Below are positions 1 to 64,000 of a DNA stretch of 64,000 bases, one piece after another. Where the stretch lies: NCBI RefSeq assembly GCF_014207375.1, contig NZ_JACHEE010000005.1:1-64000 (forward strand), in the 5' to 3' direction. The translations under genes and the position numbers were made by a program. Numbering within the stretch: the first letter of the stretch is position 1; each line of letters begins with the position of its first letter. Origin of the DNA: Arthrobacter sp. AZCC_0090 (GTDB lineage Bacteria; Actinomycetota; Actinomycetes; Actinomycetales; Micrococcaceae). The notes beneath the pieces were generated by a model, which was given only the letters and a program-made list of their open reading frames with translations, searched no databases and was not told the DNA's origin.

Positions 1-90
1 AACCCTCGGCTGGAAAACCCCCGCCCAAGCCCTCCAAGGAATTCTGGAAGAATCAGCAGCATAAGGACGTGTTGCAACGACCACTTGAAT
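1..90 (+). mobile_element. 3' end of an IS30-type transposase and probable IS right end
   Basis: The reading frame that starts at base 2 encodes TLGWKTPAQALQGILEESAA and stops at 62-64. The TLGWKTP(A)xA block is the usual C-terminal signature of IS30-family transposases. The sequence just after the stop (GTTGCAACGACC, about 70-82) looks like the terminal region of such elements, so the right end probably lies at about 80-100, but the exact boundary and target duplication cannot be fixed because the rest of the element lies outside the window. Whether the full copy is intact is unknown. Confidence 0.6.
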
Positions 91-110
91 CCGCCTGGGT
101 TTAAGGCACC

Positions 111-277
111 AAAGGTGAGCGAGCGTCAGGGGAAATTGCCACATAGGTGAGCGAGCGTTGGGGTTTTGGGGCATATATCTGCAGGAGCGTGCGAAGGTGG
201 GCACCCGCTCAAGTGCCGCCGTCGTCGTACGTCCGACGCTCGCTCAGATATCTCCGCCTTCCGCCCGACGCTCGCTC
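111..277. repeat. Nested inverted array of GTGAGCGAGCGTC units spaced 32 bp
   Basis: Two units reading GGTGAGCGAGCGT start at 114 and 146, 32 bp apart. Two units in the opposite orientation, CGACGCTCGCTC, start at 234 and 266, also 32 bp apart. The equal spacing means the inner and outer units could pair as one interrupted hairpin. The array lies between the IS remnant and the stop codon of the response regulator at 292. A related array lies at 33704-33859, also directly beyond the stop of a minus-strand gene. No coding potential was seen between the IS fragment and 292. The function is unknown; a REP-like dispersed element or a terminator are possibilities. Confidence 0.75.
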
Positions 278-291
278 GGATATTTGGAACG

Positions 292-963
292 TTAGAGGAG
301 GCGGCGTTCAGCGGCCCATTTGGTCAGTTCGTGACGGCTGGAGAGCTGGAGTTTGCGGAGCACCGCGGAAACATGGGTTTCCACGGTCTTGATGGAAATG
401 AACAGTTCCTTGGCCACCTCCTTGTAGCTGTAGCCACGGGCGATGAGGCGCATGACTTCCAGTTCCCTCGCGGAGAGGCGGTCCAGTTCGTCGTCGGCGA
501 TCTCCGCCGGGGAGGTCCCGAAGGCGTCCAGCACAAAACCGGCCAACCGCGGCGAGAAAACGGCGTCACCGTCGGCCACGCGGATCACGGCATCGGAGAT
601 CTCGGGGCCGGAAATGGTCTTGGTGACGTACCCGCGGGCCCCGGCCCGGATGACGGCAACGACGTCCTCGGCGGCATCGGACACGCTCAAGGCCAGGAAA
701 CTGGTGCTTCCGAGCAAGGGCACCGATGCGGTAATGACCTCCCGCCCGCCGCCGCCAATGCCACCGGGCAGATGGACGTCAAGCAGCACCACTTCCGGCC
801 GGACCTCGGCAATCACGGCAATGGCCTGCTCCACGGTTCCGGCCTCGCCCACGACGTCGATCCTGGAATCGAGATCGGCCTTGAGCCCGGAGCGGAATAT
901 GGCGTGATCGTCAACGATCACCACCCGGACCGTCCGCGGTGTTTGCTCTGGTGTGCCGCTCAT
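292..963 (-). CDS. LuxR/NarL-family response regulator
   Basis: This 223-residue protein is a DNA-binding response regulator. The N-terminal receiver domain has the acidic pair in VVIVDDHAIFRSGL, the phosphoacceptor Asp in VVLLDVHLPGG and the conserved Lys in GYVTKTIS. The C-terminal LuxR helix-turn-helix is seen from LSARELEVMRLIARGYS through SIKTVETHVSAVLRKL. The start codon overlaps the stop of the upstream sensor kinase in an ATGA, so the two are translationally coupled and form a cognate pair. The kinase carries a PspC domain and the divergent genes encode PspC proteins, which suggests control of an envelope-stress response; that role is inferred from context only. Confidence 0.93.
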   Translation of the reverse strand: MSGTPEQTPRTVRVVIVDDHAIFRSGLKADLDSRIDVVGEAGTVEQAIAVIAEVRPEVVLLDVHLPGGIGGGGREVITASVPLLGSTSFLALSVSDAAEDVVAVIRAGARGYVTKTISGPEISDAVIRVADGDAVFSPRLAGFVLDAFGTSPAEIADDELDRLSARELEVMRLIARGYSYKEVAKELFISIKTVETHVSAVLRKLQLSSRHELTKWAAERRLL

Positions 964-2384
964 GCTTTGGCCTCTCCATTTCGATTCTCTGCTTTGTCGG
1001 CGTTCTCGACGGGCAACTTCAGGCGGACCTCTGTGCCCTCGGAGCCGCTGCTGATCACTGCTGTACCGCCGTGGCGCTTCATCCGGCCGATGATCGATTC
1101 TTTGACACCAAGCCGGTCTTCCGGAACAGCATCCGGGTCAAAGCCCGGTCCCCGGTCTCTGACGAAAACCTCGCTGCCAGCATCCGAGCTCTCGAGGTAG
1201 ACGGACACGGCTCCGCCGCCATGCCGTGCAGCGTTGTGCATGGCCTCGCGAGCTGCGAGGACGAGGGCCTCGTGCCTGTCCGTCATGGCCGCGTCTCCCA
1301 CGCTGACGACATCCACGGCGTGCCCGTGCGCGTCCTCCACCTCGGCTGCGGCCGCCGCAATCCTCTCTGCCAGGAGTCCCGAGTCCTTGGCGGCGTCCCG
1401 GTATAGCCACGTGCGCAGTTCACGCTCCTGGGCACGTGCAAGGCGGATCACGTCTTGCTCGGAACCGGCGCGACGCTGGATCAAGGCAAGCGTCTGCAGC
1501 ACCGAGTCGTGCAGATGGGCTGCGATCTCGGCCCGCTCAGTCTCGCGAACGCGCCCCGCACGCTCGGTTTCAAGGTCTTTCCAGAACTTCAGGCCCCACG
1601 GCAGCAGCACTAGGGCGACACCACCCAACACCGCTATCGAGGCAAGTAGCGCGAGCCATGTCTGCTCCCACGAGCCTGAACCGGACACCATCACCAGCAC
1701 TCCAGCAACCACCAACGCCAATCCAGCGGCGAGGCGGACCCAGCCGCCGGCCTGATCCGCCTTGGTCTTGTCAACCAGCCCGGCCCTGCGCGTCTCATCC
1801 AGTTGCATCCACGCGATCGCCGCGCCGCCAAGAATGGCTGCAGCCGGGATCAGCGTGCCAAGAGGGACGTCGACGCCGAACTGCCGGGCGATCAGGATAG
1901 CGGCCACGAGAAGGAGGCCGGCTCCCAGCAGGATCTCCTTCCCGTACTGGATGCGCCGCACCCTGAACCAGGAGGCGAATACGGGAGGAGGGCCGGAAGG
2001 CGGCAGAGGCGGCGCTCCGCCGTCGGGCGCTGTTCCCTCAGATGCGCCATGGGCGCTCGGAGCCCAAGCAGCCGGCGTCCAACCAGGAGCGGGCGACCCT
2101 GTGGCCGACGTGGGGCCAGTGAAGGGAGGCAAACTCACTGCGGGGGCAATGGGCGACGCCGGGCGGCGGCTATTGCGGCGGGCGCTTTCATCGGCGGTAG
2201 GCACCATGACCCACAGCCAGGCGTAGAAGGCCAAGCCTGCACCGCTGGCGAACGAGGCAAGGACCATCCCGAGCCGGACGTACTTCACTGGCCAGCCCAA
2301 ATGGTCGGCCAAGCCGCTGCAGACACCCGCAATCATGCGATCGCTGCTGCGGACCAGCGGCGGGCGTTGCGTGGCGATTGTCAT
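960..2384 (-). CDS. Sensor histidine kinase with N-terminal PspC domain
   Basis: The predicted product has 474 residues. A PspC domain lies at about residues 15-70 (SDRMIAGVCSGLADHLGW onward, ending in a membrane helix). A proline/glycine-rich linker follows, then about five further membrane helices (roughly residues 135-270). The cytoplasmic part has a HisKA_3 dimerisation box with the phosphoacceptor His in AAHLHDSVLQTLALI, and a HATPase_c domain with the N-box REAMHNAARHGGG and the G-box VRDRGPGFDPD. The start at 2384 (MTIATQRPP) was chosen over longer in-frame extensions because those read as arginine/serine-rich shadow sequence. It partners the LuxR-type regulator. Kinases of this build usually sense envelope state; the signal here is unknown. 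Confidence 0.9.
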   Translation of the reverse strand: MTIATQRPPLVRSSDRMIAGVCSGLADHLGWPVKYVRLGMVLASFASGAGLAFYAWLWVMVPTADESARRNSRRPASPIAPAVSLPPFTGPTSATGSPAPGWTPAAWAPSAHGASEGTAPDGGAPPLPPSGPPPVFASWFRVRRIQYGKEILLGAGLLLVAAILIARQFGVDVPLGTLIPAAAILGGAAIAWMQLDETRRAGLVDKTKADQAGGWVRLAAGLALVVAGVLVMVSGSGSWEQTWLALLASIAVLGGVALVLLPWGLKFWKDLETERAGRVRETERAEIAAHLHDSVLQTLALIQRRAGSEQDVIRLARAQERELRTWLYRDAAKDSGLLAERIAAAAAEVEDAHGHAVDVVSVGDAAMTDRHEALVLAAREAMHNAARHGGGAVSVYLESSDAGSEVFVRDRGPGFDPDAVPEDRLGVKESIIGRMKRHGGTAVISSGSEGTEVRLKLPVENADKAENRNGEAKA

Positions 2385-2434
2385 GAATCCATCCAAACAC
2401 GGATCAAGGCCTTCGGCGCTGGAAGCAGGGCATC

Positions 2435-2463
2435 TCAGGGGGGCACTCAGGGAACGTTCAGGG
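2435..2463. promoter_or_regulatory. Three TCAGGG direct repeats in the divergent PspC promoter region
   Basis: TCAGGG occurs at 2435-2440, 2447-2452 and 2458-2463, with start-to-start spacings of 12 and 11 bp, so the copies lie on roughly the same face of the helix. They sit in the 125-bp gap between the divergently transcribed kinase (start 2384) and the PspC protein (start 2510). They are a plausible binding site for the LuxR-type regulator encoded next door. This is inference from position and spacing. Confidence 0.45.
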
Positions 2464-2509
2464 TATCCCCCAATAGAGGGAGAAGGTCGCCGGACGGCAA
2501 GATCGAAGT

Positions 2510-4051
2510 ATGAACTCGAACAGCATGAATCCAGAGGACTCCGGACACCCTGCGGATCCCGGGCAACCCGAGGAATCCAGCGAGCCGGCCGGGATCGGCT
2601 CGCCGGTAGAACCCACGCGGCAAAACACCGGCGGCACCGAGAGCGGTAGCACCGCAAACACCGGCGGCACCGCACCGAACTATGCCGTCCCCGCGCCCCC
2701 ACAGAACTTTTTCAACTGGATCCGCAGCCAAGGCATCAGCCGTGGCCGGGACCGGTGGATGGGCGGCGTGGCCAGTGGCATCGCGCACCGCTTCGGCATC
2801 GATCCTTTGATCGTCCGCGGCATCTTCATCATCCTCACCGTCTTCGCCGGCATCGGCATCCTGCTCTACGGCATCGCCTGGGCGCTCCTGCCGGAACCCG
2901 ATGGCCGCATTCACGCCCAAGAGGCCGGCGCCGGGCGCTGGTCTGCAGGCATGACCGGCGCCGTCATCACCACCATCATCGGATTGCCAAGCCTCGGCCG
3001 CGGTTTCTGGGGATGGGGCTGGAACGGCCTTCCAGGGCTCTTCTGGACGCTGTTCTGGATTGGCGGCGTCATCTACTTGATCTATTTCCTGGTCCAGCGC
3101 AGCAAGTCCCGCAGCGGAGGACGATCCATGGGAACCCAACACTTTGCGCCTGCTCCGGGCACCCCGGGCGCCGGCACATCAGGCGGCGTCTACGGGGCAG
3201 CGCAGAGTACCTCCTATGAAGGCGGCATGCACGGCTACGGCGCTGTATCGCCGTCGGGCACGCTCCCGCCGTCGGGCGCGGGCTATTCCGGCCCGCCCAA
3301 CAGCGGCCAGTACGGCGCGGGTGCCTACGGGGCTGGCGGGCCCGCCGCGCCTTCGGGCCCCTTCAATCCAGCCGGGCCCTACCCGCCGGGTGGCGGACAC
3401 GACCGGTCCCAGCGACCCAAACGGCAGGGACCGGGCGCGGCTATCGTAGCTGTCTCCGCGGGGGCGGCCCTGCTTGCTGGCGGAACGCTCAAGCTTCTCG
3501 ACGCCGGCAACGTCATCCATCTCGGTGACGCCGCCAACGCGGTGGTCTGGGCCACGGGCGCGGGAGTCCTCGGCCTCGGCATCCTGGTTGCCGGACTTCG
3601 TGGCCGAACTTCGGGGCTGCTGGGATTCCTGGCCGTCGCGACGCTGGTGATCGGGGGCATCTTCAATATCGCACCCACTGCGGACCACTTCCGTCTCCAG
3701 AATGGCCAATGGAATCCCGTAAGCATCGACGATGCCCGCAAAGGCTTCGACATTACGGGAGCCAACGGGACCGTTGATTTGACGAAGTTGAATGTGAGCG
3801 CGCCGCTGAGCGCCGACGTCGTAGTTCCGATGGACGTGACCGCGAGCAACATCAAACTCCTCATCCCGGCAAACGTCCCGGTGGTAGTCCAAGCGAACAT
3901 GACCTTCGCGAACCTCAAGCAAGACCCCAGCGCCATCAGCCATAGCAGCAACGGCAATCAGAACAGCTTCAACACCGACAAGCCTGGCGCCAAGCTGATC
4001 ATCAAGCTCGACGGCACCTTCAGCAATGTCACCGTCCAGGAAGGAAACTGA
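2510..4051 (+). CDS. PspC-domain membrane protein with LiaF-like C-terminus
   Basis: The product has 513 residues. The first 70 residues are a Pro/Gly/Thr/Ser-rich cytoplasmic tail. A PspC domain follows (about 78-140: RDRWMGGVASGIAHRFGI, then a membrane helix ending in AWALLPEPDG). More helices lie at about 150-200, then a Gly/Tyr/Pro-rich low-complexity stretch (about 210-300), three helices (about 310-385) and a C-terminal repetitive beta region starting near VDLTKLNVSAPLSADVVV that resembles LiaF/DUF2154-type envelope-stress domains. It is divergent from the two-component pair and followed 1 bp later by a small membrane protein. A second in-frame ATG lies 15 bp downstream (MNPED). Confidence 0.85.
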   Translation: MNSNSMNPEDSGHPADPGQPEESSEPAGIGSPVEPTRQNTGGTESGSTANTGGTAPNYAVPAPPQNFFNWIRSQGISRGRDRWMGGVASGIAHRFGIDPLIVRGIFIILTVFAGIGILLYGIAWALLPEPDGRIHAQEAGAGRWSAGMTGAVITTIIGLPSLGRGFWGWGWNGLPGLFWTLFWIGGVIYLIYFLVQRSKSRSGGRSMGTQHFAPAPGTPGAGTSGGVYGAAQSTSYEGGMHGYGAVSPSGTLPPSGAGYSGPPNSGQYGAGAYGAGGPAAPSGPFNPAGPYPPGGGHDRSQRPKRQGPGAAIVAVSAGAALLAGGTLKLLDAGNVIHLGDAANAVVWATGAGVLGLGILVAGLRGRTSGLLGFLAVATLVIGGIFNIAPTADHFRLQNGQWNPVSIDDARKGFDITGANGTVDLTKLNVSAPLSADVVVPMDVTASNIKLLIPANVPVVVQANMTFANLKQDPSAISHSSNGNQNSFNTDKPGAKLIIKLDGTFSNVTVQEGN

Positions 4052-4052
4052 C

Positions 4053-4358
4053 ATGAGTACGCACGAACCCGCTCCCAGGTTTGGAACGAGCCACTCAGCA
4101 TCTGAGCCCGTGGTGCAGGCTGCCCGGGCCAGGGTCGGCACCGTGGTCTGGGGGCTGATCGTCCTGGCACTCGCAGCCTTGATCGTCATTTCCAAGCTCG
4201 GCCTAGTGGCCCTCAATGGCAATTACGTACTGATAGGGCTCATGATCGGGGCCGGTGCGGCGCTCGTGATCGGCGGCCTGCTGTCGGCCCGTTCACGAAA
4301 AGGCAACGGGTCCGCCCCGGGCTCCGGGTCCAGCGCCGCCGATTCTGACGGCCAATAG
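4053..4358 (+). CDS. Small membrane protein of the PspC cluster
   Basis: The product is a 101-residue protein with a polar N-terminus (MSTHEPAPRFGTS), two predicted membrane helices (about 30-50 and 57-77) and a short Gly/Ser-rich tail. The start at 4053 lies 1 bp beyond the TGA of the upstream PspC gene and has AGGAAA about 8 bp before it. An in-frame start at 4026 would overlap the upstream gene and is less likely. No known domain was recognised. It is probably cotranscribed with the PspC proteins and may act with them at the membrane. Confidence 0.8.
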   Translation: MSTHEPAPRFGTSHSASEPVVQAARARVGTVVWGLIVLALAALIVISKLGLVALNGNYVLIGLMIGAGAALVIGGLLSARSRKGNGSAPGSGSSAADSDGQ

Positions 4359-4404
4359 GAAACCGACACGTGACAAAGCAGCCACAACAGGGAAGGCTCT
4401 AGCC

Positions 4405-4659
4405 ATGAACAAGTTCTTCAGCATCGTCCGGGGCATAGGCCTCAAGCGCGGTCCGCAGCGTTGGCTCGGAGGGGTTTGCGGTGGCATTGCCGCCAAGCTG
4501 AACGTGGACGTTGCCTACGTCCGCGTTGGCTACCTGCTCTTCTGCCTTCTGCCTGGACCTGCCGTGGTGATCTACGTGGTGGCGTGGCTGCTACTTCCCA
4601 ACCAGAACGGCACCATTGCGCTGGAATCTTTCCTGAACCAGCGCTCGCAAGGCAAATAA
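4405..4659 (+). CDS. Small PspC-domain protein
   Basis: The product has 84 residues and consists almost entirely of one PspC domain: RGPQRWLGGVCGGIAAKL, then a membrane helix, then VVAWLLLPNQNGTI. It begins with ATG preceded by GGAAGG at a suitable distance. It is the third PspC domain in this 4-kb cluster (kinase, large PspC protein and this one). The family is typically linked to phage-shock or envelope-stress sensing at the inner membrane. The precise role here is inferred. Confidence 0.88.
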   Translation: MNKFFSIVRGIGLKRGPQRWLGGVCGGIAAKLNVDVAYVRVGYLLFCLLPGPAVVIYVVAWLLLPNQNGTIALESFLNQRSQGK

Positions 4660-4705
4660 GGAGACCTGGCCCAGCGGGTTCACTGGGCTTGGGCGAATTC
4701 ACACC

Positions 4706-4743
4706 AGCGCTCCGCCCGTGTGGCGGGGCGCTAGGTCTTTTAT
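4706..4743 (+). terminator. Rho-independent terminator of the PspC operon
   Basis: Arms AGCGCTCCGCC (4706-4716) and GGCGGGGCGCT (4722-4732) form an 11-bp stem with one G-T pair and a 5-nt loop. A short T-rich tail (TCTTTTAT) follows. It lies about 47 bp beyond the stop of the small PspC gene. The remaining bases up to the next gene at 4970 show no further recognisable feature. Confidence 0.75.
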
Positions 4744-4969
4744 CCCAGCCCGTCGTGGTCCGAGCCAGCTGCCGTCGTCCAAACCGCTGTCGAGGATCGC
4801 GGCGAGGTTGGCGGCAAGTTGTTAACGCCAAGTTCCGATGTGAATACGGGTAGTCGTTACTCGCGCCTAGTCGAAGGAATCGCCTTACGCTGGGCCGCAA
4901 AGCCGCTGATTGCCGTCCGCGAAGGGCTCAATCCGTCAACGCCAGGCATCCAGAAGAACGGAGTGGCAA

Positions 4970-5908
4970 TTGTTCGCAGGATCAACTATCGGGGCATCAC
5001 GGGAATCGTCTGGGCATTTCAGGAATGCACTCGCCCGGCGACGCCGCCTGAGTGGCGCAACCGCATGCCTGCTTGCCTTCACCACGCTGACCGGATTCGG
5101 TGCCCCCGCCCGGGCCGACGCCTCGCCGCATATTTTCTTCCAATTCACGACGTACATGGACACCACGGAGGTCGGAGGCGGCCCCTATACTCCGTTGCGC
5201 ATCACATACCAATTCGACCCATCCCTGGCCCCGGGCTCAGGCGCCTCCGGCTCGGGGGAGCGGTACACCTCGTATGGACCCCTCGACCGGACGGTCATCG
5301 AGATCAGCGGACAATGCGTGGTAGTTTCCGGGTCCGGCACCGAAATTATTGTCTTCAACAACGCCGGAACGACCTTCGTTGAAGACTCCTACGCTGTCAC
5401 GGCGGCAAGTCCCGCTACCACTGGAAAAACCCTCTTCGGCTTGGATCTCGATCTGGTACTGTTCGTGCTCATCGACCCCGATCGCACAATGTTCACCGAT
5501 ACGAGCCTGCCAACGAATGTCCAGTTCGCCCAAGACGCCGAAGGCCAGCAGACGAGCATTCTCCTGGCTGATCCAGCCTCCGGTCGTGACAAGCTTCTGT
5601 TTTCGGATTTTCCCTTCGCCCAACTCCTCGCGTACTCCCCGGACGAGATCATGGCGGGACTCAGTGAAAAGATCGGAAGCCTGCACCTGAATCCCGGCAT
5701 CTCAAACTCTCTGACAACGACCCTCTCGAAGGTCGTTGGCTATTCGAGCGGAAGCTCGACAAAAGACAGGCAGAAGGCCAAGCAGGAACTCCAAAGGTTC
5801 ATCAACCAGGTGTCTGGTCTCCAGGGCAACGTCATCAAGGATGCGGACGCGAACTCGCTGATCGGTAGCGCAAGCAAATGGATCGACACCATGCCCGCCT
5901 GCGGCTGA
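4970..5908 (+). CDS. Secreted protein of unknown function with helical C-terminal domain
   Basis: The product (312 residues from TTG 4970) has an arginine-rich n-region, a hydrophobic segment (LSGATACLLAFTTLTGFG) and a likely signal-peptidase site after APARA. TTG 4970 was preferred to the TTG at 4910 because GGAG lies 6 bp upstream; no in-frame ATG precedes the signal peptide, so the start is uncertain. The mature part begins with a beta-rich domain resembling the exported domains seen in some PEP-CTERM-type proteins (FFQFTTYM, ITYQFDP), but there is no sorting motif. The last 75 residues (LTTTLSKVVGY through LIGSASKWID) resemble the small helical FIVAR/FIMAH-like domain of surface proteins. 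The function is unknown. Confidence 0.7.
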   Translation: MFAGSTIGASRESSGHFRNALARRRRLSGATACLLAFTTLTGFGAPARADASPHIFFQFTTYMDTTEVGGGPYTPLRITYQFDPSLAPGSGASGSGERYTSYGPLDRTVIEISGQCVVVSGSGTEIIVFNNAGTTFVEDSYAVTAASPATTGKTLFGLDLDLVLFVLIDPDRTMFTDTSLPTNVQFAQDAEGQQTSILLADPASGRDKLLFSDFPFAQLLAYSPDEIMAGLSEKIGSLHLNPGISNSLTTTLSKVVGYSSGSSTKDRQKAKQELQRFINQVSGLQGNVIKDADANSLIGSASKWIDTMPACG

Positions 5909-6080
5909 TCTGGCAGGGCGGGGCGCCCTCACCATTGAACCAGACTCCGTCCATCCTGCGGCTTGGTCTCCGGCGACGGTCAGCTTCCCAGTCGCGACGA
6001 ATGCTTCGAGCTCATATCTCCTGCTTCCCCCGATATTTCCATATGGTTTCAGGCTCCTCATCTCCCGCTTTGGTCATGGT

Positions 6081-6111
6081 TTGTGTCCTACCCCACATTG
6101 CCGCCTACAAT
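6081..6111 (+). promoter_or_regulatory. Possible promoter of pfkA
   Basis: A good -10 hexamer TACAAT (6106-6111) is preceded by a weak -35 TTGTGT (6081-6086) with a long 19-bp spacer. It lies 60 bp upstream of the pfkA start in an otherwise featureless 260-bp gap. The call rests on the -10 match only. Confidence 0.3.
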
Positions 6112-6170
6112 CGTTGTGAGCTCAGCGTGGCGCTCTGCACGTATACCTCCTAACCAGGATTTGAGCCCTC

Positions 6171-7196
6171 ATGAAAATTGGAATCCTTACCAGCGGTGGC
6201 GACTGCCCCGGACTCAACGCGGTTATCCGTGGCGCCGTCCTCAAGGGAATTGCGATTCACGGCCAGGAATTCGTAGGTTTCCGGGACGGTTGGCGCGGCG
6301 TCGTGGAGGGCGACGTCATCGACATTCCCCGGACCATGGTCCGCGGCATCGCCAAGCAGGGCGGAACCATCCTCGGTACGTCCCGCACCAACCCGTTCGA
6401 GAACGGCGGTGGGCCTGACGTCATTAAGGCCCACATGGACCGTCTCGGCATCGACGCCATCATTGCCATCGGCGGCGAAGGCACCCTGGCTGCCGCTAAG
6501 CGCCTCACCGACGCCGGGTTAAAGATTGTTGGCGTTCCCAAGACCGTGGACAACGACCTCGACGCCACTGACTACACCTTCGGTTTCGATACCGCCGTCC
6601 AGATCGCCACCGAGGCCATCGACCGCCTGCGCACCACCGGAGAATCGCACCACCGCTGCATGATCGCCGAGGTCATGGGCCGCCACGTAGGCTGGATCGC
6701 CTTGCACGCTGGCATGGCTGCCGGTGCCCACGCCATTTTGATCCCCGAGCAGAAGGTCAGCATCGAGCAGATCACCGAGTGGGTCCAGGAGGCCCACGAT
6801 CGTGGCCGCGCGCCCTTGATTGTGGTCGCCGAAGGCTTTGTTCCCGACCACATGGAGGCCCCGCACTCCGAACGCGGTTTGGACACTTTTGGCCGGCCTC
6901 GCCTGGGTGGCATCGCGGATCAGCTCGCTCCGGAAATCGAAGCCCGTACCGGGATAGAAACCCGCGCCACGATCCTCGGCCACATCCAGCGCGGCGGAGT
7001 CCCGTCGGCGTTTGACCGCGTGCTCGCTACCCGCTTGGGCATGGCAGCAACCGATTCCGTCGTGGAAGGCCGCTGGGGAACCATGGTGGCCCTCAAAGGC
7101 ACGGACATCGAGCACGTGGGCTTCGAAGCCGCCTTGGGTAAGCTCAAGACCGTCCCGCAGCACCGCTACGACGAGGCGGCGGTTTTGTTCGGTTAG
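6171..7196 (+). CDS. pfkA: 6-phosphofructokinase
   Basis: This 341-residue enzyme phosphorylates fructose 6-phosphate to the 1,6-bisphosphate in glycolysis. The nucleotide loop GILTSGGDCPGLNAV is at the N-terminus, followed by GGEGTLAAAKRL, the catalytic motif PKTVDNDL and the substrate motif MGRHVGWIA. In the E. coli numbering the residue at 104 is Gly (GGEG), as in ATP-dependent enzymes, while position 124 is Lys (PKTVDND), as in pyrophosphate-dependent ones. This combination is known from the actinobacterial group III enzymes that normally use ATP. The gene stands alone with its own terminator downstream. Confidence 0.95.
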   Translation: MKIGILTSGGDCPGLNAVIRGAVLKGIAIHGQEFVGFRDGWRGVVEGDVIDIPRTMVRGIAKQGGTILGTSRTNPFENGGGPDVIKAHMDRLGIDAIIAIGGEGTLAAAKRLTDAGLKIVGVPKTVDNDLDATDYTFGFDTAVQIATEAIDRLRTTGESHHRCMIAEVMGRHVGWIALHAGMAAGAHAILIPEQKVSIEQITEWVQEAHDRGRAPLIVVAEGFVPDHMEAPHSERGLDTFGRPRLGGIADQLAPEIEARTGIETRATILGHIQRGGVPSAFDRVLATRLGMAATDSVVEGRWGTMVALKGTDIEHVGFEAALGKLKTVPQHRYDEAAVLFG

Positions 7197-7224
7197 ACCG
7201 GTCTTCACAGGCAAGTCCGAAAGG

Positions 7225-7266
7225 GCAAGCAGGCGATCCAGTTCGCCTGCTTGCTCCTTCCTTTTT
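7225..7266 (+). terminator. Terminator of pfkA
   Basis: A perfect 12-bp stem pairs GCAAGCAGGCGA (7225-7236) with TCGCCTGCTTGC (7243-7254) across a 6-nt loop, followed by the T-rich tail TCCTTCCTTTTT. It lies 29 bp beyond the pfkA stop. Confidence 0.9.
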
Positions 7267-7290
7267 CAAGGACTGCATAGACTCGATGTC

Positions 7291-8022
7291 ATGGAACTTG
7301 ATGCGGGATCGGCCGAAATTGTGCTGCTGGCCTGGGCCCGTCATTTGGGGTTCGACGACGAAGCTTTCAGTTTCGCTTCCGGGTCGCCCGCTGCCCGTCC
7401 CGGTGAGCGCTTAGTCCGGGAAGACGAAGACGCAGAGTCGATCACGTTTGTGAGGCTGTTTGGCCGCTCCGCCCTGGTGGCTCCGACATGGGCGTTGGCT
7501 GCCGCCGTCGAACTCTCAGACGATGAGCTCAGCGAGCATTCCGCACTCTTGCGGCTCAGCCGCGAGCACGGGGGCCACGGCCTCGGAACATCCGCGCTCC
7601 TCTTCGCCGACGATCTTCCCCTCTTCCAGCCTGGCGGGGAAGTCACCGTCTCCCACGGCCACCCCGAGGCGATCGAATTGGAGGGAAGATGCCCTCCGGA
7701 CGACGTCAATGAAGTCCACCTCTCAAGGATGGACCATCATTTCACGGTGATGGATGGCAACGAACCGGACCGTGAACCGGTGGCCTGCGGAGCCTATGCC
7801 GAGTGGCAAGGGATCCTCGCAGATATGGGAGTCCTGGTGCCACCGGAATTTCGCAGGCAGGGACTCGGAACCCTGGCTGCCTCGATCGCGGCACACGAGG
7901 CACTTGCCTCCGGCCTGACGCTGCAATGGAGAACGGCGCTGGACAACCGCGGGTCGCTGGCCTTGGCGCGAAAGCTGGGATTCGTCGACGGCGGAATCCA
8001 GACGTCGGTGCTGCTTCGCTAG
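7291..8022 (+). CDS. GNAT-family N-acetyltransferase
   Basis: The 243-residue product has a C-terminal acetyltransferase fold at about residues 165-243. The acyl-CoA-binding motif A is visible as VLVPPEFRRQGLGTLAASIA, followed by the NRGSLALARKLGFVDGG block typical of motif B. The N-terminal 150 residues are less conserved and may form a degenerate second GNAT domain. It begins at ATG 7291, 25 bp beyond the pfkA terminator, so it probably has its own promoter. The substrate is unknown. It converges on the DHA2 exporter gene. Confidence 0.82.
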   Translation: MELDAGSAEIVLLAWARHLGFDDEAFSFASGSPAARPGERLVREDEDAESITFVRLFGRSALVAPTWALAAAVELSDDELSEHSALLRLSREHGGHGLGTSALLFADDLPLFQPGGEVTVSHGHPEAIELEGRCPPDDVNEVHLSRMDHHFTVMDGNEPDREPVACGAYAEWQGILADMGVLVPPEFRRQGLGTLAASIAAHEALASGLTLQWRTALDNRGSLALARKLGFVDGGIQTSVLLR

Positions 8023-8030
8023 CTCTCTCT

Positions 8031-8097
8031 TGGCGCGAGTTGGCAGACGATGCCCTCAAAATCGCATTCTGAGGGCATCGTCTGCCAGTTCGCGCTG
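8031..8097. terminator. Long palindrome acting as bidirectional terminator between convergent genes
   Basis: TGGCAGACGATGCCCTCA (8041-8058) and its exact complement (8070-8087) form an 18-bp perfect stem around an 11-nt loop, with a further partial outer stem (GCGCGA and TTCGCGC). It lies in the 76-bp gap between the acetyltransferase (+) and the exporter (-), so it can stop both transcripts, although there is no long T run. The size suggests it could also be a dispersed palindromic repeat unit. Confidence 0.75.
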
Positions 8098-8098
8098 G

Positions 8099-9640
8099 CT
8101 AACGCCTCGCCTGGCCGCCGTCTTGCGAAACCGTCTCGGGCTTGGCCTCGGTTGCAGGCGCCGGGGAACCCCAGCCTTGGACTGCTTTCGGTTTGGCGAA
8201 GAACAACGCCGCCACAGCGCCCAGCAGAATCGCAAAGGCGGGGAGCAGGACGGACTGGCTCATCGCCGTCGAGAAGCCGTCATGCAGGAATTCAGGCAAC
8301 TTGCCGGTGAATCCGCCTTCGCCAGCGGGGGCGGCACCTGGAGGAGCCGCAGGCAGCTCGGCCGCGAGCCGTGATTGGATGAGGGCAGCAATCGCGGCCG
8401 ATCCCAGCACCGCACCGATCTGGCGCGTCGTGTTGAAGACACCGGAACCGGCGCCGGCCGAGCGCGGCGGGAGGTTGCGGGTGGTGGCGTTGGAGACCGG
8501 ACCCCAAATGAACCCGTTGGCCACGCCCTGGAGGGCACTAGGGAGCAGGAACATCCAGATGGGAGTGTCCGGCTTCAGTAGGGTCCCGGTCCAGAACAGT
8601 GCGCCGGACAGGCAGAGGAGCCCGAAGGCGGCGAACCATCGCGGGTTGATGCGGTCGATCAGCTTGCCAACGAAAGGCGCCAGCGCACCGGAGATCACAG
8701 CCATGGGGATCATGAGCAGCGCGGACTGCGTGGGAGTCAACCCACGGACAACTTGGTAGTAAAAGATGGTGGGCAGCGGGAAGGCCGTGATGGTGAAGCC
8801 CACAGCCATGATGGTGGTGTTGCCCAGCGAGAAGTTGCGGTCCTTGAACAGTCCCAGCGGCAGCAAGGGCTCGCCTCCACGGCGCTCCAGCAGCCACTGC
8901 CACAAGACAAATACGGCCAAGACAAGAAGGCCCGTGATGATCAGGCCCCACACGGTAATGGCTCCGGTGACGGTCCCCCACTTGTAGCTCTGGCCTTCTT
9001 GAATGCCAAACACCAGCAGGAACATGCCGGCGGCGGACAGCAGCACACCCACGACGTCGAACTTGTGGCTGTGAGTGGTCAGCTTCGGGACCAGGCGCGT
9101 CACGAGGACGAAAGCGACAATGCCGATGGGAACGTTGACGAAGAAGATCCACTGCCAACCGAGGCCGTCAACCAGCACGCCGCCGAGGATCGGGCCTACG
9201 AGGATGGCCATACCTGCTGTGGCTCCCCAGAGGCCCATGGCTGCGCCGCGGCGATCCGGCGGGAAGATACGGGTGATGACGGCCATGGTTTGGGGTGTCA
9301 TCATGGCCGCGCCGACGCCCTGCACAACGCGGGCGACGATCAGTGTTCCGATGTCGCCCGAAAGTCCGCACCACAGGGACGCAAGGGTGAAGACCACGAG
9401 GCCGATCAGGTAGAGGTTCTTCGGCCCGAAGCGGTCACCGAGCCTTCCGGTGATCAGCAACGGCACTGCGTACGCGAGGAGGTAGGCGCTCGTCACCCAG
9501 ATCACGGCGTTGATGTCGGTATGAAGGCCTTCCATGATCCGCGGGTTCGCCACGGAAACGATGGTGGTGTCGATCAGGATCATGAAGAACCCGACCACGA
9601 GGGACCACAGTGCGGGCCACGGTTTAGTTACGTTTTCCAT
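8099..9640 (-). CDS. DHA2-family MFS drug exporter (EmrB/QacA type)
   Basis: The 513-residue protein has about 14 membrane helices. Diagnostic motifs are LIDTTIVSVANPRIME in helix 1, GRLGDRFGPKNLYLIG in the loop after helix 2, and RVVQGVGAAMMTPQTMAVI in helix 4. These place it in the 14-TM DHA2 family of proton-coupled multidrug exporters. The start at 9640 (MENVTKPW) has AAAGGA about 8 bp upstream; a longer start at 9673 lacks support. It is cotranscribed with the PadR regulator that ends 54 bp upstream and which probably represses it. Substrates cannot be predicted. Confidence 0.92.
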   Translation of the reverse strand: MENVTKPWPALWSLVVGFFMILIDTTIVSVANPRIMEGLHTDINAVIWVTSAYLLAYAVPLLITGRLGDRFGPKNLYLIGLVVFTLASLWCGLSGDIGTLIVARVVQGVGAAMMTPQTMAVITRIFPPDRRGAAMGLWGATAGMAILVGPILGGVLVDGLGWQWIFFVNVPIGIVAFVLVTRLVPKLTTHSHKFDVVGVLLSAAGMFLLVFGIQEGQSYKWGTVTGAITVWGLIITGLLVLAVFVLWQWLLERRGGEPLLPLGLFKDRNFSLGNTTIMAVGFTITAFPLPTIFYYQVVRGLTPTQSALLMIPMAVISGALAPFVGKLIDRINPRWFAAFGLLCLSGALFWTGTLLKPDTPIWMFLLPSALQGVANGFIWGPVSNATTRNLPPRSAGAGSGVFNTTRQIGAVLGSAAIAALIQSRLAAELPAAPPGAAPAGEGGFTGKLPEFLHDGFSTAMSQSVLLPAFAILLGAVAALFFAKPKAVQGWGSPAPATEAKPETVSQDGGQARR

Positions 9641-9694
9641 GGGATTCCTTTGACTGTGCTGAATTTCTTGCAAGATGGTGCGTTGGACGGGCGG

Positions 9695-10264
9695 TCACCA
9701 TGGCAACTGCCCACTGCGGAGATCATTTTGGAAGCTGCGGATCCAGTCGATTTCCGTCCGCAGCATGGACTGCTGGTACTTGATATCGATCCAGAATTTG
9801 GGCTCGATGCCCCTGGCTGTGACGGATTCTTCACCGCGAAGCAGGAAGCCGAGTTGGTCTTCCAGGCTCGCCAGCCTGTCGTCCAGGAGTTCCAGCACGA
9901 CGTCGGCTGGCAGGTTGTGTGCCTCGGCAATCGCGTGGGGGAAGCTCGGGTATTCGTTCACGGGTTCCGCCAGCATGTTCTGGAGGCGCTCCGTCAACGC
10001 CTCCCTGCCGGTTCCGGTGATTCGGTAGGTTGTGCGCTCGGGCCGGTTGCCGGCGCGGTCAATCCCTGTGGCCTCGACCAGACCGCCCAATTCGAGGCGA
10101 CCCACCGCGTGGTAGAGCGTCCCCGGCCGCACCTTGACCAAGCGGTCCTCGTGCCGGGCCATCAGGAGCTGGTACATCTCGTAAGGGTGCATGGGCGCCT
10201 CGACAAGGAGGGCAAGTGCAGCGACGCCAAGCGGAGTCAGTGCGGCTCGTGCCATTTTATTCAT
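9695..10264 (-). CDS. PadR-family transcriptional repressor
   Basis: The 189-residue protein has the PadR winged-helix domain: LTPLGVAALALLVEAPMHPYEMYQLL, then VKVRPGTLYHAVGRLELGGLVEA and RTTYRITGTGREAL. The C-terminal part (about 95-189) is the helical Vir_act_alpha_C-type dimerisation region. It heads a two-gene operon with the DHA2 exporter. PadR proteins are usually local repressors that are relieved by the compound exported. A palindromic site 13-43 bp upstream of the start fits autoregulation. ATG 10264 and ATG 10255 are both possible starts. Confidence 0.92.
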   Translation of the reverse strand: MNKMARAALTPLGVAALALLVEAPMHPYEMYQLLMARHEDRLVKVRPGTLYHAVGRLELGGLVEATGIDRAGNRPERTTYRITGTGREALTERLQNMLAEPVNEYPSFPHAIAEAHNLPADVVLELLDDRLASLEDQLGFLLRGEESVTARGIEPKFWIDIKYQQSMLRTEIDWIRSFQNDLRSGQLPW

Positions 10265-10277
10265 CCTCCGTGCGAAC

Positions 10278-10307
10278 TATTCCACAGCAACTATTCCACA
10301 TGGAATA
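10278..10307. promoter_or_regulatory. Probable PadR operator
   Basis: TATTCCA (10292-10298), CA, TGGAATA (10301-10307) form a perfect 7-2-7 palindrome. A further half site TATTCCA lies at 10278-10284, 14 bp away. The palindrome is just upstream of the PadR start at 10264. Inverted repeats of about this size at the repressor's own promoter are usual for PadR proteins. Confidence 0.7.
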
Positions 10308-10391
10308 ATTGACCGCAACATGCCCGCACCAGACAGCCGCCAAACACGGACAAGGCCCGGCGTCCCGAGCAGCTATCCGAGCATTCCTGGC

Positions 10392-10805
10392 TTATCCGAG
10401 CAGTGCGAGTATCTCCGTGCGGGCAAACATGCTGGCGGCCTCGCGCGCTGTGGGCGCTCCGGCGTCGGGATCTGCCCCGGCGTCAATCAGTACCCGGGCC
10501 ACCTCCGTGTAGCCCTTAAAGACTGCGCCTGCCAGCGGCGTCTGGCCACGGTCGTTGGCGGCGTTCGCCTCGGCGCCGTGGTAGAGCAGTAACTGAACGG
10601 TTTCAGCGTGGCCGTGGTACGCGGCCAGCATCAGGAGTGAATCACCCGCGGCATTGCGCATTCCGGCGGGCGCGCCGGCATTGAGGTAGCTGCGCAGGAG
10701 CTCCGAGTTGCCCTCCCGGGCGGCATCGAACAGGGTGTGAGCCAAGGCAATGGCCTCGTCATCAGCGCCCGCAGCTTGGGCTTCAGCGCCCGTCGTTTCG
10801 CTCAT
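10392..10805 (-). CDS. Ankyrin-repeat protein
   Basis: The 137-residue protein consists of about three ankyrin repeats. Consensus pieces are AGDSLLMLAAYHGHAETVQLLL, RGQTPLAGAVFKGYTEVARVLI and AHTLFDAAREGNSELLRSYL. No signal peptide or membrane segment is seen, so it is probably a cytoplasmic protein-binding module. Its start overlaps the stop of the YgfZ-like gene by four bases (ATGA), so it is translated in the same operon and may act with it. The binding partner is unknown. Confidence 0.88.
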   Translation of the reverse strand: MSETTGAEAQAAGADDEAIALAHTLFDAAREGNSELLRSYLNAGAPAGMRNAAGDSLLMLAAYHGHAETVQLLLYHGAEANAANDRGQTPLAGAVFKGYTEVARVLIDAGADPDAGAPTAREAASMFARTEILALLG

Positions 10806-11887
10806 CGGTGGGGTCCCTTCAGGAATCCGGTCTGGCGCCCCACCACCTGTCCGGCGTCGGGCGCAACAATTACTTCCTGGGCGGCCGGATAGGGTTCCTC
10901 ACCATCCAGGACGGTTAGCACTTCCTGCGGATCCACAGATCGCTTGATGAGCGCCAGTCCTACTGCGCCCATTTCGAAGTGCTGAGCCACAGATGTCAGC
11001 GTACCCACCTTGCGTACCCCGGCAAATACGACGCTACCTGCCGCCGGGAGGGTGTGCTGCGAGCCGTCCAGTTGCAGGAAGACGAGCCGCCGGGGCGGGT
11101 GCCCCAGGTTGTGGACGCGGGCGATGGTCTCCTGGCCCTTGTAGCAGCCCTTGGACAGGTGGACCGAGGTCCGCAGGAGATCGAGCTCATGCGGAATGGT
11201 CTTCTCGTCCGTCTCCGCGCCGAGCCGGGGACGCCAGGCGGCGATGCGGAGCGCCTCCGCGGCCAACGAACCGGCGAGGGCCATACCCTCAACCGCAGTT
11301 TCAAGCTCGGCCGCCGGAATGAGGTACTCGAACCACGGGCGCTCAAGGCCGGGGTGGGAACTTTCCTCCACCACGCTGTAAGAGTAGCCGCCGACTCCGA
11401 TGTGCGGCCACGGGTCCTCCCAGACGAGCCGCCCGGACCAGGCGTCAACGGGCTTGGTGGAGCCGACGACGGCCCAATCGGCCGATACGTCAGCTACTTC
11501 GACGCGCAACATGAACCGCATTTTGTTGAGCCACTCCGCCAGCGGGGCAGCCTCGGCGGCTTCGACCAGCAGCCAGGTGGTCCCGCCGTCGTCCACTACG
11601 CGAGCGTCAAACTCGATGCGGCCCTGGATGGTGAGGAGCAAGAGTTCGCTCGAGACGCCCGGCTGAAGGTTGGTCAGTTGCTGGGAAGACAGGGTGTTGA
11701 GCCAGCTGAGACGGTCCGGTCCGGTCACCGTGACCACGCCCCGATAGGAAAGGTCGACGACGGCGGTGCCGGCGGCGAGTGCGCGCTGCTCACGCAAGGG
11801 TTCGCCGTAGTGGGCCGCGACGCCGGAGTCCTCGCCGCCGCCTTCTACAGCTCCGGGGCGCGACAATAGGGGGCTCTTGTAAGTCAT
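10802..11887 (-). CDS. ygfZ: YgfZ/GcvT-like folate-binding Fe-S assembly protein
   Basis: The 361-residue product belongs to the YgfZ family, which resembles the glycine-cleavage T protein and supports repair or assembly of some iron-sulfur enzymes in a folate-dependent way. The family signature K-G-C-Y-x-G-Q-E is present as KGCYKGQETIARVHNLGHPP. The start at 11887 (MTYKSPLLSRPG) is chosen because the longer frame upstream reads as out-of-frame sequence of the neighbouring gene; the nearest Shine-Dalgarno-like AAGGA is somewhat distant. It lies 22 bp after the flavodoxin-like gene and overlaps the ankyrin gene. Confidence 0.9.
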   Translation of the reverse strand: MTYKSPLLSRPGAVEGGGEDSGVAAHYGEPLREQRALAAGTAVVDLSYRGVVTVTGPDRLSWLNTLSSQQLTNLQPGVSSELLLLTIQGRIEFDARVVDDGGTTWLLVEAAEAAPLAEWLNKMRFMLRVEVADVSADWAVVGSTKPVDAWSGRLVWEDPWPHIGVGGYSYSVVEESSHPGLERPWFEYLIPAAELETAVEGMALAGSLAAEALRIAAWRPRLGAETDEKTIPHELDLLRTSVHLSKGCYKGQETIARVHNLGHPPRRLVFLQLDGSQHTLPAAGSVVFAGVRKVGTLTSVAQHFEMGAVGLALIKRSVDPQEVLTVLDGEEPYPAAQEVIVAPDAGQVVGRQTGFLKGPHR

Positions 11888-11909
11888 ATGTAGTAGAAGT
11901 CCTTGGGGC

Positions 11910-12632
11910 TCAGCGGTATTCCGGGTTTTCAAAATCGAAGCGCGTGCCGGCTTTCCATTCATCCGGGAGGTTGCCGTAAGCGGGAATGCCGCCTGCATCC
12001 TTGAGCATCCGGGCGTAGTGGAGCAGGTTCCAGGTCATGAAGGTGGTGTTCCGGTTGGTGAAGTCGCTCTCAGGGCCACCGGATCCTTCGTCGAGATAGC
12101 TGGGACCAGGACCGACTGCGCCAATCCAGCCGGCATCAGCCTGTGGCGGAATGGTGAATCCTACGTGCTGGAGGCTGTACAAGACGTTCATAGCGCAGTG
12201 CTTGATGCCGTCCTCGTTGCCCGTGATGAGGCAGCCCCCAACCTTCGGATAGTACGCCCATTGGCCCTTGCTGTTGAGCTGGCCCGAATGGGCGTAGAGA
12301 CGCTCGATGAGCTTCTTGGTCTGGGAGGAGTTGTCGCCCAGCCAGATGGGACCGGCCACCACCACGATGTCGGCTTCCAGCACCGCCGGGTACAGTTCGG
12401 GCCATTCATCCGTGGCCCAGCCGTGTTCGCGCATGTCCGGATACACTCCGGGGGCGATGTCGTGGTCCACCGTGCGGATCACGCGCGTACTGACGCCCTG
12501 CTTCTCCATGATGCGCCGGCTGATGGCAATCAGTCCGTCGGTGTTGCTCACTTGCGGGGATGGCTTCAGCGTCCCGTTGAAAAAGACGGTCTTGAGATCG
12601 TCATACCGGGCAGGTTTTGCTGCTTCGTTCAC
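11910..12632 (-). CDS. Flavodoxin-fold NAD(P)H reductase
   Basis: The 240-residue protein has the FMN-binding fold of the NADPH-dependent FMN reductase/flavodoxin_2 families. The phosphate-binding loop is KTVFFNGTLKPSPQVSNTDG, and a second flavin loop is VVVAGPIWLGDNSSQTKKLI. The C-terminal half (TFMTWNLLHYARMLKDAGGI) matches a common actinobacterial subfamily. It precedes the YgfZ-like gene on the same strand with a 22-bp gap. It probably reduces FMN or a quinone-type substrate; the substrate is not known. Confidence 0.85.
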   Translation of the reverse strand: MNEAAKPARYDDLKTVFFNGTLKPSPQVSNTDGLIAISRRIMEKQGVSTRVIRTVDHDIAPGVYPDMREHGWATDEWPELYPAVLEADIVVVAGPIWLGDNSSQTKKLIERLYAHSGQLNSKGQWAYYPKVGGCLITGNEDGIKHCAMNVLYSLQHVGFTIPPQADAGWIGAVGPGPSYLDEGSGGPESDFTNRNTTFMTWNLLHYARMLKDAGGIPAYGNLPDEWKAGTRFDFENPEYR

Positions 12633-12719
12633 TTGCTGCTCCCCTTTGGTTCGGACTGCGAAACGGGACGTTCAGTGAGACCTCTTCAGTGAGACCTTGA
12701 AGCTAGTGAACGGGCCCTC

Positions 12720-13319
12720 CTAGGAGAGCTTGTTCAGGAAAGCCGAAGCATGGGCCTCGAGCGACTTACCCGGAGTGGACACATCCCAGCGCCACAATAG
12801 ATTGCCGTCCACGAGGCCGAAGATGCGTGTGGCCGCAGTGTATTCCTTGGAGTGGCCGCCGCGCATCACCATGTCGGTGCTCATGTGGATTTGCGGTCCC
12901 TTGATCTGGCCGTAGTACAACTCGCTGATGCCGCCGGGGTGGGCGATCGACACCGAGATGTCGAAGCCGCCGTCCGTGTTTCGGTGAGCCTCGACGTCGT
13001 CGGCAGTCTTCAACGCCGGGACAATATCGGCCGGGATCAGTCCCGGACCGCCATCGGCGTCAATCATTTTCCGCTCCAGCGCCCAGAAGCCGGTCTCCAC
13101 CGTCAGGGGCCGCAGCTTGGTGCCGTCCTCATCGCTGAGCCAGCTTTCGGCGCGGTACTCCAGGTACGGCAGACCATGGTGCGTGAAGGAGACGTGCTGG
13201 ATGAAGTGATCCGAGTCCTCGTCACCGCTTCCAAGCCGTCCCCGGCCTTCCCACTCACCAATGAGCCAGGAAAGGGGTACCAGTTCGGGTGTCAGATCTG
13301 AAGGAATTTCGATGGGCAC
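12720..13319 (-). CDS. Nitrobindin-like heme protein (DUF1794/FABP-like)
   Basis: The 199-residue beta-barrel protein carries the family signature GxWxGxG as GEWEGRGRLG near the N-terminus. The C-terminal strand has EAHASAFLNKLS, whose His is at the position of the heme-ligating His of nitrobindins. Family members bind ferric heme in a fatty-acid-binding-protein-like barrel and isomerise peroxynitrite to nitrate. It is on the same strand as the 37-residue membrane protein gene, which ends 54 bp upstream of it. Confidence 0.88.
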   Translation of the reverse strand: MPIEIPSDLTPELVPLSWLIGEWEGRGRLGSGDEDSDHFIQHVSFTHHGLPYLEYRAESWLSDEDGTKLRPLTVETGFWALERKMIDADGGPGLIPADIVPALKTADDVEAHRNTDGGFDISVSIAHPGGISELYYGQIKGPQIHMSTDMVMRGGHSKEYTAATRIFGLVDGNLLWRWDVSTPGKSLEAHASAFLNKLS

Positions 13320-13373
13320 AGCAATTACCTCAGTGGTCCAGAAGGTACAGGTTGATCAAAAGCGATGGGAGCT

Positions 13374-13487
13374 CTACTTCTGGCCCTTGAAGAGACGGTA
13401 AACGACAAAACCGGCAAACCACGCCATCGAGAGGCTGGCCAAGCCGAGGAGGACAAGGAAGAAGATTTCAAATGCAAGTACGGACAT
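13374..13487 (-). CDS. 37-residue single-span membrane protein
   Basis: ATG 13487 opens a 37-codon frame ending in TAG at 13374. The peptide begins MSVLAFEIFFLVLLGLASL, continues through one hydrophobic segment containing MAWFAGFVVYRL and ends in the basic tail FKGQK. GGATGG lies a few bases upstream of the start. It sits between the permease-like gene (stop 13504) and the nitrobindin-like gene on the same strand with only 16 bp to the former, as expected for an operon member. A positive tail after one helix suggests an N-out, C-in membrane peptide. The role is unknown. Confidence 0.72.
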   Translation of the reverse strand: MSVLAFEIFFLVLLGLASLSMAWFAGFVVYRLFKGQK

Positions 13488-13503
13488 GATGCCATCCTAA
13501 CTG

Positions 13504-14238
13504 TTAGTAGATGAGTAGTTTGTCGATGAAGTAGCACAAGGCACCAACCGCCCAAACGGGCGCGACACCCATGCCCAGAACGGCCGGAAAGTTCAATCGG
13601 CCTAGCCGAAGCGTGACCATGCGGCGGAAACTGACCAAGACCGAGCCGATGGCGACGCCCACGACGATCGCGGGCACGATCGAAATATTCGAGAACACCA
13701 GGCCGGCCAACGGGGCCACCAACCCGGCAGCCACGATGCCCAAAGGCGCCACCACCCGGTCCGGCCAGCGCAACAACCCGGCAAGAAGGGCAACGGCAGC
13801 ACTGAGACCGGCAACAAGCACCATTTCCTTGATGCCATTGAACCTTGAACCCGCGATCCACCCTGCTCCGAGGCAGCTCAGCAACACGCCCGCGCAGCTA
13901 CCGAGAGTGGATTCAAGCCGCTGGGCTTGGCCCGTTCCGCGGATCAGCTGCACGACGAACACCGCGATCACGCCGGCGGCAATAAAGGCGGGCGTTGCGT
14001 CGAGAAATCCGGGGGCTGGAATTAAAGCAGCGGCCAAGGCCGAAGCCGCACCGCTCAGCCCAATCACCGCCGCGAGGGTCTTTTTGGCGGGAACCGCCAG
14101 AAAATGGGGCCATCCGACGCCGACGGCGGCCGCTGCCAGGATTCCGACGCCCACCAGCCCCTCCGGGGGGCCGTAGGAGCTGGCCACGATAACCGCGAGC
14201 GCGACGAGGCCGACCACCCCGATGCTCCAAGACTTCAC
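13504..14238 (-). CDS. Permease-like membrane protein of unknown function
   Basis: The 244-residue protein has about seven predicted membrane helices joined by short loops and no large soluble domain. Small residues (Ala, Gly, Val) dominate the helices. It starts at ATG 14238. No transporter family signature was recognised. It heads the minus-strand group that includes the small membrane protein and the nitrobindin-like gene and is divergent from the glnR-like gene. Confidence 0.78.
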   Translation of the reverse strand: MKSWSIGVVGLVALAVIVASSYGPPEGLVGVGILAAAAVGVGWPHFLAVPAKKTLAAVIGLSGAASALAAALIPAPGFLDATPAFIAAGVIAVFVVQLIRGTGQAQRLESTLGSCAGVLLSCLGAGWIAGSRFNGIKEMVLVAGLSAAVALLAGLLRWPDRVVAPLGIVAAGLVAPLAGLVFSNISIVPAIVVGVAIGSVLVSFRRMVTLRLGRLNFPAVLGMGVAPVWAVGALCYFIDKLLIY

Positions 14239-14399
14239 TGTGCCCCTGACCTCACTGTGTCCCTAACCCGCCGCACCCTCGACCCCACGGCGTCCCTGCG
14301 GGGGCCCCGTTTCGTTCTGAGTTGCGACTAACCTCTTGCCAATCCTGCCCTATACGGCCGAAATATGTCGCAAACAGGGGTTGATGGTGTCACGAATCC

Positions 14400-14428
14400 C
14401 TGACGTTGCAGGGGCCTTTGGGTATACT
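14400..14428 (+). promoter_or_regulatory. Promoter candidate upstream of glnR
   Basis: CTGACG (14400-14405) and TATACT (14423-14428) are separated by exactly 17 bp and match the -35 (4 of 6) and -10 (5 of 6) consensus of the housekeeping sigma factor. The predicted transcription start is about 120 bp before the glnR start codon, leaving a leader with no recognised structure. Confidence 0.55.
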
Positions 14429-14556
14429 CGGTTGTCAACAGCGCTTCTTGTTGCAACGCTTCCGTTACAACGGAACCTCGCCCCTTGAGCAGCTACCGGC
14501 CGGTGGAAACCCGGTTCAGACGCCCGATGATGCGCGGACCGCCCATTGGAGGAACT

Positions 14557-15255
14557 ATGTCGCACATCCTGCTCCTGACGAACAGCACCGGGTCGTCGGT
14601 AGACATCCTGCCTGCCTTGGAACTCTTGAACCACCGGGTCCACATCCTTCCGGCAGAGCCGACGGCATTGCTCGAAACCGATCCCACCGACGTCGTTTTC
14701 CTTGATGCCCGCAAGGACCTGGTGGGGGCCCGCTCCCTGACCCAGTTGCTCAAGGCCACGGGCCTGAGCGCCCCCCTCATCCTGATCCTCACGGAAGGCG
14801 GCATGGCTGCCGTCTCTTCCGCTTGGTCCGTGGATGACATCGTCCTCGACTCGGCAGGGCCGGCTGAAGTCGAAGCCCGGATCCGCCTGGCCGTGGCCCG
14901 TGCCATCCCCGGCGAAGAGGAGGCCAATACCGAAATCCGGGCGGCCGGCGTCGTGATCGACGAGGCAAGCTATACGGCCCGCGTGAACGGGCAGCCGCTC
15001 AACCTGACCTTCAAGGAGTTCGAACTCCTGAAGTATCTGGCCCAGCATCCGGGCAGGGTGTTCACGCGCCAGCAGCTTCTCACCGAGGTGTGGGGCTACG
15101 ACTACTACGGCGGCACGCGCACTGTGGACGTTCACGTCCGGCGCCTGCGTGCCAAGCTGGGCGTGGACCACGAGAACCTCATCAGCACAGTCCGGAACGT
15201 CGGCTACCGGCTGACGTTGGTCCGCTTGCCGGAAGATGAACTCTCGGAGGCCTGA
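14557..15255 (+). CDS. glnR: GlnR-like orphan response regulator of nitrogen metabolism
   Basis: The 232-residue protein begins [14 protein letters not shown] and closely follows the pattern of actinobacterial GlnR: an atypical receiver domain ([27 protein letters not shown]) and a winged-helix domain ([51 protein letters not shown]). GlnR activates glutamine synthetase and ammonium uptake genes under nitrogen limitation. ATG 14557 was chosen because GGAGGAA lies directly upstream; an earlier in-frame start lacks one. The next gene is mshD, the same order as glnR-mshD in mycobacteria, which supports the name. A strong terminator separates the two. Confidence 0.88.
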
Positions 15256-15266
15256 GCTCCCGAAGC

Positions 15267-15307
15267 AAAGGAAAGGCCCGGACTCGGCGAGTCCGGGCCT
15301 TTCCTTT
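15267..15307 (+). terminator. Terminator of glnR
   Basis: A perfect 19-bp stem (15267-15285 with 15289-15307) encloses a 3-nt loop. The right arm ends in CCTTTCCTTT and so supplies a partial T tail. It begins 12 bp beyond the glnR stop. It isolates glnR from mshD. The 200 bp after it, up to mshD at 15504, show nothing else recognisable. Confidence 0.92.
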
Positions 15308-15503
15308 CCGACTGATCCCGGCTTGCGCCGGTTGTCAGCTTGAGTGGAGGACATACGGGTCGAACGTATCGCGGCCACCCCACTGGTGGATCCCCCTCGT
15401 TTCCCGCTTCGCAAAGCCGGACGAGTTATAGACCTTACACGGCCAAGGGAGTGCCCGCAAAATCCATCCCGCCAAACGGGCCGCGGACGTATAGCCTTGC
15501 AGC

Positions 15504-16475
15504 ATGAGCCTTGCGCACCCGGAGAACTGGCCTGTCCTCGTCGTCAAAGGCGCCTCGGACCGCGAGCTGTTGAGAGACATCAAGACTCTCGCCGCAGCCG
15601 CAGAGGAGTCGGACGGCAATCCCCCCTTGTCCGAACAGACTTTGGTGATGCTGCGCGGAGCCGACGCCGGCGATCATTCAGTGCTCACGCTGGCCTTGTA
15701 CGCTCCGGACGAGCAGTCCGATCCCGCAAGCGGACAGGACCTGGCGGGAATCGCCGTCGTCGTTGAAGCGGACGACGGGACCGGGGTCCTGGAAATGGCC
15801 GTCCACCCCAGCTACCGCAACCAAGGAGTCGCCGGCAGGCTGTTGGACTCGCTCCGCGACGGCCGCGGGCTTGCGGGGCTGAACGCCTGGTCCCATGGGA
15901 ACCACGAGGCCGCCGCGGACCTGGCGGCCCACTACGGCTACGGTCCGGTGCGCGAACTATGGAAGATGCGGCTGATGTCCTCCACAACGGAACTGCCCGA
16001 CGCCGACCTGCCCGAGGGAATCTCGCTGCGCGCCTTTGTGCCGGGGCAGGATGAGTCCGCCTGGCTGGCTGCCAACAGGGCGGCTTTTGCCCATCATCCC
16101 GAGCAGGGGTCCTTGACCAGGGCCGACTTGGACGCGCGGATGGCCGAGGACTGGTTTGACCCCGCAGGTTTCTTGCTGGCCGTGAACACCGACGGTGAAT
16201 TGCTCGGCTTTCACTGGACCAAGGTGCACCCCCGGCAAGGTCCCCATCCGGCGATCGGAGAGGTCTACGTCGTGGGTGTGACGCCCGCAGCCCAAGGCCT
16301 GGGGCTTGGCAAGGCGCTCACTGTCGCCGGAATCAGGTATCTCCAGAGCCACGAACTGCATTCCGTGATGTTGTACGTCGACGCGGACAACACCGCCGCG
16401 GTTGCCCTCTACCAGAAGCTGGGCTTCGTGCGTTGGGACGTCGACGTCATGTACGCGCCGTTAACCGGCAAGTAA
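15504..16475 (+). CDS. mshD: Mycothiol synthase
   Basis: The 323-residue protein contains two tandem GNAT domains, as in MshD, which acetylates Cys-GlcN-Ins in the last step of mycothiol synthesis. The first domain shows VLEMAVHPSYRNQGVAGRLL followed by AWSHGNHEAAADLAAHYGY. The second shows IGEVYVVGVTPAAQGLGLGK and YVDADNTAAVALYQKLGF. Length and motif order agree with the family. Mycothiol is the main low-molecular-weight thiol of actinobacteria. The glnR-mshD neighbourhood is conserved in mycobacteria. Confidence 0.93.
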   Translation: MSLAHPENWPVLVVKGASDRELLRDIKTLAAAAEESDGNPPLSEQTLVMLRGADAGDHSVLTLALYAPDEQSDPASGQDLAGIAVVVEADDGTGVLEMAVHPSYRNQGVAGRLLDSLRDGRGLAGLNAWSHGNHEAAADLAAHYGYGPVRELWKMRLMSSTTELPDADLPEGISLRAFVPGQDESAWLAANRAAFAHHPEQGSLTRADLDARMAEDWFDPAGFLLAVNTDGELLGFHWTKVHPRQGPHPAIGEVYVVGVTPAAQGLGLGKALTVAGIRYLQSHELHSVMLYVDADNTAAVALYQKLGFVRWDVDVMYAPLTGK

Positions 16476-16579
16476 CCCGGGACCAAGGAGCATCTGAAAG
16501 GTTAGGACATCTAGGATTCCGGCACGTGGAATCCTTGTAGGGTTGAAGCAAACCCCCGCGCTGAACGAAGGAGAGCCCG

Positions 16580-18829
16580 ATGAATCCGGACCCGGTCGGA
16601 ACCACCAAAACCGAGGTCAAGGGCGCAACCTTGCCTCCGCGCTTCGGTTCTTCGGAAGTCCCAGCCGCGCGGGCTACCCAGGATCGCATCGACATTCCTG
16701 AATTTGCGCCCTCCCTGGAACCGGAAGGCGACATCACGCCTGACCGCTTCCTGGACCGCGAACTGAGCTGGCTTGCGTTCAACTCGCGCGTTCTCGAACT
16801 TGCCGAGGACCCGGACCTCTTCTTGCTGGAGCGCGTCAATTTCCTCTCGATCTTTGCCTCAAACCTCGATGAATTCTTCATGGTGCGCGTTGCCGGCCTG
16901 AAGCGACGCATCGCCACCGGGCTCGCGGTGCCCTCCCCCGCAGGCCTGAGCCCCATCGAAGTGCTGGAGCAGATCGGCGAGGCCGCCCACAAGCTGCAGG
17001 AACGGCACGCCCGGGTGTTTGCCGAGCAAATCCGCCCCGCTTTGGCCTATGAGCACATCCACCTGATGCGCTGGGACGAGCTCGACGACGAGGCGCAGCA
17101 CCGCCTGAGCGTGATGTTCGGCGAGAAGGTCTTCCCGATCCTGACCCCCCTCGCCGTCGATCCCGCCCACCCGTTTCCCTACATTTCCGGCCTTTCCCTG
17201 AACCTGGCAGTGATTGTCCGCAACCCTGTCAGTGACAAGGAGCTGTTCGCCCGCGTCAAAGTTCCGGACCAGCTGCCCCGCCTTGTCTCGATTGATGGCC
17301 CCCGCGCCGGCGCCGTCCCGGGCCGGGTGGCACGCTTCATCGCCCTCGAAGAGGTTATTGCGGTTCATCTGGACAAGCTGTTCCCCGGCATGGAAGTCAT
17401 GGAGCACCACAGTTTCCGCGTCACTCGCAACGAGGACGTCGAGGTTGAAGAGGACGACGCCGAGAACCTCCTGCAGGCGCTTGAGAAGGAACTGCTGCGC
17501 CGCCGCTTCGGCCCTCCCGTTCGGCTCGAGGTCACCACGGACATCAACCCGAACATCCGTGCACTCCTGGTGCGGGAACTCGGCGTCGAGGAATCCGAGG
17601 TCTACTCTGTTCCCGCGCCCCTGGACCTGCGTGGCCTGTCGGTCATTGGTGGAATCGACCGCGCCGACCTTCATTACCCGAAGCACGTGCCCCACACCTC
17701 GCGGTACCTGAACGAATCCGAGACCTCCAAGGCTGCCAACGTCTTCGCCGCCATGCGCCGCCGCGACATCCTGCTGCACCACCCATACGACTCGTTTTCG
17801 ACGTCGGTGCAGGCCTTCCTGGAGCAGGCAGCCGCCGACCCCAAGGTCCAGGCCATCAAGCAGACCCTGTACCGCACCTCCGGCGACTCCCCCATCGTCG
17901 ACGCCCTGATCGACGCCGCTGAGGCCGGCAAGCAAGTCCTGGCACTCGTGGAGATCAAGGCCCGCTTCGACGAGCAGGCCAACATCTCGTGGGCCCGCAA
18001 GTTGGAGCAAGCCGGCGTGCATGTTGTGTATGGCATCGTGGGACTCAAGACGCACTGCAAGTTGTCCCTCGTGGTCCGCCAGGAAGTGGATGGCCTGCGC
18101 CGCTACTGCCATATCGGAACGGGCAACTACCACCCGCGCACGGCCCGCTACTACGAGGACCTGGGCCTGTTGACCTCGAACGAGCAGGTGGGCGAGGACC
18201 TGTCCAAGCTCTTCAACCAGCTCTCCGGATACGCTCCCAAGTCCACGTTCAAGCGACTTCTCGTGGCACCTCGCTCGGTCCGGTCCGGTCTGATCGACAG
18301 GATCGAGACCGAGATCCGCAACGCCCGCGCAGGAATTGCCGCCAAGGTCCAGATCAAGGTCAACTCGATGGTGGACGAGGCCACTATCGACGCCCTCTAC
18401 CGGGCGTCGCAGGCCGGGGTAAAAGTTGATGTCATTGTCCGTGGCATTTGCTCACTGCGTCCGGGCGTACCTGGACTGAGCGAGAACATTACTGTTCGCT
18501 CCGTCCTGGGCCGCTTCCTGGAGCACTCGCGCGTGTTTGCCTTTGCCAATGCCAACGATCCCGTGGTCTACATCGGCTCCGCGGACATGATGCACCGCAA
18601 CCTCGACCGCCGCGTAGAAGCCTTGGTCCAGCTCTCCAGCCGCGAAGACACAGCAGAAGTCATGGACCTGCTGCGCCGTTACCTGGACCCGGGCACCGCC
18701 AGCTGGCATCTCGACAACGAAGGTCATTGGACCAGGTTCCACCAGGCCGAAGACGGCACGCCGCTGTTGGACATACAGTCCTGGCTGCTGGCCTCCCGGT
18801 CCCGCCAACGTGCAGTTGCCCGGCGGTAG
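16580..18829 (+). CDS. ppk: Polyphosphate kinase (PPK1)
   Basis: The 749-residue protein is a full-length PPK1, which transfers the terminal phosphate of ATP to polyphosphate. The N-terminal domain begins at [20 protein letters not shown] and includes [20 protein letters not shown]. The catalytic phospholipase-D-like domains include [17 protein letters not shown] and the motif [20 protein letters not shown], whose first His fits the autophosphorylated residue. The C-terminal part has [18 protein letters not shown]. The first 50 residues are a poorly conserved extension. The mutT1-like gene follows after 11 bp, an arrangement that links polyphosphate and nucleotide hydrolysis. Confidence 0.95.
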
Positions 18830-18840
18830 GTAGCGAAAAG

Positions 18841-19809
18841 TTGAAGAGCGATACACCTGTTGCAGACCAAACGGACCATCCGGGCGAACCGATCGCCGTC
18901 ACGGCCGCCGGCGCTATTCCCTGGCGCGTCACCAAGGGCGCCCTTGAGGTGCTGCTGATCCATCGGCCCAAGTATGACGATTGGTCCTGGCCCAAGGGCA
19001 AGCTCGACGCCGGAGAAACCATTCCGGAGTGCGCCGTCCGCGAGATCCGGGAAGAAATCGGCCTTGAGGCTGCCCTTGGGATCCCTTTGCCACCCACGCA
19101 TTACCACGTGGCAGCGGGACTGAAAGTGGTGCACTACTGGGCCACGCAAGTGAACGGCTCCGTCATCAAGCCGGATGGCGAGGAAGTGGACGCGTACATG
19201 TGGGCCGCGCCGGACAAGGCTGCCCGCTTCCTGAGCAACCCCACCGACGTGAGCCCCCTCCAGGCGCTGGCGAAGGCCCACCTGAACGGCGAGCTGGAGA
19301 CATGGCCGCTGATTCTTGTGCGGCATGCCAAGGCCAAGCCACGGTCTTCCTGGACCAAGGCCGAAGGCAGCAGGCCCCTGGCAGCTACAGGCCTGCGGCA
19401 GGCGCGGGCGGTAGAGGGGCTTCTGGGCGTGTGGAAGCCCCTCCGGATCGTGAGCAGTCCCTGGGCACGGTGCGTATCCACCATCGCACCGTATGCCAAG
19501 GCAGCCGGGGCCAAGGTGAAACTTGTTGAGGCCCTAACGGAGCACCATCACCAGCGGAGCCCGAAGAAGACGTCCGCCGTCGTCGACGGTTTGTTCGACA
19601 AGCAGCGGGGGGTCGCACTATGCACCCACAGGCCGGCCCTCCCCACCATCTTGAAGAAACTCGGCGAGCACATGGGCCCGGAGCTTCGCGAGGTCCTGCC
19701 TACCCAGGATCCGTACCTGACCCCGGGCGAGATGATCGTGTGCCACGTGGCCAGGGGAAACGGCCAGAGCGTGGTGGCCGTGGAACAGATCAAGCCGTTC
19801 GACGACTGA
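18841..19809 (+). CDS. mutT1: Two-domain Nudix/histidine-phosphatase hydrolase (MutT1-like)
   Basis: The 322-residue protein has an N-terminal Nudix domain (about 20-150) with the box GKLDAGETIPECAVREIREE, and a C-terminal histidine phosphatase domain starting LILVRHAKAKPRSSW. This fusion is the arrangement of mycobacterial MutT1, which degrades 8-oxo-dGTP and related nucleotides. The most likely start is TTG 18841 (MKSDTPVADQ), 11 bp after the ppk stop, because upstream in-frame sequence lies inside ppk. No strong ribosome site is seen, so translational coupling to ppk is likely. The exact substrate is inferred. Confidence 0.85.
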   Translation: MKSDTPVADQTDHPGEPIAVTAAGAIPWRVTKGALEVLLIHRPKYDDWSWPKGKLDAGETIPECAVREIREEIGLEAALGIPLPPTHYHVAAGLKVVHYWATQVNGSVIKPDGEEVDAYMWAAPDKAARFLSNPTDVSPLQALAKAHLNGELETWPLILVRHAKAKPRSSWTKAEGSRPLAATGLRQARAVEGLLGVWKPLRIVSSPWARCVSTIAPYAKAAGAKVKLVEALTEHHHQRSPKKTSAVVDGLFDKQRGVALCTHRPALPTILKKLGEHMGPELREVLPTQDPYLTPGEMIVCHVARGNGQSVVAVEQIKPFDD

Positions 19810-19829
19810 TACTCCAGTAAGCTGGGTGG

Positions 19830-20633
19830 GTGAGCATCCCAACCCCATATGAAGACCTCCTGCGTGATGTCATGGCCAACGGCACGCACAAGTCGGACCG
19901 CACGGGCACCGGCACGCGGAGCGTTTTCGGCCGCCAGCTGCGCTTTGATCTGAGCCGGGGTTTCCCGCTCATGACCACCAAGCGAGTGCACTTCAGATCG
20001 CTCGCGCTGGAGCTTCTGTGGTTCCTCCGCGGCGAATCCAATGTGAAGTGGCTCCAGGAGCAGGGTGTCACCATTTGGGATGAATGGGCAGATACCGACG
20101 GCGAACTCGGCCCGGTCTACGGCGTGCAGTGGCGCAGCTGGCCAACCCCCGATGGCGGACACATTGACCAGATCGCCGAGCTCATGAAGAACCTGGCAGC
20201 CAACCCGGATTCCCGCCGCCACATCGTCTCGGCCTGGAACGTGTCCGAGATCAAGGACATGGCCTTGCCGCCGTGCCACGCGTTCTTCCAGTTCTACGTT
20301 GCCGACGGCAAGTTGTCCTGCCAGTTGTACCAGCGCTCGGCCGACATGTTCCTGGGCGTCCCGTTCAACATCGCTTCCTACGCCCTGCTGACCTGCATGG
20401 TGGCCCAGCAGCTCGATCTTGAGCCCGGCGACTTCGTCTGGACCGGCGGGGACGTCCATGTCTACGACAACCATGTGGAGCAGGTTACGGAGCAGCTCTC
20501 CCGGGAGCCCTACGAGTACCCGCGGCTGCGCTTCAACCGCAAGCCGGACTCGATCTTCGACTACACCTTCGAGGACTTCGAGGTAGTCGGTTACCGCCAC
20601 CACCCCTCCATTAAGGCGCCCGTGGCGGTATGA
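19830..20633 (+). CDS. thyA: Thymidylate synthase
   Basis: The 267-residue enzyme methylates dUMP to dTMP using methylene-tetrahydrofolate. Recognisable motifs are [19 protein letters not shown], the catalytic Cys in [13 protein letters not shown] and the dUMP-binding [18 protein letters not shown] and [11 protein letters not shown]. The start is GTG 19830. Its stop overlaps the folA start in ATGA, so the two folate enzymes are coupled, as is common. It follows the mutT1-like gene after 20 bp. Confidence 0.96.
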
Positions 20634-21217
20634 ATACCCACGAAACTCACCCTTCGGAGTCGCCTTCTTCCGGAGAGACCGAGGAAGCACTCACTGGCAT
20701 CGGTCTGGTGTGGGCCCAGACCGGCAGCGGAGTGATCGGCAAGGCCGGGACCATGCCTTGGCACATCCCCGAAGACTTGAAGCACTTCAGCACGCTGACA
20801 ACAGGGCACCCGGTCATCATGGGCCGCAAAACCTGGGAGTCATTTCCCGCGAAGTACCGTCCTCTGCCGGGCCGAACCAATATCGTGGTGACCCGTCAAC
20901 AGGGCTGGGCGGACTCGCCCGAAGCGAGCGGCGCCGTCGTCGTTTCCTCCCTTGACGCCGCCCTCCTCGAGTCCCAATTCGCTCCGGGCGGCCAGAATGT
21001 GTGGATCATTGGTGGCGGCGAAATCTATCGGCAGTCCATGGACATCGCGAATGTCGCCGTCGTCACCGTCATCGATACCGACATTGACGGCGACACTTTC
21101 GCGCCGGAGTTCGGCGAGGCTTGGAATCTTGAGGCGACGCAGCCCGCGGAAGGCTGGCTGACCTCCAAGACGGGGACCAACTACCGGATCGCCACATGGC
21201 GCCGGACGGAAGACTGA
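20630..21217 (+). CDS. folA: Dihydrofolate reductase
   Basis: The 195-residue enzyme regenerates tetrahydrofolate used by ThyA. Motifs are [34 protein letters not shown] with the substrate-binding Asp, [12 protein letters not shown] and [13 protein letters not shown]. There is an unusual polar extension of about 20 residues at the N-terminus ([11 protein letters not shown]) before the fold begins. The gene overlaps thyA by four bases and is followed 2 bp later by a small membrane protein gene. Confidence 0.95.
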
Positions 21218-21219
21218 GA

Positions 21220-21441
21220 ATGCTGAAGAAACCTGAGACCCTGTTCGTGCTCGGCTACATGTTGTTGCCGCTGTTCGCGCTGCTGTCCGCGATCATCGGC
21301 CTCACCATGATCCTGGGTGGCAACAAGATCCTGGGGATCATCGTCCTGGTAGTTGTGACCCAGGTATTCGCCTTCGGCGCCTTCTACGCCTTGCGCGCAC
21401 GCAAGGCAGCCCTCCTTCAGGAGCCCGACGCCGGCAAGTAG
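21220..21441 (+). CDS. Small two-helix membrane protein downstream of folA
   Basis: The 73-residue protein begins MLKKPETLFVLGYMLLPLF and has two predicted helices (about 8-30 and 37-57) and a basic, Ala-rich tail (RARKAALLQEPDAGK). ATG 21220 lies 2 bp beyond the folA stop with GGAAG just upstream inside folA, so the gene is part of the thyA-folA operon. Similar short proteins occur at this position in other Micrococcaceae as far as I recall. The function is unknown. Confidence 0.75.
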   Translation: MLKKPETLFVLGYMLLPLFALLSAIIGLTMILGGNKILGIIVLVVVTQVFAFGAFYALRARKAALLQEPDAGK

Positions 21442-21528
21442 GGCGTCGCGCTTGGGCCGGGTACCGGGCCGCCCCCGTCGCGGATTTCCTCGTGACGTAA
21501 CCGACAGCGGCCGGAAGCCGCGAAAGTC

Positions 21529-21541
21529 TAGACTAGTCCAA
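21529..21541 (+). promoter_or_regulatory. Promoter of asd suggesting a leaderless transcript
   Basis: TAGACT (21529-21534) is a good -10 hexamer that ends only 6 bp before the asd ATG at 21541. There is no Shine-Dalgarno-like sequence in the 15 bp before the ATG. This is the usual look of leaderless actinobacterial genes, with the transcript starting at or next to the ATG. No clear -35 hexamer is present. Confidence 0.45.
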
Positions 21542-22683
21542 TGACTACAGCAGCTAATCCGTCCGTTGGACTGGTCGGTTGGCGTGGCATGGTCGGCTCC
21601 GTCCTGATGCACCGCATGCAGGAAGAGGGCGACTTCGCCAACATCAACCCGGTATTTTTCTCCACCTCGAACGCTGGAGGTGCCGCGCCGTCATTCGCTG
21701 ATGGCGCAGGCAAGCTCGAGAACGCCTTCGATATTGAGACGCTTGCCAAGCTGCCGATTATTGTCACCGCCCAGGGCGGCGACTACACCAAACAGGTCCA
21801 CGGCGAGCTCCGCAGCCGCGGCTGGGACGGGCTCTGGATCGACGCCGCATCCACACTGCGCATGAACGACGACTCCATCATCGTGCTGGATCCCATCAAC
21901 CGCGATGTCATCGACGCAGGCCTGTCCGGCGGCGTGAAGGACTACATCGGCGGCAACTGCACGGTGTCCTGCATGCTCATGGGTCTTGGCGGCCTGTTCA
22001 AGAACAACCTGGTCGAGTGGGGTACCTCCATGACCTACCAGGCGGCTTCCGGCGGCGGTGCCCGCCACATGCGAGAACTGCTCAACCAGTTCGGCACCCT
22101 CAACAACGAGGTCAGCAGCGAACTGGACGATCCCGCTTCGGCGATTCTCGAAATCGACCGGAAGGTGCTGGCAACCCAGCGCTCCGGCGTCGACGCCACC
22201 CAGTTCGGCGTGCCGCTGGCCGGTTCCCTGATCCCGTGGATCGACGCGGACCTCGGCAACGGACAGTCCAAGGAAGAGTGGAAGGCCGGGGTGGAGACCA
22301 ACAAGATCCTCGGCACGGGCGACGGAAAGCCGGGCAAGGACCACGTGGTCATGGATGGCCTGTGCGTACGCATCGGCGCCATGCGCTCCCACTCCCAGGC
22401 ACTGACGCTCAAGCTGCGCGAGGACTTGTCAGTTACCGAAATCGAGAAGCTCCTGGACGCTGACAACGAGTGGGCAAAGGTTGTGCCCAACACCAAGGAA
22501 GCCTCCATGTCGGATCTCACCCCCGTAGCTGCCTCCGGCACCCTGGAGATCCCCGTGGGCCGTATCCGCAAGCTCGAGATGGGCCCGGAATACATCAGTG
22601 CATTCACTGTGGGCGACCAACTCCTCTGGGGCGCAGCCGAGCCGCTGCGCCGCATGCTGAAGATCGCTACCGGCACCCTCTAA
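21541..22683 (+). CDS. asd: Aspartate-semialdehyde dehydrogenase
   Basis: The 380-residue enzyme reduces aspartyl phosphate to aspartate semialdehyde for lysine, threonine, methionine and diaminopimelate synthesis. The NADP-binding start [18 protein letters not shown], the active-site Cys in [17 protein letters not shown], and [16 protein letters not shown] identify it. These motifs are those of the E. coli-type enzyme rather than the shorter, roughly 345-residue type found in many Gram-positive bacteria. It stands alone, probably leaderless, with a terminator-like hairpin downstream. Confidence 0.95.
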
Positions 22684-22701
22684 TCAGGCGAGGCCAATAC
22701 C

Positions 22702-22760
22702 CTCCAGAAGCCAGGCTTTCGACGGAATCGCATTTCCCGCTGGAGGCCTGGCTTTTGCTT
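22702..22760 (+). terminator. Possible terminator of asd
   Basis: AAGCCAGGC (22708-22716) pairs with GCCTGGCTT (22746-22754), followed by TTGCTTT. The loop is long (29 nt), so efficiency is uncertain. It begins 25 bp beyond the asd stop. Confidence 0.5.
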
Positions 22761-22872
22761 TGGCGCCCTGTTGGCGCTTCTGCCGGTGGGCACAAGTCCC
22801 CATCGCGGATACCGGGCTGGCCGTCTAGGGTCGTCACAGAACCGATGACCACTTCTATCGCTGGGAATATCT

Positions 22873-23880
22873 GTGGCAGGAAACCTCTGGGGCGCCGACG
22901 TCGCCCAATTACGCCAGCTGGCCCAACAGTTCGGGAGCGCCTCCGAGGCCCTCCTGAATCAATCCACCCATTTGTCCGGGCAGATCAACAACACCACTGC
23001 GTGGAAGGGCGAGGACGCAGCGCGCTTCACCTCGGAATGGAACACCAGCCACCGCGTTCTGCTGATGCAAACCGCAACCAGCCTCAAGCAGGAATCGAAG
23101 AAGCTCCTCGAAAACGCATCCCAGCAGGAAAGGGCCAGCAACGGTTCCGGCGGCGGACCCATGTCGATCCAGGGGACTGGACCGGGTCTGCACGGCGACA
23201 AAAACCCCTGGGGGCCTGACTGGCTCGCCAAGGGTTCGACATTCCGGGACATCTGGGGTGCTCGAAGCAGTATCAAAGCGCCCTTTGACCTCGTCAAGAA
23301 CAGCCTCGGCATCTATCAGGTCTGGCAGAAGGGCATGCCGGGACTGGCGGACTTCGCAGGCTGGAGCAAGCTATGGGGCAAGCTTCCCGCCCAGAGCGCC
23401 GCCTTCAACCTCTTGGATTCGGCCACGGACATCCTCGGAGCGAAGAACCTTCAGAAGTACGTTCCGTCACTGAACAAACTTCCGAGTATCTTTGCCGAGA
23501 ACAAGTGGCTGTTCCAAGGCAAAAGCGACGTGCTGGAATCACTGGGCAAGGGCGGTTTGGGCCGAGCCATCGGCTGGGCAGGCGTGGGCTTGAATGCGTA
23601 CGACACCGTAAGTAACGTTGCCAAGGGCAACTATGGTGATGCGGCCGTTTCAGGCGCCAAGACGGCGCTGGCGGTGGGTTCGTTCCTGCCCCCTCCGGCG
23701 GGCACGGTGTGCATGGTGGCCAGTGCGGCATGGGCCGTTTACGACATCCCAGTCGTCAAGAACTTCGTCAATGGGGCCGTCTCCAACACCGTGGATGCAG
23801 TTGCCGACGCCGGCAAGGCAATCGGCGACGGTATTGCCGACGTAGGAAAGGGTGCTGCCAAGTTTTTTGGATTTGGATAA
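22873..23880 (+). CDS. WXG100-domain protein with long C-terminal domain; candidate type VII secretion substrate
   Basis: The 335-residue protein starts at GTG 22873. The first 90 residues are a WXG100 helical hairpin with W44-K-G46 at the turn and the flanking pattern AWKGEDAARFTSEW. The middle (about 95-230) is Trp/Lys-rich (DIWGARSS, IYQVWQKGMPG, GWSKLWGKLP). The last 100 residues are rich in Gly, Ala and Val with alternating small residues (GWAGVGLNAYD, GAKTALAVGSF, VASAAWAVYD, AGKAIGDGIADVGKGA), which suggests membrane insertion. It heads a three-gene cassette with a 210-residue partner and a two-helix membrane protein. The build, a WXG100 head fused to a variable tail, fits secreted effectors, but no toxin family was recognised and no type VII secretion machinery is in the window. 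Confidence 0.8.
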   Translation: MAGNLWGADVAQLRQLAQQFGSASEALLNQSTHLSGQINNTTAWKGEDAARFTSEWNTSHRVLLMQTATSLKQESKKLLENASQQERASNGSGGGPMSIQGTGPGLHGDKNPWGPDWLAKGSTFRDIWGARSSIKAPFDLVKNSLGIYQVWQKGMPGLADFAGWSKLWGKLPAQSAAFNLLDSATDILGAKNLQKYVPSLNKLPSIFAENKWLFQGKSDVLESLGKGGLGRAIGWAGVGLNAYDTVSNVAKGNYGDAAVSGAKTALAVGSFLPPPAGTVCMVASAAWAVYDIPVVKNFVNGAVSNTVDAVADAGKAIGDGIADVGKGAAKFFGFG

Positions 23881-23926
23881 ACGTCGCAGATGAAACGCAC
23901 AATAGACCCACGCTAGGAGCACCATC

Positions 23927-24559
23927 TTGACCACCAATATTGAAGCCCCCGCTTCCACTTCCGCAGGCTTCGGCTACAGCGAACTGGCTTACATTCTCCG
24001 ATCTTTCGATACCGCCGCTAGTGCGCGCTCGGCCCAAGTGCTACGGATGCAGGAGGACACGGCCAACGAAGCCCTCTGCCTGGCCGGGGCCTCGTCCTTG
24101 CTGGCACACGGATACGCTAGCTACTCCGACGGTACCCGGTTCGAGATACCCGCGGCGCCCGTAGCCTACGCCCTGGCAAATGCCAGGGTGTGGAGCCAAA
24201 TTGAGCTCCTCACGGCGGAGAGCAACGACACCGTTGTGCACGTGGAATCCGATGAAGTTTCCATGCTCTTGCAACCGCGCATGCTGATGTCCTGGTTTGC
24301 TTTCGCCCAGAACCCCGACCTTGATGGATCCGAGGCCATACTGGACGTCCTGGAGGAACATGTGCGCCAGCATCCGGAGGGCACTGCGCTCCTGCGGACC
24401 TTCAACCTGGACCAGGAAAAGCACCTCCTGATCCGCCGGGACCGTGACGGATGGACCACAGGAGTAGTGCCCGTCCCGGACAGCGACGCGGTGGAAACGG
24501 CCGGACTGGACAGGGCTTCGTTCCTGGACCAGATCCGCGCCACCCGGACGTGGTCATGA
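23927..24559 (+). CDS. Partner protein of the WXG100 cassette, unknown function
   Basis: The 210-residue soluble protein starts at TTG 23927, preceded by AGGAG at the right distance. It has no signal peptide or membrane helix. Mixed alpha/beta pattern with LAYILRSFDTAASARSAQVL near the N-terminus and HLLIRRDRDGWTTGVVPV near the C-terminus. It lies 46 bp after the WXG100 gene and overlaps the next gene by four bases. Length and context recall EspG-like chaperones or immunity proteins of type VII effectors, but the sequence match is too weak to decide. Confidence 0.72.
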   Translation: MTTNIEAPASTSAGFGYSELAYILRSFDTAASARSAQVLRMQEDTANEALCLAGASSLLAHGYASYSDGTRFEIPAAPVAYALANARVWSQIELLTAESNDTVVHVESDEVSMLLQPRMLMSWFAFAQNPDLDGSEAILDVLEEHVRQHPEGTALLRTFNLDQEKHLLIRRDRDGWTTGVVPVPDSDAVETAGLDRASFLDQIRATRTWS

Positions 24560-24951
24560 CCGGGCGACGCAGCGGCCCGTGGGAAAAGCGCGCCCAGGCG
24601 GACGCGCAGTCCCGCGGCCTGACCCGGGAAGAATACGGCGTCTACAAGGGCGACCACGGCGCGATCGTCAAGCCAGTCAACTCTGCTGGCGGTTTGCTTG
24701 CCATCGCGATCATCCTGACGATAATCGCCGTCTTCCTGCTGGTGCTCCTGGTTCTGTCCATCGTCGCGCCGGGAGACAACCCGAACAATGCGTTCGGTCC
24801 CCGGTTCGTCATCTCCACCTTCATCGGGGTGAGCGTGGCGGCAGTGGCTTGGGGCTACGCCATCAAGGAATCGCGGGCTTCGCGACTCAGGAAATCCCGG
24901 GGCAAGTCCCTCAACGGCCCGAATCCACCGGAACCGCCACGGGTGGCTTAG
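24556..24951 (+). CDS. Two-helix membrane protein of the WXG100 cassette
   Basis: The 131-residue protein starts at ATG 24556, overlapping the upstream stop in ATGA. A basic, polar N-terminal 45 residues (MTGRRSGPWEKRAQADAQS) is followed by two helices (about 50-75 and 88-108) and a basic tail ending in GPNPPEPPRVA. No family was recognised. Its coupling to the preceding gene suggests that it acts with the WXG100 protein and its partner, perhaps as a membrane anchor or immunity factor; that is inference. Confidence 0.75.
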   Translation: MTGRRSGPWEKRAQADAQSRGLTREEYGVYKGDHGAIVKPVNSAGGLLAIAIILTIIAVFLLVLLVLSIVAPGDNPNNAFGPRFVISTFIGVSVAAVAWGYAIKESRASRLRKSRGKSLNGPNPPEPPRVA

Positions 24952-24992
24952 CCTGCATCGCGCGTTTTGGCCATCCGAGTGCGGGGTTTCTC

Positions 24993-26111
24993 CTACGAAG
25001 CCATGAACTTCAGGTACTTTGCCGCCTGCACATCGAAGGAGCGCGCTGCCGCCGGCGGCAGTCCCTGTGGATCGAAGGGCTCAGGCACGACGGCGGCACT
25101 CCGGCCCGTGCCGCTCCTTGCCCAGGTGCCCACCACCTCTCCCGCGCTGACGATCATCCGTTTGAAGACCCCATTGCCGCCGGGGACCACCTTCTGGGAA
25201 TGCTCCGCGGGCAGGACAAGGCTGCGGTCCGTATACCCGAGCAGGAATTCATCGAACCCCGGCAAGGCGAGGACCGTCCGCGAGCCGGGAACGCCGTCGT
25301 CGAGCAATGCGGCCATTTCGGGGCCGAGCCAATAGGACGTTCCCTGGAAGACGAGCTCAACAAGTTGCCCCCGGATGGCCTCGTGGGCCGCCCGGACGTC
25401 CGTTTTGGGGATTTGGCTCCACCAGGCGAAGTCGTTGAGCGTCGCTGGCCCGTGGCTCTGGAGGTACGTGAGCAGGAATTCGGCGATCCCCTCTTCACGA
25501 CCTAGCTCGTTGGATTCCGGAATCCACTCATCGAAAGCCACGAACAGTTGCTGTCCGAGCGCTTTGCCTGCGGTGCCCGCCGGAGGGCCTTGGACAAGCC
25601 AGGCGTTCTGGCACAGAATCCAGAGCAAATGGATGCCGCGCTGGGCCGCGGTGGTTTGGCCTGCGGATTCGAAGATCTTGAAAAGCTCCTCGCGGGTCGC
25701 ACCGGGGCTGCCGGCCACGCGTTCAAGAGCCAGATCCCTGCAAACGGCGATGTCGGCCTCCGCGATGCCCAGCTCCCGGTGCCGTGCAGCAGCAGAACGT
25801 ATGGTTCGCTCTGTGGTGATGGCCAATATCCACCGCAAATCTTGCGGTGGAACCAGATGCAGCGTTCCCCGCATGGGCCAGGAACGGACCACGGTGCCGT
25901 TCTCCAACGATTCCAGCACACGCGAGAGACCGGCGCCGGGGACACGCTCCCCTACCGCCCAGAACGCCGACGCAAGGTCTTGTGCCTGTATGGCGCCCAT
26001 CCGGGCCACGCATTCCTCCACGCTGCTGAATCCACGGAGCAAACCCTGGCTGGCCAAGCGCAACCTACCGATGATCTTGGGAGTGACGCGGATCTTCGCC
26101 GAAGCTGCCAT
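24993..26111 (-). CDS. Winged-helix (HTH_42) protein, AlkX/YcaQ-like
   Basis: The 372-residue protein belongs to the HTH_42 family of winged-helix proteins, several of which act as DNA glycosylases on damaged or crosslinked bases. Matching segments are CVARMGAIQAQDLASAFWAV, TVVRSWPMRGTLHLVPPQDL and GHGPATLNDFAWWSQIPKTD-like sequence (SHGPATLNDFAWWSQIPKTD), and the C-terminal LPGFDEFLLGYTDRSLVLPA. The family assignment is firm; the glycosylase function is inferred. It is convergent with the WXG100 cassette, with 41 bp between stops. Confidence 0.85.
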   Translation of the reverse strand: MAASAKIRVTPKIIGRLRLASQGLLRGFSSVEECVARMGAIQAQDLASAFWAVGERVPGAGLSRVLESLENGTVVRSWPMRGTLHLVPPQDLRWILAITTERTIRSAAARHRELGIAEADIAVCRDLALERVAGSPGATREELFKIFESAGQTTAAQRGIHLLWILCQNAWLVQGPPAGTAGKALGQQLFVAFDEWIPESNELGREEGIAEFLLTYLQSHGPATLNDFAWWSQIPKTDVRAAHEAIRGQLVELVFQGTSYWLGPEMAALLDDGVPGSRTVLALPGFDEFLLGYTDRSLVLPAEHSQKVVPGGNGVFKRMIVSAGEVVGTWARSGTGRSAAVVPEPFDPQGLPPAAARSFDVQAAKYLKFMAS

Positions 26112-26219
26112 GGCCCCATCATAGGCCGCTCAGCGGACAGCTTCTGTCCTCAATAGCAGCACGAGCAACTCCCATCCCGCTCACAGGGGTCTTCCAGCAG
26201 GCCCTCCTACGCTGAAGGA

Positions 26220-26690
26220 ATGCTGTTCGGTGATTTGGGTCCGCTGCTGCGGCCGCTCAGCCGGCGGTTAGCGGCCGCAGGTTGGTGCGCTGCCGCCGTC
26301 GGGCTCGTCTGCGGACTGGCGATAGCCGTTGGTGCGGGAGTGCGATTGTCACCATCGATGCAGGCGGTCCAGGAGGTGGGACTGGCTGCGACGGGCGCCG
26401 CAGCCCTCTTCCTCGGCCTTGCCGCCGCGTGCCAGCCACCGTCCGTCCGGCAGGCTGACGATCCCGAACCGGGGTTCCAGACAGGCGCCGCCGATCAGGT
26501 GCGCAGCTTCCTTTTTGCCGCGGTCGTCATGCTGCTCGGCGCAGTTGGCTTCGCTGCCGCGGGCTGGATTTCGCCCAGCGGCCCGTCGCCGCAAAGCATA
26601 GCGTTCAGCCAGATCTTCCTGCTGGGGGCATCCAGCTGTGGGCTGACGTTCCTGCTGCTCAACAAGGTCCTTCCGACGGGAAAGCGCTGA
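26220..26690 (+). CDS. Four-helix membrane protein of unknown function
   Basis: The 156-residue protein has four predicted membrane helices (about 20-40, 50-70, 95-117, 128-148) separated by short loops, including a polar loop QADDPEPGFQTGAADQ. The start at ATG 26220 has GAAGGA very close upstream. No family was recognised. It is divergent from the HTH_42 gene. After its stop, the bases up to 26902 show no gene. Confidence 0.7.
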   Translation: MLFGDLGPLLRPLSRRLAAAGWCAAAVGLVCGLAIAVGAGVRLSPSMQAVQEVGLAATGAAALFLGLAAACQPPSVRQADDPEPGFQTGAADQVRSFLFAAVVMLLGAVGFAAAGWISPSGPSPQSIAFSQIFLLGASSCGLTFLLLNKVLPTGKR

Positions 26691-26902
26691 AGCGCTTCCT
26701 GCAGGCACGTTCCTAGGGGCACGTTTCGAACGTTCGGTAGAACAAGGCGCGCCCTCTTCCTAGCAGATGGACGTGAAGCACCCGTGCCAACACTCAATTT
26801 TCGCCCGCGGCCCACCTCATTTATGACTTTTGCCACTCATTCGCCGATTCCGCTTACAAACTGATCGCACGTCGTCCCGGGCGTTTGAAAAAGGTGGACT
26901 TG

Positions 26903-28042
26903 ATGGCAACGCGAACAAGAATCAGTGCAGCAACAGTTGCAATCGGAATTGCCTTGTTGGCCTTCAGCCACAGGTTGCTCTGGCAAAAGACAAGGCGGGT
27001 CCCGCGCAGCCGGCACCTCCGGCCGTCGAGGCGAAACCCGTTGCAAAGCCGGATACGGAATCATCTGCGTCGATCCAGCGAGTCATCTGGCGGACCATCG
27101 ATCGCAGGAACCATCAGGTGGTCGCTGGGGACCAGTCGGCCAGGGCCTATGAAGTTGGCCAAGACGTCGCGCCCGACGTTGTTGCCTCAACCGAGCAGGA
27201 ATACACGAAACTACACAAGCGCCGGGACGAGCTGGCAACCTACGGGGTCGTCTTTACCGGCAGCCGGTCCGAGGTCACGGTCAAAGAACTCAGCGTGGCG
27301 GATGAAAGAGCGTCAGCCATTGTCTCTGAGGCGACCCATTGTCGTATGCGCCTCAGGACGGGACACAGAGTCCTGACCAGATCTACGTCTACGAACAGAA
27401 GTTCGAACTTGTGAAAACAGGGGCCACATGGAAGATCACGGGCACCCGACCGACCAAGCCAAGTCCCATGTCTCCGACAACCGTCATCGCCCCCGCTGAC
27501 CAGACTGTTCCGTCAGTGCGCTCACAGAAGGAACCAGCTCACGGCGCCAAAATCTACCGGGATGCGAAAGGCAATCCGGCCCGGCTTCCCAAGGAACTTC
27601 AGGATCTGAAGAACCTCGGACCCAACGGCGAGCCAAAAGGCCAGGGAGCCGCACCGACGGCAACGCCGATAATGCTGACGGCCGGGACGAGTTACAACTA
27701 CTACAACATGATCGTCTATGCCGCGACGTGGTTTAACGGGCACAACTGGCAATATCACAACTACGACGGGGGCCTCGGGGACTGCACCAACTTCGTCTCC
27801 CAAGCTTTGGCCGCCGGCGGCTGGCAACAAGTAGGGTCGGCTTCTTCTGGGAGCGAACCGATCCCAATAAGTGGTACCACAGCAATCCCGACTCTCACAC
27901 GTGGAGCGGAGCGCAAAACTTCTTCCGTTTCGCCATCAATTCCGGAAGGACCTACGAACTTTCCTACTTGGCGAGTATGGGTCCAGCTGACATCATGCAG
28001 ATCGACAAGCGAAACGCCACCTACTTTGCCCTCCGCACCTAG
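26903..28042 (+). pseudogene. Secreted amidase_6-domain protein broken by three frameshifts
   Basis: Translation begins at ATG 26903 with the signal peptide MATRTRISAATVAIGIALLA. Continuity then requires a frame change near 26960 (to LQPQVALAKDKAG), near 27335 (from SAIVSEATH to LSYAPQDGTQ) and near 27835 (from GDCTNFVSQALAAGGWQQ to FFWERTDPNKWYHSNPDSH), ending at TAG 28040-28042. The C-terminal half is the amidase_6 domain, with the Cys in LGDCTNFVSQAL and the His in DSHTWSGAQNFFRF. Each step changes the frame as the loss of one base would, and the three sum to three. The protein would have about 380 residues. It is either a recently decayed gene or the result of sequencing errors. Confidence 0.8.
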
Positions 28043-28054
28043 ATCGGGGACTAC

Positions 28055-28486
28055 GTGAAACGGTTACTCCAAGTTATCTGCGCAGCCCTGATACTGCTCA
28101 CGCTGTCGGCGTGCGATCCATACAGTGGGCTGCCTAGCCCACAACCGGAACTGCGGGACAAGACCGTCCAGAGAGTGATGTCCTATCTCCATGCCAAAGA
28201 CGCCGCCGGCCTTAAAACCATGGCCCCGGCGGAATTCGCTGAAGTCGAGAAGGACGCCGATGACTGGATCAGGAAATGGGGTGGGGTCAATGACACCGAC
28301 TACCGGGTCTCGTATAGGGCCCCTGGCGGCACAACGAATTATGACGCCACCGTCCAGGCAAAGTCGGCCGATGGCGCAGCAATTACTATCACCATCTGGC
28401 TGAGCTGGGTAGAAGACCGCTGGGAGATCGGGCCTCTGGGGCACTATCCAGGAAGCCCACCCGCCGATGTCCCGAAAAACAAATAG
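28055..28486 (+). CDS. Lipoprotein of unknown function
   Basis: The 143-residue protein starts at GTG 28055 and has a lipoprotein signal peptide with the lipobox LSAC (Cys20) after LLQVICAALILLT. The mature part is a small mixed domain (VMSYLHAKDAAGLKTMAP; ITIWLSWVEDRWEIGPLGHY) that resembles the NTF2-like/DUF4878 group of small extracellular folds. It starts 12 bp after the broken amidase gene and was presumably cotranscribed with it. The role is unknown. Confidence 0.78.
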   Translation: MKRLLQVICAALILLTLSACDPYSGLPSPQPELRDKTVQRVMSYLHAKDAAGLKTMAPAEFAEVEKDADDWIRKWGGVNDTDYRVSYRAPGGTTNYDATVQAKSADGAAITITIWLSWVEDRWEIGPLGHYPGSPPADVPKNK

Positions 28487-28525
28487 GCCCAGCGGAAGGA
28501 GCTACTGACCTGGCTCCAACCGAAG

Positions 28526-29593
28526 CTACAACGCCAAACCGATCAGCAGCGGTTCCGGATGCAGCTCGATGCCAAAACGCTCGACGACGCCACGGCGCAC
28601 CTCGCGCGCGATTGCCACCATGTCCTCCGCGCGAGCCTCTCCCCTGTTGGTGATGGCCAGGGTGTGTTTGGTGGAGAGGGAGGCACGGCCACCTGACACA
28701 CTCGCGGGATCGAGTCCGAACCCCTTTGCGAATCCGGCCTGATCGATCAGCCAGGCCGCCGAAAGCTTCACGAGGCCATCGCTTCCCGCCGGGTACTGCG
28801 GTGCGCCCTCCGGCAGGGATGCAGCCGCGGCGGCCGGAACAATCGGGTTGGTGAAGAAGGAACCCGTGGAATACGTGTCCCTGTCCGAAGCGTCCAGGAC
28901 CATGCCCTTGGAGGCACGCAGCCGCAAGACTTCCCGCCGGACATCGTTGGAATACGCGCGCTTCCCGGCCTCGACGCCCAGGGACCGGGCTAGCTCTGCG
29001 TAACGGATGGGTGCGCTCATGCGTCCGAGCGCCAACTGGAACTCAACCGTCAGCACCACGTAACGGGGCGAACCCTGGATAGTGGTCTGCTTGAGGATGG
29101 AGTCCCGGTAGCCGAACTTGAGCTCCGAGTTGGTGAAGGTTTGCACAGCGTTGCGTTCACGGTCCCACGTGCGGACAGCTGCGATGGTCTGGGAGACGTC
29201 GGCACCGTAGGCGCCCACGTTCTGTACCGGGGCGCCGCCCGTCGCTCCGGGGATGCCGGAGAGGGCCTCCAGCCCGGACCACGCGTGCAGCACGGAATGC
29301 TCCACGAGAGCATCCCAATTGTGCCCTGCTTGGACCACCACCGAGACTCCGCCACAACTATCTTCCGAGTTGACGGTGAATCCTTGCGAAGCGATCTTGA
29401 GCACGGTGCCTGGGTATCCGGCGTCGGAGATCAACAGATTGGATCCGCCACCGATGATGAGCAGCTTCTCGCCGGCAGCATCCGCCGAACGGACGGCGTC
29501 GATGATTTCGGCCTCGGTGCGGGCCTCCACAAAGGTGCCGGCAGGGCCACCCACAGCGGCCGTGGTCAGTTCGGAAAGCATCGTCTGGGTCAC
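28526..29593 (-). CDS. murB: UDP-N-acetylenolpyruvoylglucosamine reductase
   Basis: The 355-residue flavoenzyme makes UDP-MurNAc in peptidoglycan synthesis. Motifs are LLIIGGGSNLLISDAGYPGT, GLEALSGIPGATGGAPVQNV, STGSFFTNPIV with the catalytic Ser, and the C-terminal HPEPLLIG with the conserved Glu. GTG 29593 (MTQTMLSEL) is preferred, with AGG about 9 bp upstream; ATG 29581 is an alternative. It follows the MFS gene on the same strand after a 53-bp gap. Confidence 0.94.
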   Translation of the reverse strand: MTQTMLSELTTAAVGGPAGTFVEARTEAEIIDAVRSADAAGEKLLIIGGGSNLLISDAGYPGTVLKIASQGFTVNSEDSCGGVSVVVQAGHNWDALVEHSVLHAWSGLEALSGIPGATGGAPVQNVGAYGADVSQTIAAVRTWDRERNAVQTFTNSELKFGYRDSILKQTTIQGSPRYVVLTVEFQLALGRMSAPIRYAELARSLGVEAGKRAYSNDVRREVLRLRASKGMVLDASDRDTYSTGSFFTNPIVPAAAAASLPEGAPQYPAGSDGLVKLSAAWLIDQAGFAKGFGLDPASVSGGRASLSTKHTLAITNRGEARAEDMVAIAREVRRGVVERFGIELHPEPLLIGLAL

Positions 29594-29646
29594 CAATCAA
29601 GCCTAGCGGGGATTGCCAGCGCGAGCCGACTCAAGAACGCGCTGGC

Positions 29647-30957
29647 TCAAGAACGCACTGGCTCAGGGGCGCGCTTCCGCGAGACGGGCGCCAGGAAGAA
29701 GCTCGCGACGAGCAGGACCAGGACTGCGAGCAAGGAATGCAGGATGCCGAAGTGCTCCGCCAGCAGGCCCAACAGCGGCGGACCGCAAAGGAAAGCCCCA
29801 TAGCCGATCGTGGACACCACCGAAACCCGGGCCGCTGCGTGGGCTGGATCGTCCGCGGCAGCGGACATGCCCACCGGGAAACCCAAGGAAGCACCGAGCC
29901 CCCAGATGGCCAGGGCCACGAAGGCCAGCCACGGCACCGGCGAGAAGACAAACAGCGCCAGGCCGACCACGGCAGTCGCCGAACACCAACGCATCACCGG
30001 AACGCGGCCAAAGCGGTCCAGGACCACCGTCCCGGCAAAGCGTCCCACCGTCATGAATGTCACGAAGATTCCATAGCCCACGGCTCCGGCAGCATCGGAT
30101 TGGCCGTGGCCATCTGCCAACGCCAAGGCCACCCAGTCCCCCGCCGCGCCCTCAGCCAAGGCGAGCCCCAGGACGAGCAGGCCGAGCAGGAGGGTCCTGC
30201 GTTCACGCCAGGCCCGGGCCACCATGCGTTTACTGTCCAGTGGTTCGGCCGGTTTCTGCTGGCCGGGCTGGATGATGGGCAAGGGACCGGTTGAAGGATC
30301 TTCGAAGGTGTCCAGCTTTTCGGGCTTGAAGGCCTTGGCTGGTGCTACCGGCGTCGAGTCCGCACGGAACCAGGCAGCGGCTGTCACCACTGAGACGGCG
30401 ACCACCAGGCCGGCCGCAGCCAGATGCCAAAAGACCGGCAGTCCCGCTGCAGCGGCCCAAGCACCAAGTCCTGCGCCCGCAACGGTGCCAAGGCTGAAGG
30501 ATCCGTGGAGGCGGGGCATGATGTGCCGTTCAAGGGCGCGTTCCAGCGATGCTCCCTCGACATTCGACGCCGTATTCCAGCTGGCTGTGCCGAGGCCGAT
30601 CACCATGAGCCCGGCCGCCACCACCACAGCGTTGGCCAGCACCGACGTGCCAAAACCAGCGACCGCCAGGCCGAGGCCCACCATGGCACCGCCGATTCGT
30701 GTGGTCAGGCGTGATCCAAGCCGGATCACGATCACCCCGGAAGCGGACACAGAGAGGAACGATGCCACCGTCATGCACATCAACAAGAGGCCTACAGTGC
30801 CAGGCGTCAGGTGCAATCCGTCGCGAATGGCGGGCAATCTGGACACCCAGGACGAGAAGGCCAGGCCGCTCGCGCCGTACGCGACCACCACAGCATTGCG
30901 CCACCGCGACAAATCCGCCGCGGTGGCGCGAGGTGCTGATTGTTGCAGCCTGCTCAA
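29647..30957 (-). CDS. MFS transporter (YbjJ-like)
   Basis: The 436-residue protein has about 12 membrane helices and a long central loop (about residues 200-245, with PEKLDTFEDPSTGPLP). Motifs AFSSWVSRLPAIRDGLHL in helix 1 and IGYGAFLCGPPLLGLLAEHF in helix 11 are typical of the YbjJ-like/fucose-permease-like branch of the family. The start is TTG 30957, which overlaps the upstream MaoC stop as TTGA. The substrate is unknown. It lies between the dehydratase pair and murB in one minus-strand operon. Confidence 0.88.
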   Translation of the reverse strand: MSRLQQSAPRATAADLSRWRNAVVVAYGASGLAFSSWVSRLPAIRDGLHLTPGTVGLLLMCMTVASFLSVSASGVIVIRLGSRLTTRIGGAMVGLGLAVAGFGTSVLANAVVVAAGLMVIGLGTASWNTASNVEGASLERALERHIMPRLHGSFSLGTVAGAGLGAWAAAAGLPVFWHLAAAGLVVAVSVVTAAAWFRADSTPVAPAKAFKPEKLDTFEDPSTGPLPIIQPGQQKPAEPLDSKRMVARAWRERRTLLLGLLVLGLALAEGAAGDWVALALADGHGQSDAAGAVGYGIFVTFMTVGRFAGTVVLDRFGRVPVMRWCSATAVVGLALFVFSPVPWLAFVALAIWGLGASLGFPVGMSAAADDPAHAAARVSVVSTIGYGAFLCGPPLLGLLAEHFGILHSLLAVLVLLVASFFLAPVSRKRAPEPVRS

Positions 30958-31391
30958 GCGAGCTTCACAACGGCCTGGGACTTCATGAGGACCTTCTGCC
31001 CGGCAAAGGTGACGGTCAGGTCGATGCGCGCGGTGCGGGCTTCGGCGTCGAGCGCTCCCACCACTCCGGCAACCTCGATCACGGCACCGGGCTCGCTGGT
31101 ACCCGTGGTGTCGGCGACGAGCACCGGTTTGGTGAAACGCGTCTGGTAGTCGACGACGGCGGCAGGGTCGCCTGCCCAGTCGCTCACCAATTGCACGGCC
31201 GAACCCATGGTGAACATGCCGTGCGCTATGACGCCCGGCAGCTCGACGCCGGTGGCGAAGGCTTCGTTCCAGTGGATCGGGTTGAAGTCGCCGGACGCGC
31301 CCGCGTACTTGACGAGGTCCTGGCGGGTGACCTCGATGCTGCGGGTGCCGATTTCCTGCCCGACGGTGAGTTCTTCAAGTTTCAAGGTCAT
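30954..31391 (-). CDS. MaoC-like hydratase/dehydratase (HadB-like)
   Basis: The 145-residue hot-dog-fold protein has the catalytic hydratase-2 motif in YAGASGDFNPIHWNEAFA, with the Asp and His in place, and GVIAHGMFTMGSAVQLV. In mycobacteria the homologue HadB pairs with HadA or HadC to make 3-hydroxyacyl-ACP dehydratase. The upstream gene ends 2 bp before it and encodes the matching HadA/HadC-like subunit, so a heterodimer is likely. The physiological substrate in this organism, which lacks mycolic acids, is not known. Confidence 0.9.
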   Translation of the reverse strand: MTLKLEELTVGQEIGTRSIEVTRQDLVKYAGASGDFNPIHWNEAFATGVELPGVIAHGMFTMGSAVQLVSDWAGDPAAVVDYQTRFTKPVLVADTTGTSEPGAVIEVAGVVGALDAEARTARIDLTVTFAGQKVLMKSQAVVKLA

Positions 31392-31393
31392 GG

Positions 31394-31855
31394 CTACTGT
31401 CCCTCTCCGCGGACCAGGATGGACGATGTGGTGGTGGCGACCCTTTCGCGCTGGTTATCCTCGCGGACTGCGAAGATTTCCGAACGGGTGGTGATCATGG
31501 CCCCGCCTCCCATGGCGCGGACGCCGTCGACGTGCAGTTCGGCCCGCAACTGATCCCCGGCAACGATCGCGCGGTGGTGCGTGAAGCGCTGGTCGGCGTG
31601 CACCACCCGGCTGAAGTCAATCCCGGAATCCGGGTCCTCGATCAGCTGGGCATCGGCCCGCTGGGCGACGATGATGGCGAAGGTCGGCGGGGCGACGAGG
31701 TCGTCGTGGCCAAGGGCTTTGGCGGCTTCGACGTCGAAGTGGGCGGGATGGGTGGCCTTCACGGCCCGGGCGAACTCCCGGATCTTTTCGCGGCCGACGT
31801 CGTACACCTCTGCGGCAGGGTAGCTGCGGCCCTGCAAATCCGGGTTAATAGTCAT
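31394..31855 (-). CDS. MaoC-like N-terminal dehydratase subunit (HadA/HadC-like)
   Basis: The 153-residue protein is the FAS1-dehydratase-like partner of the MaoC pair. Typical segments are GRSYPAAEVYDVGREKIREF, APPTFAIIVAQRADAQLI and the hot-dog helix stretch ADQRFTHHRAIVAGDQLRAE. It lacks the Asp-His catalytic pair seen in the next gene, as expected for the stabilising subunit. The two genes are 2 bp apart. The order dehydratase pair then murB is commonly seen in actinobacteria. Confidence 0.88.
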   Translation of the reverse strand: MTINPDLQGRSYPAAEVYDVGREKIREFARAVKATHPAHFDVEAAKALGHDDLVAPPTFAIIVAQRADAQLIEDPDSGIDFSRVVHADQRFTHHRAIVAGDQLRAELHVDGVRAMGGGAMITTRSEIFAVREDNQRERVATTTSSILVRGEGQ

Positions 31856-31910
31856 AGTCCAACCCTATCGGCCCTGGCGGCGTCTCCGGATTAGCGTCGA
31901 AGCCGGGCGG

Positions 31911-33410
31911 CTACTCCGCGGTAGGCGGTCCGAACCACGTGGTGAGCGCGTCAGCGAGGCCCACCTGGGTTTGATCTCCCGTCCAGGCCACGTATCCGTC
32001 GGGTCGAATCAGCACCGCGACGGGAGCAGCGACCTCCCCGATTGCCGGAAGCTCCCACACACCACGGTATTCGGCGTCGATCAATTGAACCCGATCTGCC
32101 CATGGGGCGATGTCGAGGCCGCCGGGCTCGCCGAGGTTGAGGAGCACCGGCCGGGCGTCGTGCAGCAGGCTGAAGACGCGCAACGGGCCGCTAGCTGTGA
32201 CCAGCTCGAGATCGGGCATGCGACGTCCCAATAGCGAGTGGCCCTCGCCGACGTCGTAATGGACGTCCAGACCGGACTGCATCGCGGCGAAGCGCTTACA
32301 GGGCTCCTCCATGCCGAGGAGCTCGGCAATAACCTCGCCCACGGCCTTCGTGCGTTCGTCCGGGCGGCGAAGCGCGGTCAGCGCCATCGTATTGCGCAGC
32401 ACGCGGGCAGCCACCGGGTGGCGCTCGGCGTGGTACGTATCAAGAAGGCTTTCCGGTGATGTCCTGTTGACCACTTGGGCAAGCTTCCATCCCAGGTTCA
32501 CCGCATCCTGTACACCGATATTGAGGCCCTGCCCTCCGTCCGGGGCGTGCACGTGGGCGGCGTCGCCGGCCAGGAGGATCCTCCTGTCGCGGTAGGCCGC
32601 AGCTTGCCGCGACATGTCGGTGAACCTGGAAATCCAGATCGGGCTGTGGACCCCGTAATCGGTCCCGCACACGGCAATGAGCGCTTCTCTGAGGTCGCGC
32701 AGGGTCGGTTCGCCCGCGTGCCCGACGTGCTCTTCGGTCACCATGACCCCTACCGGGCCACCATCCTTGTAGACCACCTGGCCGTCGCGGATCTCGTAAT
32801 CCAACTTGCCGAAGGAATGGATGCCAAAGGCATTGTGGTGGATCCCCAATTCGGGTTCCTCGGCCATCTCGACCTGGGCGATCAGGCTGCTGGTGGTCGG
32901 ATCCCAGCCGGGGAACTCGATACCGGCCGCCTTCCGGATGACACTCCGGCCTCCATCGCAACCGACGAGATACTCCACCCGTAACCGCTGGCCGGCGGAC
33001 AGCTCGACATCGACGCCGGTCTCGTCCTGAGCGAAACCGGTCACCTCGCGTCCGTAATAGATCGGTACCGCCAGCTCAGCGACCCAGCCGGCCAGGATGC
33101 GCTCGATATGGTTTTGCCACAGCCCGAGGCCGTAGTTGTGCCGCATGGGAAAGTCGCTGATGTCCAGACGCACGCCAGCGAACCCCGCGACCTGTGCTTT
33201 CTGCCCTTGCGACAGGAACCGGTCAGCGATTCCGCGCTGATCGAGGACCTCGATGGTGCGCGAGTGCAAACCGCCTGCACGTGATCCCGCGAGATCCTGG
33301 TTTGCGCGCCGCTCGACAATCGCGACGTCGACGCCCGCCAACGCCAGCTCGCCCGCCAACATCAGCCCTACTGGACCTGCTCCGACGATCAACACGGCAT
33401 GCTCGGTCAT
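31911..33410 (-). CDS. FAD-dependent aromatic hydroxylase (class A flavoprotein monooxygenase)
   Basis: The 499-residue protein has the three class A motifs: GxGxxG in LIVGAGPVGLMLAGELALAG, the DG motif in LVGCDGGRSVIRKAAGIEF, and the GD motif in RRILLAGDAAHVHAPDGGQG. The C-terminal 110 residues form the thioredoxin-like domain found in phenol 2-monooxygenase and rifampicin monooxygenase relatives. It uses NAD(P)H to hydroxylate an aromatic compound; the substrate cannot be told. It lies 17 bp after the small membrane protein gene on the same strand. Confidence 0.9.
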   Translation of the reverse strand: MTEHAVLIVGAGPVGLMLAGELALAGVDVAIVERRANQDLAGSRAGGLHSRTIEVLDQRGIADRFLSQGQKAQVAGFAGVRLDISDFPMRHNYGLGLWQNHIERILAGWVAELAVPIYYGREVTGFAQDETGVDVELSAGQRLRVEYLVGCDGGRSVIRKAAGIEFPGWDPTTSSLIAQVEMAEEPELGIHHNAFGIHSFGKLDYEIRDGQVVYKDGGPVGVMVTEEHVGHAGEPTLRDLREALIAVCGTDYGVHSPIWISRFTDMSRQAAAYRDRRILLAGDAAHVHAPDGGQGLNIGVQDAVNLGWKLAQVVNRTSPESLLDTYHAERHPVAARVLRNTMALTALRRPDERTKAVGEVIAELLGMEEPCKRFAAMQSGLDVHYDVGEGHSLLGRRMPDLELVTASGPLRVFSLLHDARPVLLNLGEPGGLDIAPWADRVQLIDAEYRGVWELPAIGEVAAPVAVLIRPDGYVAWTGDQTQVGLADALTTWFGPPTAE

Positions 33411-33427
33411 AGCTACACTCCGGTCGG

Positions 33428-33676
33428 TTACTTCTTCAAGCCCTTGCGGATCTGCTGCTTCAAGCCCTTGCGGATCTGCTGCCCGCGGACCACCATGCCC
33501 ACGACATGCAGGACCAGGCCGAGCCCGATCACAGCCAGCGAGGCTAGCGCAAGGCCTTGATTATGTGAGGTGTTGCCGACAATCGTGAGGATGATCCCGA
33601 CGGCGATAAGCCCCATCGCGCTGAAAACCAGCGTCTTGTAGGTGGTGGAAGCAGTTGCCCAGAATTCGTTCAGCAC
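33428..33676 (-). CDS. Small membrane protein with duplicated basic tail
   Basis: The 82-residue protein starts at GTG 33676 and has two predicted helices (about 15-35 and 42-63). It ends in a tandem peptide repeat, QQIRKGLK QQIRKGLK K, encoded by a perfect 24-bp duplication. It is upstream of the FAD monooxygenase by 17 bp and probably cotranscribed. No family was recognised; the two-helix build resembles generic integral membrane proteins of Micrococcaceae. Confidence 0.75.
   Translation of the reverse strand: MLNEFWATASTTYKTLVFSAMGLIAVGIILTIVGNTSHNQGLALASLAVIGLGLVLHVVGMVVRGQQIRKGLKQQIRKGLKK
33434..33481. repeat. Perfect 24-bp tandem duplication inside a small membrane protein gene
   Basis: Two identical 24-bp units occupy 33434-33457 and 33458-33481. 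They add eight residues (QQIRKGLK) in frame. The lack of any difference between the copies points to a recent slippage event. Confidence 0.9.
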
Positions 33677-33703
33677 GACCCAAGTTTAGGCCACGTGCCG
33701 ACC

Positions 33704-33859
33704 CTCGCTCACATATCAACGGTTATGGGCGAACGCACGCTCACATATCAACGGCTATAGGCGAACGCTAGCTCACATCATCTGCGCGGGCGTTTCGGGA
33801 ATTGCCGTCATAAGTGAGCGAGCGTCGTGAAAAAGCCGGAAATAAGTGAGCGAGCGTCG
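33704..33859. repeat. Second inverted array of 32-bp-spaced GTGAGCGAGCG-type units
   Basis: Three units in CGCTCAC orientation begin at about 33706, 33738 and 33770, each 32 bp apart; the first two share the long string CGCTCACATATCAACGG. Two units in the other orientation, ATAAGTGAGCGAGCGTCG, lie at 33810-33827 and 33842-33859, again 32 bp apart. The array fills the gap between the small membrane protein start (33676) and the stop of the CitE-like gene (33871). It matches the array at 111-277 in unit sequence, spacing and position next to a minus-strand stop codon. Confidence 0.8.
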
Positions 33860-33870
33860 GTGGATGCTCT

Positions 33871-34734
33871 TTACAGGGAGGGCTGGACCCCGAAAGCCAC
33901 GGCGAGCTTCATGATCTTCTCGGCGCGGCCCAGTCGCGGAAGGTCGGAGCCGTCGCGGATGACCCTGCCGTTGGCTTCGAAGTCGTTCATGAAGTCGGTG
34001 GCCCAGGCGACATCCGACGGCGTGGGGCTGATGACCTCGTTGATGACCGTGGTCTGGTCGATGGCCAGGCAGAGCTTGCCGGTCATGCCCATGGTCACCG
34101 TGATCCCGGTCTGCTCGCGCAGGATCGGGTGGTTGGTACCGACGGTAGGGCCGTCGATGGGACCCGGGAGGTTGCCCACGCGGCTGGCGACAACCAGCTT
34201 GGCCCGGGGGTAGGCCATCGCCTCGGGCGTGGCGGCCATGCCGGTGTCCCGGCGGAAGTCGCCCGAACCGAAGGCCAGGCGGAAGGCACCCTGGGCGCGG
34301 GCAATGTGGTTGGCTTCCTCGATGCCGAGGGCCGACTCCACGAGGGCCACAACAGGAGTCTTGCCATCCATGCGGTGGAAGGACTCGGTGACCTGGTCCG
34401 CGGACTCGGTCTTGGCCAGCATGACGCCCAAGAGACCGGGCGTGCCGCGGAGACCGGCGAGGTCATCGGCCCAGAACGGGCTCGTGGCGTCGTTGATGCG
34501 AACCCAGGCCTGGCCGCCAGCGGTCAGCCAGTTGATGACGTTGTCGCGGGCAATGTCCTTCTGGGACGGGTCCACCGCGTCTTCGATGTCAAGGATGATG
34601 GCGTCCGCGCGCGATGAGGCCGACTGGTCGAAAAGCTCCGTCTTCATGGCATTCACGAGGAGCCAGGAGCGGGCAATGTCTGCGGGAATGTTGCGGGTGG
34701 ACCGAATGGATTCGGCGGCGGTGCTAGACGTCAT
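33871..34734 (-). CDS. CitE-like aldolase/lyase (HpcH/HpaI family)
   Basis: The 287-residue protein belongs to the HpcH/HpaI aldolase and citrate-lyase beta-subunit-like family. Motifs are DAIILDIEDAVDPSQKDIAR with the metal-binding acids, VRINDATSPFWADDLAGL, PVVALVESALGIEEANHIA with the second metal ligand Glu, and LAFGSGDFRRDTG. It probably cleaves or forms a CoA or malyl-type thioester. No citrate lyase alpha or gamma subunits are nearby, so it is not part of a classical complex. The specific substrate is unknown. Confidence 0.88.
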   Translation of the reverse strand: MTSSTAAESIRSTRNIPADIARSWLLVNAMKTELFDQSASSRADAIILDIEDAVDPSQKDIARDNVINWLTAGGQAWVRINDATSPFWADDLAGLRGTPGLLGVMLAKTESADQVTESFHRMDGKTPVVALVESALGIEEANHIARAQGAFRLAFGSGDFRRDTGMAATPEAMAYPRAKLVVASRVGNLPGPIDGPTVGTNHPILREQTGITVTMGMTGKLCLAIDQTTVINEVISPTPSDVAWATDFMNDFEANGRVIRDGSDLPRLGRAEKIMKLAVAFGVQPSL

Positions 34735-34830
34735 GTATCTACCGTATCCGGCCAGCCGCCAGGAACGCTAAGAATAGGGCGCAGGTGTGAGCATCAATAC
34801 GAACAAAACGATTGTGACAGGCCGTCCCAC

Positions 34831-34896
34831 CCCAACTAGCTCGCAGTTGTTGTCGTTATGCGCCGCGAAAACGACAACAACTGCGAGTCAGTTGGG
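34831..34896. repeat. Palindromic repeat, copy 1
   Basis: Arms of 27 bp (34831-34857 and 34870-34896) pair with two mismatches around a 12-nt loop; the core is CTCGCAGTTGTTGTCGTT and its complement. Copy 2 lies at 39023-39088. Similarity extends about 25 bp past the right arm (TTTGGCGCACTTTGGGGAGC against TTTAACGCGCTTTAGGGGAGC). Copy 1 lies in the divergent gap between the CitE-like gene and the sulfur operon, so it is not in a normal terminator position. It behaves as a dispersed palindromic element. Confidence 0.85.
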
Positions 34897-34918
34897 TTTG
34901 GCGCACTTTGGGGAGCCC

Positions 34919-35040
34919 GCAGCTCAACGCAGCTCAACGCAGCGACGCAGGGCGAATTGTGTCCTTGCATTGCCCGGAGTTGCGCGGGCATTTCGCCGGA
35001 TTTCCCCCGGTTTCCCGGCGTTTCCTGGCGTTTCCTGGCG
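34919..35040. repeat. 10-bp-phased repeats upstream of the sulfur operon
   Basis: Five consecutive 10-bp units, each beginning TTTC, fill 34991-35040 (TTTCGCCGGA, TTTCCCCCGG, TTTCCCGGCG, TTTCCTGGCG, TTTCCTGGCG). A perfect 10-bp duplication AGCTCAACGC lies at 34921-34940. The phase equals one helical turn. They sit 118-240 bp upstream of the substrate-binding protein start, in a 420-bp non-coding region that also contains palindrome copy 1. Confidence 0.8.
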
Positions 35041-35157
35041 TTACTGCCAGGCTTCCCCTGAGCAGTGGACATGCGCTTACATCGTTCCCACCGGCACTTC
35101 GGTCTACTCCAGATCACGACCGGACCAACGACACTCATTCCCCGGAAAGTAGCTCCC

Positions 35158-36204
35158 ATGAAACTGCAACAGCCCCTGCTAAGCGTCGCGGCCGCCGTCG
35201 TACTTGCGCTGACGGTGACCGGTTGCGGCGGCAACGCCCAGGCGGGAGACCAACAAGCCGGCCAGCCCGAGGTCAAGGATCTCCGTTACCAGGGTTCGGC
35301 GAACAACGTCGGCCTCCCCGAGTTGGCGGCGGACCTGGGCTATCTGGGTGACATCAGGCTCAACTGGGTAGGCAACACGACCAGTGGCCCGCAGGACATC
35401 CAGTCGGCGGCCACCAACCAGACCGACTTTGGCGGTGCGTTCGCAGGGGCTGTGGTGAAGCTGGTTGAGGCAGGGGCTCCGGTGACCGCCGTCGTGAACT
35501 ACTACGGCGAGGACGCGAAGACCTTTAACGGCTTCTACGTCAAGGCGGACAGTTCCATCAAATCCGCCAGGGACCTCATCGGCAAGAAGATCGCGGTCAA
35601 CACGCTGGGCGCCCATGCCGAAGCCGTCATCAGCAGCTATCTCAGCAAGAACGGCCTCAGCCAGGACGAAATCAAGCAAGTCCAGCTTGTCCCGCTGGCG
35701 CCCAACGACACGGAGGAAGCCGTCCGCCGGGGTCAGGTGGATGTCGGAACCTTGGGAGGCGTCCTGCAGGACCACGCCGTCGCCGCGGGTGGCCTGCGCT
35801 CGCTCTTCAACGACTACGAACTCTTCGGCACCTTCGCCGGCGGGCAGATCGTCCTCCGCAACGACTTCATCGAAAAGAACCCCAATACAGCGCGGACCTT
35901 CGCCACAGGCGTGGCCAAGGCCATCAAGTGGGAGACCGAGACGCCGCGCGACGAAGTAATCGCGCGCTTCAAGAAGATCATCGACGCCCGCGGACGCAAT
36001 GAGAGTACCGCGAACCTGCAGTACTGGAAGAGCCCAGGCGTACCGGACAACGGCGTCATCAAGGACGAGGACTTCACGCGCTGGTCTTCGTGGCTGAAGA
36101 GTTCGGGGATTGTGAAGACCGATCTCACGCCCTCGAAGTACTACACCAACAAGTTCAACGATCTCGCGGCAAGCCCCGCCGCGAGCACAGCGAAGAACGG
36201 ATAG
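35158..36204 (+). CDS. ABC transporter substrate-binding lipoprotein (sulfonate/sulfate-ester type)
   Basis: The 348-residue protein has a lipoprotein signal peptide with lipobox VTGC after LLSVAAAVVLALT. The mature part is an SsuA/NMT1-like periplasmic-binding fold: LPELAADLGYLGDIRLNWVG, QSAATNQTDFGGAFAGAVVK and DLIGKKIAVNTLGAHAEAVI. ATG 35158 has GGAAAG upstream; an earlier in-frame start at 35065 would lengthen the signal region without support. It heads a four-gene operon with ATPase, permease and an AtsK/TauD-like dioxygenase, which points to uptake of an alkyl sulfate or sulfonate as sulfur source. Confidence 0.9.
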   Translation: MKLQQPLLSVAAAVVLALTVTGCGGNAQAGDQQAGQPEVKDLRYQGSANNVGLPELAADLGYLGDIRLNWVGNTTSGPQDIQSAATNQTDFGGAFAGAVVKLVEAGAPVTAVVNYYGEDAKTFNGFYVKADSSIKSARDLIGKKIAVNTLGAHAEAVISSYLSKNGLSQDEIKQVQLVPLAPNDTEEAVRRGQVDVGTLGGVLQDHAVAAGGLRSLFNDYELFGTFAGGQIVLRNDFIEKNPNTARTFATGVAKAIKWETETPRDEVIARFKKIIDARGRNESTANLQYWKSPGVPDNGVIKDEDFTRWSSWLKSSGIVKTDLTPSKYYTNKFNDLAASPAASTAKNG

Positions 36205-36206
36205 CC

Positions 36207-37139
36207 ATGACCGTCAAAATCAGCCTCCGCAACGTCACCAAGAAGTTCACTGTCCGCGCCGGCAAGGGCTCCAAGGCCTCCCCGACCGGCGCGACTGGCA
36301 AGACCGGCACGAAAGAGCCCAGCACCCTGACCGCCCTTGACTCCTTGAGCCTCGACGTGCGCGACGGCGAATTCCTCACGTTGGTGGGGCCCAGCGGTTC
36401 CGGCAAGACCACCTTGTTGGACCTCCTGGCTGGCCTGTCCACGCCCACCTCCGGCGAGGTATTGGTGGACGGCCGGCCTGTGAAGGGACCCGGGAAGGAC
36501 CGTGCCGTTGTTTTCCAGCAGTACGCGCTCTTTCCCTGGCGCACGGCGTCGGCCAATGTGTCGATCGGGCTCGAAGGCAGGGGCATCGACGGGCGCAAGC
36601 CCAACCGCCGCGAACGTGCCGCCAAGGCCAGCGAATACCTCAAGCTGGTTGGTTTGGCCGGCTTTGAGGACCGTTTTCCGCATGAGCTCTCGGGCGGCAT
36701 GAAACAGCGCGTGGCCATCGCCCGGAGCCTCGCTTATGAGCCCGATGTGCTCCTCATGGACGAACCCTTCGCCGCGTTGGATGCCCAGACCCGTGAACAA
36801 CTCCAGGACGAGCTCCTGCGGATCTGGCAGGCCACGGGCAAGACGATCGTGTTCATCACCCATGGCATCGACGAGGCCGTGTACCTGGGCCAGCGCGTCG
36901 CAGTCCTCAGCGCGCGGCCCGGACGGCTCAAGGAAATCGTGGAGGTCGACATCCCGGACCGCGACGGCGAGGACGACATCCGCTCGCATCCCGCCTTCGT
37001 CGAACAACGGCACAAGGTCTGGACCTTGCTGCACGACGAAGTCCGCCTGGCCCAGGACGCCGGGCACCGCAAGATCCTGCCGGACGGCACCGCCCCGGAT
37101 GAAGTCCCTGGAACAACTCCCGAAAGGAGCGCAGCCTGA
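36207..37139 (+). CDS. ABC transporter ATPase (SsuB/TauB-like)
   Basis: The 310-residue protein has Walker A GPSGSGKTTLLDLL, Q-loop VVFQQYALFPWRT, signature LSGGMKQRVAIARSL, Walker B VLLMDEPFAALD and the switch His in VFITHGIDEA. An insertion rich in Lys, Gly and Thr (about residues 17-41: GKGSKASPTGATGKTGTKEP) interrupts the first strand region compared with the usual family pattern. The C-terminal 60 residues are an extension ending PGTTPERSAA. It starts 2 bp after the binding-protein gene and overlaps the permease gene. Confidence 0.93.
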   Translation: MTVKISLRNVTKKFTVRAGKGSKASPTGATGKTGTKEPSTLTALDSLSLDVRDGEFLTLVGPSGSGKTTLLDLLAGLSTPTSGEVLVDGRPVKGPGKDRAVVFQQYALFPWRTASANVSIGLEGRGIDGRKPNRRERAAKASEYLKLVGLAGFEDRFPHELSGGMKQRVAIARSLAYEPDVLLMDEPFAALDAQTREQLQDELLRIWQATGKTIVFITHGIDEAVYLGQRVAVLSARPGRLKEIVEVDIPDRDGEDDIRSHPAFVEQRHKVWTLLHDEVRLAQDAGHRKILPDGTAPDEVPGTTPERSAA

Positions 37140-38047
37140 TGACCGCAACACTCACCCAACAGCCCGCGGCGAGCGCCGCCCCAAAGCAAGCGCCCGACGT
37201 CGGGCGCTCCGGTCCTGTTGAGGCGGGGCGTCGGAGCACGACGGCGATACTCGCCTTTGTGCGGACGGCCGCCGCCCGCGCCGGTTCCGGCCTGTGGAAG
37301 TCCGCAGGGATCATCGCGTTCCTGGCTCTCTGGGAACTCGGGCCGACATATCTGGCCAGCCCGTCAACCCGGGTATTCCTGCCGCCCTTGCACGAGGTCC
37401 TGGCCGCGTGGGGCAAGCTGTTCGAATCCGGCACCATCCAAGGGCATTTGGCCGCGAGCCTCACCCGTTCGGTGTCGGGATTCGGCGCGGCCCTCGTGGC
37501 TGGCGTTTCCCTCGGTCTGCTGATCGCCTGGTACGGACGGCTCAATTCGGTGTTGAACCCGCTCCTGGAACTGTTCCGTAACACTGCCGCGCTTGCACTG
37601 CTGCCTGTCTTCACACTGCTGCTCGGGATCGGCGAGGAGTCCAAGATCAGCATCGTGGCCTACGCGGCGTTCTTTCCCGTCCTGCTGAACACGATCGCGG
37701 GCGTCAAGACCGTGGATCCGCTGCTCATCCGGGCCGCGAAATCACTCGGCCTCTCGAGCCTCGCCCTGTTCCGCAAAGTGATCTTGCCTTCCGCGGTGCC
37801 CACCATTTTCACGGGAATCCGCATGGCCGGCACTGCCTCCATTTTGGTGTTGATCGCCGCGGAAATGGTGGGGGCGAAGGCCGGGCTCGGCTACCTCATC
37901 GTGAACGCGCAGAGCAGTTTCCTCATTCCGGACATGTACGCCGGCATCCTCACGGTGTCCCTCCTGGGCTTGGCTGTGAATTTCCTCCTCGTCGCCTTGG
38001 AACGGCACTTCTCGCGTTGGCGGACCGCCGTCGGGTCCGGTTCCTGA
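37139..38047 (+). CDS. ABC transporter permease (SsuC/TauC-like)
   Basis: The 302-residue protein has a polar N-terminus of about 50 residues and six predicted helices. The permease signature is seen in FFPVLLNTIAGVKTVDPLLI, followed by RAAKSLGLSSLALFRKVILP and FTGIRMAGTASILVLIAAEM. The start overlaps the ATPase stop by one base (TGATG), showing tight coupling. It forms the membrane channel of the sulfonate or sulfate-ester importer. Confidence 0.93.
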   Translation: MTATLTQQPAASAAPKQAPDVGRSGPVEAGRRSTTAILAFVRTAAARAGSGLWKSAGIIAFLALWELGPTYLASPSTRVFLPPLHEVLAAWGKLFESGTIQGHLAASLTRSVSGFGAALVAGVSLGLLIAWYGRLNSVLNPLLELFRNTAALALLPVFTLLLGIGEESKISIVAYAAFFPVLLNTIAGVKTVDPLLIRAAKSLGLSSLALFRKVILPSAVPTIFTGIRMAGTASILVLIAAEMVGAKAGLGYLIVNAQSSFLIPDMYAGILTVSLLGLAVNFLLVALERHFSRWRTAVGSGS

Positions 38048-38092
38048 CCGTCAATCCAACCTCATAACCCATCAAACAAGTAAAGGAACATA

Positions 38093-39013
38093 ATGTCTGT
38101 CATTACCGAAACCAAGCTCGAATTCGCCAAGCTCGGCTCGCGTATCGGCGCCGAAATCCGAGGCTTTGACCTGAGCGGCGATCTCTCCGCCGAAACTGTG
38201 GCTCAAATCCGGGCTGCCCTCAACGAGCACAAGGCGCTCGTGTTCCGCGAGGCCAATATTCTCAGCGACGAGGCCCAGGTGAAGTTCGCCAGCCATTTCG
38301 GCCCGCTCACCAAGGCGCACCCGACCGTGGCTTCTGTGGAAGGCGAAGCCAACGTGCTGCCCGTGGACAGTGAGAACGGCTCGGCAAACAATTGGCACAC
38401 CGACGTCACGTTCGTGGTCAACCCGCCGCAGGCGTCCACGTTGCGCAGCATCGATCTGCCGGGATACGGCGGGGAAACCCTGATTGCTTCCTCAGCCGGC
38501 GCGTACCGGGACCTGCCCGAGGAGCTGCGGAACTTCGCGGACACCCTGTGGGCCATCCACACCAACGACTACGACTACTCGGTGCCGAAGAACCTGGAAC
38601 ATGAGAATGCCGATGAGCGCCGCAAGGAATTCACGCGCATCAAGTTCGAAACCGCCCACCCGGTGGTGCGTGTCCATCCCTTGACCGGCGAGCGCGGATT
38701 GTTCATTGGGGGCTTCGCGCAGCGACTGCGGATCGTGGGGCTGTCCAACACGGAGTCGAAGGACATCATCCGCTTGCTGCAGGCCTACGTCACCCGTCCG
38801 GAAAACGTGGTGCGGGTGAATTGGGAACCGAACCAGTTGGTGCTGTTCGACAACCGCATCACCCAGCATTACGCCCCTGACAACTACGACGGCCAGCCGC
38901 GCAAGCTGAACCGCGTGACCATCGCCGGCGACATTCCGCTGGGCGTGGACGGCAAGCCGAGCCAGTCGATCCAGGGTGACTCGTCCGCCTATTCGGTTGT
39001 CGCGCCGCTGTAG
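38093..39013 (+). CDS. TauD/TfdA-family Fe(II)/2-oxoglutarate dioxygenase, AtsK-like
   Basis: The 306-residue enzyme has the HxD metal motif in NNWHTDVTFVVNPPQAST and the distal His in DNRITQHYAPDNYDGQPRKL with the 2-oxoglutarate Arg close by. The stretch DLPEELRNFADTLWAIHTND matches AtsK-type alkyl-sulfate dioxygenases better than TauD, which would release sulfate from alkyl sulfate esters. The substrate preference is inferred. It is the last gene of the uptake operon, 45 bp after the permease, and is followed by palindrome copy 2. Confidence 0.9.
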   Translation: MSVITETKLEFAKLGSRIGAEIRGFDLSGDLSAETVAQIRAALNEHKALVFREANILSDEAQVKFASHFGPLTKAHPTVASVEGEANVLPVDSENGSANNWHTDVTFVVNPPQASTLRSIDLPGYGGETLIASSAGAYRDLPEELRNFADTLWAIHTNDYDYSVPKNLEHENADERRKEFTRIKFETAHPVVRVHPLTGERGLFIGGFAQRLRIVGLSNTESKDIIRLLQAYVTRPENVVRVNWEPNQLVLFDNRITQHYAPDNYDGQPRKLNRVTIAGDIPLGVDGKPSQSIQGDSSAYSVVAPL

Positions 39014-39022
39014 CCGCCTTAG

Positions 39023-39088
39023 CCCAACTGACTCGCAGTTGTTGTCGTTTACAGGGCTCAAAACGACACCTACTGCGAGTCAGTTGGG
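39023..39088. repeat. Palindromic repeat, copy 2
   Basis: Arms of 28 bp (39023-39050 and 39061-39088) pair with about three mismatches around a 10-nt loop. It is the same element as at 34831-34896. Here it lies between convergent genes, 9 bp after the dioxygenase stop and 11 bp before the aldo/keto reductase stop, where it may also serve as a bidirectional terminator. Confidence 0.85.
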
Positions 39089-39099
39089 TTTAACGCGCT

Positions 39100-40065
39100 T
39101 TAGGGGAGCTTGCTGCCCCGCGCAGCCACCCACAGGCCGTACCACTCGGTCCGCGTCATGGCTTCGGCAACGGCTGCAGCATCCGCGCAGGCAGCGATCC
39201 GCGCAGGGTTGGAACTGCCCAGCACAGGGGAAATACGCGCCGGATGCTTCATGAGCCACCCCAATAGCACAGCTTCGGGGGTGACACCCTTTGCTTCCGC
39301 GAGCTGGGCGACCAGAGCGGCAGTTGCGGTGTCGGCGACAGTCGGGGAATCCGGCGTCGAGCCCGTGTACCGACCCTGGGCGAGGGAACCGTAGGCCTGC
39401 AGCTCGATCCCTTGCCTGACGCAGTGCTCCAGGGTGCCGTGCGGGAAGCTATAGCCGAGGGCGTCGTCGTGGTTGACCAGGACAGCGCTCTCGAGCCAAG
39501 CCCGCCGGTGCAGGCTCATCTCCAGCTGGTTGGCCACGATCGGCACCTCCAATTCGTCCTGCAGGAAGGCAATCTGCGCACCGGACATGTTGGACACGCC
39601 CAGTTGCCCCACTTTGCCTTCCGCCACGAGCTGCCCGACGGCGGACGCCACCTCTGCGGGTTCCATCAGCGGGTCCGGGCGGTGGAGCAACAGCACGTCG
39701 ACGTAATCGGTCCTGAGCCGCTGCAGGCTTCCGTTGACGCGTTCCAGGATGGCGTCCTTGCTGAGATCGTAATGTCCTTCGATTCCAGGTTGACCGAGCG
39801 TGATTCCGCACTTGGTCTGGAGTTGGATCTTCTCCCGCAGCCCTGGCGTCCGGGACAGCACTTCGCCGAACACGGCTTCCGACTTGCCGCCGCGGTAGAT
39901 GTCGGCGTGGTCGAACAAGGTAATGCCGATGCCCATGGCGGCTTCGATCGCGGCCGCGGCTTGCTCAATCTCGCCACTCCCGTAATCGCTGCCTTCCCAT
40001 GGACCTCCAAGGCCCATGCAGCCATAGATGAGCCGGCCGGACGCGACTTTGCTCTTTGCAGTCAT
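39100..40065 (-). CDS. Aldo/keto reductase
   Basis: The 321-residue NADPH-dependent oxidoreductase has the family tetrad: Asp and Tyr in LFDHADIYRGGKSEAVFG, Lys in KIQLQTKCGI and His in DVLLLHRPDPL. The C-terminal NADP-binding part has RISPVLGSSNPARIAACADA. It resembles the YdhF-like branch. ATG 40065 with GGAA just upstream is chosen over longer in-frame starts that read as shadow sequence. The substrate is unknown. Confidence 0.92.
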   Translation of the reverse strand: MTAKSKVASGRLIYGCMGLGGPWEGSDYGSGEIEQAAAAIEAAMGIGITLFDHADIYRGGKSEAVFGEVLSRTPGLREKIQLQTKCGITLGQPGIEGHYDLSKDAILERVNGSLQRLRTDYVDVLLLHRPDPLMEPAEVASAVGQLVAEGKVGQLGVSNMSGAQIAFLQDELEVPIVANQLEMSLHRRAWLESAVLVNHDDALGYSFPHGTLEHCVRQGIELQAYGSLAQGRYTGSTPDSPTVADTATAALVAQLAEAKGVTPEAVLLGWLMKHPARISPVLGSSNPARIAACADAAAVAEAMTRTEWYGLWVAARGSKLP

Positions 40066-40100
40066 TTTTCCAACTCTTTCACGTGCAACGAGGGCCAGAG

Positions 40101-41804
40101 TTACACGATCCAGACGGTCGTGTTTGCCGGGAGCTTGCCGCCGTCGAGCGGTGCGCTGCTCACGACGACGGTGCCTTCCGGAAGTGCCACGGGCTCGGCG
40201 CCGAAGTTCGTCACCGATTGCCAGCCGTTGGGCCGCACGAAGTGCAGCACCGACTCGTTGCTGGAGGGGATCCACTCAAGGTCTTCGGCCGCCCGAAGTT
40301 CCGAACGCAGTTCAAGGGCCTTGCGGTACAGCTCTAGCGTGGAACCCGGAACGTTTTGCTGTTCCGCCACGGCGTAGCCGGCGAACCATTCAGGCTGCGG
40401 CAAGTGGGCATGTCCATCGCCGAAACCGAACGACGAACCTTCACTGGTCCACGGCAGCGGGACACGGCAGCCGTCACGGCCGACGTCGACACCCGGGTTG
40501 CGGAAGAACGCCGGGTCCTGGCGCTCGCCGTCAACGATGTCGCCGACTTCCTGCAGTCCAAGTTCTTCGCCCTGGTACAGGTACGCGGAACCCGGCAGGG
40601 CGAACATCAGCAGCGACGCGGCGCGGGCACGGCGCAAACCGAGCTCGGCGTCGACGTCGGCGGCCGAACCGCCGTCGAGCAGCCATTGTTTGCCGTCCTG
40701 GCCCAAGCCGTCACGGCCACCACCCGCGGGCAGGCCGTAACGGGTGGCGTGCCGGACGACGTCGTGGTTGGAGAAGACCCACGTGGACGAGGCACCCGAT
40801 GCTGCGGCCTCGGCGAGGTTCTTGGTGATGATCGTACGGAACTGTTCGGCATCGAAGTCGGCCTGGAGAAGGTCGAAGTTGAAGGCCTGGCCCAGTCCTT
40901 CAGGGCTCGCGTAGCGGGCGCGGCGGTCCGCGTGCACCCACGCTTCGGCGACGGCTGTCCGGGGCGGGTTGTACTCGTTGAAGACCTTGCGCCACTCGGC
41001 GTAGATCTCGTGCACCTCGTCCCGGTCCCAGAACGGATGGGCGCCCAAGGCGTTTTCGCCTTCCTTCGGCAGCTCGGTCTTGGAGGGCAGAACCTCCGGC
41101 AGGTCCTTCGTCAGTGCATGGGCGACGTCGATGCGGAAGCCGTCCACGCCACGGTCGGACCAAAAGCGCAGGGTCTTCAGGAAATCTTCACGAACCTCCC
41201 GGTTGTCCCAGTTGAAGTCCGGCTGCTCCTTGGTGAAGATGTGCATGTACCACTGTCCGGGAGTGCCGTCCGGCTCGGTGATGCGCTCCCACGCCGGGCC
41301 GCCGAAGACCGAGTCCCAGTCGGCCGGAGGCAGTTCGCCCTTCTCGCCCAAGCCATCGCGGAAGATGTAGCGTTCACGGGCTGCCGAGCCCTTCGGGGAA
41401 GCCAGCGCTTCCTTGAACCATTCGTGCCGGTCCGAGGAGTGGTTCGGAACGATGTCCGCGATCAATTTGATGCCTGCAGCGTGCAGGGCAGCTGCCATCT
41501 CATCGAAATCCGCTAGGGTGCCCAGCTTCGGGTCCACGTTGCGGTAGTCATCGACGTCGTAGCCGCCGTCAGCAAGAGCCGAAGGATAGAACGGGCTCAA
41601 CCAGACGGCGTCGATCCCCAGCGCTTTCAGATACCGAACCTTGGCGGTAATGCCCTTGATATCGCCCAGGCCATCGCCGTTCGCATCGGAAAAGCTACGG
41701 GGGTAGATCTGGTAGACAGCAGCCTGGCGCCACCAGTTGGGATCGGCCATGCGCTCGGAGCGCCCTGAGTCGGGGAGAGTTGCCAAGGTGGCGGTGGAGG
41801 ACAA
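40101..41804 (-). CDS. GH13 alpha-glucosidase
   Basis: The 567-residue intracellular enzyme is a glycoside hydrolase family 13 alpha-glucosidase or oligo-1,6-glucosidase. The conserved regions are IADIVPNHSSDRHEWF, the nucleophile Asp in GVDGFRIDVAHAL, the acid Glu in AVAEAWVHAD and the third acid in WVFSNHDVVRHATRY. The start is TTG 41804 with AGGA 9 bp upstream. It is divergent from a ROK-family regulator and shares with it an AT-rich palindromic operator, so expression probably responds to maltose- or glucose-type sugars. Confidence 0.92.
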   Translation of the reverse strand: MSSTATLATLPDSGRSERMADPNWWRQAAVYQIYPRSFSDANGDGLGDIKGITAKVRYLKALGIDAVWLSPFYPSALADGGYDVDDYRNVDPKLGTLADFDEMAAALHAAGIKLIADIVPNHSSDRHEWFKEALASPKGSAARERYIFRDGLGEKGELPPADWDSVFGGPAWERITEPDGTPGQWYMHIFTKEQPDFNWDNREVREDFLKTLRFWSDRGVDGFRIDVAHALTKDLPEVLPSKTELPKEGENALGAHPFWDRDEVHEIYAEWRKVFNEYNPPRTAVAEAWVHADRRARYASPEGLGQAFNFDLLQADFDAEQFRTIITKNLAEAAASGASSTWVFSNHDVVRHATRYGLPAGGGRDGLGQDGKQWLLDGGSAADVDAELGLRRARAASLLMFALPGSAYLYQGEELGLQEVGDIVDGERQDPAFFRNPGVDVGRDGCRVPLPWTSEGSSFGFGDGHAHLPQPEWFAGYAVAEQQNVPGSTLELYRKALELRSELRAAEDLEWIPSSNESVLHFVRPNGWQSVTNFGAEPVALPEGTVVVSSAPLDGGKLPANTTVWIV

Positions 41805-41849
41805 AAGAGATTCCTGTTCTGTGTCGACGCTTCGATGGATGGGACTTTT

Positions 41850-41868
41850 ATTTAGAATCTAAATTTAG
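41850..41868. promoter_or_regulatory. Palindromic operator between the alpha-glucosidase and ROK genes
   Basis: ATTTAG-AAT-CTAAAT (41850-41864) is a perfect 6-3-6 palindrome and overlaps a second perfect palindrome CTAAATTTAG (41859-41868). The AT-rich site stands out in high-GC sequence and lies in the 109-bp divergent gap. ROK repressors bind such AT-rich palindromes. Confidence 0.7.
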
Positions 41869-41913
41869 TACCTCAAGTATTATGTGACGCATACCTACAG
41901 GAGGTCAACAGCC

Positions 41914-43107
41914 ATGCCTGAAATCGCGACTGCCACTCCGCAGATGCTCCGGCGGTTCAACGCGGCCACCGTGCTCGGAGCCATCCGTTCCTCCAACGCC
42001 GTGACGGTTTCTGAGCTGATAGACGCCACCGGACTGACCCGCGCCACCACCATTTCCGTGTGCGAAGACCTCATGGCCCGGGGCTGGATCCGCGAGCTGG
42101 AAAAAGATTCCGATACCTACCAGAAAGGCCGGCCCGCACGGCGCTTCGAGCTCGACGAAAGCGCCGGGTGCGTCCTGGGAATCGACGTCGGCGTCCTCAA
42201 AACCACCGTGGTGGTGGCTGATCTACGCGGCAAGACCACGGGACGGGCCAGCAAGCCATTTCGCGCCAGGGAGATTGAAGCCGGGGAACGGATCCGTGTC
42301 ATCAGCCAAACCGCGCTAATCGCCCTCGAGGCTGCCGGAGTGGCGCCGGAGAAAGTCCTCGCGGTGACGGCCGGGCTTGCCGCACCGGTGGACCGGGACG
42401 GAAACATCCTTGTCAGCCAGCCGTTCTGGAGCCTGTTCGACGTCGGCCTGAAGAAGGCCCTGCACGATCTGCACGGATGGGCGGTACTGCTGGAGAATGA
42501 CGCCAACCTTGCCGCACTAGGCGAATGTTGGCGCGGCGCCGGCAGCGGCGTCCAGGACCTCGCCGTACTCTTGGCCGGCGAGCGTTTCGGCGCGGGCCTG
42601 GTGGAATCCGGCCGCCTGCTTCATGGCAGCCGCGGCGGCGCTGGCGAGATGGCCTACCTGGACATGGTGGAGGGAGTAGGCTCTCCCGAAGGCCTCGCCG
42701 CCCTGGCCAGGTTGTGGGCGGCGGAAGCCTTGGCGGGAAAGTCCAAAACCACGCTGCGCACCGCGGCCGCCCGCGAAGTCACTGCACAACACGTCTTCGC
42801 CGCCGCCGCCCAAGGCGACAAGGTGGCGCTGGACATCCTGGACCGGCTCTCGGACCGGCTGGCCCGAGTGGTCTCCACGCTGGCCATCATGCTCAACCCG
42901 GAGCTCGTGGTGATCGGCGGCGCCGTGGCAGATTCGGCGTCGGTCCTTCTCGAGCCGACTGCCCGGAAGCTGGCCACGTACACGGCCACTCCCCCGCGGC
43001 TCGCGGCCTCACCCTTGGGCGACGCGATTGTGGGCATCGGCGCCGTGCGCCACGCACTGGACCACGTAGAGAAAAACTCCTTGGATCTGGTGTTGCGGCG
43101 CGCCTAG
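41914..43107 (+). CDS. ROK-family transcriptional regulator
   Basis: The 397-residue protein has an N-terminal winged helix (about 15-70: TVLGAIRSSNAVTVSELIDA, LTRATTISVCEDLMARGWI) and a C-terminal ROK sugar-kinase-like domain with CVLGIDVGVLKTTVVVADL, LENDANLAALGECW and GARGGAGEM-like GSRGGAGEMAYLD. The usual zinc-binding CxCGxxGC motif is not seen. ATG 41914 has AGGAGGT at the right distance. It probably represses the divergent alpha-glucosidase gene through the palindrome between them. Confidence 0.9.
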   Translation: MPEIATATPQMLRRFNAATVLGAIRSSNAVTVSELIDATGLTRATTISVCEDLMARGWIRELEKDSDTYQKGRPARRFELDESAGCVLGIDVGVLKTTVVVADLRGKTTGRASKPFRAREIEAGERIRVISQTALIALEAAGVAPEKVLAVTAGLAAPVDRDGNILVSQPFWSLFDVGLKKALHDLHGWAVLLENDANLAALGECWRGAGSGVQDLAVLLAGERFGAGLVESGRLLHGSRGGAGEMAYLDMVEGVGSPEGLAALARLWAAEALAGKSKTTLRTAAAREVTAQHVFAAAAQGDKVALDILDRLSDRLARVVSTLAIMLNPELVVIGGAVADSASVLLEPTARKLATYTATPPRLAASPLGDAIVGIGAVRHALDHVEKNSLDLVLRRA

Positions 43108-43149
43108 TCGCGTCTTGCGGTGCCGGCCGTTTCCCGTCGGCGCGGGCCG

Positions 43150-44721
43150 CTAGTCCGGCATCGCCATGGTGCGGAGATCCAGCTGGCGCAGCACGCGGTC
43201 GGCTACTTCCGGATCTGTGCCAGGCTCGCTCCGCGCAGCGACCACTTCCTGGCGTGCGGCGTCCAAGGCGATGGTCTGCACCGCGATGGCCAGTTCCCTG
43301 CCGCGTTGGCGCTTTTCGGCGTCGGACTCATTTTTCAGTGTCCCGTCCAGTAGCTCGGCATGCAGGCGGGTCATCTTTTCCTTGACGAGGGCCACCTTGT
43401 CTGCCGGTAGCTCCTTCATCAGGTCGTGTTCTTTGAGCGCAGAGATCGCCGCAGTCTGGGCGCGCTTGGCCAAGAGGCGCGCGGCATCCTTCTCGTGCGA
43501 ACCGTCCTCGGACGCCTTGAGCACACGCATGAGCCACGGAAGCGTCAGCCCCGGCAGCACCAAGGTTGCCAGCAGCACCGCGCACGCGATCACCAGGATC
43601 TCGTGCCGGGCCGGGAAGTCACTGCCGTCCGCAATGGTGAGCGGCAGCGCGAGCGCGAGGGCGAGGGTGGCCAGTCCGCGCATGCCGCACCACGTGAGGA
43701 TCAAAACTTCCTTGGGTGACGTCGGCTGCAGCAGGTTCTTCCGTTTGCGGGCCGAGATCGCCAAGAGCCCGAGCCACAAGAAGCGGACAACAAACACCAG
43801 CACGCACACCACTGCCGCCGGGCCGATCATGCCGAAAATGGCCGAGCCTTCGTCCCGGATCACATGGCGGATCTCCAGCCCCACCAGCCCGAACGCCAGG
43901 CCCGTGGCCAGGAGTTCCACCACATCCCAGAAGGCGGTGCGCGTGACCCTCTCGGCGGCGTCTTGGGACCGCGCGTGCCGCTGCGTCTCAAGCGCGGTGA
44001 CGACGACGGCGATCACCCCTGAGGCGTGCAGCTCTTCGGCCAGGATGTAGGCGGCAAACGGAATCACCAGCGTCACGGCGCTCCGCGCCACCATGGAGGT
44101 CACGAGCTTGGTGATCAGCCTGGTCAACCAGCCCATGGCGATGCCGACAATGACGGCCAGCGCCGCGCCGATGACGAACAGGAGGACGACGTCGGCCCCC
44201 ATCTTTGTGCCGGAAACGGTCGCCGCCACTGCCGTCTGGAAGATCACGATAGCGGCTGCGTCGTTGAACAAGCCCTCGCTCTGCAGGACGGTAATGAGCC
44301 TGCGCGGCATGTGGACGCGGCCGGCGACGGATTCAACGGCCACCGGGTCCGGCGGAGCCACCATGGCCCCCAACGCGATCGCCGCAGGAATGCCGATACC
44401 CGGAATCATGAGCCACGCGGCTCCGGCAACCACCGCTGTCGACACCACCACCAGCGCCACGGCCATGAGCAGCAAGGTCCGCCAGCGGACCCGGAACACT
44501 GCCCAGGAACTCTTCTGGGCAGTCGCGAACAGCAAAGGCGGGAGGAAGATCGGCAGGATCAACTCGGGTGAAAGCTCAAAATCCGGGAAGCCCGGAATGA
44601 AGGTCATCGCCGCCGCCAGCAACAGCATCAGCACCGGGTACGGTAGCCGCAGGCGGTCCCCCAGGCCCACGGCTACGACGGTTGCAAGCAGCAATCCAAC
44701 AATGAGTGCCAACTGGTCCAT
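43150..44721 (-). CDS. CPA1-family Na+/H+ antiporter
   Basis: The 523-residue protein begins MDQLALIVGLLLATVVAV and has about 12 membrane helices. Typical CPA1 segments are LILPIFLPPLLFATAQKSSW, GAMVAPPDPVAVESVAGRVH with the ion-binding Asp, and the NDA-type motif in LFNDAAAIVIFQTAV. The cytoplasmic C-terminal region (about 410-523) is helical and charged. ATG 44721, with GGGAAC just upstream, is preferred over a longer in-frame start at 44835. Confidence 0.92.
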   Translation of the reverse strand: MDQLALIVGLLLATVVAVGLGDRLRLPYPVLMLLLAAAMTFIPGFPDFELSPELILPIFLPPLLFATAQKSSWAVFRVRWRTLLLMAVALVVVSTAVVAGAAWLMIPGIGIPAAIALGAMVAPPDPVAVESVAGRVHMPRRLITVLQSEGLFNDAAAIVIFQTAVAATVSGTKMGADVVLLFVIGAALAVIVGIAMGWLTRLITKLVTSMVARSAVTLVIPFAAYILAEELHASGVIAVVVTALETQRHARSQDAAERVTRTAFWDVVELLATGLAFGLVGLEIRHVIRDEGSAIFGMIGPAAVVCVLVFVVRFLWLGLLAISARKRKNLLQPTSPKEVLILTWCGMRGLATLALALALPLTIADGSDFPARHEILVIACAVLLATLVLPGLTLPWLMRVLKASEDGSHEKDAARLLAKRAQTAAISALKEHDLMKELPADKVALVKEKMTRLHAELLDGTLKNESDAEKRQRGRELAIAVQTIALDAARQEVVAARSEPGTDPEVADRVLRQLDLRTMAMPD

Positions 44722-44838
44722 GTTCCCGATTTCCCCAGACGTCGTAGCGGCAGCGTCCCGGGCACCTGCCGAGGGACTAGCCCTACCAACATATCCCGGC
44801 CTGGCCGCCGGCCGGGCGGGGCCGGGTGTGGTCATGGC

Positions 44839-44909
44839 GGGCGCGGTCAGGCGCCGTTACGCCGGGCGCGGTCAGGGCGCCGTTACGCCGGGCGCGGTCA
44901 GGGCGCCGT
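44839..44909. repeat. Tandem 25/26-bp GC-rich repeat across the end of the NAD(P)-binding protein gene
   Basis: Units beginning GGGCGCGGTCAG lie at 44839, 44864 and 44890. The first has 25 bp, the second 26 bp and the third is partial. The last unit includes the stop codon (44898-44900) and final codons of the minus-strand gene, so the repeat may have arisen by duplication of the 3' end of that gene. Confidence 0.8.
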
Positions 44910-45554
44910 GAGGGCGTCCACTACAGGCACGGCGCCATCCCGGAACTCGATGGTGCGTCGAACCGTTTCGGGCAGTTCCAGGACCGCGGCAGCCACCAAG
45001 GCAACGTTGGCCCGGGAAGTCATTGTCCCGGCACCCGGGTCCACGGGATCAACCTCAATGAGCGCCGACCCTGGAATGTTGGTTAGCCCGCCAGGGCCGA
45101 GAATCGTCCAGTCGAGATCGCTTGCACGGAGGTATTCGTCCGCTGCCGCCTTGGCTTCCGCGTAGGCGTAGAAGCTATTGTCCTCGGGAACGCCGTGGCT
45201 GGGTCCGGCCCCGAAGTAAGACACCATGACATACCGCGCCACGCCCGTCTGTGTCGCGGCATCCATCGAGCGGATGGCGGCATCCCTGTCCACCGCATAG
45301 GTGCGTTGCGGATTGCCTCCGCCAGCCCCGGCGGACCACACCACCGCGTCGTGGCCGTCAAGCGCAGAGGCGATCTCCGCCGTCGTCGAATTCTCGACGT
45401 CGAGGATTACCGGAGCGGCACCAGTCGCCGTGACTTCCTGCGCGTGTTCCGGATTGCGGATGAACGACGTGACCGCGTGACCCTCGTTGCTCAGGATGCG
45501 GGACAGCTGCAAGGCCACCTTGCCGTGGCCACCGATGATTGCGATTCGACTCAT
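44898..45554 (-). CDS. NAD(P)-binding oxidoreductase, atypical SDR
   Basis: The 218-residue protein has a Rossmann start IAIIGGHGKVALQLSRILSN, HDAVVWSAGAGGG and VARYVMVSYFGAG, followed by AYAEAKAAADEYLRASDLDW. These match the atypical short-chain dehydrogenase group (NAD(P)H-binding, YwnB-like) that often has no catalytic Tyr-Lys pair. The substrate is unknown. The upstream region to 46067 is non-coding. Confidence 0.88.
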   Translation of the reverse strand: MSRIAIIGGHGKVALQLSRILSNEGHAVTSFIRNPEHAQEVTATGAAPVILDVENSTTAEIASALDGHDAVVWSAGAGGGNPQRTYAVDRDAAIRSMDAATQTGVARYVMVSYFGAGPSHGVPEDNSFYAYAEAKAAADEYLRASDLDWTILGPGGLTNIPGSALIEVDPVDPGAGTMTSRANVALVAAAVLELPETVRRTIEFRDGAVPVVDALTAP

Positions 45555-46067
45555 GGACCTATTCTGTCGCAGCGGTCAAGCCCTCCCCCACGATGATGGA
45601 TAAACTCCCCCGGCACGATTATCGGATCCCTAATTTGCATGACGCGTTGGATTTCCGAAGAAATTCCCTAGGAATAATTACGCCTACTCGGGATCTAGGC
45701 ACCCCTCCGTTCCGCGACCACTCAGGCCTGCCAAGCGAGTGGGAGCTCAGCCACCATGCACTGGCACTCACTAGGTGGAGACCCCGATACGAGCGTTCCG
45801 CTGGGTGCGGGAAACAAAAGCAAGTGGCACCCACTCGTGCGGAGTGAAATTACCATTTCTACACTCAAATCACCTGCAGCAGGAAAAGGAATACCTCTTT
45901 CATAAATCTCATTGATGGATTTATCCGAATGGGCGGATTGAGGCTTCCTCCGTGCTGCGCATTTAAGCAAAAGGGTCTCAACAAGCGCCATCCCCTGCGC
46001 CCGCGTATCACTTCCCAGGCCAACCAACCGGCTGGCCCCCAGAAACGATAATTTACGGGGATTCGAG
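45555..46067. other. 513-bp non-coding region before the LysM protein gene
   Basis: No convincing reading frame is seen on either strand, and base composition is lower in GC than in the neighbouring genes. Several short complementary segments are present (for example GGTGGAG and CTCCACC-like pairs around 45770-45840) but I could not fold them into a known riboswitch. In actinobacteria some cell-wall hydrolase genes have c-di-AMP leaders; the expected conserved motifs were not found here. Confidence 0.6.
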
Positions 46068-47021
46068 ATGTATCAACAGGAGTACGGACACAGGATCGGC
46101 GGGGACAGGATCTTCGCCTTGATATCCCGGGTGGTGAAAACCATCACCAGGTACAAGGCATCAATAGCTACCTGGGCAATTGTGGCGGCGGTCGTCCTGG
46201 CGGCCGTGATGACGCAAAACTACGCACAGGTACTGACACCAGCAGGCACGAGCGCCATAGTCGCCCCGAGCATCGGCTCGGGAGCAGTGATTGCAGCCCC
46301 TTCACCGGCCGCAGCCAATCCGACGCCGGCCGCGAGTCCTGCCCCGGCCACCACGCCACCTCTGGCACGGGCGACGGCCGCGGCGCCGGCAGCTCCGGTG
46401 CCGGCCGCAGTGGCAGCCCCTCCTGCGCCTGCGCCTGCGCCTGCTCCTGCGCCTGCGCCTGCGCCTGACACAAACTCGTACACAGTCGCCAGCGGCGACA
46501 CTGTAGGCTCGATAGCCGCCAGGTTCGGAGTCGACGTCAACGCGATGCTGGCGGCCGATGGACTCAGCGCCTATTCCATCATCGTGCCGGGCGAGGTGTT
46601 GAAGCTCACAGGACCGCCGGTTGCCGTCACCGCACCCGCTCCTGCTCCGGCCCCCGCAGCCGTGCCCGCTCCAGCCCCTGCGCCCGCACCTGCGGTCCGG
46701 ACCATCTACGTCGCAGGTTCAGGCGGGCAAGCCGCAGTGGACAGTTGCATTGGCCCCATCCACTTCACTCCGACCGACGCATACTCGTTGTTTATCACCG
46801 AGCATGATTTCTGCGGAGGGTGGGCACGCTTCTCGGGTATTGGCGTCGGCGAGACGGTGAGCATCCCCGGTTACGGCACGTACACGGTGACGGGACGCGG
46901 ACAGGTGCCCCAAGGTGGGACCACCAACAACGTCGCTGCCGTATTCGGCGGCTTTCCGCGGGCGGTACTGCAGACGTGCATCCCGGGCACCAACCAGATG
47001 CTGGTGATCGCACTCAACTAG
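46068..47021 (+). CDS. LysM protein with sortase-like C-terminal domain
   Basis: The 317-residue protein has one membrane helix near the N-terminus (about 32-50), Pro/Ala-rich linkers, a LysM domain (about 136-181: SYTVASGDTVGSIAARFGV through VPGEVLKL) and a C-terminal domain (212-317). The C-terminal domain has a sortase-like pattern: His246 in FITEHDFCGG, VGETVSIPGYGTYTV and Cys304 in AVLQTCIPGTNQM. The Arg that normally follows about eight residues after the sortase Cys is replaced (NQMLVIAL). The domain may bind or modify cell wall; enzymatic activity is uncertain. It stands alone, followed by a hairpin repeat array. Confidence 0.78.
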   Translation: MYQQEYGHRIGGDRIFALISRVVKTITRYKASIATWAIVAAVVLAAVMTQNYAQVLTPAGTSAIVAPSIGSGAVIAAPSPAAANPTPAASPAPATTPPLARATAAAPAAPVPAAVAAPPAPAPAPAPAPAPAPDTNSYTVASGDTVGSIAARFGVDVNAMLAADGLSAYSIIVPGEVLKLTGPPVAVTAPAPAPAPAAVPAPAPAPAPAVRTIYVAGSGGQAAVDSCIGPIHFTPTDAYSLFITEHDFCGGWARFSGIGVGETVSIPGYGTYTVTGRGQVPQGGTTNNVAAVFGGFPRAVLQTCIPGTNQMLVIALN

Positions 47022-47024
47022 TGG

Positions 47025-47107
47025 CAGGCCCCACGGTGGGGCTGTCGGCAGGCCCCGCGGTGGGGCTGTCGGCGGGCCCCGCGGTGGGGCTGTCGGCGGG
47101 CCCCGTC
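47025..47107. repeat. Tandem 24-bp hairpin repeats after the LysM gene
   Basis: Three 24-bp units (47025-47048, 47049-47072, 47073-47096) and a partial fourth begin GGCAGG or GGCGGG. Each contains the palindrome CCCCRCGGTGGGG, so each can form its own hairpin. The array starts 3 bp after the stop codon. It may act as a terminator or RNA-stabilising element. Confidence 0.85.
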
Positions 47108-47489
47108 CTGACCCTCTTTGAGTCCGGATCGCCCTGGTCAGCGGCGCGTCGCCGGCGTGTTGGGCCGAGTTCCTCCCGAAGGAGGTCAGGACGGGCGCTT
47201 GGTTCGGATCAGGCGCCTGTTCAGGCCGGACCCAAGCCGGCGTTGGATTCTGCTGGATCATTCCCTCGGCCGAGGGTGGCTTGCCCCGTGAATTCAACGC
47301 TCGGGAAATTGCCACATCGAATGATTGAGCAGAATCCGGCGCCCGTATCCGGAGCATCTGATCGGACCAACGGAAGCCGGGAGTGCTGCACGATATTTAG
47401 AATCGGTACCCACACGGAAGCAGACCAGGGGTTCAAGGCCTCTGATCTGCTTCTCCGGATATGACCGGCATTCTTACGTTCGAGGGGGC
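47108..47489. other. Non-coding region with one hairpin
   Basis: No supported gene is seen. A hairpin (GAAGCAGACCAG at 47417-47428 with CTGATCTGCTTC at 47442-47453, one G-T pair) lies 37 bp beyond the minus-strand gene that ends at 47490 and may terminate it, though it lacks a T tail. Confidence 0.5.
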
Positions 47490-47888
47490 TCAGCCCATCG
47501 CCGGGGCCAAGACAGGCCGGGGCGCCAGTTGTTTCCGCGCCCAGCGAGCCAGCTTCTTGCCCTTGCCTTTCCACCAGTTGTCCTCGTCCTTGTCGTTGTG
47601 CCACCGGAAAATGATCATCACCATCACGAAGACGCCCATGACCAAGTCCGTCCAGGACCAGAAAATAGCGTCAACCAAGACGCTGACCCCCATGACGAGG
47701 ATTGACGGCACAGCCAGGGTCCTGAAAACGGTGCTGGCCATATAACGGCGGTGCGACCGGGGCACCGACATGGCGCGGACCATGTCAAAACACAGGCACA
47801 CCACCACCATTGTCTGGCCGAGGGACAAGAGGACCAGCCCGGGCAAGGACCCCGCGAACATGGCCGCGGACTCCATTCCCGCGCTCAA
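47490..47888 (-). CDS. Membrane protein of unknown function
   Basis: The 132-residue protein has three predicted helices (about 10-35, 52-75, 78-95) and a basic C-terminal tail (KDEDNWWKGKGKKLARWARK). The start is probably TTG 47888 with GAGG 8 bp upstream; ATG 47876 is an alternative. No family was recognised. It follows the sensor kinase gene on the same strand after a hairpin and may not be cotranscribed with it. Confidence 0.68.
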   Translation of the reverse strand: MSAGMESAAMFAGSLPGLVLLSLGQTMVVVCLCFDMVRAMSVPRSHRRYMASTVFRTLAVPSILVMGVSVLVDAIFWSWTDLVMGVFVMVMIIFRWHNDKDEDNWWKGKGKKLARWARKQLAPRPVLAPAMG

Positions 47889-48028
47889 CGGACAACCTCA
47901 TTCAGCATGAGACGCAGAATGGGCACAACAAAATTGCAGGAAACACACATACGGATAACCCCCAGAGACCAGGAACTGCGCTTGAGACCAACTGCGTCCC
48001 ATTCAATCGGCTAGCCCTGGGGTCAGTC

Positions 48029-48070
48029 ACGAGTAGTGGGTACTCTATTCTGGTTACCCGGATTACTCGT
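48029..48070 (-). terminator. Hairpin downstream of the sensor kinase
   Basis: ACGAGTA (48029-48035) and GGGTA (48038-48042) pair with TACCC (48055-48059) and TACTCGT (48064-48070), giving a two-part stem 29-70 bp beyond the kinase stop at 48099. There is no long T tail, so strength is uncertain. Confidence 0.5.
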
Positions 48071-48098
48071 AGGATCACGCGTTACTCGGTGCCAGACC

Positions 48099-49832
48099 TC
48101 ATGGGCCAGTTCTCGACGTAGGGGAATTCTCCCGTTGCGGCTGCTCAATGGGCAGCGCCAAAGCAAACGTGCTCCCCCTTCCGGGCCTGCTCTCGCAGGT
48201 GATGCTGCCCCCGTGGCGTTCCACAATGGACTTGGTGATGGACAGCCCAAGGCCGACGCCTGGAATCCCTGCCTGACGGGCGGCATTTGTCCGGAAGAAC
48301 CGGGTAAAAATCCTGGTGGTCTCGTCCACGGTCATTCCCATGCCCGTGTCCTGCACCTCAAGCTGGACCCAGCCATTGTTCCGGGCCGCCCTGACGCTTA
48401 CTTGCCCGCCGTCGGGTGAATATTTGATGGCGTTGGACACCAAATTATCCAGGGCCTGTCCCAGCCTCAATGGATCAGCGTCTGCCCAAAGGGGCGCTGG
48501 CACGTCGGCGACGAGGCCAACGCTGGCGGCATCGGCCTGCGCTTGGGCAGAAACCAGGCTATTTTCTATCAGCCCCGCCAGATCCGTGCGCCGCAAATGC
48601 ACGCTCTCCACCGCAACGGCTGACAAAAGCAGGTCATCAACCAAGGCACGGAGCCGCTCGGCATTGCGTGCCGCGACTTCTAATCCCCTCTTTGTTTCCG
48701 GCTGGAGCTTCTGATCGCCGCGGAGCACGAGGTCCAGATTGCCCAGAATCGATGTGAGCGGCGAACCGAATTCGTGCGAAACGTTGGCCACCAGTTCGTC
48801 CTTGGCCGCAAGGGCACCGACGACGTCGGTCACGTCCCTGAAAACGATGACCGCCCCGCCGAACTCGTCGTCTAGGTCATTCTTCATGCCACGTGCGGCG
48901 GTAGAGATGGCCCGCTGTTCGCTGCCGGCGCCGAACCAGACGAGATAGTCGGAAAATGTTTCACCGTGAACCGCCCTTCGAATGGGGCCCTTTTCAGGTG
49001 GAAGCGGGGTCCGCCGGTCCTGGCCGAAAACCAATAGGTCCTGTTCTCCGCGCCCCGACGGGCCTTCCTCTGGCATTGCCATCCGAAGGAATGCCCTTTG
49101 TTGGTTGTTGATCAGAAGGGTCTCACCCTTCGAATCGACGGCGACAATTCCGACGTCGATCGTGTCAAGGATTGTCTTGAGCAGTGTCTCCCGCTCCCGG
49201 CTGGCGGCAAGCAACTGCCGCAGGGCCTGATCCCGATGTTTCACCCGCCGCTGCTGGAGACGGGCATTGGACCCCGCCAAGCGAATGGAGACTGCCATCG
49301 CGAACATCATGAGGGGCAAAAGCACCACCGAGGAAATGTCCGACCCAGTGGGACGGGGCAAGTGCGAAATAACTGGCGGAAGCGCAATGAAGAATGGGCC
49401 AACAAAGCTGAGGATCAGGCTTGTCCTGGAAAGGACGCCCGAGGCCGATAACCAGATCACAGGAAAGATAGCCAACGTGATGAGGCCTGGTACCGCAGTG
49501 AAGGCGCCGTTTCGCGTGAAGCAAAGGGCAACTAGATCCAAAATGGGGATTGCCACGCCTGCGCTCGGCGCCAAGCGCTCCCAGGGGATCAACAGGCAAC
49601 TCAGGAACAGGATCCCGTGGAGGAGGACGCCGGTCACGAACAACCAATTCTGAATTAAGCCTGGCCAAAGAGTAGGTGCCGCGATCACCAGGCCCGCGAT
49701 GATGAGCGTCAGTGGCAATTCACAGACGGCCAACCGAGCCCTGGGTTGGAGTTTTCTGAAGAAACGGGCGGCCGTGCGAAAAAAAGGCTGCTCACTCAAG
49801 TCGAGACCCTTCGTTGGAGATTCGCGAACCAA
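48099..49832 (-). CDS. Membrane sensor histidine kinase with PAS-like domain
   Basis: The 577-residue protein has about five or six membrane helices (about 35-180), a PAS-like sensor segment (about 215-335: ILDTIDVGIVAVDSKGETLL), a HisKA box with the phosphoacceptor His in ELVANVSHEFGSPLTSILGN, and HATPase motifs LGQALDNLVSNAIKYSPDGG, VQDTGMGM and GVGLGLSITKSIVERHGG. The TTG start at 49832 is uncertain. It is divergent from an OmpR-type regulator, its likely partner, with 221 bp between them. An Hpt-like gene and a pilus operon lie beyond the regulator. Confidence 0.9.
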   Translation of the reverse strand: MVRESPTKGLDLSEQPFFRTAARFFRKLQPRARLAVCELPLTLIIAGLVIAAPTLWPGLIQNWLFVTGVLLHGILFLSCLLIPWERLAPSAGVAIPILDLVALCFTRNGAFTAVPGLITLAIFPVIWLSASGVLSRTSLILSFVGPFFIALPPVISHLPRPTGSDISSVVLLPLMMFAMAVSIRLAGSNARLQQRRVKHRDQALRQLLAASRERETLLKTILDTIDVGIVAVDSKGETLLINNQQRAFLRMAMPEEGPSGRGEQDLLVFGQDRRTPLPPEKGPIRRAVHGETFSDYLVWFGAGSEQRAISTAARGMKNDLDDEFGGAVIVFRDVTDVVGALAAKDELVANVSHEFGSPLTSILGNLDLVLRGDQKLQPETKRGLEVAARNAERLRALVDDLLLSAVAVESVHLRRTDLAGLIENSLVSAQAQADAASVGLVADVPAPLWADADPLRLGQALDNLVSNAIKYSPDGGQVSVRAARNNGWVQLEVQDTGMGMTVDETTRIFTRFFRTNAARQAGIPGVGLGLSITKSIVERHGGSITCESRPGRGSTFALALPIEQPQRENSPTSRTGP

Positions 49833-50053
49833 TTACTGCTCCGAACGATTCCTGTAACAACCGTACGGAGTCAACGATGCCCCCAAAGATCGCCAAATAC
49901 CACGGCCCCGCACGATCGACTTGAAAGTTCGGAGCCGCACATAATCCACATATTAGATGCCAGATGCCTTCGATGCTTGTATCGTGGGTATTTGGGTGAA
50001 ACTTCCCGCATTGCGCTGGGCTGTGCGGCGGTGTTCACCGACTCGAGGGTGTC

Positions 50054-50857
50054 ATGAGCGAGCCTGGGGTAGCCGTAGTCATTGAGGATGACGAAGATGT
50101 GCGAAATTTGGTTGACGCCATCCTCAAAGAAGCCGGATTTGTGGTGCATTCTGCCGCCACCGGACGCGAAGGCGTGGAAGTCGTACGGCATCAACACGCG
50201 GCGGTGGTGACTCTGGATGTTGGCCTTCCGGATATGGATGGCCACGAGGTCCTGCGGCGAATTCGGGAATTCAGCGACGCATATGTAGTGATGCTGACGG
50301 CCCGACGCGACGAACCGGACACGTTGACGGCTTTCCTGACGGGGGCGGACGACTACATCAAGAAACCGTTCTTGCCCCGCGAATTGAGGGCCAGGGTCAC
50401 TGCCATGATGCGCAGGCCACGCACGGCGGACAAGCTTATTTTGCCGGAGGAGGATCGCACCGGTCCTCCTCCCAGCGGTGCTTCGATCGAAGACGACTCG
50501 GCCCGCCCGGACAGGCCCGACCAAGCGGTCATCAGGCACAATGGCTTGGCCTTGAACTACAAATCACGCACGGTTGCGCTTCAAGGTTCCACCTTGACCT
50601 TGACGCGAAGCGAATTCGATCTGCTCTTCGATTTGCTTCGCGCCAAAGGCGAGGTGCGGACGCGGTCTGACCTCGTTCGAGCAGCACGTGGCGATTACTA
50701 CGACAACAATGCGTATATCAGCGAAGCCGACGAACGGGCTGTTGAGACCCACATCGGCAACCTTCGCCGAAAGCTCCGTGAAGATCCACAATCCCCGCGC
50801 TTTCTGCAGACGGTCCGGGGCGTCGGTTATCGGCTCGCCCCAAAAAGACCGGACTAG
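50054..50857 (+). CDS. OmpR/PhoB-family response regulator
   Basis: The 267-residue protein has a receiver domain with acids in AVVIEDDEDVRNLVDAIL, the phosphoacceptor Asp in VVTLDVGLPDMDGHEVL and the Lys in DDYIKKPFLPREL. A long polar linker (about 128-160, with PPPSGASIEDDSARPDRPD) leads to the winged helix LTLTRSEFDLLFDLLRAKGE through VETHIGNLRRKLREDPQSPR. Its stop is 10 bp from that of the convergent Hpt-like gene. The regulon may include the neighbouring pilus locus, but only position suggests it. Confidence 0.92.
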   Translation: MSEPGVAVVIEDDEDVRNLVDAILKEAGFVVHSAATGREGVEVVRHQHAAVVTLDVGLPDMDGHEVLRRIREFSDAYVVMLTARRDEPDTLTAFLTGADDYIKKPFLPRELRARVTAMMRRPRTADKLILPEEDRTGPPPSGASIEDDSARPDRPDQAVIRHNGLALNYKSRTVALQGSTLTLTRSEFDLLFDLLRAKGEVRTRSDLVRAARGDYYDNNAYISEADERAVETHIGNLRRKLREDPQSPRFLQTVRGVGYRLAPKRPD

Positions 50858-50867
50858 ATTGTTGACG

Positions 50868-51323
50868 TCAATCGTTCCGGAGCACGTAGCTGTCCTTTAG
50901 CTCGCGGACCGTAGCGTGCCCGCATTCATCTATGGCTTTGAGCAGCGGATGGGCGTCACGCAAATCGCCATTTCGTATGTGTTCCTCCAAGCGTGACGCA
51001 AGCAGCGAAAGGCGAACTCCGCCCACCATGGTGGAAGAAGTCCTCAGGCTGAGGATTGCGTCCAGTGCCGCGGCTGCGTCACCGCGTTCGACGGCGGCCG
51101 CGAGGATTTCGTACCGGCTCCCCCACAGTTTTGCGAAGTCGCCCGCAAAGGTCCGCGCAATCAGCGGATTGTCCATCTGATCTTCCAGGAGCTGGAATTC
51201 TGCGAGGTCCAGTATCGGATGCTCAGCAAGCGGGTCCGTCGGCAGCCCGATGAAATCGTCGGCCGAACCCACATGGCTGGGGTCGGATTCCTCGTTGACC
51301 TCACTGGAACCTGAACTGAACAT
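50868..51323 (-). CDS. Hpt-like protein lacking the phosphoacceptor histidine
   Basis: The 151-residue protein has the four-helix Hpt pattern: LLEDQMDNPLIARTFAGDFA, RYEILAAAVERGDAAAALDA, then ILSLRTSSTMVGGVRLSLLA. In a normal Hpt domain the third helix reads HxLKGSS; here the aligned residues are L91-S-L-R-T-S-S, so Leu replaces the His. It cannot take phosphate at that site and may instead bind a receiver or kinase as a competitor. It is convergent with the OmpR-type gene, and an 11-bp direct repeat lies upstream of its start. Confidence 0.72.
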   Translation of the reverse strand: MFSSGSSEVNEESDPSHVGSADDFIGLPTDPLAEHPILDLAEFQLLEDQMDNPLIARTFAGDFAKLWGSRYEILAAAVERGDAAAALDAILSLRTSSTMVGGVRLSLLASRLEEHIRNGDLRDAHPLLKAIDECGHATVRELKDSYVLRND

Positions 51324-51370
51324 AACCCAATGCTACTTTCTGATTTCCGGAAAAATCCGAACTTATGCTT

Positions 51371-51389
51371 ATCTTAAGGAAATCTTAGG
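51371..51389. promoter_or_regulatory. 11-bp-spaced direct repeat upstream of the Hpt-like gene
   Basis: ATCTTAAGG (51371-51379) and ATCTTAGG (51382-51389) begin 11 bp apart. Tandem half-sites with 11-bp spacing are typical of OmpR/PhoB-type regulators, such as the one encoded next door. The site lies between the Hpt-like start (51323) and the end of the pilus operon (51450). Confidence 0.5.
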
Positions 51390-51449
51390 CCTTTCTTGAT
51401 TTAGCGATTTTTGGCTGGAGTTCTTAATACCGCAAACGAATTATGGGGC

Positions 51450-52334
51450 TCAGCCGCCACTGAATGCAGTTATGGCGTTGATGACAGCCGGTCCCAGGAT
51501 GGCGATGAACAGCACGGGGAAGATGAAGAGCAGAAGGGGGAACAGGACCATCACTGGAAGCTTCATCGCCTTCTCTTCAGCACGCTGGCGGCGCTTCACC
51601 CTCATGACTTTGGCTTGGACCCTCAAGACCCGGCTGATGGCAATACCGTAAGTGTCCGCCTGAATGACGGCCTGCACAAAGCTTCGGAGTTCAGGAACGT
51701 TAGTACGTTCGGCCAGTGCCAGATAGGACTCGCGGCGGCTCCGCCCAACCTGCATGTCCTGGAGCGTGCGCACCAGCTCCTCGGCCAACGGTCCCTTCCC
51801 ATTTTCCCCGGCCCGGGCCATCGCTCCTTCAAACCCGAGGCCGGCTTCGACCGAAATCAGCATTTGGTCCATGGTATTTGCGAGTTCCAATTGCATGGCC
51901 TTTTGACGCTCCTGTCCTTTGCTGTAAAGCATCAGATCCGGGATAAAGTAGCCAAGCAACACGACAAATATCCCCACGAGCTTGATGATCCCGCTCGAAC
52001 TGTTGATGCTGATGAACAAGCCAAAGAGGGCACCAAACAAACCCAGCGCTGGTTTTGCTGCGAGGACGCGTCCCAAAGGCAGCGAAGGCGGCCGGCCGGC
52101 CAAGGAAAGAAGCCTGTCCAGCTTCTGGACATAGCTTCCGGGGGTGAGCCGGTAGCCAAGGCGCTCCAGCACGCCGGTTCGGCCCTGTTCCTCGACTTCG
52201 GCGACGTCGAGGCCCCGTGCCAGGAGTTCCCGGACCACACGTTGTGCTGTGCGATCCACGGAGAGGAACGACCATCCGAGGTAGGAAAGCGGTAGCGGCA
52301 CCAGGAGGAGCGACAGCAAGACAAGGGGATCCAC
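51450..52334 (-). CDS. tadC: TadC-like type II secretion F-family protein
   Basis: The 294-residue inner-membrane protein has the T2SSF domain (about 140-265), with ANTMDQMLISVEAGLGFEGA and ADTYGIAISRVLRVQAKVMR, and helices near positions 5-20, 95-135 and 265-290. It starts at GTG 52334, 8 bp after the stop of the TadB gene. TadB and TadC form the platform on which the pilus ATPase acts. It is the last gene of the Tad operon in this window. Confidence 0.9.
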   Translation of the reverse strand: MDPLVLLSLLLVPLPLSYLGWSFLSVDRTAQRVVRELLARGLDVAEVEEQGRTGVLERLGYRLTPGSYVQKLDRLLSLAGRPPSLPLGRVLAAKPALGLFGALFGLFISINSSSGIIKLVGIFVVLLGYFIPDLMLYSKGQERQKAMQLELANTMDQMLISVEAGLGFEGAMARAGENGKGPLAEELVRTLQDMQVGRSRRESYLALAERTNVPELRSFVQAVIQADTYGIAISRVLRVQAKVMRVKRRQRAEEKAMKLPVMVLFPLLLFIFPVLFIAILGPAVINAITAFSGG

Positions 52335-52342
52335 GGTTCACC

Positions 52343-53274
52343 TCAAAACTTCAAGTCGATAATCTTGCGCATCCAGAGCCCGCCGATAGTCATGAGGATG
52401 GCCGACGCCGCGATCATTCCCCATCCAAGCGGATGCGTGAACATCGGCTCCATGTAGCCCGGGTTGACCACCATGAGCATGGTGACGATGCCGAAGGGAA
52501 GCGCCATGAGGATGTATCCCGAGAACTTTCCCTCCGCGGCCAAGGACTTGATGTGCCCTTTGATCTCGCTGCGCTCTCGGATGGTTTCGTTGACCTGGTC
52601 CAGGACCTCCGCCAGGTTTCCTCCCACCTCGCGGTTGATTTGGATTGCTTGGGCTATCCATACAAAGTCCTCGCTCCGCATCCGCGTTGCAGTGTCGTTG
52701 AGCGAGGCTTCGAGATCTCTGCCGAGGCTGGTCTCCGTGATGATCCGGCGCATTTCCTCGGCCGTAGGACTGGTTGACTCATTGGCCGCGGCGTCGATCG
52801 CACGGAGGATACTGTGGCCGGCCCTCAATCCGCCGGCAAGCAGCTGGAGGGTATCGCCGAGCTGGTCATCGAATTTTGCTCGCCTTTTGCCCGCCAAGAA
52901 CCTGATGACCAGCCGTCCAACCAAGGGTGCAGGGAGAAAGAACAAAACAGCCACCCAAGGCCCGCCAACAACAAGACCGATCAGCGCACCCACGAGCGCA
53001 CCGGCAATCATGAGGATGACGAAATCCGCTTGACTCATTCGCAGGCCGGCGTTTTCGAGTTCTTCCCGGTTGAACATCCGAATGTTGCGACGCGCCAGGA
53101 CGCGATGGAGCACATCGGCCGCCGAGCCTGCGAAACGGGTGAGCTGCGAGCCCGGGCCCACTTGGTAGGGCCGTCTCCGATCCATCGGAACCTCGGGGGT
53201 TTTGGGCAGGATCACGGCTACCCCGAAGATCAGGATGGCTGAAAGCATCAAGGCCATTCCGGTGAGGAGCATGC

Positions 53275-53278
<4 letters not shown>
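52343..53278 (-). CDS. tadB: TadB-like type II secretion F-family protein
   Basis: The 311-residue protein has an N-terminal helix, two central helices (about 88-125), the T2SSF domain (about 150-275: LGDTLQLLAGGLRAGHSILR, DFVWIAQAIQINREVGGNLA, LDQVNETIRERSEIKGHIKS) and C-terminal helices. It starts at GTG 53278, overlapping the CpaF stop by four bases (GTGA). Confidence 0.9.
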
Positions 53279-54812
<1,534 letters not shown>

Positions 54813-54813
<1 letters not shown>

Positions 54814-56006
54814 TAGACCACTACCCTTCTGTGCAGTTTCCGCTGTGCCGTGGCGCGCCACACGGGATTGAAGCGTTCGACAAGTTGTTTGAGTCCTTTG
54901 ACGGCCGGATCCTTCACCGATTCCTGGAGCACGGGAATGCCACGGTTGGTGGAGAACGCTACGGCCTTTGACCGAGGGATGCTGACATCAACGGGGGCGC
55001 CGACGGTCGATTCGACGTCCTGGACTGACAAGCCGGACTTGGAATCCGCCAGGTTGAGCACCACGTGGCGGGTTTCCGGAAGGAGGTTCAGCCTCCGGAG
55101 AATGTCCAGGCCGGAGCGGAGTCCCCGGACGCTTGGAACGTCCATGCCGGTCACCCACACTGCATCCGTGCATTGTTCAAGCGCAGCGAGGCCGATTTCG
55201 GGTAGTCCAGGGGCTGTGTCCACCACCACGTACTGGAACTGTTCGGCGAGTTGTTCCAGCAGCCGCCCCACCTGTTCCGGCAGGATCTCGTCGGCTTCGA
55301 CAGGGTTTTTCGGCGCGCACAAGGCATAGATGCTCGCCGGGTGAACGGTGAGGAAGGCCTTGAGAACGAGGGAATCCTGGCTGGCCGATGGGGTGACAGC
55401 GTCGGTGACAGTGTGTTCCGGATTGAGGTAGAGCCCCGAAGCGACGTCACCAAATTGCAAGTCGAGATCCACGATCACCACGCTCATCGGCGCGATCTTG
55501 CCCAGCCCCACTGCGATGTTCGTGGCGATGGTCGTCTTCCCCACGCCTCCCTTGGGAGAGAAGACCCCGATCACCAGGCCCTTCGGGGAGCCCTGCTGCT
55601 TGGGTTCCATGGTGCGCTGGCGGGTGGCGAACGACTGGCACGCCCGTTCAAGCGTGACCCTTATCTGGGCCAAGTCCGCGGACGGACTCATGATGTCGCG
55701 AATGCCGGACCGCATCGCCTGGAGGACGAATTCGTGGTTTGATTCGCTGACCAGGATCACGCTCAGCTCCGGCAACTGCACGTCGAAGACCGTGGCGAGG
55801 CGCAGCGCATCCTCCTCGGCTATGTCCGGTCCCAGGATCAGCACCTCGAGCTGTTCCTGGTTGAGGGCGCCGAACAATTCAGCGGGATCGGCCGGCAACA
55901 CATTCGTGAAGAAGGTCTGAACGCTTCCGGGCAGGCCACCGGCAACGGCCTGACGCAAGCGCTGGTCAAATTCCGTGCTGGGAGTGATCAGGACAAAGCG
56001 GCTCAT
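54813..56006 (-). CDS. cpaE: CpaE/TadZ-like localisation ATPase
   Basis: The 397-residue protein has an N-terminal receiver-like domain (about 1-130) and a MinD/ParA-type ATPase domain with the deviant Walker A GVFSPKGGVGKTTIATNIAV, VVIVDLDLQFGDVASGLYL and YVVVDTAPGLPEIGLAALEQ. TadZ proteins position the pilus machine at the cell pole. The start overlaps the CpaB stop by four bases. The C-terminal part ends with a basic tail (RKLHRRVVV). Confidence 0.9.
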
Positions 56007-56776
56007 CGGTACACCCCTCCCGGCTGGATGATCGTGGGCCCGCTGTCCTTGGCATCCATCGGCTCTTTGCTGAGCCAGATCTTCTCGAACTCAGCCGCGA
56101 AGACAATCTTGGCGGCGTCGACGTCATTTACGGCGACCGTCAACAGGAGGGAGCCGGTGGGAAGGCTGGTGTCTGCCGGATTGGCGGCGGCACCGGAACT
56201 GGGACTCGGCGTCGGCTGCTGGCTCGCCCCGGCTTGCGGAGCGCGCTGGACCGCAGTCAATAGGACCTTGTGAATGGTCAATTCAGTGGTCGATTTGTCC
56301 GGTTTCGCGTCAATCCCTCCGGCGGACATGGAAATGAATATTCCAACATGGTCACCGGGAACCAACCGTCCTCCTACCACCCGCTGGGGCTCAAGCTGAA
56401 ACGAGACCTCCTGGAAGCCCGCTGGAACCTTCACGACCCCGGGAGTTTTCAGCGCATCCGGGGCGACCAGCCTTTCGGACACCAGCGTCTCGCCGGGGAG
56501 AAGGTCGACGGCGGCCACCTTGCCGGCGGAATCGGCGAGGGTGTGCAGCGCGGACTGGGGGACGGCCGATTGCGGGAGTTGCTGGGTGCTCACGGAAGCC
56601 TGCATGGATTCCACGGGGGTGCCGGCGGGAATGGACGTCTTGACGATCAAGACGTCTTCCGGGGAGAGGTTTTGGACCGCCCGTTGATCAGCGCCCTGGG
56701 CATAGGAAAAGACGAGAATCACCCCTATGATGGCCAGCAGTGCCGCTGCCGATCCTGCCAACAAGCGTGACTTCAC
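56003..56776 (-). CDS. cpaB: Flp pilus assembly protein CpaB/RcpC
   Basis: The 257-residue protein has one N-terminal helix (SRLLAGSAAALLAIIGVILV), a SAF domain (about 40-110: VLIVKTSIPAGTPVESMQAS, LLPGETLVSERLVAP) and an RcpC-type domain (about 120-230: VVGGRLVPGDHVGIFISMSA). A Ser/Pro/Ala-rich insertion lies at about 185-205. It begins at ATG 56776, 35 bp after the TadG-like gene. Confidence 0.9.
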   Translation of the reverse strand: MKSRLLAGSAAALLAIIGVILVFSYAQGADQRAVQNLSPEDVLIVKTSIPAGTPVESMQASVSTQQLPQSAVPQSALHTLADSAGKVAAVDLLPGETLVSERLVAPDALKTPGVVKVPAGFQEVSFQLEPQRVVGGRLVPGDHVGIFISMSAGGIDAKPDKSTTELTIHKVLLTAVQRAPQAGASQQPTPSPSSGAAANPADTSLPTGSLLLTVAVNDVDAAKIVFAAEFEKIWLSKEPMDAKDSGPTIIQPGGVYR

Positions 56777-56811
56777 TTACTTCTCCTGTGCCTAGAGAAC
56801 GGGATGGAAAA

Positions 56812-57855
56812 CTAACCTGCGAGGTACACAACGGTGGCTCCATTGGGGTCCGCCGGGCCCAATGAATAGCCGTCGGCCAGCGATACGTACTTGACGAAGC
56901 TGCCGATGATCCCGCGGCAGTTTCCAGTGCAGGAAAGCGCGGAAGATACATCCGGGCTCGAGTTGCGGAACGCCTCCGGGGTCGAGTTGTTGCCACTGAA
57001 CTTCCAGCCAGCAACCTTGAAAGCGGCGAAGGAGACGAGGTGGTAGATAGCACCGCTTCCCGTGCCGATGACTGAGTCGAAGACGGGGAGCAGGACGATC
57101 ACATCGCGTCCAGCCGTGATGGTGTCACTCCACTTTTGAAGCGTGGCCGCACAGTTGTTGGGAAGGCTGTTGCCAGGTGCGCTTCCGCCTTCACTGACGA
57201 CAAGATTGATCGTGCCGCCGCAGACACCAGCATCTTGGGTGATCCAACCGTACCCGCCAGCAACAGTGGCGCCGGCGGGGCCGTAATTGCAGCTAGGGTT
57301 GGCGCCCGTTCCGTGGTCCTGGAGAAGTTGGAGGGCGCCGCCGATGTATCCCCTCACCTGACAAATGGAATAGGCGAGCGGGAAGGCAGTCCGGCCGGCG
57401 ATAGGGCTGCCCCATCGGACACTCGAGGTGGCTACGACGTCGGCGGTGTTGAACCCAACGACGCGCGCGAAGAACAACGAGACGGCGTTCGGAGCCCCGC
57501 CCGCCTGCTGGGCTCCTGCGGTCACCGTTACCTTCCGGTTGACAAGGTCCAAGCTGACCGACGTGATGTTGTTCAGCCCGTCCACGGCATTCTTGTTGGC
57601 AAGGCTGATCGCGAGCGGAGAAGTGGTGGAGCAATTCAGGTCGCTCGTGTCGAGGGCGCATTTCTGTGCAACGCCCAGAGCCGCGGCATCGGCTCCGTTT
57701 TGGACTTGCGCCTTCTCGGAGTAGAGCCTTCCCACATCCACCGCTAGCGCGGCGAATCCGAGCAGCACCACCAGCAAGAGGGCAACGAGGACCGCTACCG
57801 CTCCGCGTTCTCCGTTTTCCCGAAACGCCAGGCCCCGGAGCCTCAGCCGCTGCAT
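56812..57855 (-). CDS. TadG-like pilus assembly protein
   Basis: The 347-residue protein begins with a basic stretch and the Tad-domain helix GERGAVAVLVALLLVVLLGF, followed by AALAVDVGRLYSEKAQVQNG and ADAAALGVAQKCALD, the standard pattern of TadE/TadG-like exported proteins. The remaining 270 residues are an extracellular region with several Cys residues and low similarity to known domains. Its start overlaps the TadE stop by 13 bp. Confidence 0.88.
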   Translation of the reverse strand: MQRLRLRGLAFRENGERGAVAVLVALLLVVLLGFAALAVDVGRLYSEKAQVQNGADAAALGVAQKCALDTSDLNCSTTSPLAISLANKNAVDGLNNITSVSLDLVNRKVTVTAGAQQAGGAPNAVSLFFARVVGFNTADVVATSSVRWGSPIAGRTAFPLAYSICQVRGYIGGALQLLQDHGTGANPSCNYGPAGATVAGGYGWITQDAGVCGGTINLVVSEGGSAPGNSLPNNCAATLQKWSDTITAGRDVIVLLPVFDSVIGTGSGAIYHLVSFAAFKVAGWKFSGNNSTPEAFRNSSPDVSSALSCTGNCRGIIGSFVKYVSLADGYSLGPADPNGATVVYLAG

Positions 57856-58217
57856 ACCATGACTCCCACGCCTTGCATCGCGAACGGCCCGGCAAATCCC
57901 GTGAGGGTGCTAAGCGTGTAGTTGATGGTCACGGACATCTGCGCCCCCGATGTGCAGCTGGCCGGACTAAAGGTGAAATTCGTGTCTTGGAGCCTTGGAT
58001 TCAGCGACACGGCAGCGTTCTTCGCAGCCGTCTTGGCAGCCGTTTGGTCGTTCGAAATTGCCATGACCCGGACTCCTTCGCGGGCTGCGTTCGAGAGCGA
58101 AACCTGCGCGTTGTACGCGCGGCTGAATTCGATGATTCCGAAGACCAGGAGCACCAGGATCGGTGCCACCAACGCGAATTCGACTGCCGCGGCACCGCGC
58201 TCTGATGCCTTGGCCAT
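57843..58217 (-). CDS. tadE: TadE-like minor pilin
   Basis: The 124-residue protein begins MAKASERGAAAVEFALVAP and has the TadE N-terminal helix with the conserved Glu in AAVEFALVAPILVLLVFGII and EFSRAYNAQVSLSNAAREGV. ATG 58217 is preferred, with AAAGG upstream, over an in-frame start at 58232. TadE pseudopilins are processed by the same peptidase as the Flp pilin. Confidence 0.9.
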   Translation of the reverse strand: MAKASERGAAAVEFALVAPILVLLVFGIIEFSRAYNAQVSLSNAAREGVRVMAISNDQTAAKTAAKNAAVSLNPRLQDTNFTFSPASCTSGAQMSVTINYTLSTLTGFAGPFAMQGVGVMVCSG

Positions 58218-58257
58218 GATGTTGCCTTTCAAGAAAACGAATAGTCCAAATCAAGCA

Positions 58258-58289
58258 GAGTGGCGGCTGCCTGAATGCCGCCGCCACTC
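58258..58289 (-). terminator. Intercistronic hairpin between pilin 1 and tadE
   Basis: GAGTGGCGGC (58258-58267) pairs with GCCGCCACTC (58280-58289) around a 12-nt loop. It lies between the stop of the first pilin gene (58344) and the start of tadE (58217). There is no strong T tail on the minus strand, so it may act as an attenuator or 3' stabiliser that lets the pilin transcript exceed the machinery genes. Confidence 0.6.
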
Positions 58290-58343
58290 GGGGTTTGCTT
58301 GGTGTGCCCCGAATTGCCTCCCGGGCACTTTACGGTGCGGCTC

Positions 58344-58580
58344 CTAGGTGCAGGTGGCAGCGGTGTGGACGCCGCCCGTGGTGCTGCCAGCGGTGAAGCT
58401 TCCGCCGCTGACGGAACACTGGATCTGAGTGAACGTGTCTTTCAAGGTTCCACCGAGGAGGGTGACGGCGGCGATGATGACAACTGCGATAAGGGCAACC
58501 ATGATGCCGTATTCGACAGCGGTGGCCCCGGTTTCGTCACGGCGGACGAAGGATGCGGACTTGCGGAAAATGGAAAGCAT
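58344..58580 (-). CDS. flp: Flp-type pilin 1
   Basis: The 78-residue pilin has a short basic leader (MLSIFRKSASFVRRDETG), then the processing region ATAVEYGIMVALIAVVII with Glu at the +5-type position and an Ala/Val/Ile-rich helix. The mature tail is LLGGTLKDTFTQIQC followed by Gly/Ser/Thr-rich residues. It starts at ATG 58580 with AGGAG upstream. It is very similar to the pilin encoded at 58768-59007. Confidence 0.92.
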   Translation of the reverse strand: MLSIFRKSASFVRRDETGATAVEYGIMVALIAVVIIAAVTLLGGTLKDTFTQIQCSVSGGSFTAGSTTGGVHTAATCT

Positions 58581-58767
58581 TGAGGCTCCTGGCTGAAGAC
58601 GGTCATAGCAATTTGTCAGGATGCGGGCCATGTCGGATCTAGCCCACCGAACGGACGGACTTACTAGGCACAGGTGCCCGTACCACTTGAAGCAGTGGAA
58701 GCCTAGCGCCGCCGCCACTCGAGCTTGTTGTGCCGCGTATTGACCCGTGCACCGTGCAGTGCGACCC

Positions 58768-59007
58768 CTATTTGGAGCAGCTGGCGGCGGTGTGGACTCC
58801 GGCGGTGGTGCTGCCAGCGGTGAAGGCTCCGCCGTTCATGGAACACGTGATCTGGGTGAATGTGTCTTTCAAGGTTCCGCCGAGGAGGGTGACGGCCACG
58901 ATGATGACAACAGCGATGAGGGCAACCATGATGCCGTATTCGACGGCGGTTGCGCCGTCTTCTTCACGACGGACACGGGACGCGGTGTTTGAGACCAGAG
59001 AAAGCAT
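58768..59007 (-). CDS. flp: Flp-type pilin 2
   Basis: The 79-residue pilin differs from pilin 1 at only about 20 positions. It shares GATAVEYGIMVALIAVVII, the LLGGTLKDTFTQI block and the C-terminal SGGSFTAGSTT-like tail. It starts at ATG 59007 with AGGAG upstream. The 187 bp after its stop resemble the region after pilin 1, so gene and downstream sequence were duplicated together. It is the first gene of the Tad operon. Confidence 0.92.
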   Translation of the reverse strand: MLSLVSNTASRVRREEDGATAVEYGIMVALIAVVIIVAVTLLGGTLKDTFTQITCSMNGGAFTAGSTTAGVHTAASCSK

Positions 59008-59110
59008 GTGAAACTCCTGAGCGAGTTGGGGAGATTTGGGCTGGTCCAGCACCAGCTCCCTAGAAACATAGCAACGCCCAGAACCCCATGGCGCAGACCT
59101 TGGGACATCC

Positions 59111-59153
59111 TGTGCTAAGACTCGCGAAGCTGCGCATTTCTTGTGCTAAAACT
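59111..59153. promoter_or_regulatory. Direct repeat TGTGCTAARACT upstream of the Tad operon
   Basis: TGTGCTAAGACT (59111-59122) and TGTGCTAAAACT (59142-59153) are 31 bp apart, three helical turns. They lie 104-146 bp upstream of the first pilin start, between the promoter region and tRNA-Met. They look like a site for a regulator of the pilus operon. Confidence 0.5.
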
Positions 59154-59249
59154 AGGGAAAGCCTTCGGATCCGTGGTTGGCTGCTTGCGGGCTTCGCAGT
59201 GCGTCGGGGCTCCTCTAGCCCCTAGCCGGACTCAGTCGCCTTAAACAGA

Positions 59250-59282
59250 AGCAGCCCAGAAGCTGAACACTTCTGGGCTGCT
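59250..59282 (-). terminator. Terminator of tRNA-Met
   Basis: AGCAGCCCAGAA (59250-59261) and TTCTGGGCTGCT (59271-59282) form a perfect 12-bp stem with a 9-nt loop. On the minus strand it is followed by TCTGTTT. It lies 8 bp beyond the 3' end of tRNA-Met. Confidence 0.88.
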
Positions 59283-59289
59283 GTCTCTG

Positions 59290-59363
59290 TAGCGGTGGGG
59301 AGGCTCGATCTCCCGACCTCACGATTATGAGTCGTGCGCTCTAACCAACTGAGCTACACCGCC
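59290..59363 (-). tRNA. tRNA-Met (CAU)
   Basis: The minus strand reads GGCGGTGTAGCTCAGTTGGT at the 5' end, has the anticodon loop CTCATAA within the stem ACGA/TCGT, and the T arm with GATCGAGCC. The acceptor closes with a G-U pair at position 1. No CCA is encoded. CAU could also be a lysidine-modified isoleucine tRNA, but the D arm and overall sequence fit elongator Met. Confidence 0.85.
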
Positions 59364-59370
59364 ACGAATG

Positions 59371-59414
59371 AGAAAAACCTGTGTCAAGCCGGTCAAAAAC
59401 CGCCTTGACACAGG
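59371..59414 (-). terminator. Terminator of tRNA-Thr
   Basis: CCTGTGTCAAG (59378-59388) pairs with CTTGACACAGG (59404-59414), a perfect 11-bp stem around a 15-nt loop that itself can pair. On the minus strand it is followed by TTTTTCTC. It lies between the two tRNA genes, so each tRNA has its own terminator. Confidence 0.92.
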
Positions 59415-59425
59415 CCCTCATTCAG

Positions 59426-59497
59426 AGCCCCCCACCGGAATCGATCCGGTGACCTCGTTCTTACCAAGAACGCGCTCTACCACTGAGCTAGGGGGGC
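59426..59497 (-). tRNA. tRNA-Thr (GGU)
   Basis: The minus strand reads GCCCCCCTAGCTCAGTGGTA at the 5' end, with an anticodon stem CGTTC/GAACG, the loop TTGGTAA giving anticodon GGU, and the T arm GGTCACCGGATCGATTCCGG. The acceptor stem GCCCCCC pairs fully with GGGGGGC. No CCA is encoded. Confidence 0.93.
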
Positions 59498-59616
59498 AAC
59501 GAGTAAATACTCTACCGGACGATATCCCAGGCCACAAATCGGCTGCGGGACAGGGAAAAGTGGCACCGACACAATTTGCATCCGCTCCGGAATGTTGATC
59601 CGGAAAGGCGTTGAAA

Positions 59617-59994
59617 CTAGGGCAGGCGGAGCACTTGGCCCGGGTAGATGTGGTCCGGATTGGGCACGGTGTCCGCGTTCACGGCGATCAGGGCATCCAG
59701 GTCAACACCGAACTGCACGGCGATGCCGCTAAGGGTGTCATCTGTCTCCACTACCACTTCGGTCACCCTCCCCGCGCTGGCTGCGGCAACCGGCTCGCTT
59801 GCGACAGGCTCACCCGCGGCATCCGGCTCCACAACTGCTCCACGGTCCACTGAGGCGTCCGGGCCGGGACTTTGGGCCATCTCCCCCGTTGGAGGTTCGG
59901 CAGCGTCCTGCGGGGCCTCCGGAGCCCGCCCGGCGGCCTTCGCTTCAGCCTTGTCGATGCCGAGGTTCTTCTTCACCCCATCAAGGAATCCCAT
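59617..59994 (-). CDS. Small LysM-domain protein
   Basis: The 125-residue protein begins MGFLDGVKKNLGIDKAEAKA, has an Ala/Pro/Glu-rich middle and ends in a LysM domain (about 80-125: EVVVETDDTLSGIAVQFGVD through PGQVLRLP). There is no signal peptide, so it resembles cytoplasmic LysM proteins of the YgaU/LysM type. ATG 59994 has AAAGGG upstream and replaces a longer frame from 60057. It is not coupled to other genes. Confidence 0.88.
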   Translation of the reverse strand: MGFLDGVKKNLGIDKAEAKAAGRAPEAPQDAAEPPTGEMAQSPGPDASVDRGAVVEPDAAGEPVASEPVAAASAGRVTEVVVETDDTLSGIAVQFGVDLDALIAVNADTVPNPDHIYPGQVLRLP

Positions 59995-60107
59995 TTTGGC
60001 CCTTTCAATACCCGCGGACAGCCCGAAAGGGGCCGCAGCCACGCCCTTCCGCAGCAAAACTGATCCTACGGACAGAGGCGGGCAGTTCCAAGGGCTTGGG
60101 TTAAACA

Positions 60108-60139
60108 GTCAGAGGCCGGCTCGAAAGCCGGCCTCTGAC
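60108..60139 (-). terminator. Terminator of the DEAD-box helicase gene
   Basis: GTCAGAGGCCGGCT (60108-60121) pairs perfectly with AGCCGGCCTCTGAC (60126-60139) around a CGAA loop. On the minus strand it is followed by TGTTTAA. It starts 23 bp beyond the helicase stop. Confidence 0.9.
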
Positions 60140-60162
60140 CGAAATCCAGGAACTAGTCCTGT

Positions 60163-62373
60163 TTACCACTTGCCCTTGCGGTTGAAGTCGCGGTGGCCGG
60201 CGTCGCCGCCACTGCGCGGCTTGCGTGCGCCGTTGCCGTGTCCGCCCAAGCGGGAATCGCTGCTCTGCCCGCGGTCGCTGTCGCCGTAGCTGCCGGCACC
60301 GGCGCTGCTGCGCTCACTGTAGGAACGTCCGCCGCGGTCAGCGGATGAACGCTCGCCGCCGGCGTAGCCGCCACGGTCACCTTCAGACTTACGGAACTCC
60401 TTCTTGAAGCCACCGTTGCCCTTGAAGTTTCCGCCACGGTCGCCACCGGAGTATCCGCCACGATCGCCGCCGCGGCCGCCACCGGAGTATCCGCCTCGGT
60501 CAGAGGCCGGCTTGCGACCGTTGTCCAGCTCAAGGTGAATCAGCTCGCCGCCGATCCGGGTGCGGGACAGGGCACGCAACTGCTCCGGGCTCAGGTCGGC
60601 CGGAAGCTCCACCAAGGAGTGGTCCGAGCGGATGTCGATGCCGCCGATCTGTGCCGAGGAGATGCCGCCTTCGTTGGCAATGGCGCCAACGATGGAACCC
60701 GGCATGACGCGCTGACGGCGTCCGACGGCGATCCGGTAAGTGGCGTTGCCCTCGGTCAGGGCGCGGGTGGGGCCACGGGAGCCGAAGCCGTCCTTGGAGC
60801 GCTCGCGCTTCTGGAATTCCGGTGCAGCCGGCAGTTCCTTGACCAGGAGCGGCTGGCCGCCCTGTGCCATGACGGCAAGTGCAGCAGCGATCTCCGAAGC
60901 CGGAACGTTGTGCTCCTCTTCGTAAGACGAAATCAAGTCGCGGAACGCCGCAACGTCCTCGGACTCGAGGGTCTCGGTGATCTTGTCGGCAAATTTGCCC
61001 AAACGCAACGTGTTAACTGTCTCGGCGGTGGGCAAGTGCATCTGCTCCACCGGCTGGCGAGTGGCCTTCTCGATGGAACGCAGCAGGTACTTCTCCCGGG
61101 GCGTCATGAACAGGATGGCGTCGCCACTACGGCCTGCACGGCCGGTTCGGCCGATGCGGTGAACGTAGGACTCGGTGTCGTGCGGGATGTCGTAGTTGAC
61201 CACATGGCTGATGCGCTCAACGTCGAGGCCACGGGCCGCGACATCGGTGGCCACCAGGATGTCGATGCGGCCTTCCTTCAGCGCGTCGACAGTCCGTTCG
61301 CGCTGCTGCTGCGGAATGTCACCGTTGATGGCGGCGGCCTGGAAGCCGCGGGACTTCAGCTTGTCAGCCAGGTCCTCGGTGGCCATCTTGGTGCGCACGA
61401 ACGCGATAACGCCGTCGAACTCTTCAACCTCAAGAATGCGGGTGAGGGCATCGAGCTTGTGCGGGCCCATGACCTGCAGGTACCGCTGGCGGGTATTGGC
61501 ACCGGTAGTGGTCTTGGACTTGACGGAGATCTCGGCCGGGTTGTTCAGGTACTGCTTGGACATGCGACGGATCTGGCCCGGCATGGTGGCAGAGAACAGC
61601 GCAACCTGGCGGTCTTCCGGAGTCTGCTGGAAGATCTGCTCAACGTCCTCGGCGAAGCCCATGCGGAGCATCTCGTCGGCTTCGTCCAGAACCAGGTACT
61701 GCAGCTCGGACAGGTCCAGGGAACCCTTGGAGATGTGGTCGATCACACGGCCGGGGGTACCGACAACAACCTGTGCACCGCGGCGCAGGCCGGCAAGCTG
61801 GGGGCCATAGGCCGAGCCGCCGTAGACGGGGAGAACCGTGAAGTCATCAATGTGCTTGGCGTACGAGGTGAAGGCCTCGGCAACCTGGAGCGCAAGCTCG
61901 CGGGTCGGAGCGAGGACCAGGGCCTGGGTCTTGCGGGACGGGCCGTTGAGGTCGTGGAGTTCGGCCAGGCGGGACAGCGCCGGTACTGCGAATGCTGCAG
62001 TCTTACCGGTACCGGTCTGGGCGAGGCCCACGACGTCGCGGCCCTCGAGCAGGAGCGGAATGGTTGCCGCCTGGATGGGAGACGGCTTCTCGTAGCCGAC
62101 GTCCTGCAGTGCGGCGAGGACGCGGGGGTCGATTCCGAGGTCGACGAAGCGGATACCCTCTTCCTCTTCTTCGGCCTGGGCGGGAGATTCGGCCGGAGCC
62201 TCAGCGGGTGCAGCAACCTTGGCAGGTGCTTCAACTTCAACAGGTGCTGCCGGCTCAATGAACTCAGCGGCAGGGGCTTCGGCGATTTCGGGGGTTTCGA
62301 CAGTTTCGACGGCGGTCTCTGCTGTTTCGGCAGACTCGGCGGCGGCGAAGGGGTCGTTCAGTGTTTCGGGCAT
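60163..62373 (-). CDS. deaD: DEAD-box RNA helicase with RGG-rich tail
   Basis: The 736-residue protein has a charged Glu/Ala/Pro-rich N-terminus (about 1-80), the helicase core with Q-motif FVDLGIDPRVLAALQDVGYE, Walker A GLAQTGTGKTAAFAVPA, DEAD box LVLDEADEMLRMG, SAT motif FSATMP and motif VI HRIGRTGRAG. A DbpA-type RNA-binding domain follows (about 560-640: RIAVGRRQRVMPGSIVGAIA). The tail (about 650-736) is rich in GGYSGG, GGDRGG and similar repeats that favour RNA binding and phase separation. ATG 62373 has GAGGAA upstream; an ATG at 62394 lacks one. Such helicases act in ribosome assembly and RNA decay, often in the cold. Confidence 0.95.
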   Translation of the reverse strand: MPETLNDPFAAAESAETAETAVETVETPEIAEAPAAEFIEPAAPVEVEAPAKVAAPAEAPAESPAQAEEEEEGIRFVDLGIDPRVLAALQDVGYEKPSPIQAATIPLLLEGRDVVGLAQTGTGKTAAFAVPALSRLAELHDLNGPSRKTQALVLAPTRELALQVAEAFTSYAKHIDDFTVLPVYGGSAYGPQLAGLRRGAQVVVGTPGRVIDHISKGSLDLSELQYLVLDEADEMLRMGFAEDVEQIFQQTPEDRQVALFSATMPGQIRRMSKQYLNNPAEISVKSKTTTGANTRQRYLQVMGPHKLDALTRILEVEEFDGVIAFVRTKMATEDLADKLKSRGFQAAAINGDIPQQQRERTVDALKEGRIDILVATDVAARGLDVERISHVVNYDIPHDTESYVHRIGRTGRAGRSGDAILFMTPREKYLLRSIEKATRQPVEQMHLPTAETVNTLRLGKFADKITETLESEDVAAFRDLISSYEEEHNVPASEIAAALAVMAQGGQPLLVKELPAAPEFQKRERSKDGFGSRGPTRALTEGNATYRIAVGRRQRVMPGSIVGAIANEGGISSAQIGGIDIRSDHSLVELPADLSPEQLRALSRTRIGGELIHLELDNGRKPASDRGGYSGGGRGGDRGGYSGGDRGGNFKGNGGFKKEFRKSEGDRGGYAGGERSSADRGGRSYSERSSAGAGSYGDSDRGQSSDSRLGGHGNGARKPRSGGDAGHRDFNRKGKW

Positions 62374-62684
62374 AGGGAAAGTTTCCTCATCCATAGGGGG
62401 CCAGTCGGCGCGGCCCGGTTGGGCTTGGCCGCAGTACACGTTGCGGGCAAAAGAACCAGGAGGCTCTGGTGCTCGCAAGAAGTCCGGCGCTGTCGCAATC
62501 CCATGGCAGGACTTCCCGCTGCATCTCTTGGCTGCTATCTCAGCAGTCTGTACAGCGTTTTCTTCGCCCGGCTCTCCCTATGAAACTGCCCACACACATT
62601 TTGCGGGCCCCAACACTGACCAGTCCTGCCTCAAGAATTGGGCAGGAAAAAGGGATTTCCGGAGTGGGGGATATTTCAATTGTA
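62374..62684 (-). promoter_or_regulatory. Probable promoter and long leader of deaD
   Basis: TACAAT on the minus strand (62679-62684) is a good -10 hexamer; the -35 region is weak. Transcription from it would leave a leader of about 300 nt before the start codon at 62373. Long leaders are known for autoregulated or cold-controlled deaD genes. No gene is seen in the 427-bp gap between 62374 and 62800. Confidence 0.4.
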
Positions 62685-62800
62685 GGGCACAGACTAGCGT
62701 CCTCGTGACACAACTGTCGACGACGGCGGTGAGCTTGCGCACATCGGCGCCCAAGTGCCCCTCAAGTCCGGCTCTCTGGACGGCCGTCCGGAAGCAGCTT

Positions 62801-63463
62801 TCAGGCCTCGACGCCGTTGCGGCGCATGAGTTTTTCGAAGGTGTCGTGGTAGTCGGACTGCAGCAGGACTTCGCCGTCCGCCTCGGCGTCGAGCAGCAGT
62901 TGCATGTCCTCCAGGTTGGGGTTGCTGAACCATTGCCCCACAGTGATGCCATGCTTCGGCACAAACAATTTGTGGATGTAGTCCCCGGCCGAAATGGTCC
63001 CGGTCCTCACCACACGCAGGTAGGTGCCGACCCGTCCCGCCTCAGTGAAGCGCTTGACCCACTGCGGTTCATTCATGCGGCGCTGGAAGGTCGCGCAGGG
63101 CACCCTGGGTGAAGTGACTTCAACTTCCACGTCCAGGCCGATTTTCCAGCGTTCGCCGATCACGGCACCGCTGGTCTCGATTCCGGCGACGCGGAGGTTT
63201 TCCCCGAAGATACCGGCAGGCATTTCCCGCTGGAGTTCCTTCGCCCAGTAATCGGCGTCGGCTTGGGAGTAAGCATAGAGCGCCTGGTCCTCGCCGCCGT
63301 GGTGGATCCGGCTGGCTTGGATGTCTCCGTGGATGCCCAGTTTGTGGACCTTCACCGGGCCCTCAACGGGTCGTTTGTCAATGGCCGTCACCCCAACTGA
63401 CCCCTCAAGGTCAGGCAGGAGCTCGTGTACCCGGCAAACAGCAAGCAACGATGCGGTATCCAT
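62801..63463 (-). CDS. MOSC-domain protein (YiiM-like)
   Basis: The 220-residue protein has the MOSC fold of the YiiM group: KLGIHGDIQASRIHHGGEDQ, PAGIFGENLRVAGIETSGAV and TSPRVPCATFQRRMNEPQWV with the conserved Cys that binds a sulfur or molybdenum-cofactor species. The C-terminal 60 residues form the typical 3-alpha extension (ITVGQWFSNPNLEDMQLLLD). Such proteins handle molybdenum cofactor or N-hydroxylated purines. It is flanked by the kdpE end (22 bp away) on the same strand. Confidence 0.88.
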   Translation of the reverse strand: MDTASLLAVCRVHELLPDLEGSVGVTAIDKRPVEGPVKVHKLGIHGDIQASRIHHGGEDQALYAYSQADADYWAKELQREMPAGIFGENLRVAGIETSGAVIGERWKIGLDVEVEVTSPRVPCATFQRRMNEPQWVKRFTEAGRVGTYLRVVRTGTISAGDYIHKLFVPKHGITVGQWFSNPNLEDMQLLLDAEADGEVLLQSDYHDTFEKLMRRNGVEA

Positions 63464-63484
63464 GGATACAGTCTACGTACGCGG

Positions 63485-64000
<516 letters not shown>

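Follow-up and report, generated by a model that had tools for sequence, protein, structure and literature searches.

What kind of element are the short, evenly spaced repeats found just past two gene ends in this window, by which we mean the whole 64,000-nucleotide stretch of Arthrobacter sp. AZCC_0090 DNA analysed here (the start of contig C5 in a home genome of 4.92 Mb in 34 contigs)? The first-pass annotation, made from the letters alone, had described a second array of three CGCTCAC and two GTGAGCG units with a 32-bp period, and the core scan places these units at 33700-33858, where a 17-nt core, GACGCTCGCTCACNTAT, occurs three times in forward and twice in reverse orientation, with same-strand copies 32 bp apart (array 2, Table 1). 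The opposite order of units that it had noticed in the two arrays is borne out, as array 1 has two minus-strand cores followed by two plus-strand cores. Both arrays do lie past the stop codon of a minus-strand gene, though at 12 bp for array 2 and 8 bp for array 1 rather than at the 11-14 bp proposed. At array 2 the neighbours on both sides, an HpcH/HpaI-family gene and a DUF3188 gene, are on the minus strand. Within the window alone the signal is marginal, as a 10-mer scan gave 6 matches against a shuffle mean of 2.71 and 5 of 100 shuffles gave at least as many.

Table 1. Cores of the two arrays and the genes beside them, in window coordinates.
Feature	Position	Strand	Remarks
Array 1 core	111..127	-	core scan
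Array 1 core	143..159	-	core scan
Array 1 core	235..251	+	core scan
Array 1 core	267..283	+	8 bp from response-regulator stop codon
LuxR-type response regulator gene	292..924	-	orthologous anchor (RR site)
DUF3188 small protein gene	33428..33676	-	PF11384; start 23 bases past array 2
Array 2 core unit 1	33700..33716	+	GACCCTCGCTCACATAT, 1 mismatch to GACGCTCGCTCACNTAT
Array 2 core unit 2	33732..33748	+	2 mismatches; 32 bp past unit 1
Array 2 core unit 3	33764..33780	+	degenerate, 4 mismatches; 32 bp past unit 2
Array 2 centre between forward and reverse arms	33781..33809		arms 46 bp start to start (14 + 32)
Array 2 core unit 4	33810..33826	-	perfect
Array 2 core unit 5	33842..33858	-	perfect; 32 bp from unit 4, 12 bp from stop codon of the upstream gene
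HpcH/HpaI aldolase / citrate lyase family gene	33871..34734	-	PF03328; array 2 at its 3' end

The window holds other repeats as well. Contig C8 (L013) opens with the same 95 bases as the window, which means that C5 starts inside a repeat and that array 1 is close to an assembly break; many relatives have a convergent, aminotransferase-like gene end at the array 1 site, and this side lacks it. Tandem Repeats Finder reports other short tandem repeats at 46420-46467, 44838-44909 and 47023-47105 (CCTGCG hexamers, 26-bp and 24-bp units). A second family of gene-end hairpins, CCCAACTGACTCGCAGTTGTTGTCGTT, with a stem of about 28 bp, occurs at 34831-34896 and 39023-39088, and its arms are 28 bp apart in the pairs inspected among the matches listed. 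Its 16-mer CGCAGTTGTTGTCGTT, at up to one mismatch, is found 59 times in the home genome, 83-148 times in four relatives and 0-11 times in eight other genomes.

Outside the window the core proves to be abundant. At up to two mismatches GACGCTCGCTCACNTAT has 204 matches in the home genome, compared with 4 for a reversed control pattern, and the 100 of these matches that were listed occupy 53 places, a lower bound for the genome. An initial sample of 59 genomes, the home genome among them, yielded a core match at up to one mismatch in 11, and two besides the home genome have more than 100. A loose tandem pattern (GCTCNCTCAC, 21 to 23 nt, GCTCNCTCAC) finds at least one match in 145 of 198 same-genus genomes, again with the home genome included, and the reversed control finds none. 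The annotation had allowed that the two arrays might be the only ones, with no counterpart in relatives, and this does not hold; of its proposal of a mobile or functional repeat family, the family is genuine and function is better supported than mobility. A sample of 149 genomes across the bacterial family to which the genus belongs gave seven with tandem cores, namely six of the eight from the same genus and one of 141 from 31 other genera. That one, G341, has 41 matches in a spelling of its own, GCTCGCTCACTCCACGTCGTGTTT (loci L266-L277), and six other sampled members of its genus have no tandem cores. The array family is thus almost confined to Arthrobacter in the sampled genomes.

Among the records listed by searches of the open-licence PubMed Central literature, none describes these arrays. 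A RepRanger table of REP counts, in the accessible part of that source (PMC12306157), includes Arthrobacter livingstonensis, and a REP-counting tool may have tallied such hairpins without describing them. The accessible text of a Renibacterium VNTR paper contains no unit matching the array cores, and Rfam gave no match for window 33000-34500 (E<=1) or for ten loci (at the gathering cut-off).

The core is not spelled alike in all genomes. Other spellings exist, so a genome that scores zero with the loose tandem pattern can still carry arrays. Indeed, the pattern TCAC-(21 to 23)-GCNCNMTCAC has matches in 14 of 14 genomes, 13 of which score zero with the loose pattern. Among the matches listed, six genomes (G001, G003, G009, G011, G017 and G026) have clear dialects such as ACGCCCGCTCAC or ACGCCCCATCAC; four others (G005, G014, G029 and G060) have only 3-6 matches to the TCAC pattern, compared with 1-2 in the control. 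A single-hairpin form with a conserved 23-nt arm, GCNCNATCACTTNTGGTCCCTAA, has 27 matches in G029, 28 in G006, 37 in G060, 4 in G014 and none in G005, and its arm starts are 32 bp apart in nearly all pairs among the matches listed. At the response-regulator site of G014 (L219), where relatives have core arrays, we found a different tandem gene-end repeat, CCCGGACATGCCCATTCTTAAGC, with a spacing of about 33 bp, which is possibly another dialect and possibly unrelated.

For the counts of spacing, spacers, gene-end placement and T-runs we used a clade-A set of the window, at least 115 scan loci and, in some counts, 30 home-genome loci; 80 of 115 scan loci are named (63 from Arthrobacter and 17 from other organisms, the latter chance single hits, left out only in the count of exact cores inside genes) and 35 are without a name. 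Among the matches listed, 307 of 351 same-strand neighbour pairs in clade A are at 32 bp, with 12 at 64, 7 at 31 and 5 at 33, and the same-strand spacing in G195, G203 and G341 is like that of clade A. The period corresponds to three helical turns. The two arms are also in register in clade-A loci, where the 53 forward-to-reverse spacings include 30 that equal 14+32k and 40 that come within 1 bp of it; since just 3 of the 12 such spacings seen in G195, G203 and G341 fit within 1 bp, the register is evident only for the home clade. Of the 339 non-redundant spacers between cores, 300 have a length of exactly 21 nt. Their sequences agree at 8.7 of 21 positions between arrays and at 16.6 for neighbours within one arm, whereas left- and right-arm spacers agree at 10.3, against 9.5 in shuffles (null maximum 10.4). 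The identities and the fixed length together indicate that core and spacing are kept, that neighbours come from local duplication and that spacer sequence is largely free. Linkers between two cores have a T-rich centre at unit positions 22-24 with G/C on its flanks, which is absent upstream of first cores, and the home clade adds an A/T tract at 12-14. We rejected a mini-hairpin in each spacer: the consensus looks palindromic, but complementarity is in no clear excess (over all pairs of positions 4 or more apart, z reaches no more than 1.4 in clade A and 2.9 in other loci), and no position pair inside the spacers is a clear case of covariation.

The arrays lie at gene ends. With an in-house codon-model gene caller trained on these loci, only 2 of 190 array clusters fall inside predicted genes. 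Convergent genes flank 70 clusters, tandem genes 69 and divergent genes 19, and in 30 a flanking gene call is missing. In an earlier, smaller count, from which 40 further clusters were dropped at edges or for want of a flank, 32 of 68 classified clusters were convergent, whereas the gene pairs of that DNA were so in 147 of 846 cases, and the array edges lay near stop codons and farther from starts. Orientation is biased as well. Between tandem genes, 24 of the one-direction arrays read in the sense of the upstream gene and 6 against it; among mixed arrays the sense cores come first in 33 and the antisense cores in 6. Exact 12-nt cores fall inside genes in 8 of 304 cases, counted in 95 loci that are 87% gene and that were chosen for holding a core.

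The annotation had proposed looking for the arrays at orthologous sites, and there they persist. We used two anchors, both picked for the array that the home genome carries at them: the 3' side of the array 1 response regulator (the RR site) and that of PEP carboxylase (the ppc site). At the RR site the home genome and 28 of the 30 relatives selected carry a core variant, which makes 29 of 31 genomes, and a recognised core is present at the ppc site in 23 of 30, where one gene end (G026) was not located in the inspection by eye. The remaining ppc sites show degenerate units by eye (G008, G025 and G034), an unrelated hairpin instead of the core (G005), or a short gap with no hairpin by eye (G009, G014 and G017); some gain or loss of arrays does occur. 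Array 2 is itself retained in the sister species Arthrobacter sp. MI7-26, the nearest named match around it (88-91% identical), with related spacers and a changed copy number: two cores face forward there, against three in the home genome, and a further block adds two reverse cores. In other genera a close homologue of the regulator was found in 20 of 30 genomes, and none of the 18 readable loci among these has a core variant at the RR site, some having ordinary hairpins.

The arrays keep these places across dialects, and the two sites tend to share one. Of 23 genomes with both arrays, 17 share a dialect between RR and ppc (shuffle mean 4.9, maximum 12 in 5000) and 15 share the commonest dialect (shuffle mean 3.8, maximum 11), a concordance that partly reflects shared ancestry, because clades share dialects and the rows are not independent. 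How the core is spelled depends more on the genome than on which site it occupies.

Array 2 folds as a long interrupted hairpin on both strands (z of -5.8 and -5.5), and array 1, folded on one strand, gives a z of -4.9. At the RR site the arms covary. Once G005 and G014, whose hairpins are unrelated, are set aside, a 13-bp arm pair with 9 or more pairs is obtained from 23 of 28 genomes, and among the 14 distinct arm pairs 179 of 182 cells pair, with double changes at 7 of 13 positions, whereas arm shuffles reach at most 168; because the arms taken were the candidates that paired best, pairing is favoured in a way that shuffling leaves in place. Including G005 and G014 gives 25 of 30 rows, 201 of 208 cells and 9 of 13 positions. 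A single unbroken RNA hairpin as the object of selection was rejected, since spacers barely match across the arms, so that it is mainly the cores and the centre that pair; many arrays have one orientation only, and there no central hairpin is possible. Some RR-site hairpins are flanked by A-runs and T-runs, as in bidirectional terminators. A uniform U-tract terminator is not supported, as the T-run downstream of clade-A units is inconsistent and a terminator scan scored none at array 2.

Many arrays follow genes in most of the sampled Arthrobacter genomes, and they are spelled by lineage; they are therefore probably a working gene-end element and not a stray repeat. The reading we prefer, which in our judgement has about an even chance of being right, is that they are REP/BIME-like gene-end elements that stop or insulate transcription, with phased cores read by a putative co-evolving factor. 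Under this model, a core of 12-17 nt repeated every three helical turns, often in both arms of an inverted repeat just past stop codons, would most likely act at transcript 3' ends, ending or insulating transcription and doing so from both sides where genes converge. The central hairpin would act in the RNA, while a putative factor would bind the phased cores at the DNA level, its drifting sequence preference yielding the genome-wide dialects. Action on transcript ends is suggested by the hairpin covariation, the gene-end position and the sense bias; a core-binding factor is suggested by the fixed three-turn spacing, the free linkers and the many one-direction arrays, for which an RNA hairpin by itself would hardly account. 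It is these two sets of signs together that lead us to prefer a stop or insulator with a co-evolving factor over mobility, chromosome organisation, slippage or uptake. Several observations count against it: array 2 has no scored terminator, the T-run is inconsistent, many arrays have one orientation and left and right spacers match near chance; array 1 is antisense-first, and the DUF3188 gene begins so soon after array 2 (23 bases) that little room is left for a promoter.

A more specific form of the model, which we offer tentatively and think on the unlikely side, is that a sequence-specific protein sits on one face of the helix, on head-to-tail cores three turns apart behind selected genes, as a polar barrier to RNA polymerase, and that its specificity has drifted repeatedly. 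If so, it would be a bacterial analogue of tandem terminator-box arrays, and the drift would have rewritten dozens of sites per genome in concert, many of them staying in place. The array family is in any event an uncommon natural record of how a sequence of regulatory appearance has changed in concert, genome by genome, while staying at both gene ends tested across the genus. It offers a route to the putative factor and accounts for recurrent intergenic DNA in a common soil genus.

The arrays could instead be a mobile, non-autonomous REP-like element spread by a putative enzyme, with any function secondary. Dispersal, high copy number and lineage-specific spelling would fit such an element, as would the seven of 30 genomes without a recognised ppc core (three of them, G009, G014 and G017, with the gap empty of a hairpin) and the single-hairpin sub-family GCNCNATCACTTNTGGTCCCTAA, whose conserved 23-nt arm recurs in G029, G006 and G060. 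The annotation had pointed to a RAYT-like transposase, but a search for Y1_Tnp (PF01797) found it in 2 of 198 same-genus genomes (1 over the cut-off), the home genome not among them, whereas the same search matched 5 of 14 control genomes; a RAYT/Y1 enzyme as mobiliser was therefore rejected, the family being missing from 196 of 198. An origin in phages or plasmids finds no support. The four-unit array has no match to plasmids or phages at E<=0.01 and the exact core none to viral contigs; the weak matches of array 2 are mostly in flanking genes, and in one, at E about 1, a 1.0-Mb Arthrobacter plasmid matches its reverse cores. Moreover, spacers are not copied between loci, as a copy-and-paste element would copy them, and the arrays hold two orthologous sites while dialects change. 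With these points set against it, we regard mobility as unlikely. Insertion-sequence-like ends, TGAACTGGTCCCCG..., directly follow the core at the RR site of G016 (L215) and at L049 near 1400; insertion sequences thus seem to insert into the arrays, as some do into REPs.

Phased sites for organising the chromosome or relieving supercoils, as BIME-2 elements do for gyrase, would account for the three-turn period, the free spacers, the T-rich linker centre with its G/C flanks and the gene-end and convergent placement without any stop to transcription. The sense bias to the upstream gene in tandem contexts argues against this, and a general enzyme such as gyrase would by itself leave a changing 10-12-nt dialect unexplained, so that we find this reading quite unlikely. 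That the arrays are simple minisatellites, expanded by slippage on intrinsic terminators of the ordinary kind, is very doubtful: arm neighbours resemble one another far more than spacers of different arrays do and copy number differs in the sister species, but slippage cannot give one core at 53 or more places, fixed 21-nt unrelated linkers and concordant dialects. Least credible, to the point of being nearly discounted, is a DNA-uptake signal of a transformable Gram-positive homogenised by uptake drive, which by analogy with the accessible accounts of such signals (PMC1626085, PMC3630211) would suit the dialects, A/T tracts, inverted gene-end pairs and a core kept without copying of its flanks, since the density of about 0.04/kb (204 in 4.92 Mb) compares with about 1/kb for USS/DUS and exact cores are rare in genes, where DUS are common.

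The known systems that come closest each share part of this pattern. Intrinsic bidirectional terminators likewise place a hairpin with covarying arms at gene ends; unlike them, the Arthrobacter arrays have a core repeated genome-wide, tandem half-sites and no consistent U-tract. CRISPR arrays have unrelated spacers within one array, whereas arm neighbours here are largely identical. The Sal boxes bound by TTF-I are tandem roadblock terminator arrays downstream of eukaryotic rRNA genes, and they resemble our arrays, by analogy only, in being tandem short protein sites that follow a gene and depend on orientation; we know of no bacterial counterpart or factor of this kind.

The CGTC REPs, as described in the accessible text of PMC3733652, which does not contain the word Actinobacteria, have stems of 8-9 bp, loops of 4-5 nt, rare clusters and negligible head-to-tail dimers. 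The Arthrobacter core likewise ends in CGTC on its reverse strand, forms inverted dimers between unidirectional and convergent genes and has no dedicated transposase. The arrays differ in their 13-bp arm and frequent head-to-tail arrangement, and in place of the compact stem-loop with terminal CGTC and CCA tail they have a variable central loop and tandem units without a stem. In evolutionary behaviour the nearest parallel, by analogy, is the dialects of DUS/USS, which in the accessible text (PMC1626085, PMC3630211) also follow lineages, form inverted pairs at gene ends and join a core to A/T tracts. Those signals are dense and also intragenic; the arrays are about 25-fold rarer, almost never inside genes (8 of 304 cores) and tandem at 32 bp.

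Closest overall are the REP/BIME repeats (GTAG, RAYT), of which the accessible text of PMC2817692 and PMC3733652 describes more than 100 short intergenic copies per genome, in inverted pairs and clusters, species-specific and commonly placed at gene ends and between convergent genes; gyrase binding by E. coli BIME-2 arrays and assistance of REPs in Rho-dependent termination are also reported there (PMC2817692). The Arthrobacter arrays are extragenic, high in copy and arranged in inverted clusters in the same way. They differ in that the unit, in place of a 20-40-nt palindrome with a GTAG tag, is a half-palindrome that pairs with the opposite arm, in their direct repeats at a fixed 32 bp, and in the lack of a RAYT in 196 of 198 genomes. 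The family thus resembles REP/BIME gene-end repeats and departs from them on two defining points, the RAYT and the self-palindromic tagged unit, and it suggests that gene-end repeats which are REP-like and form dialects can occur where RAYT transposases are lacking.
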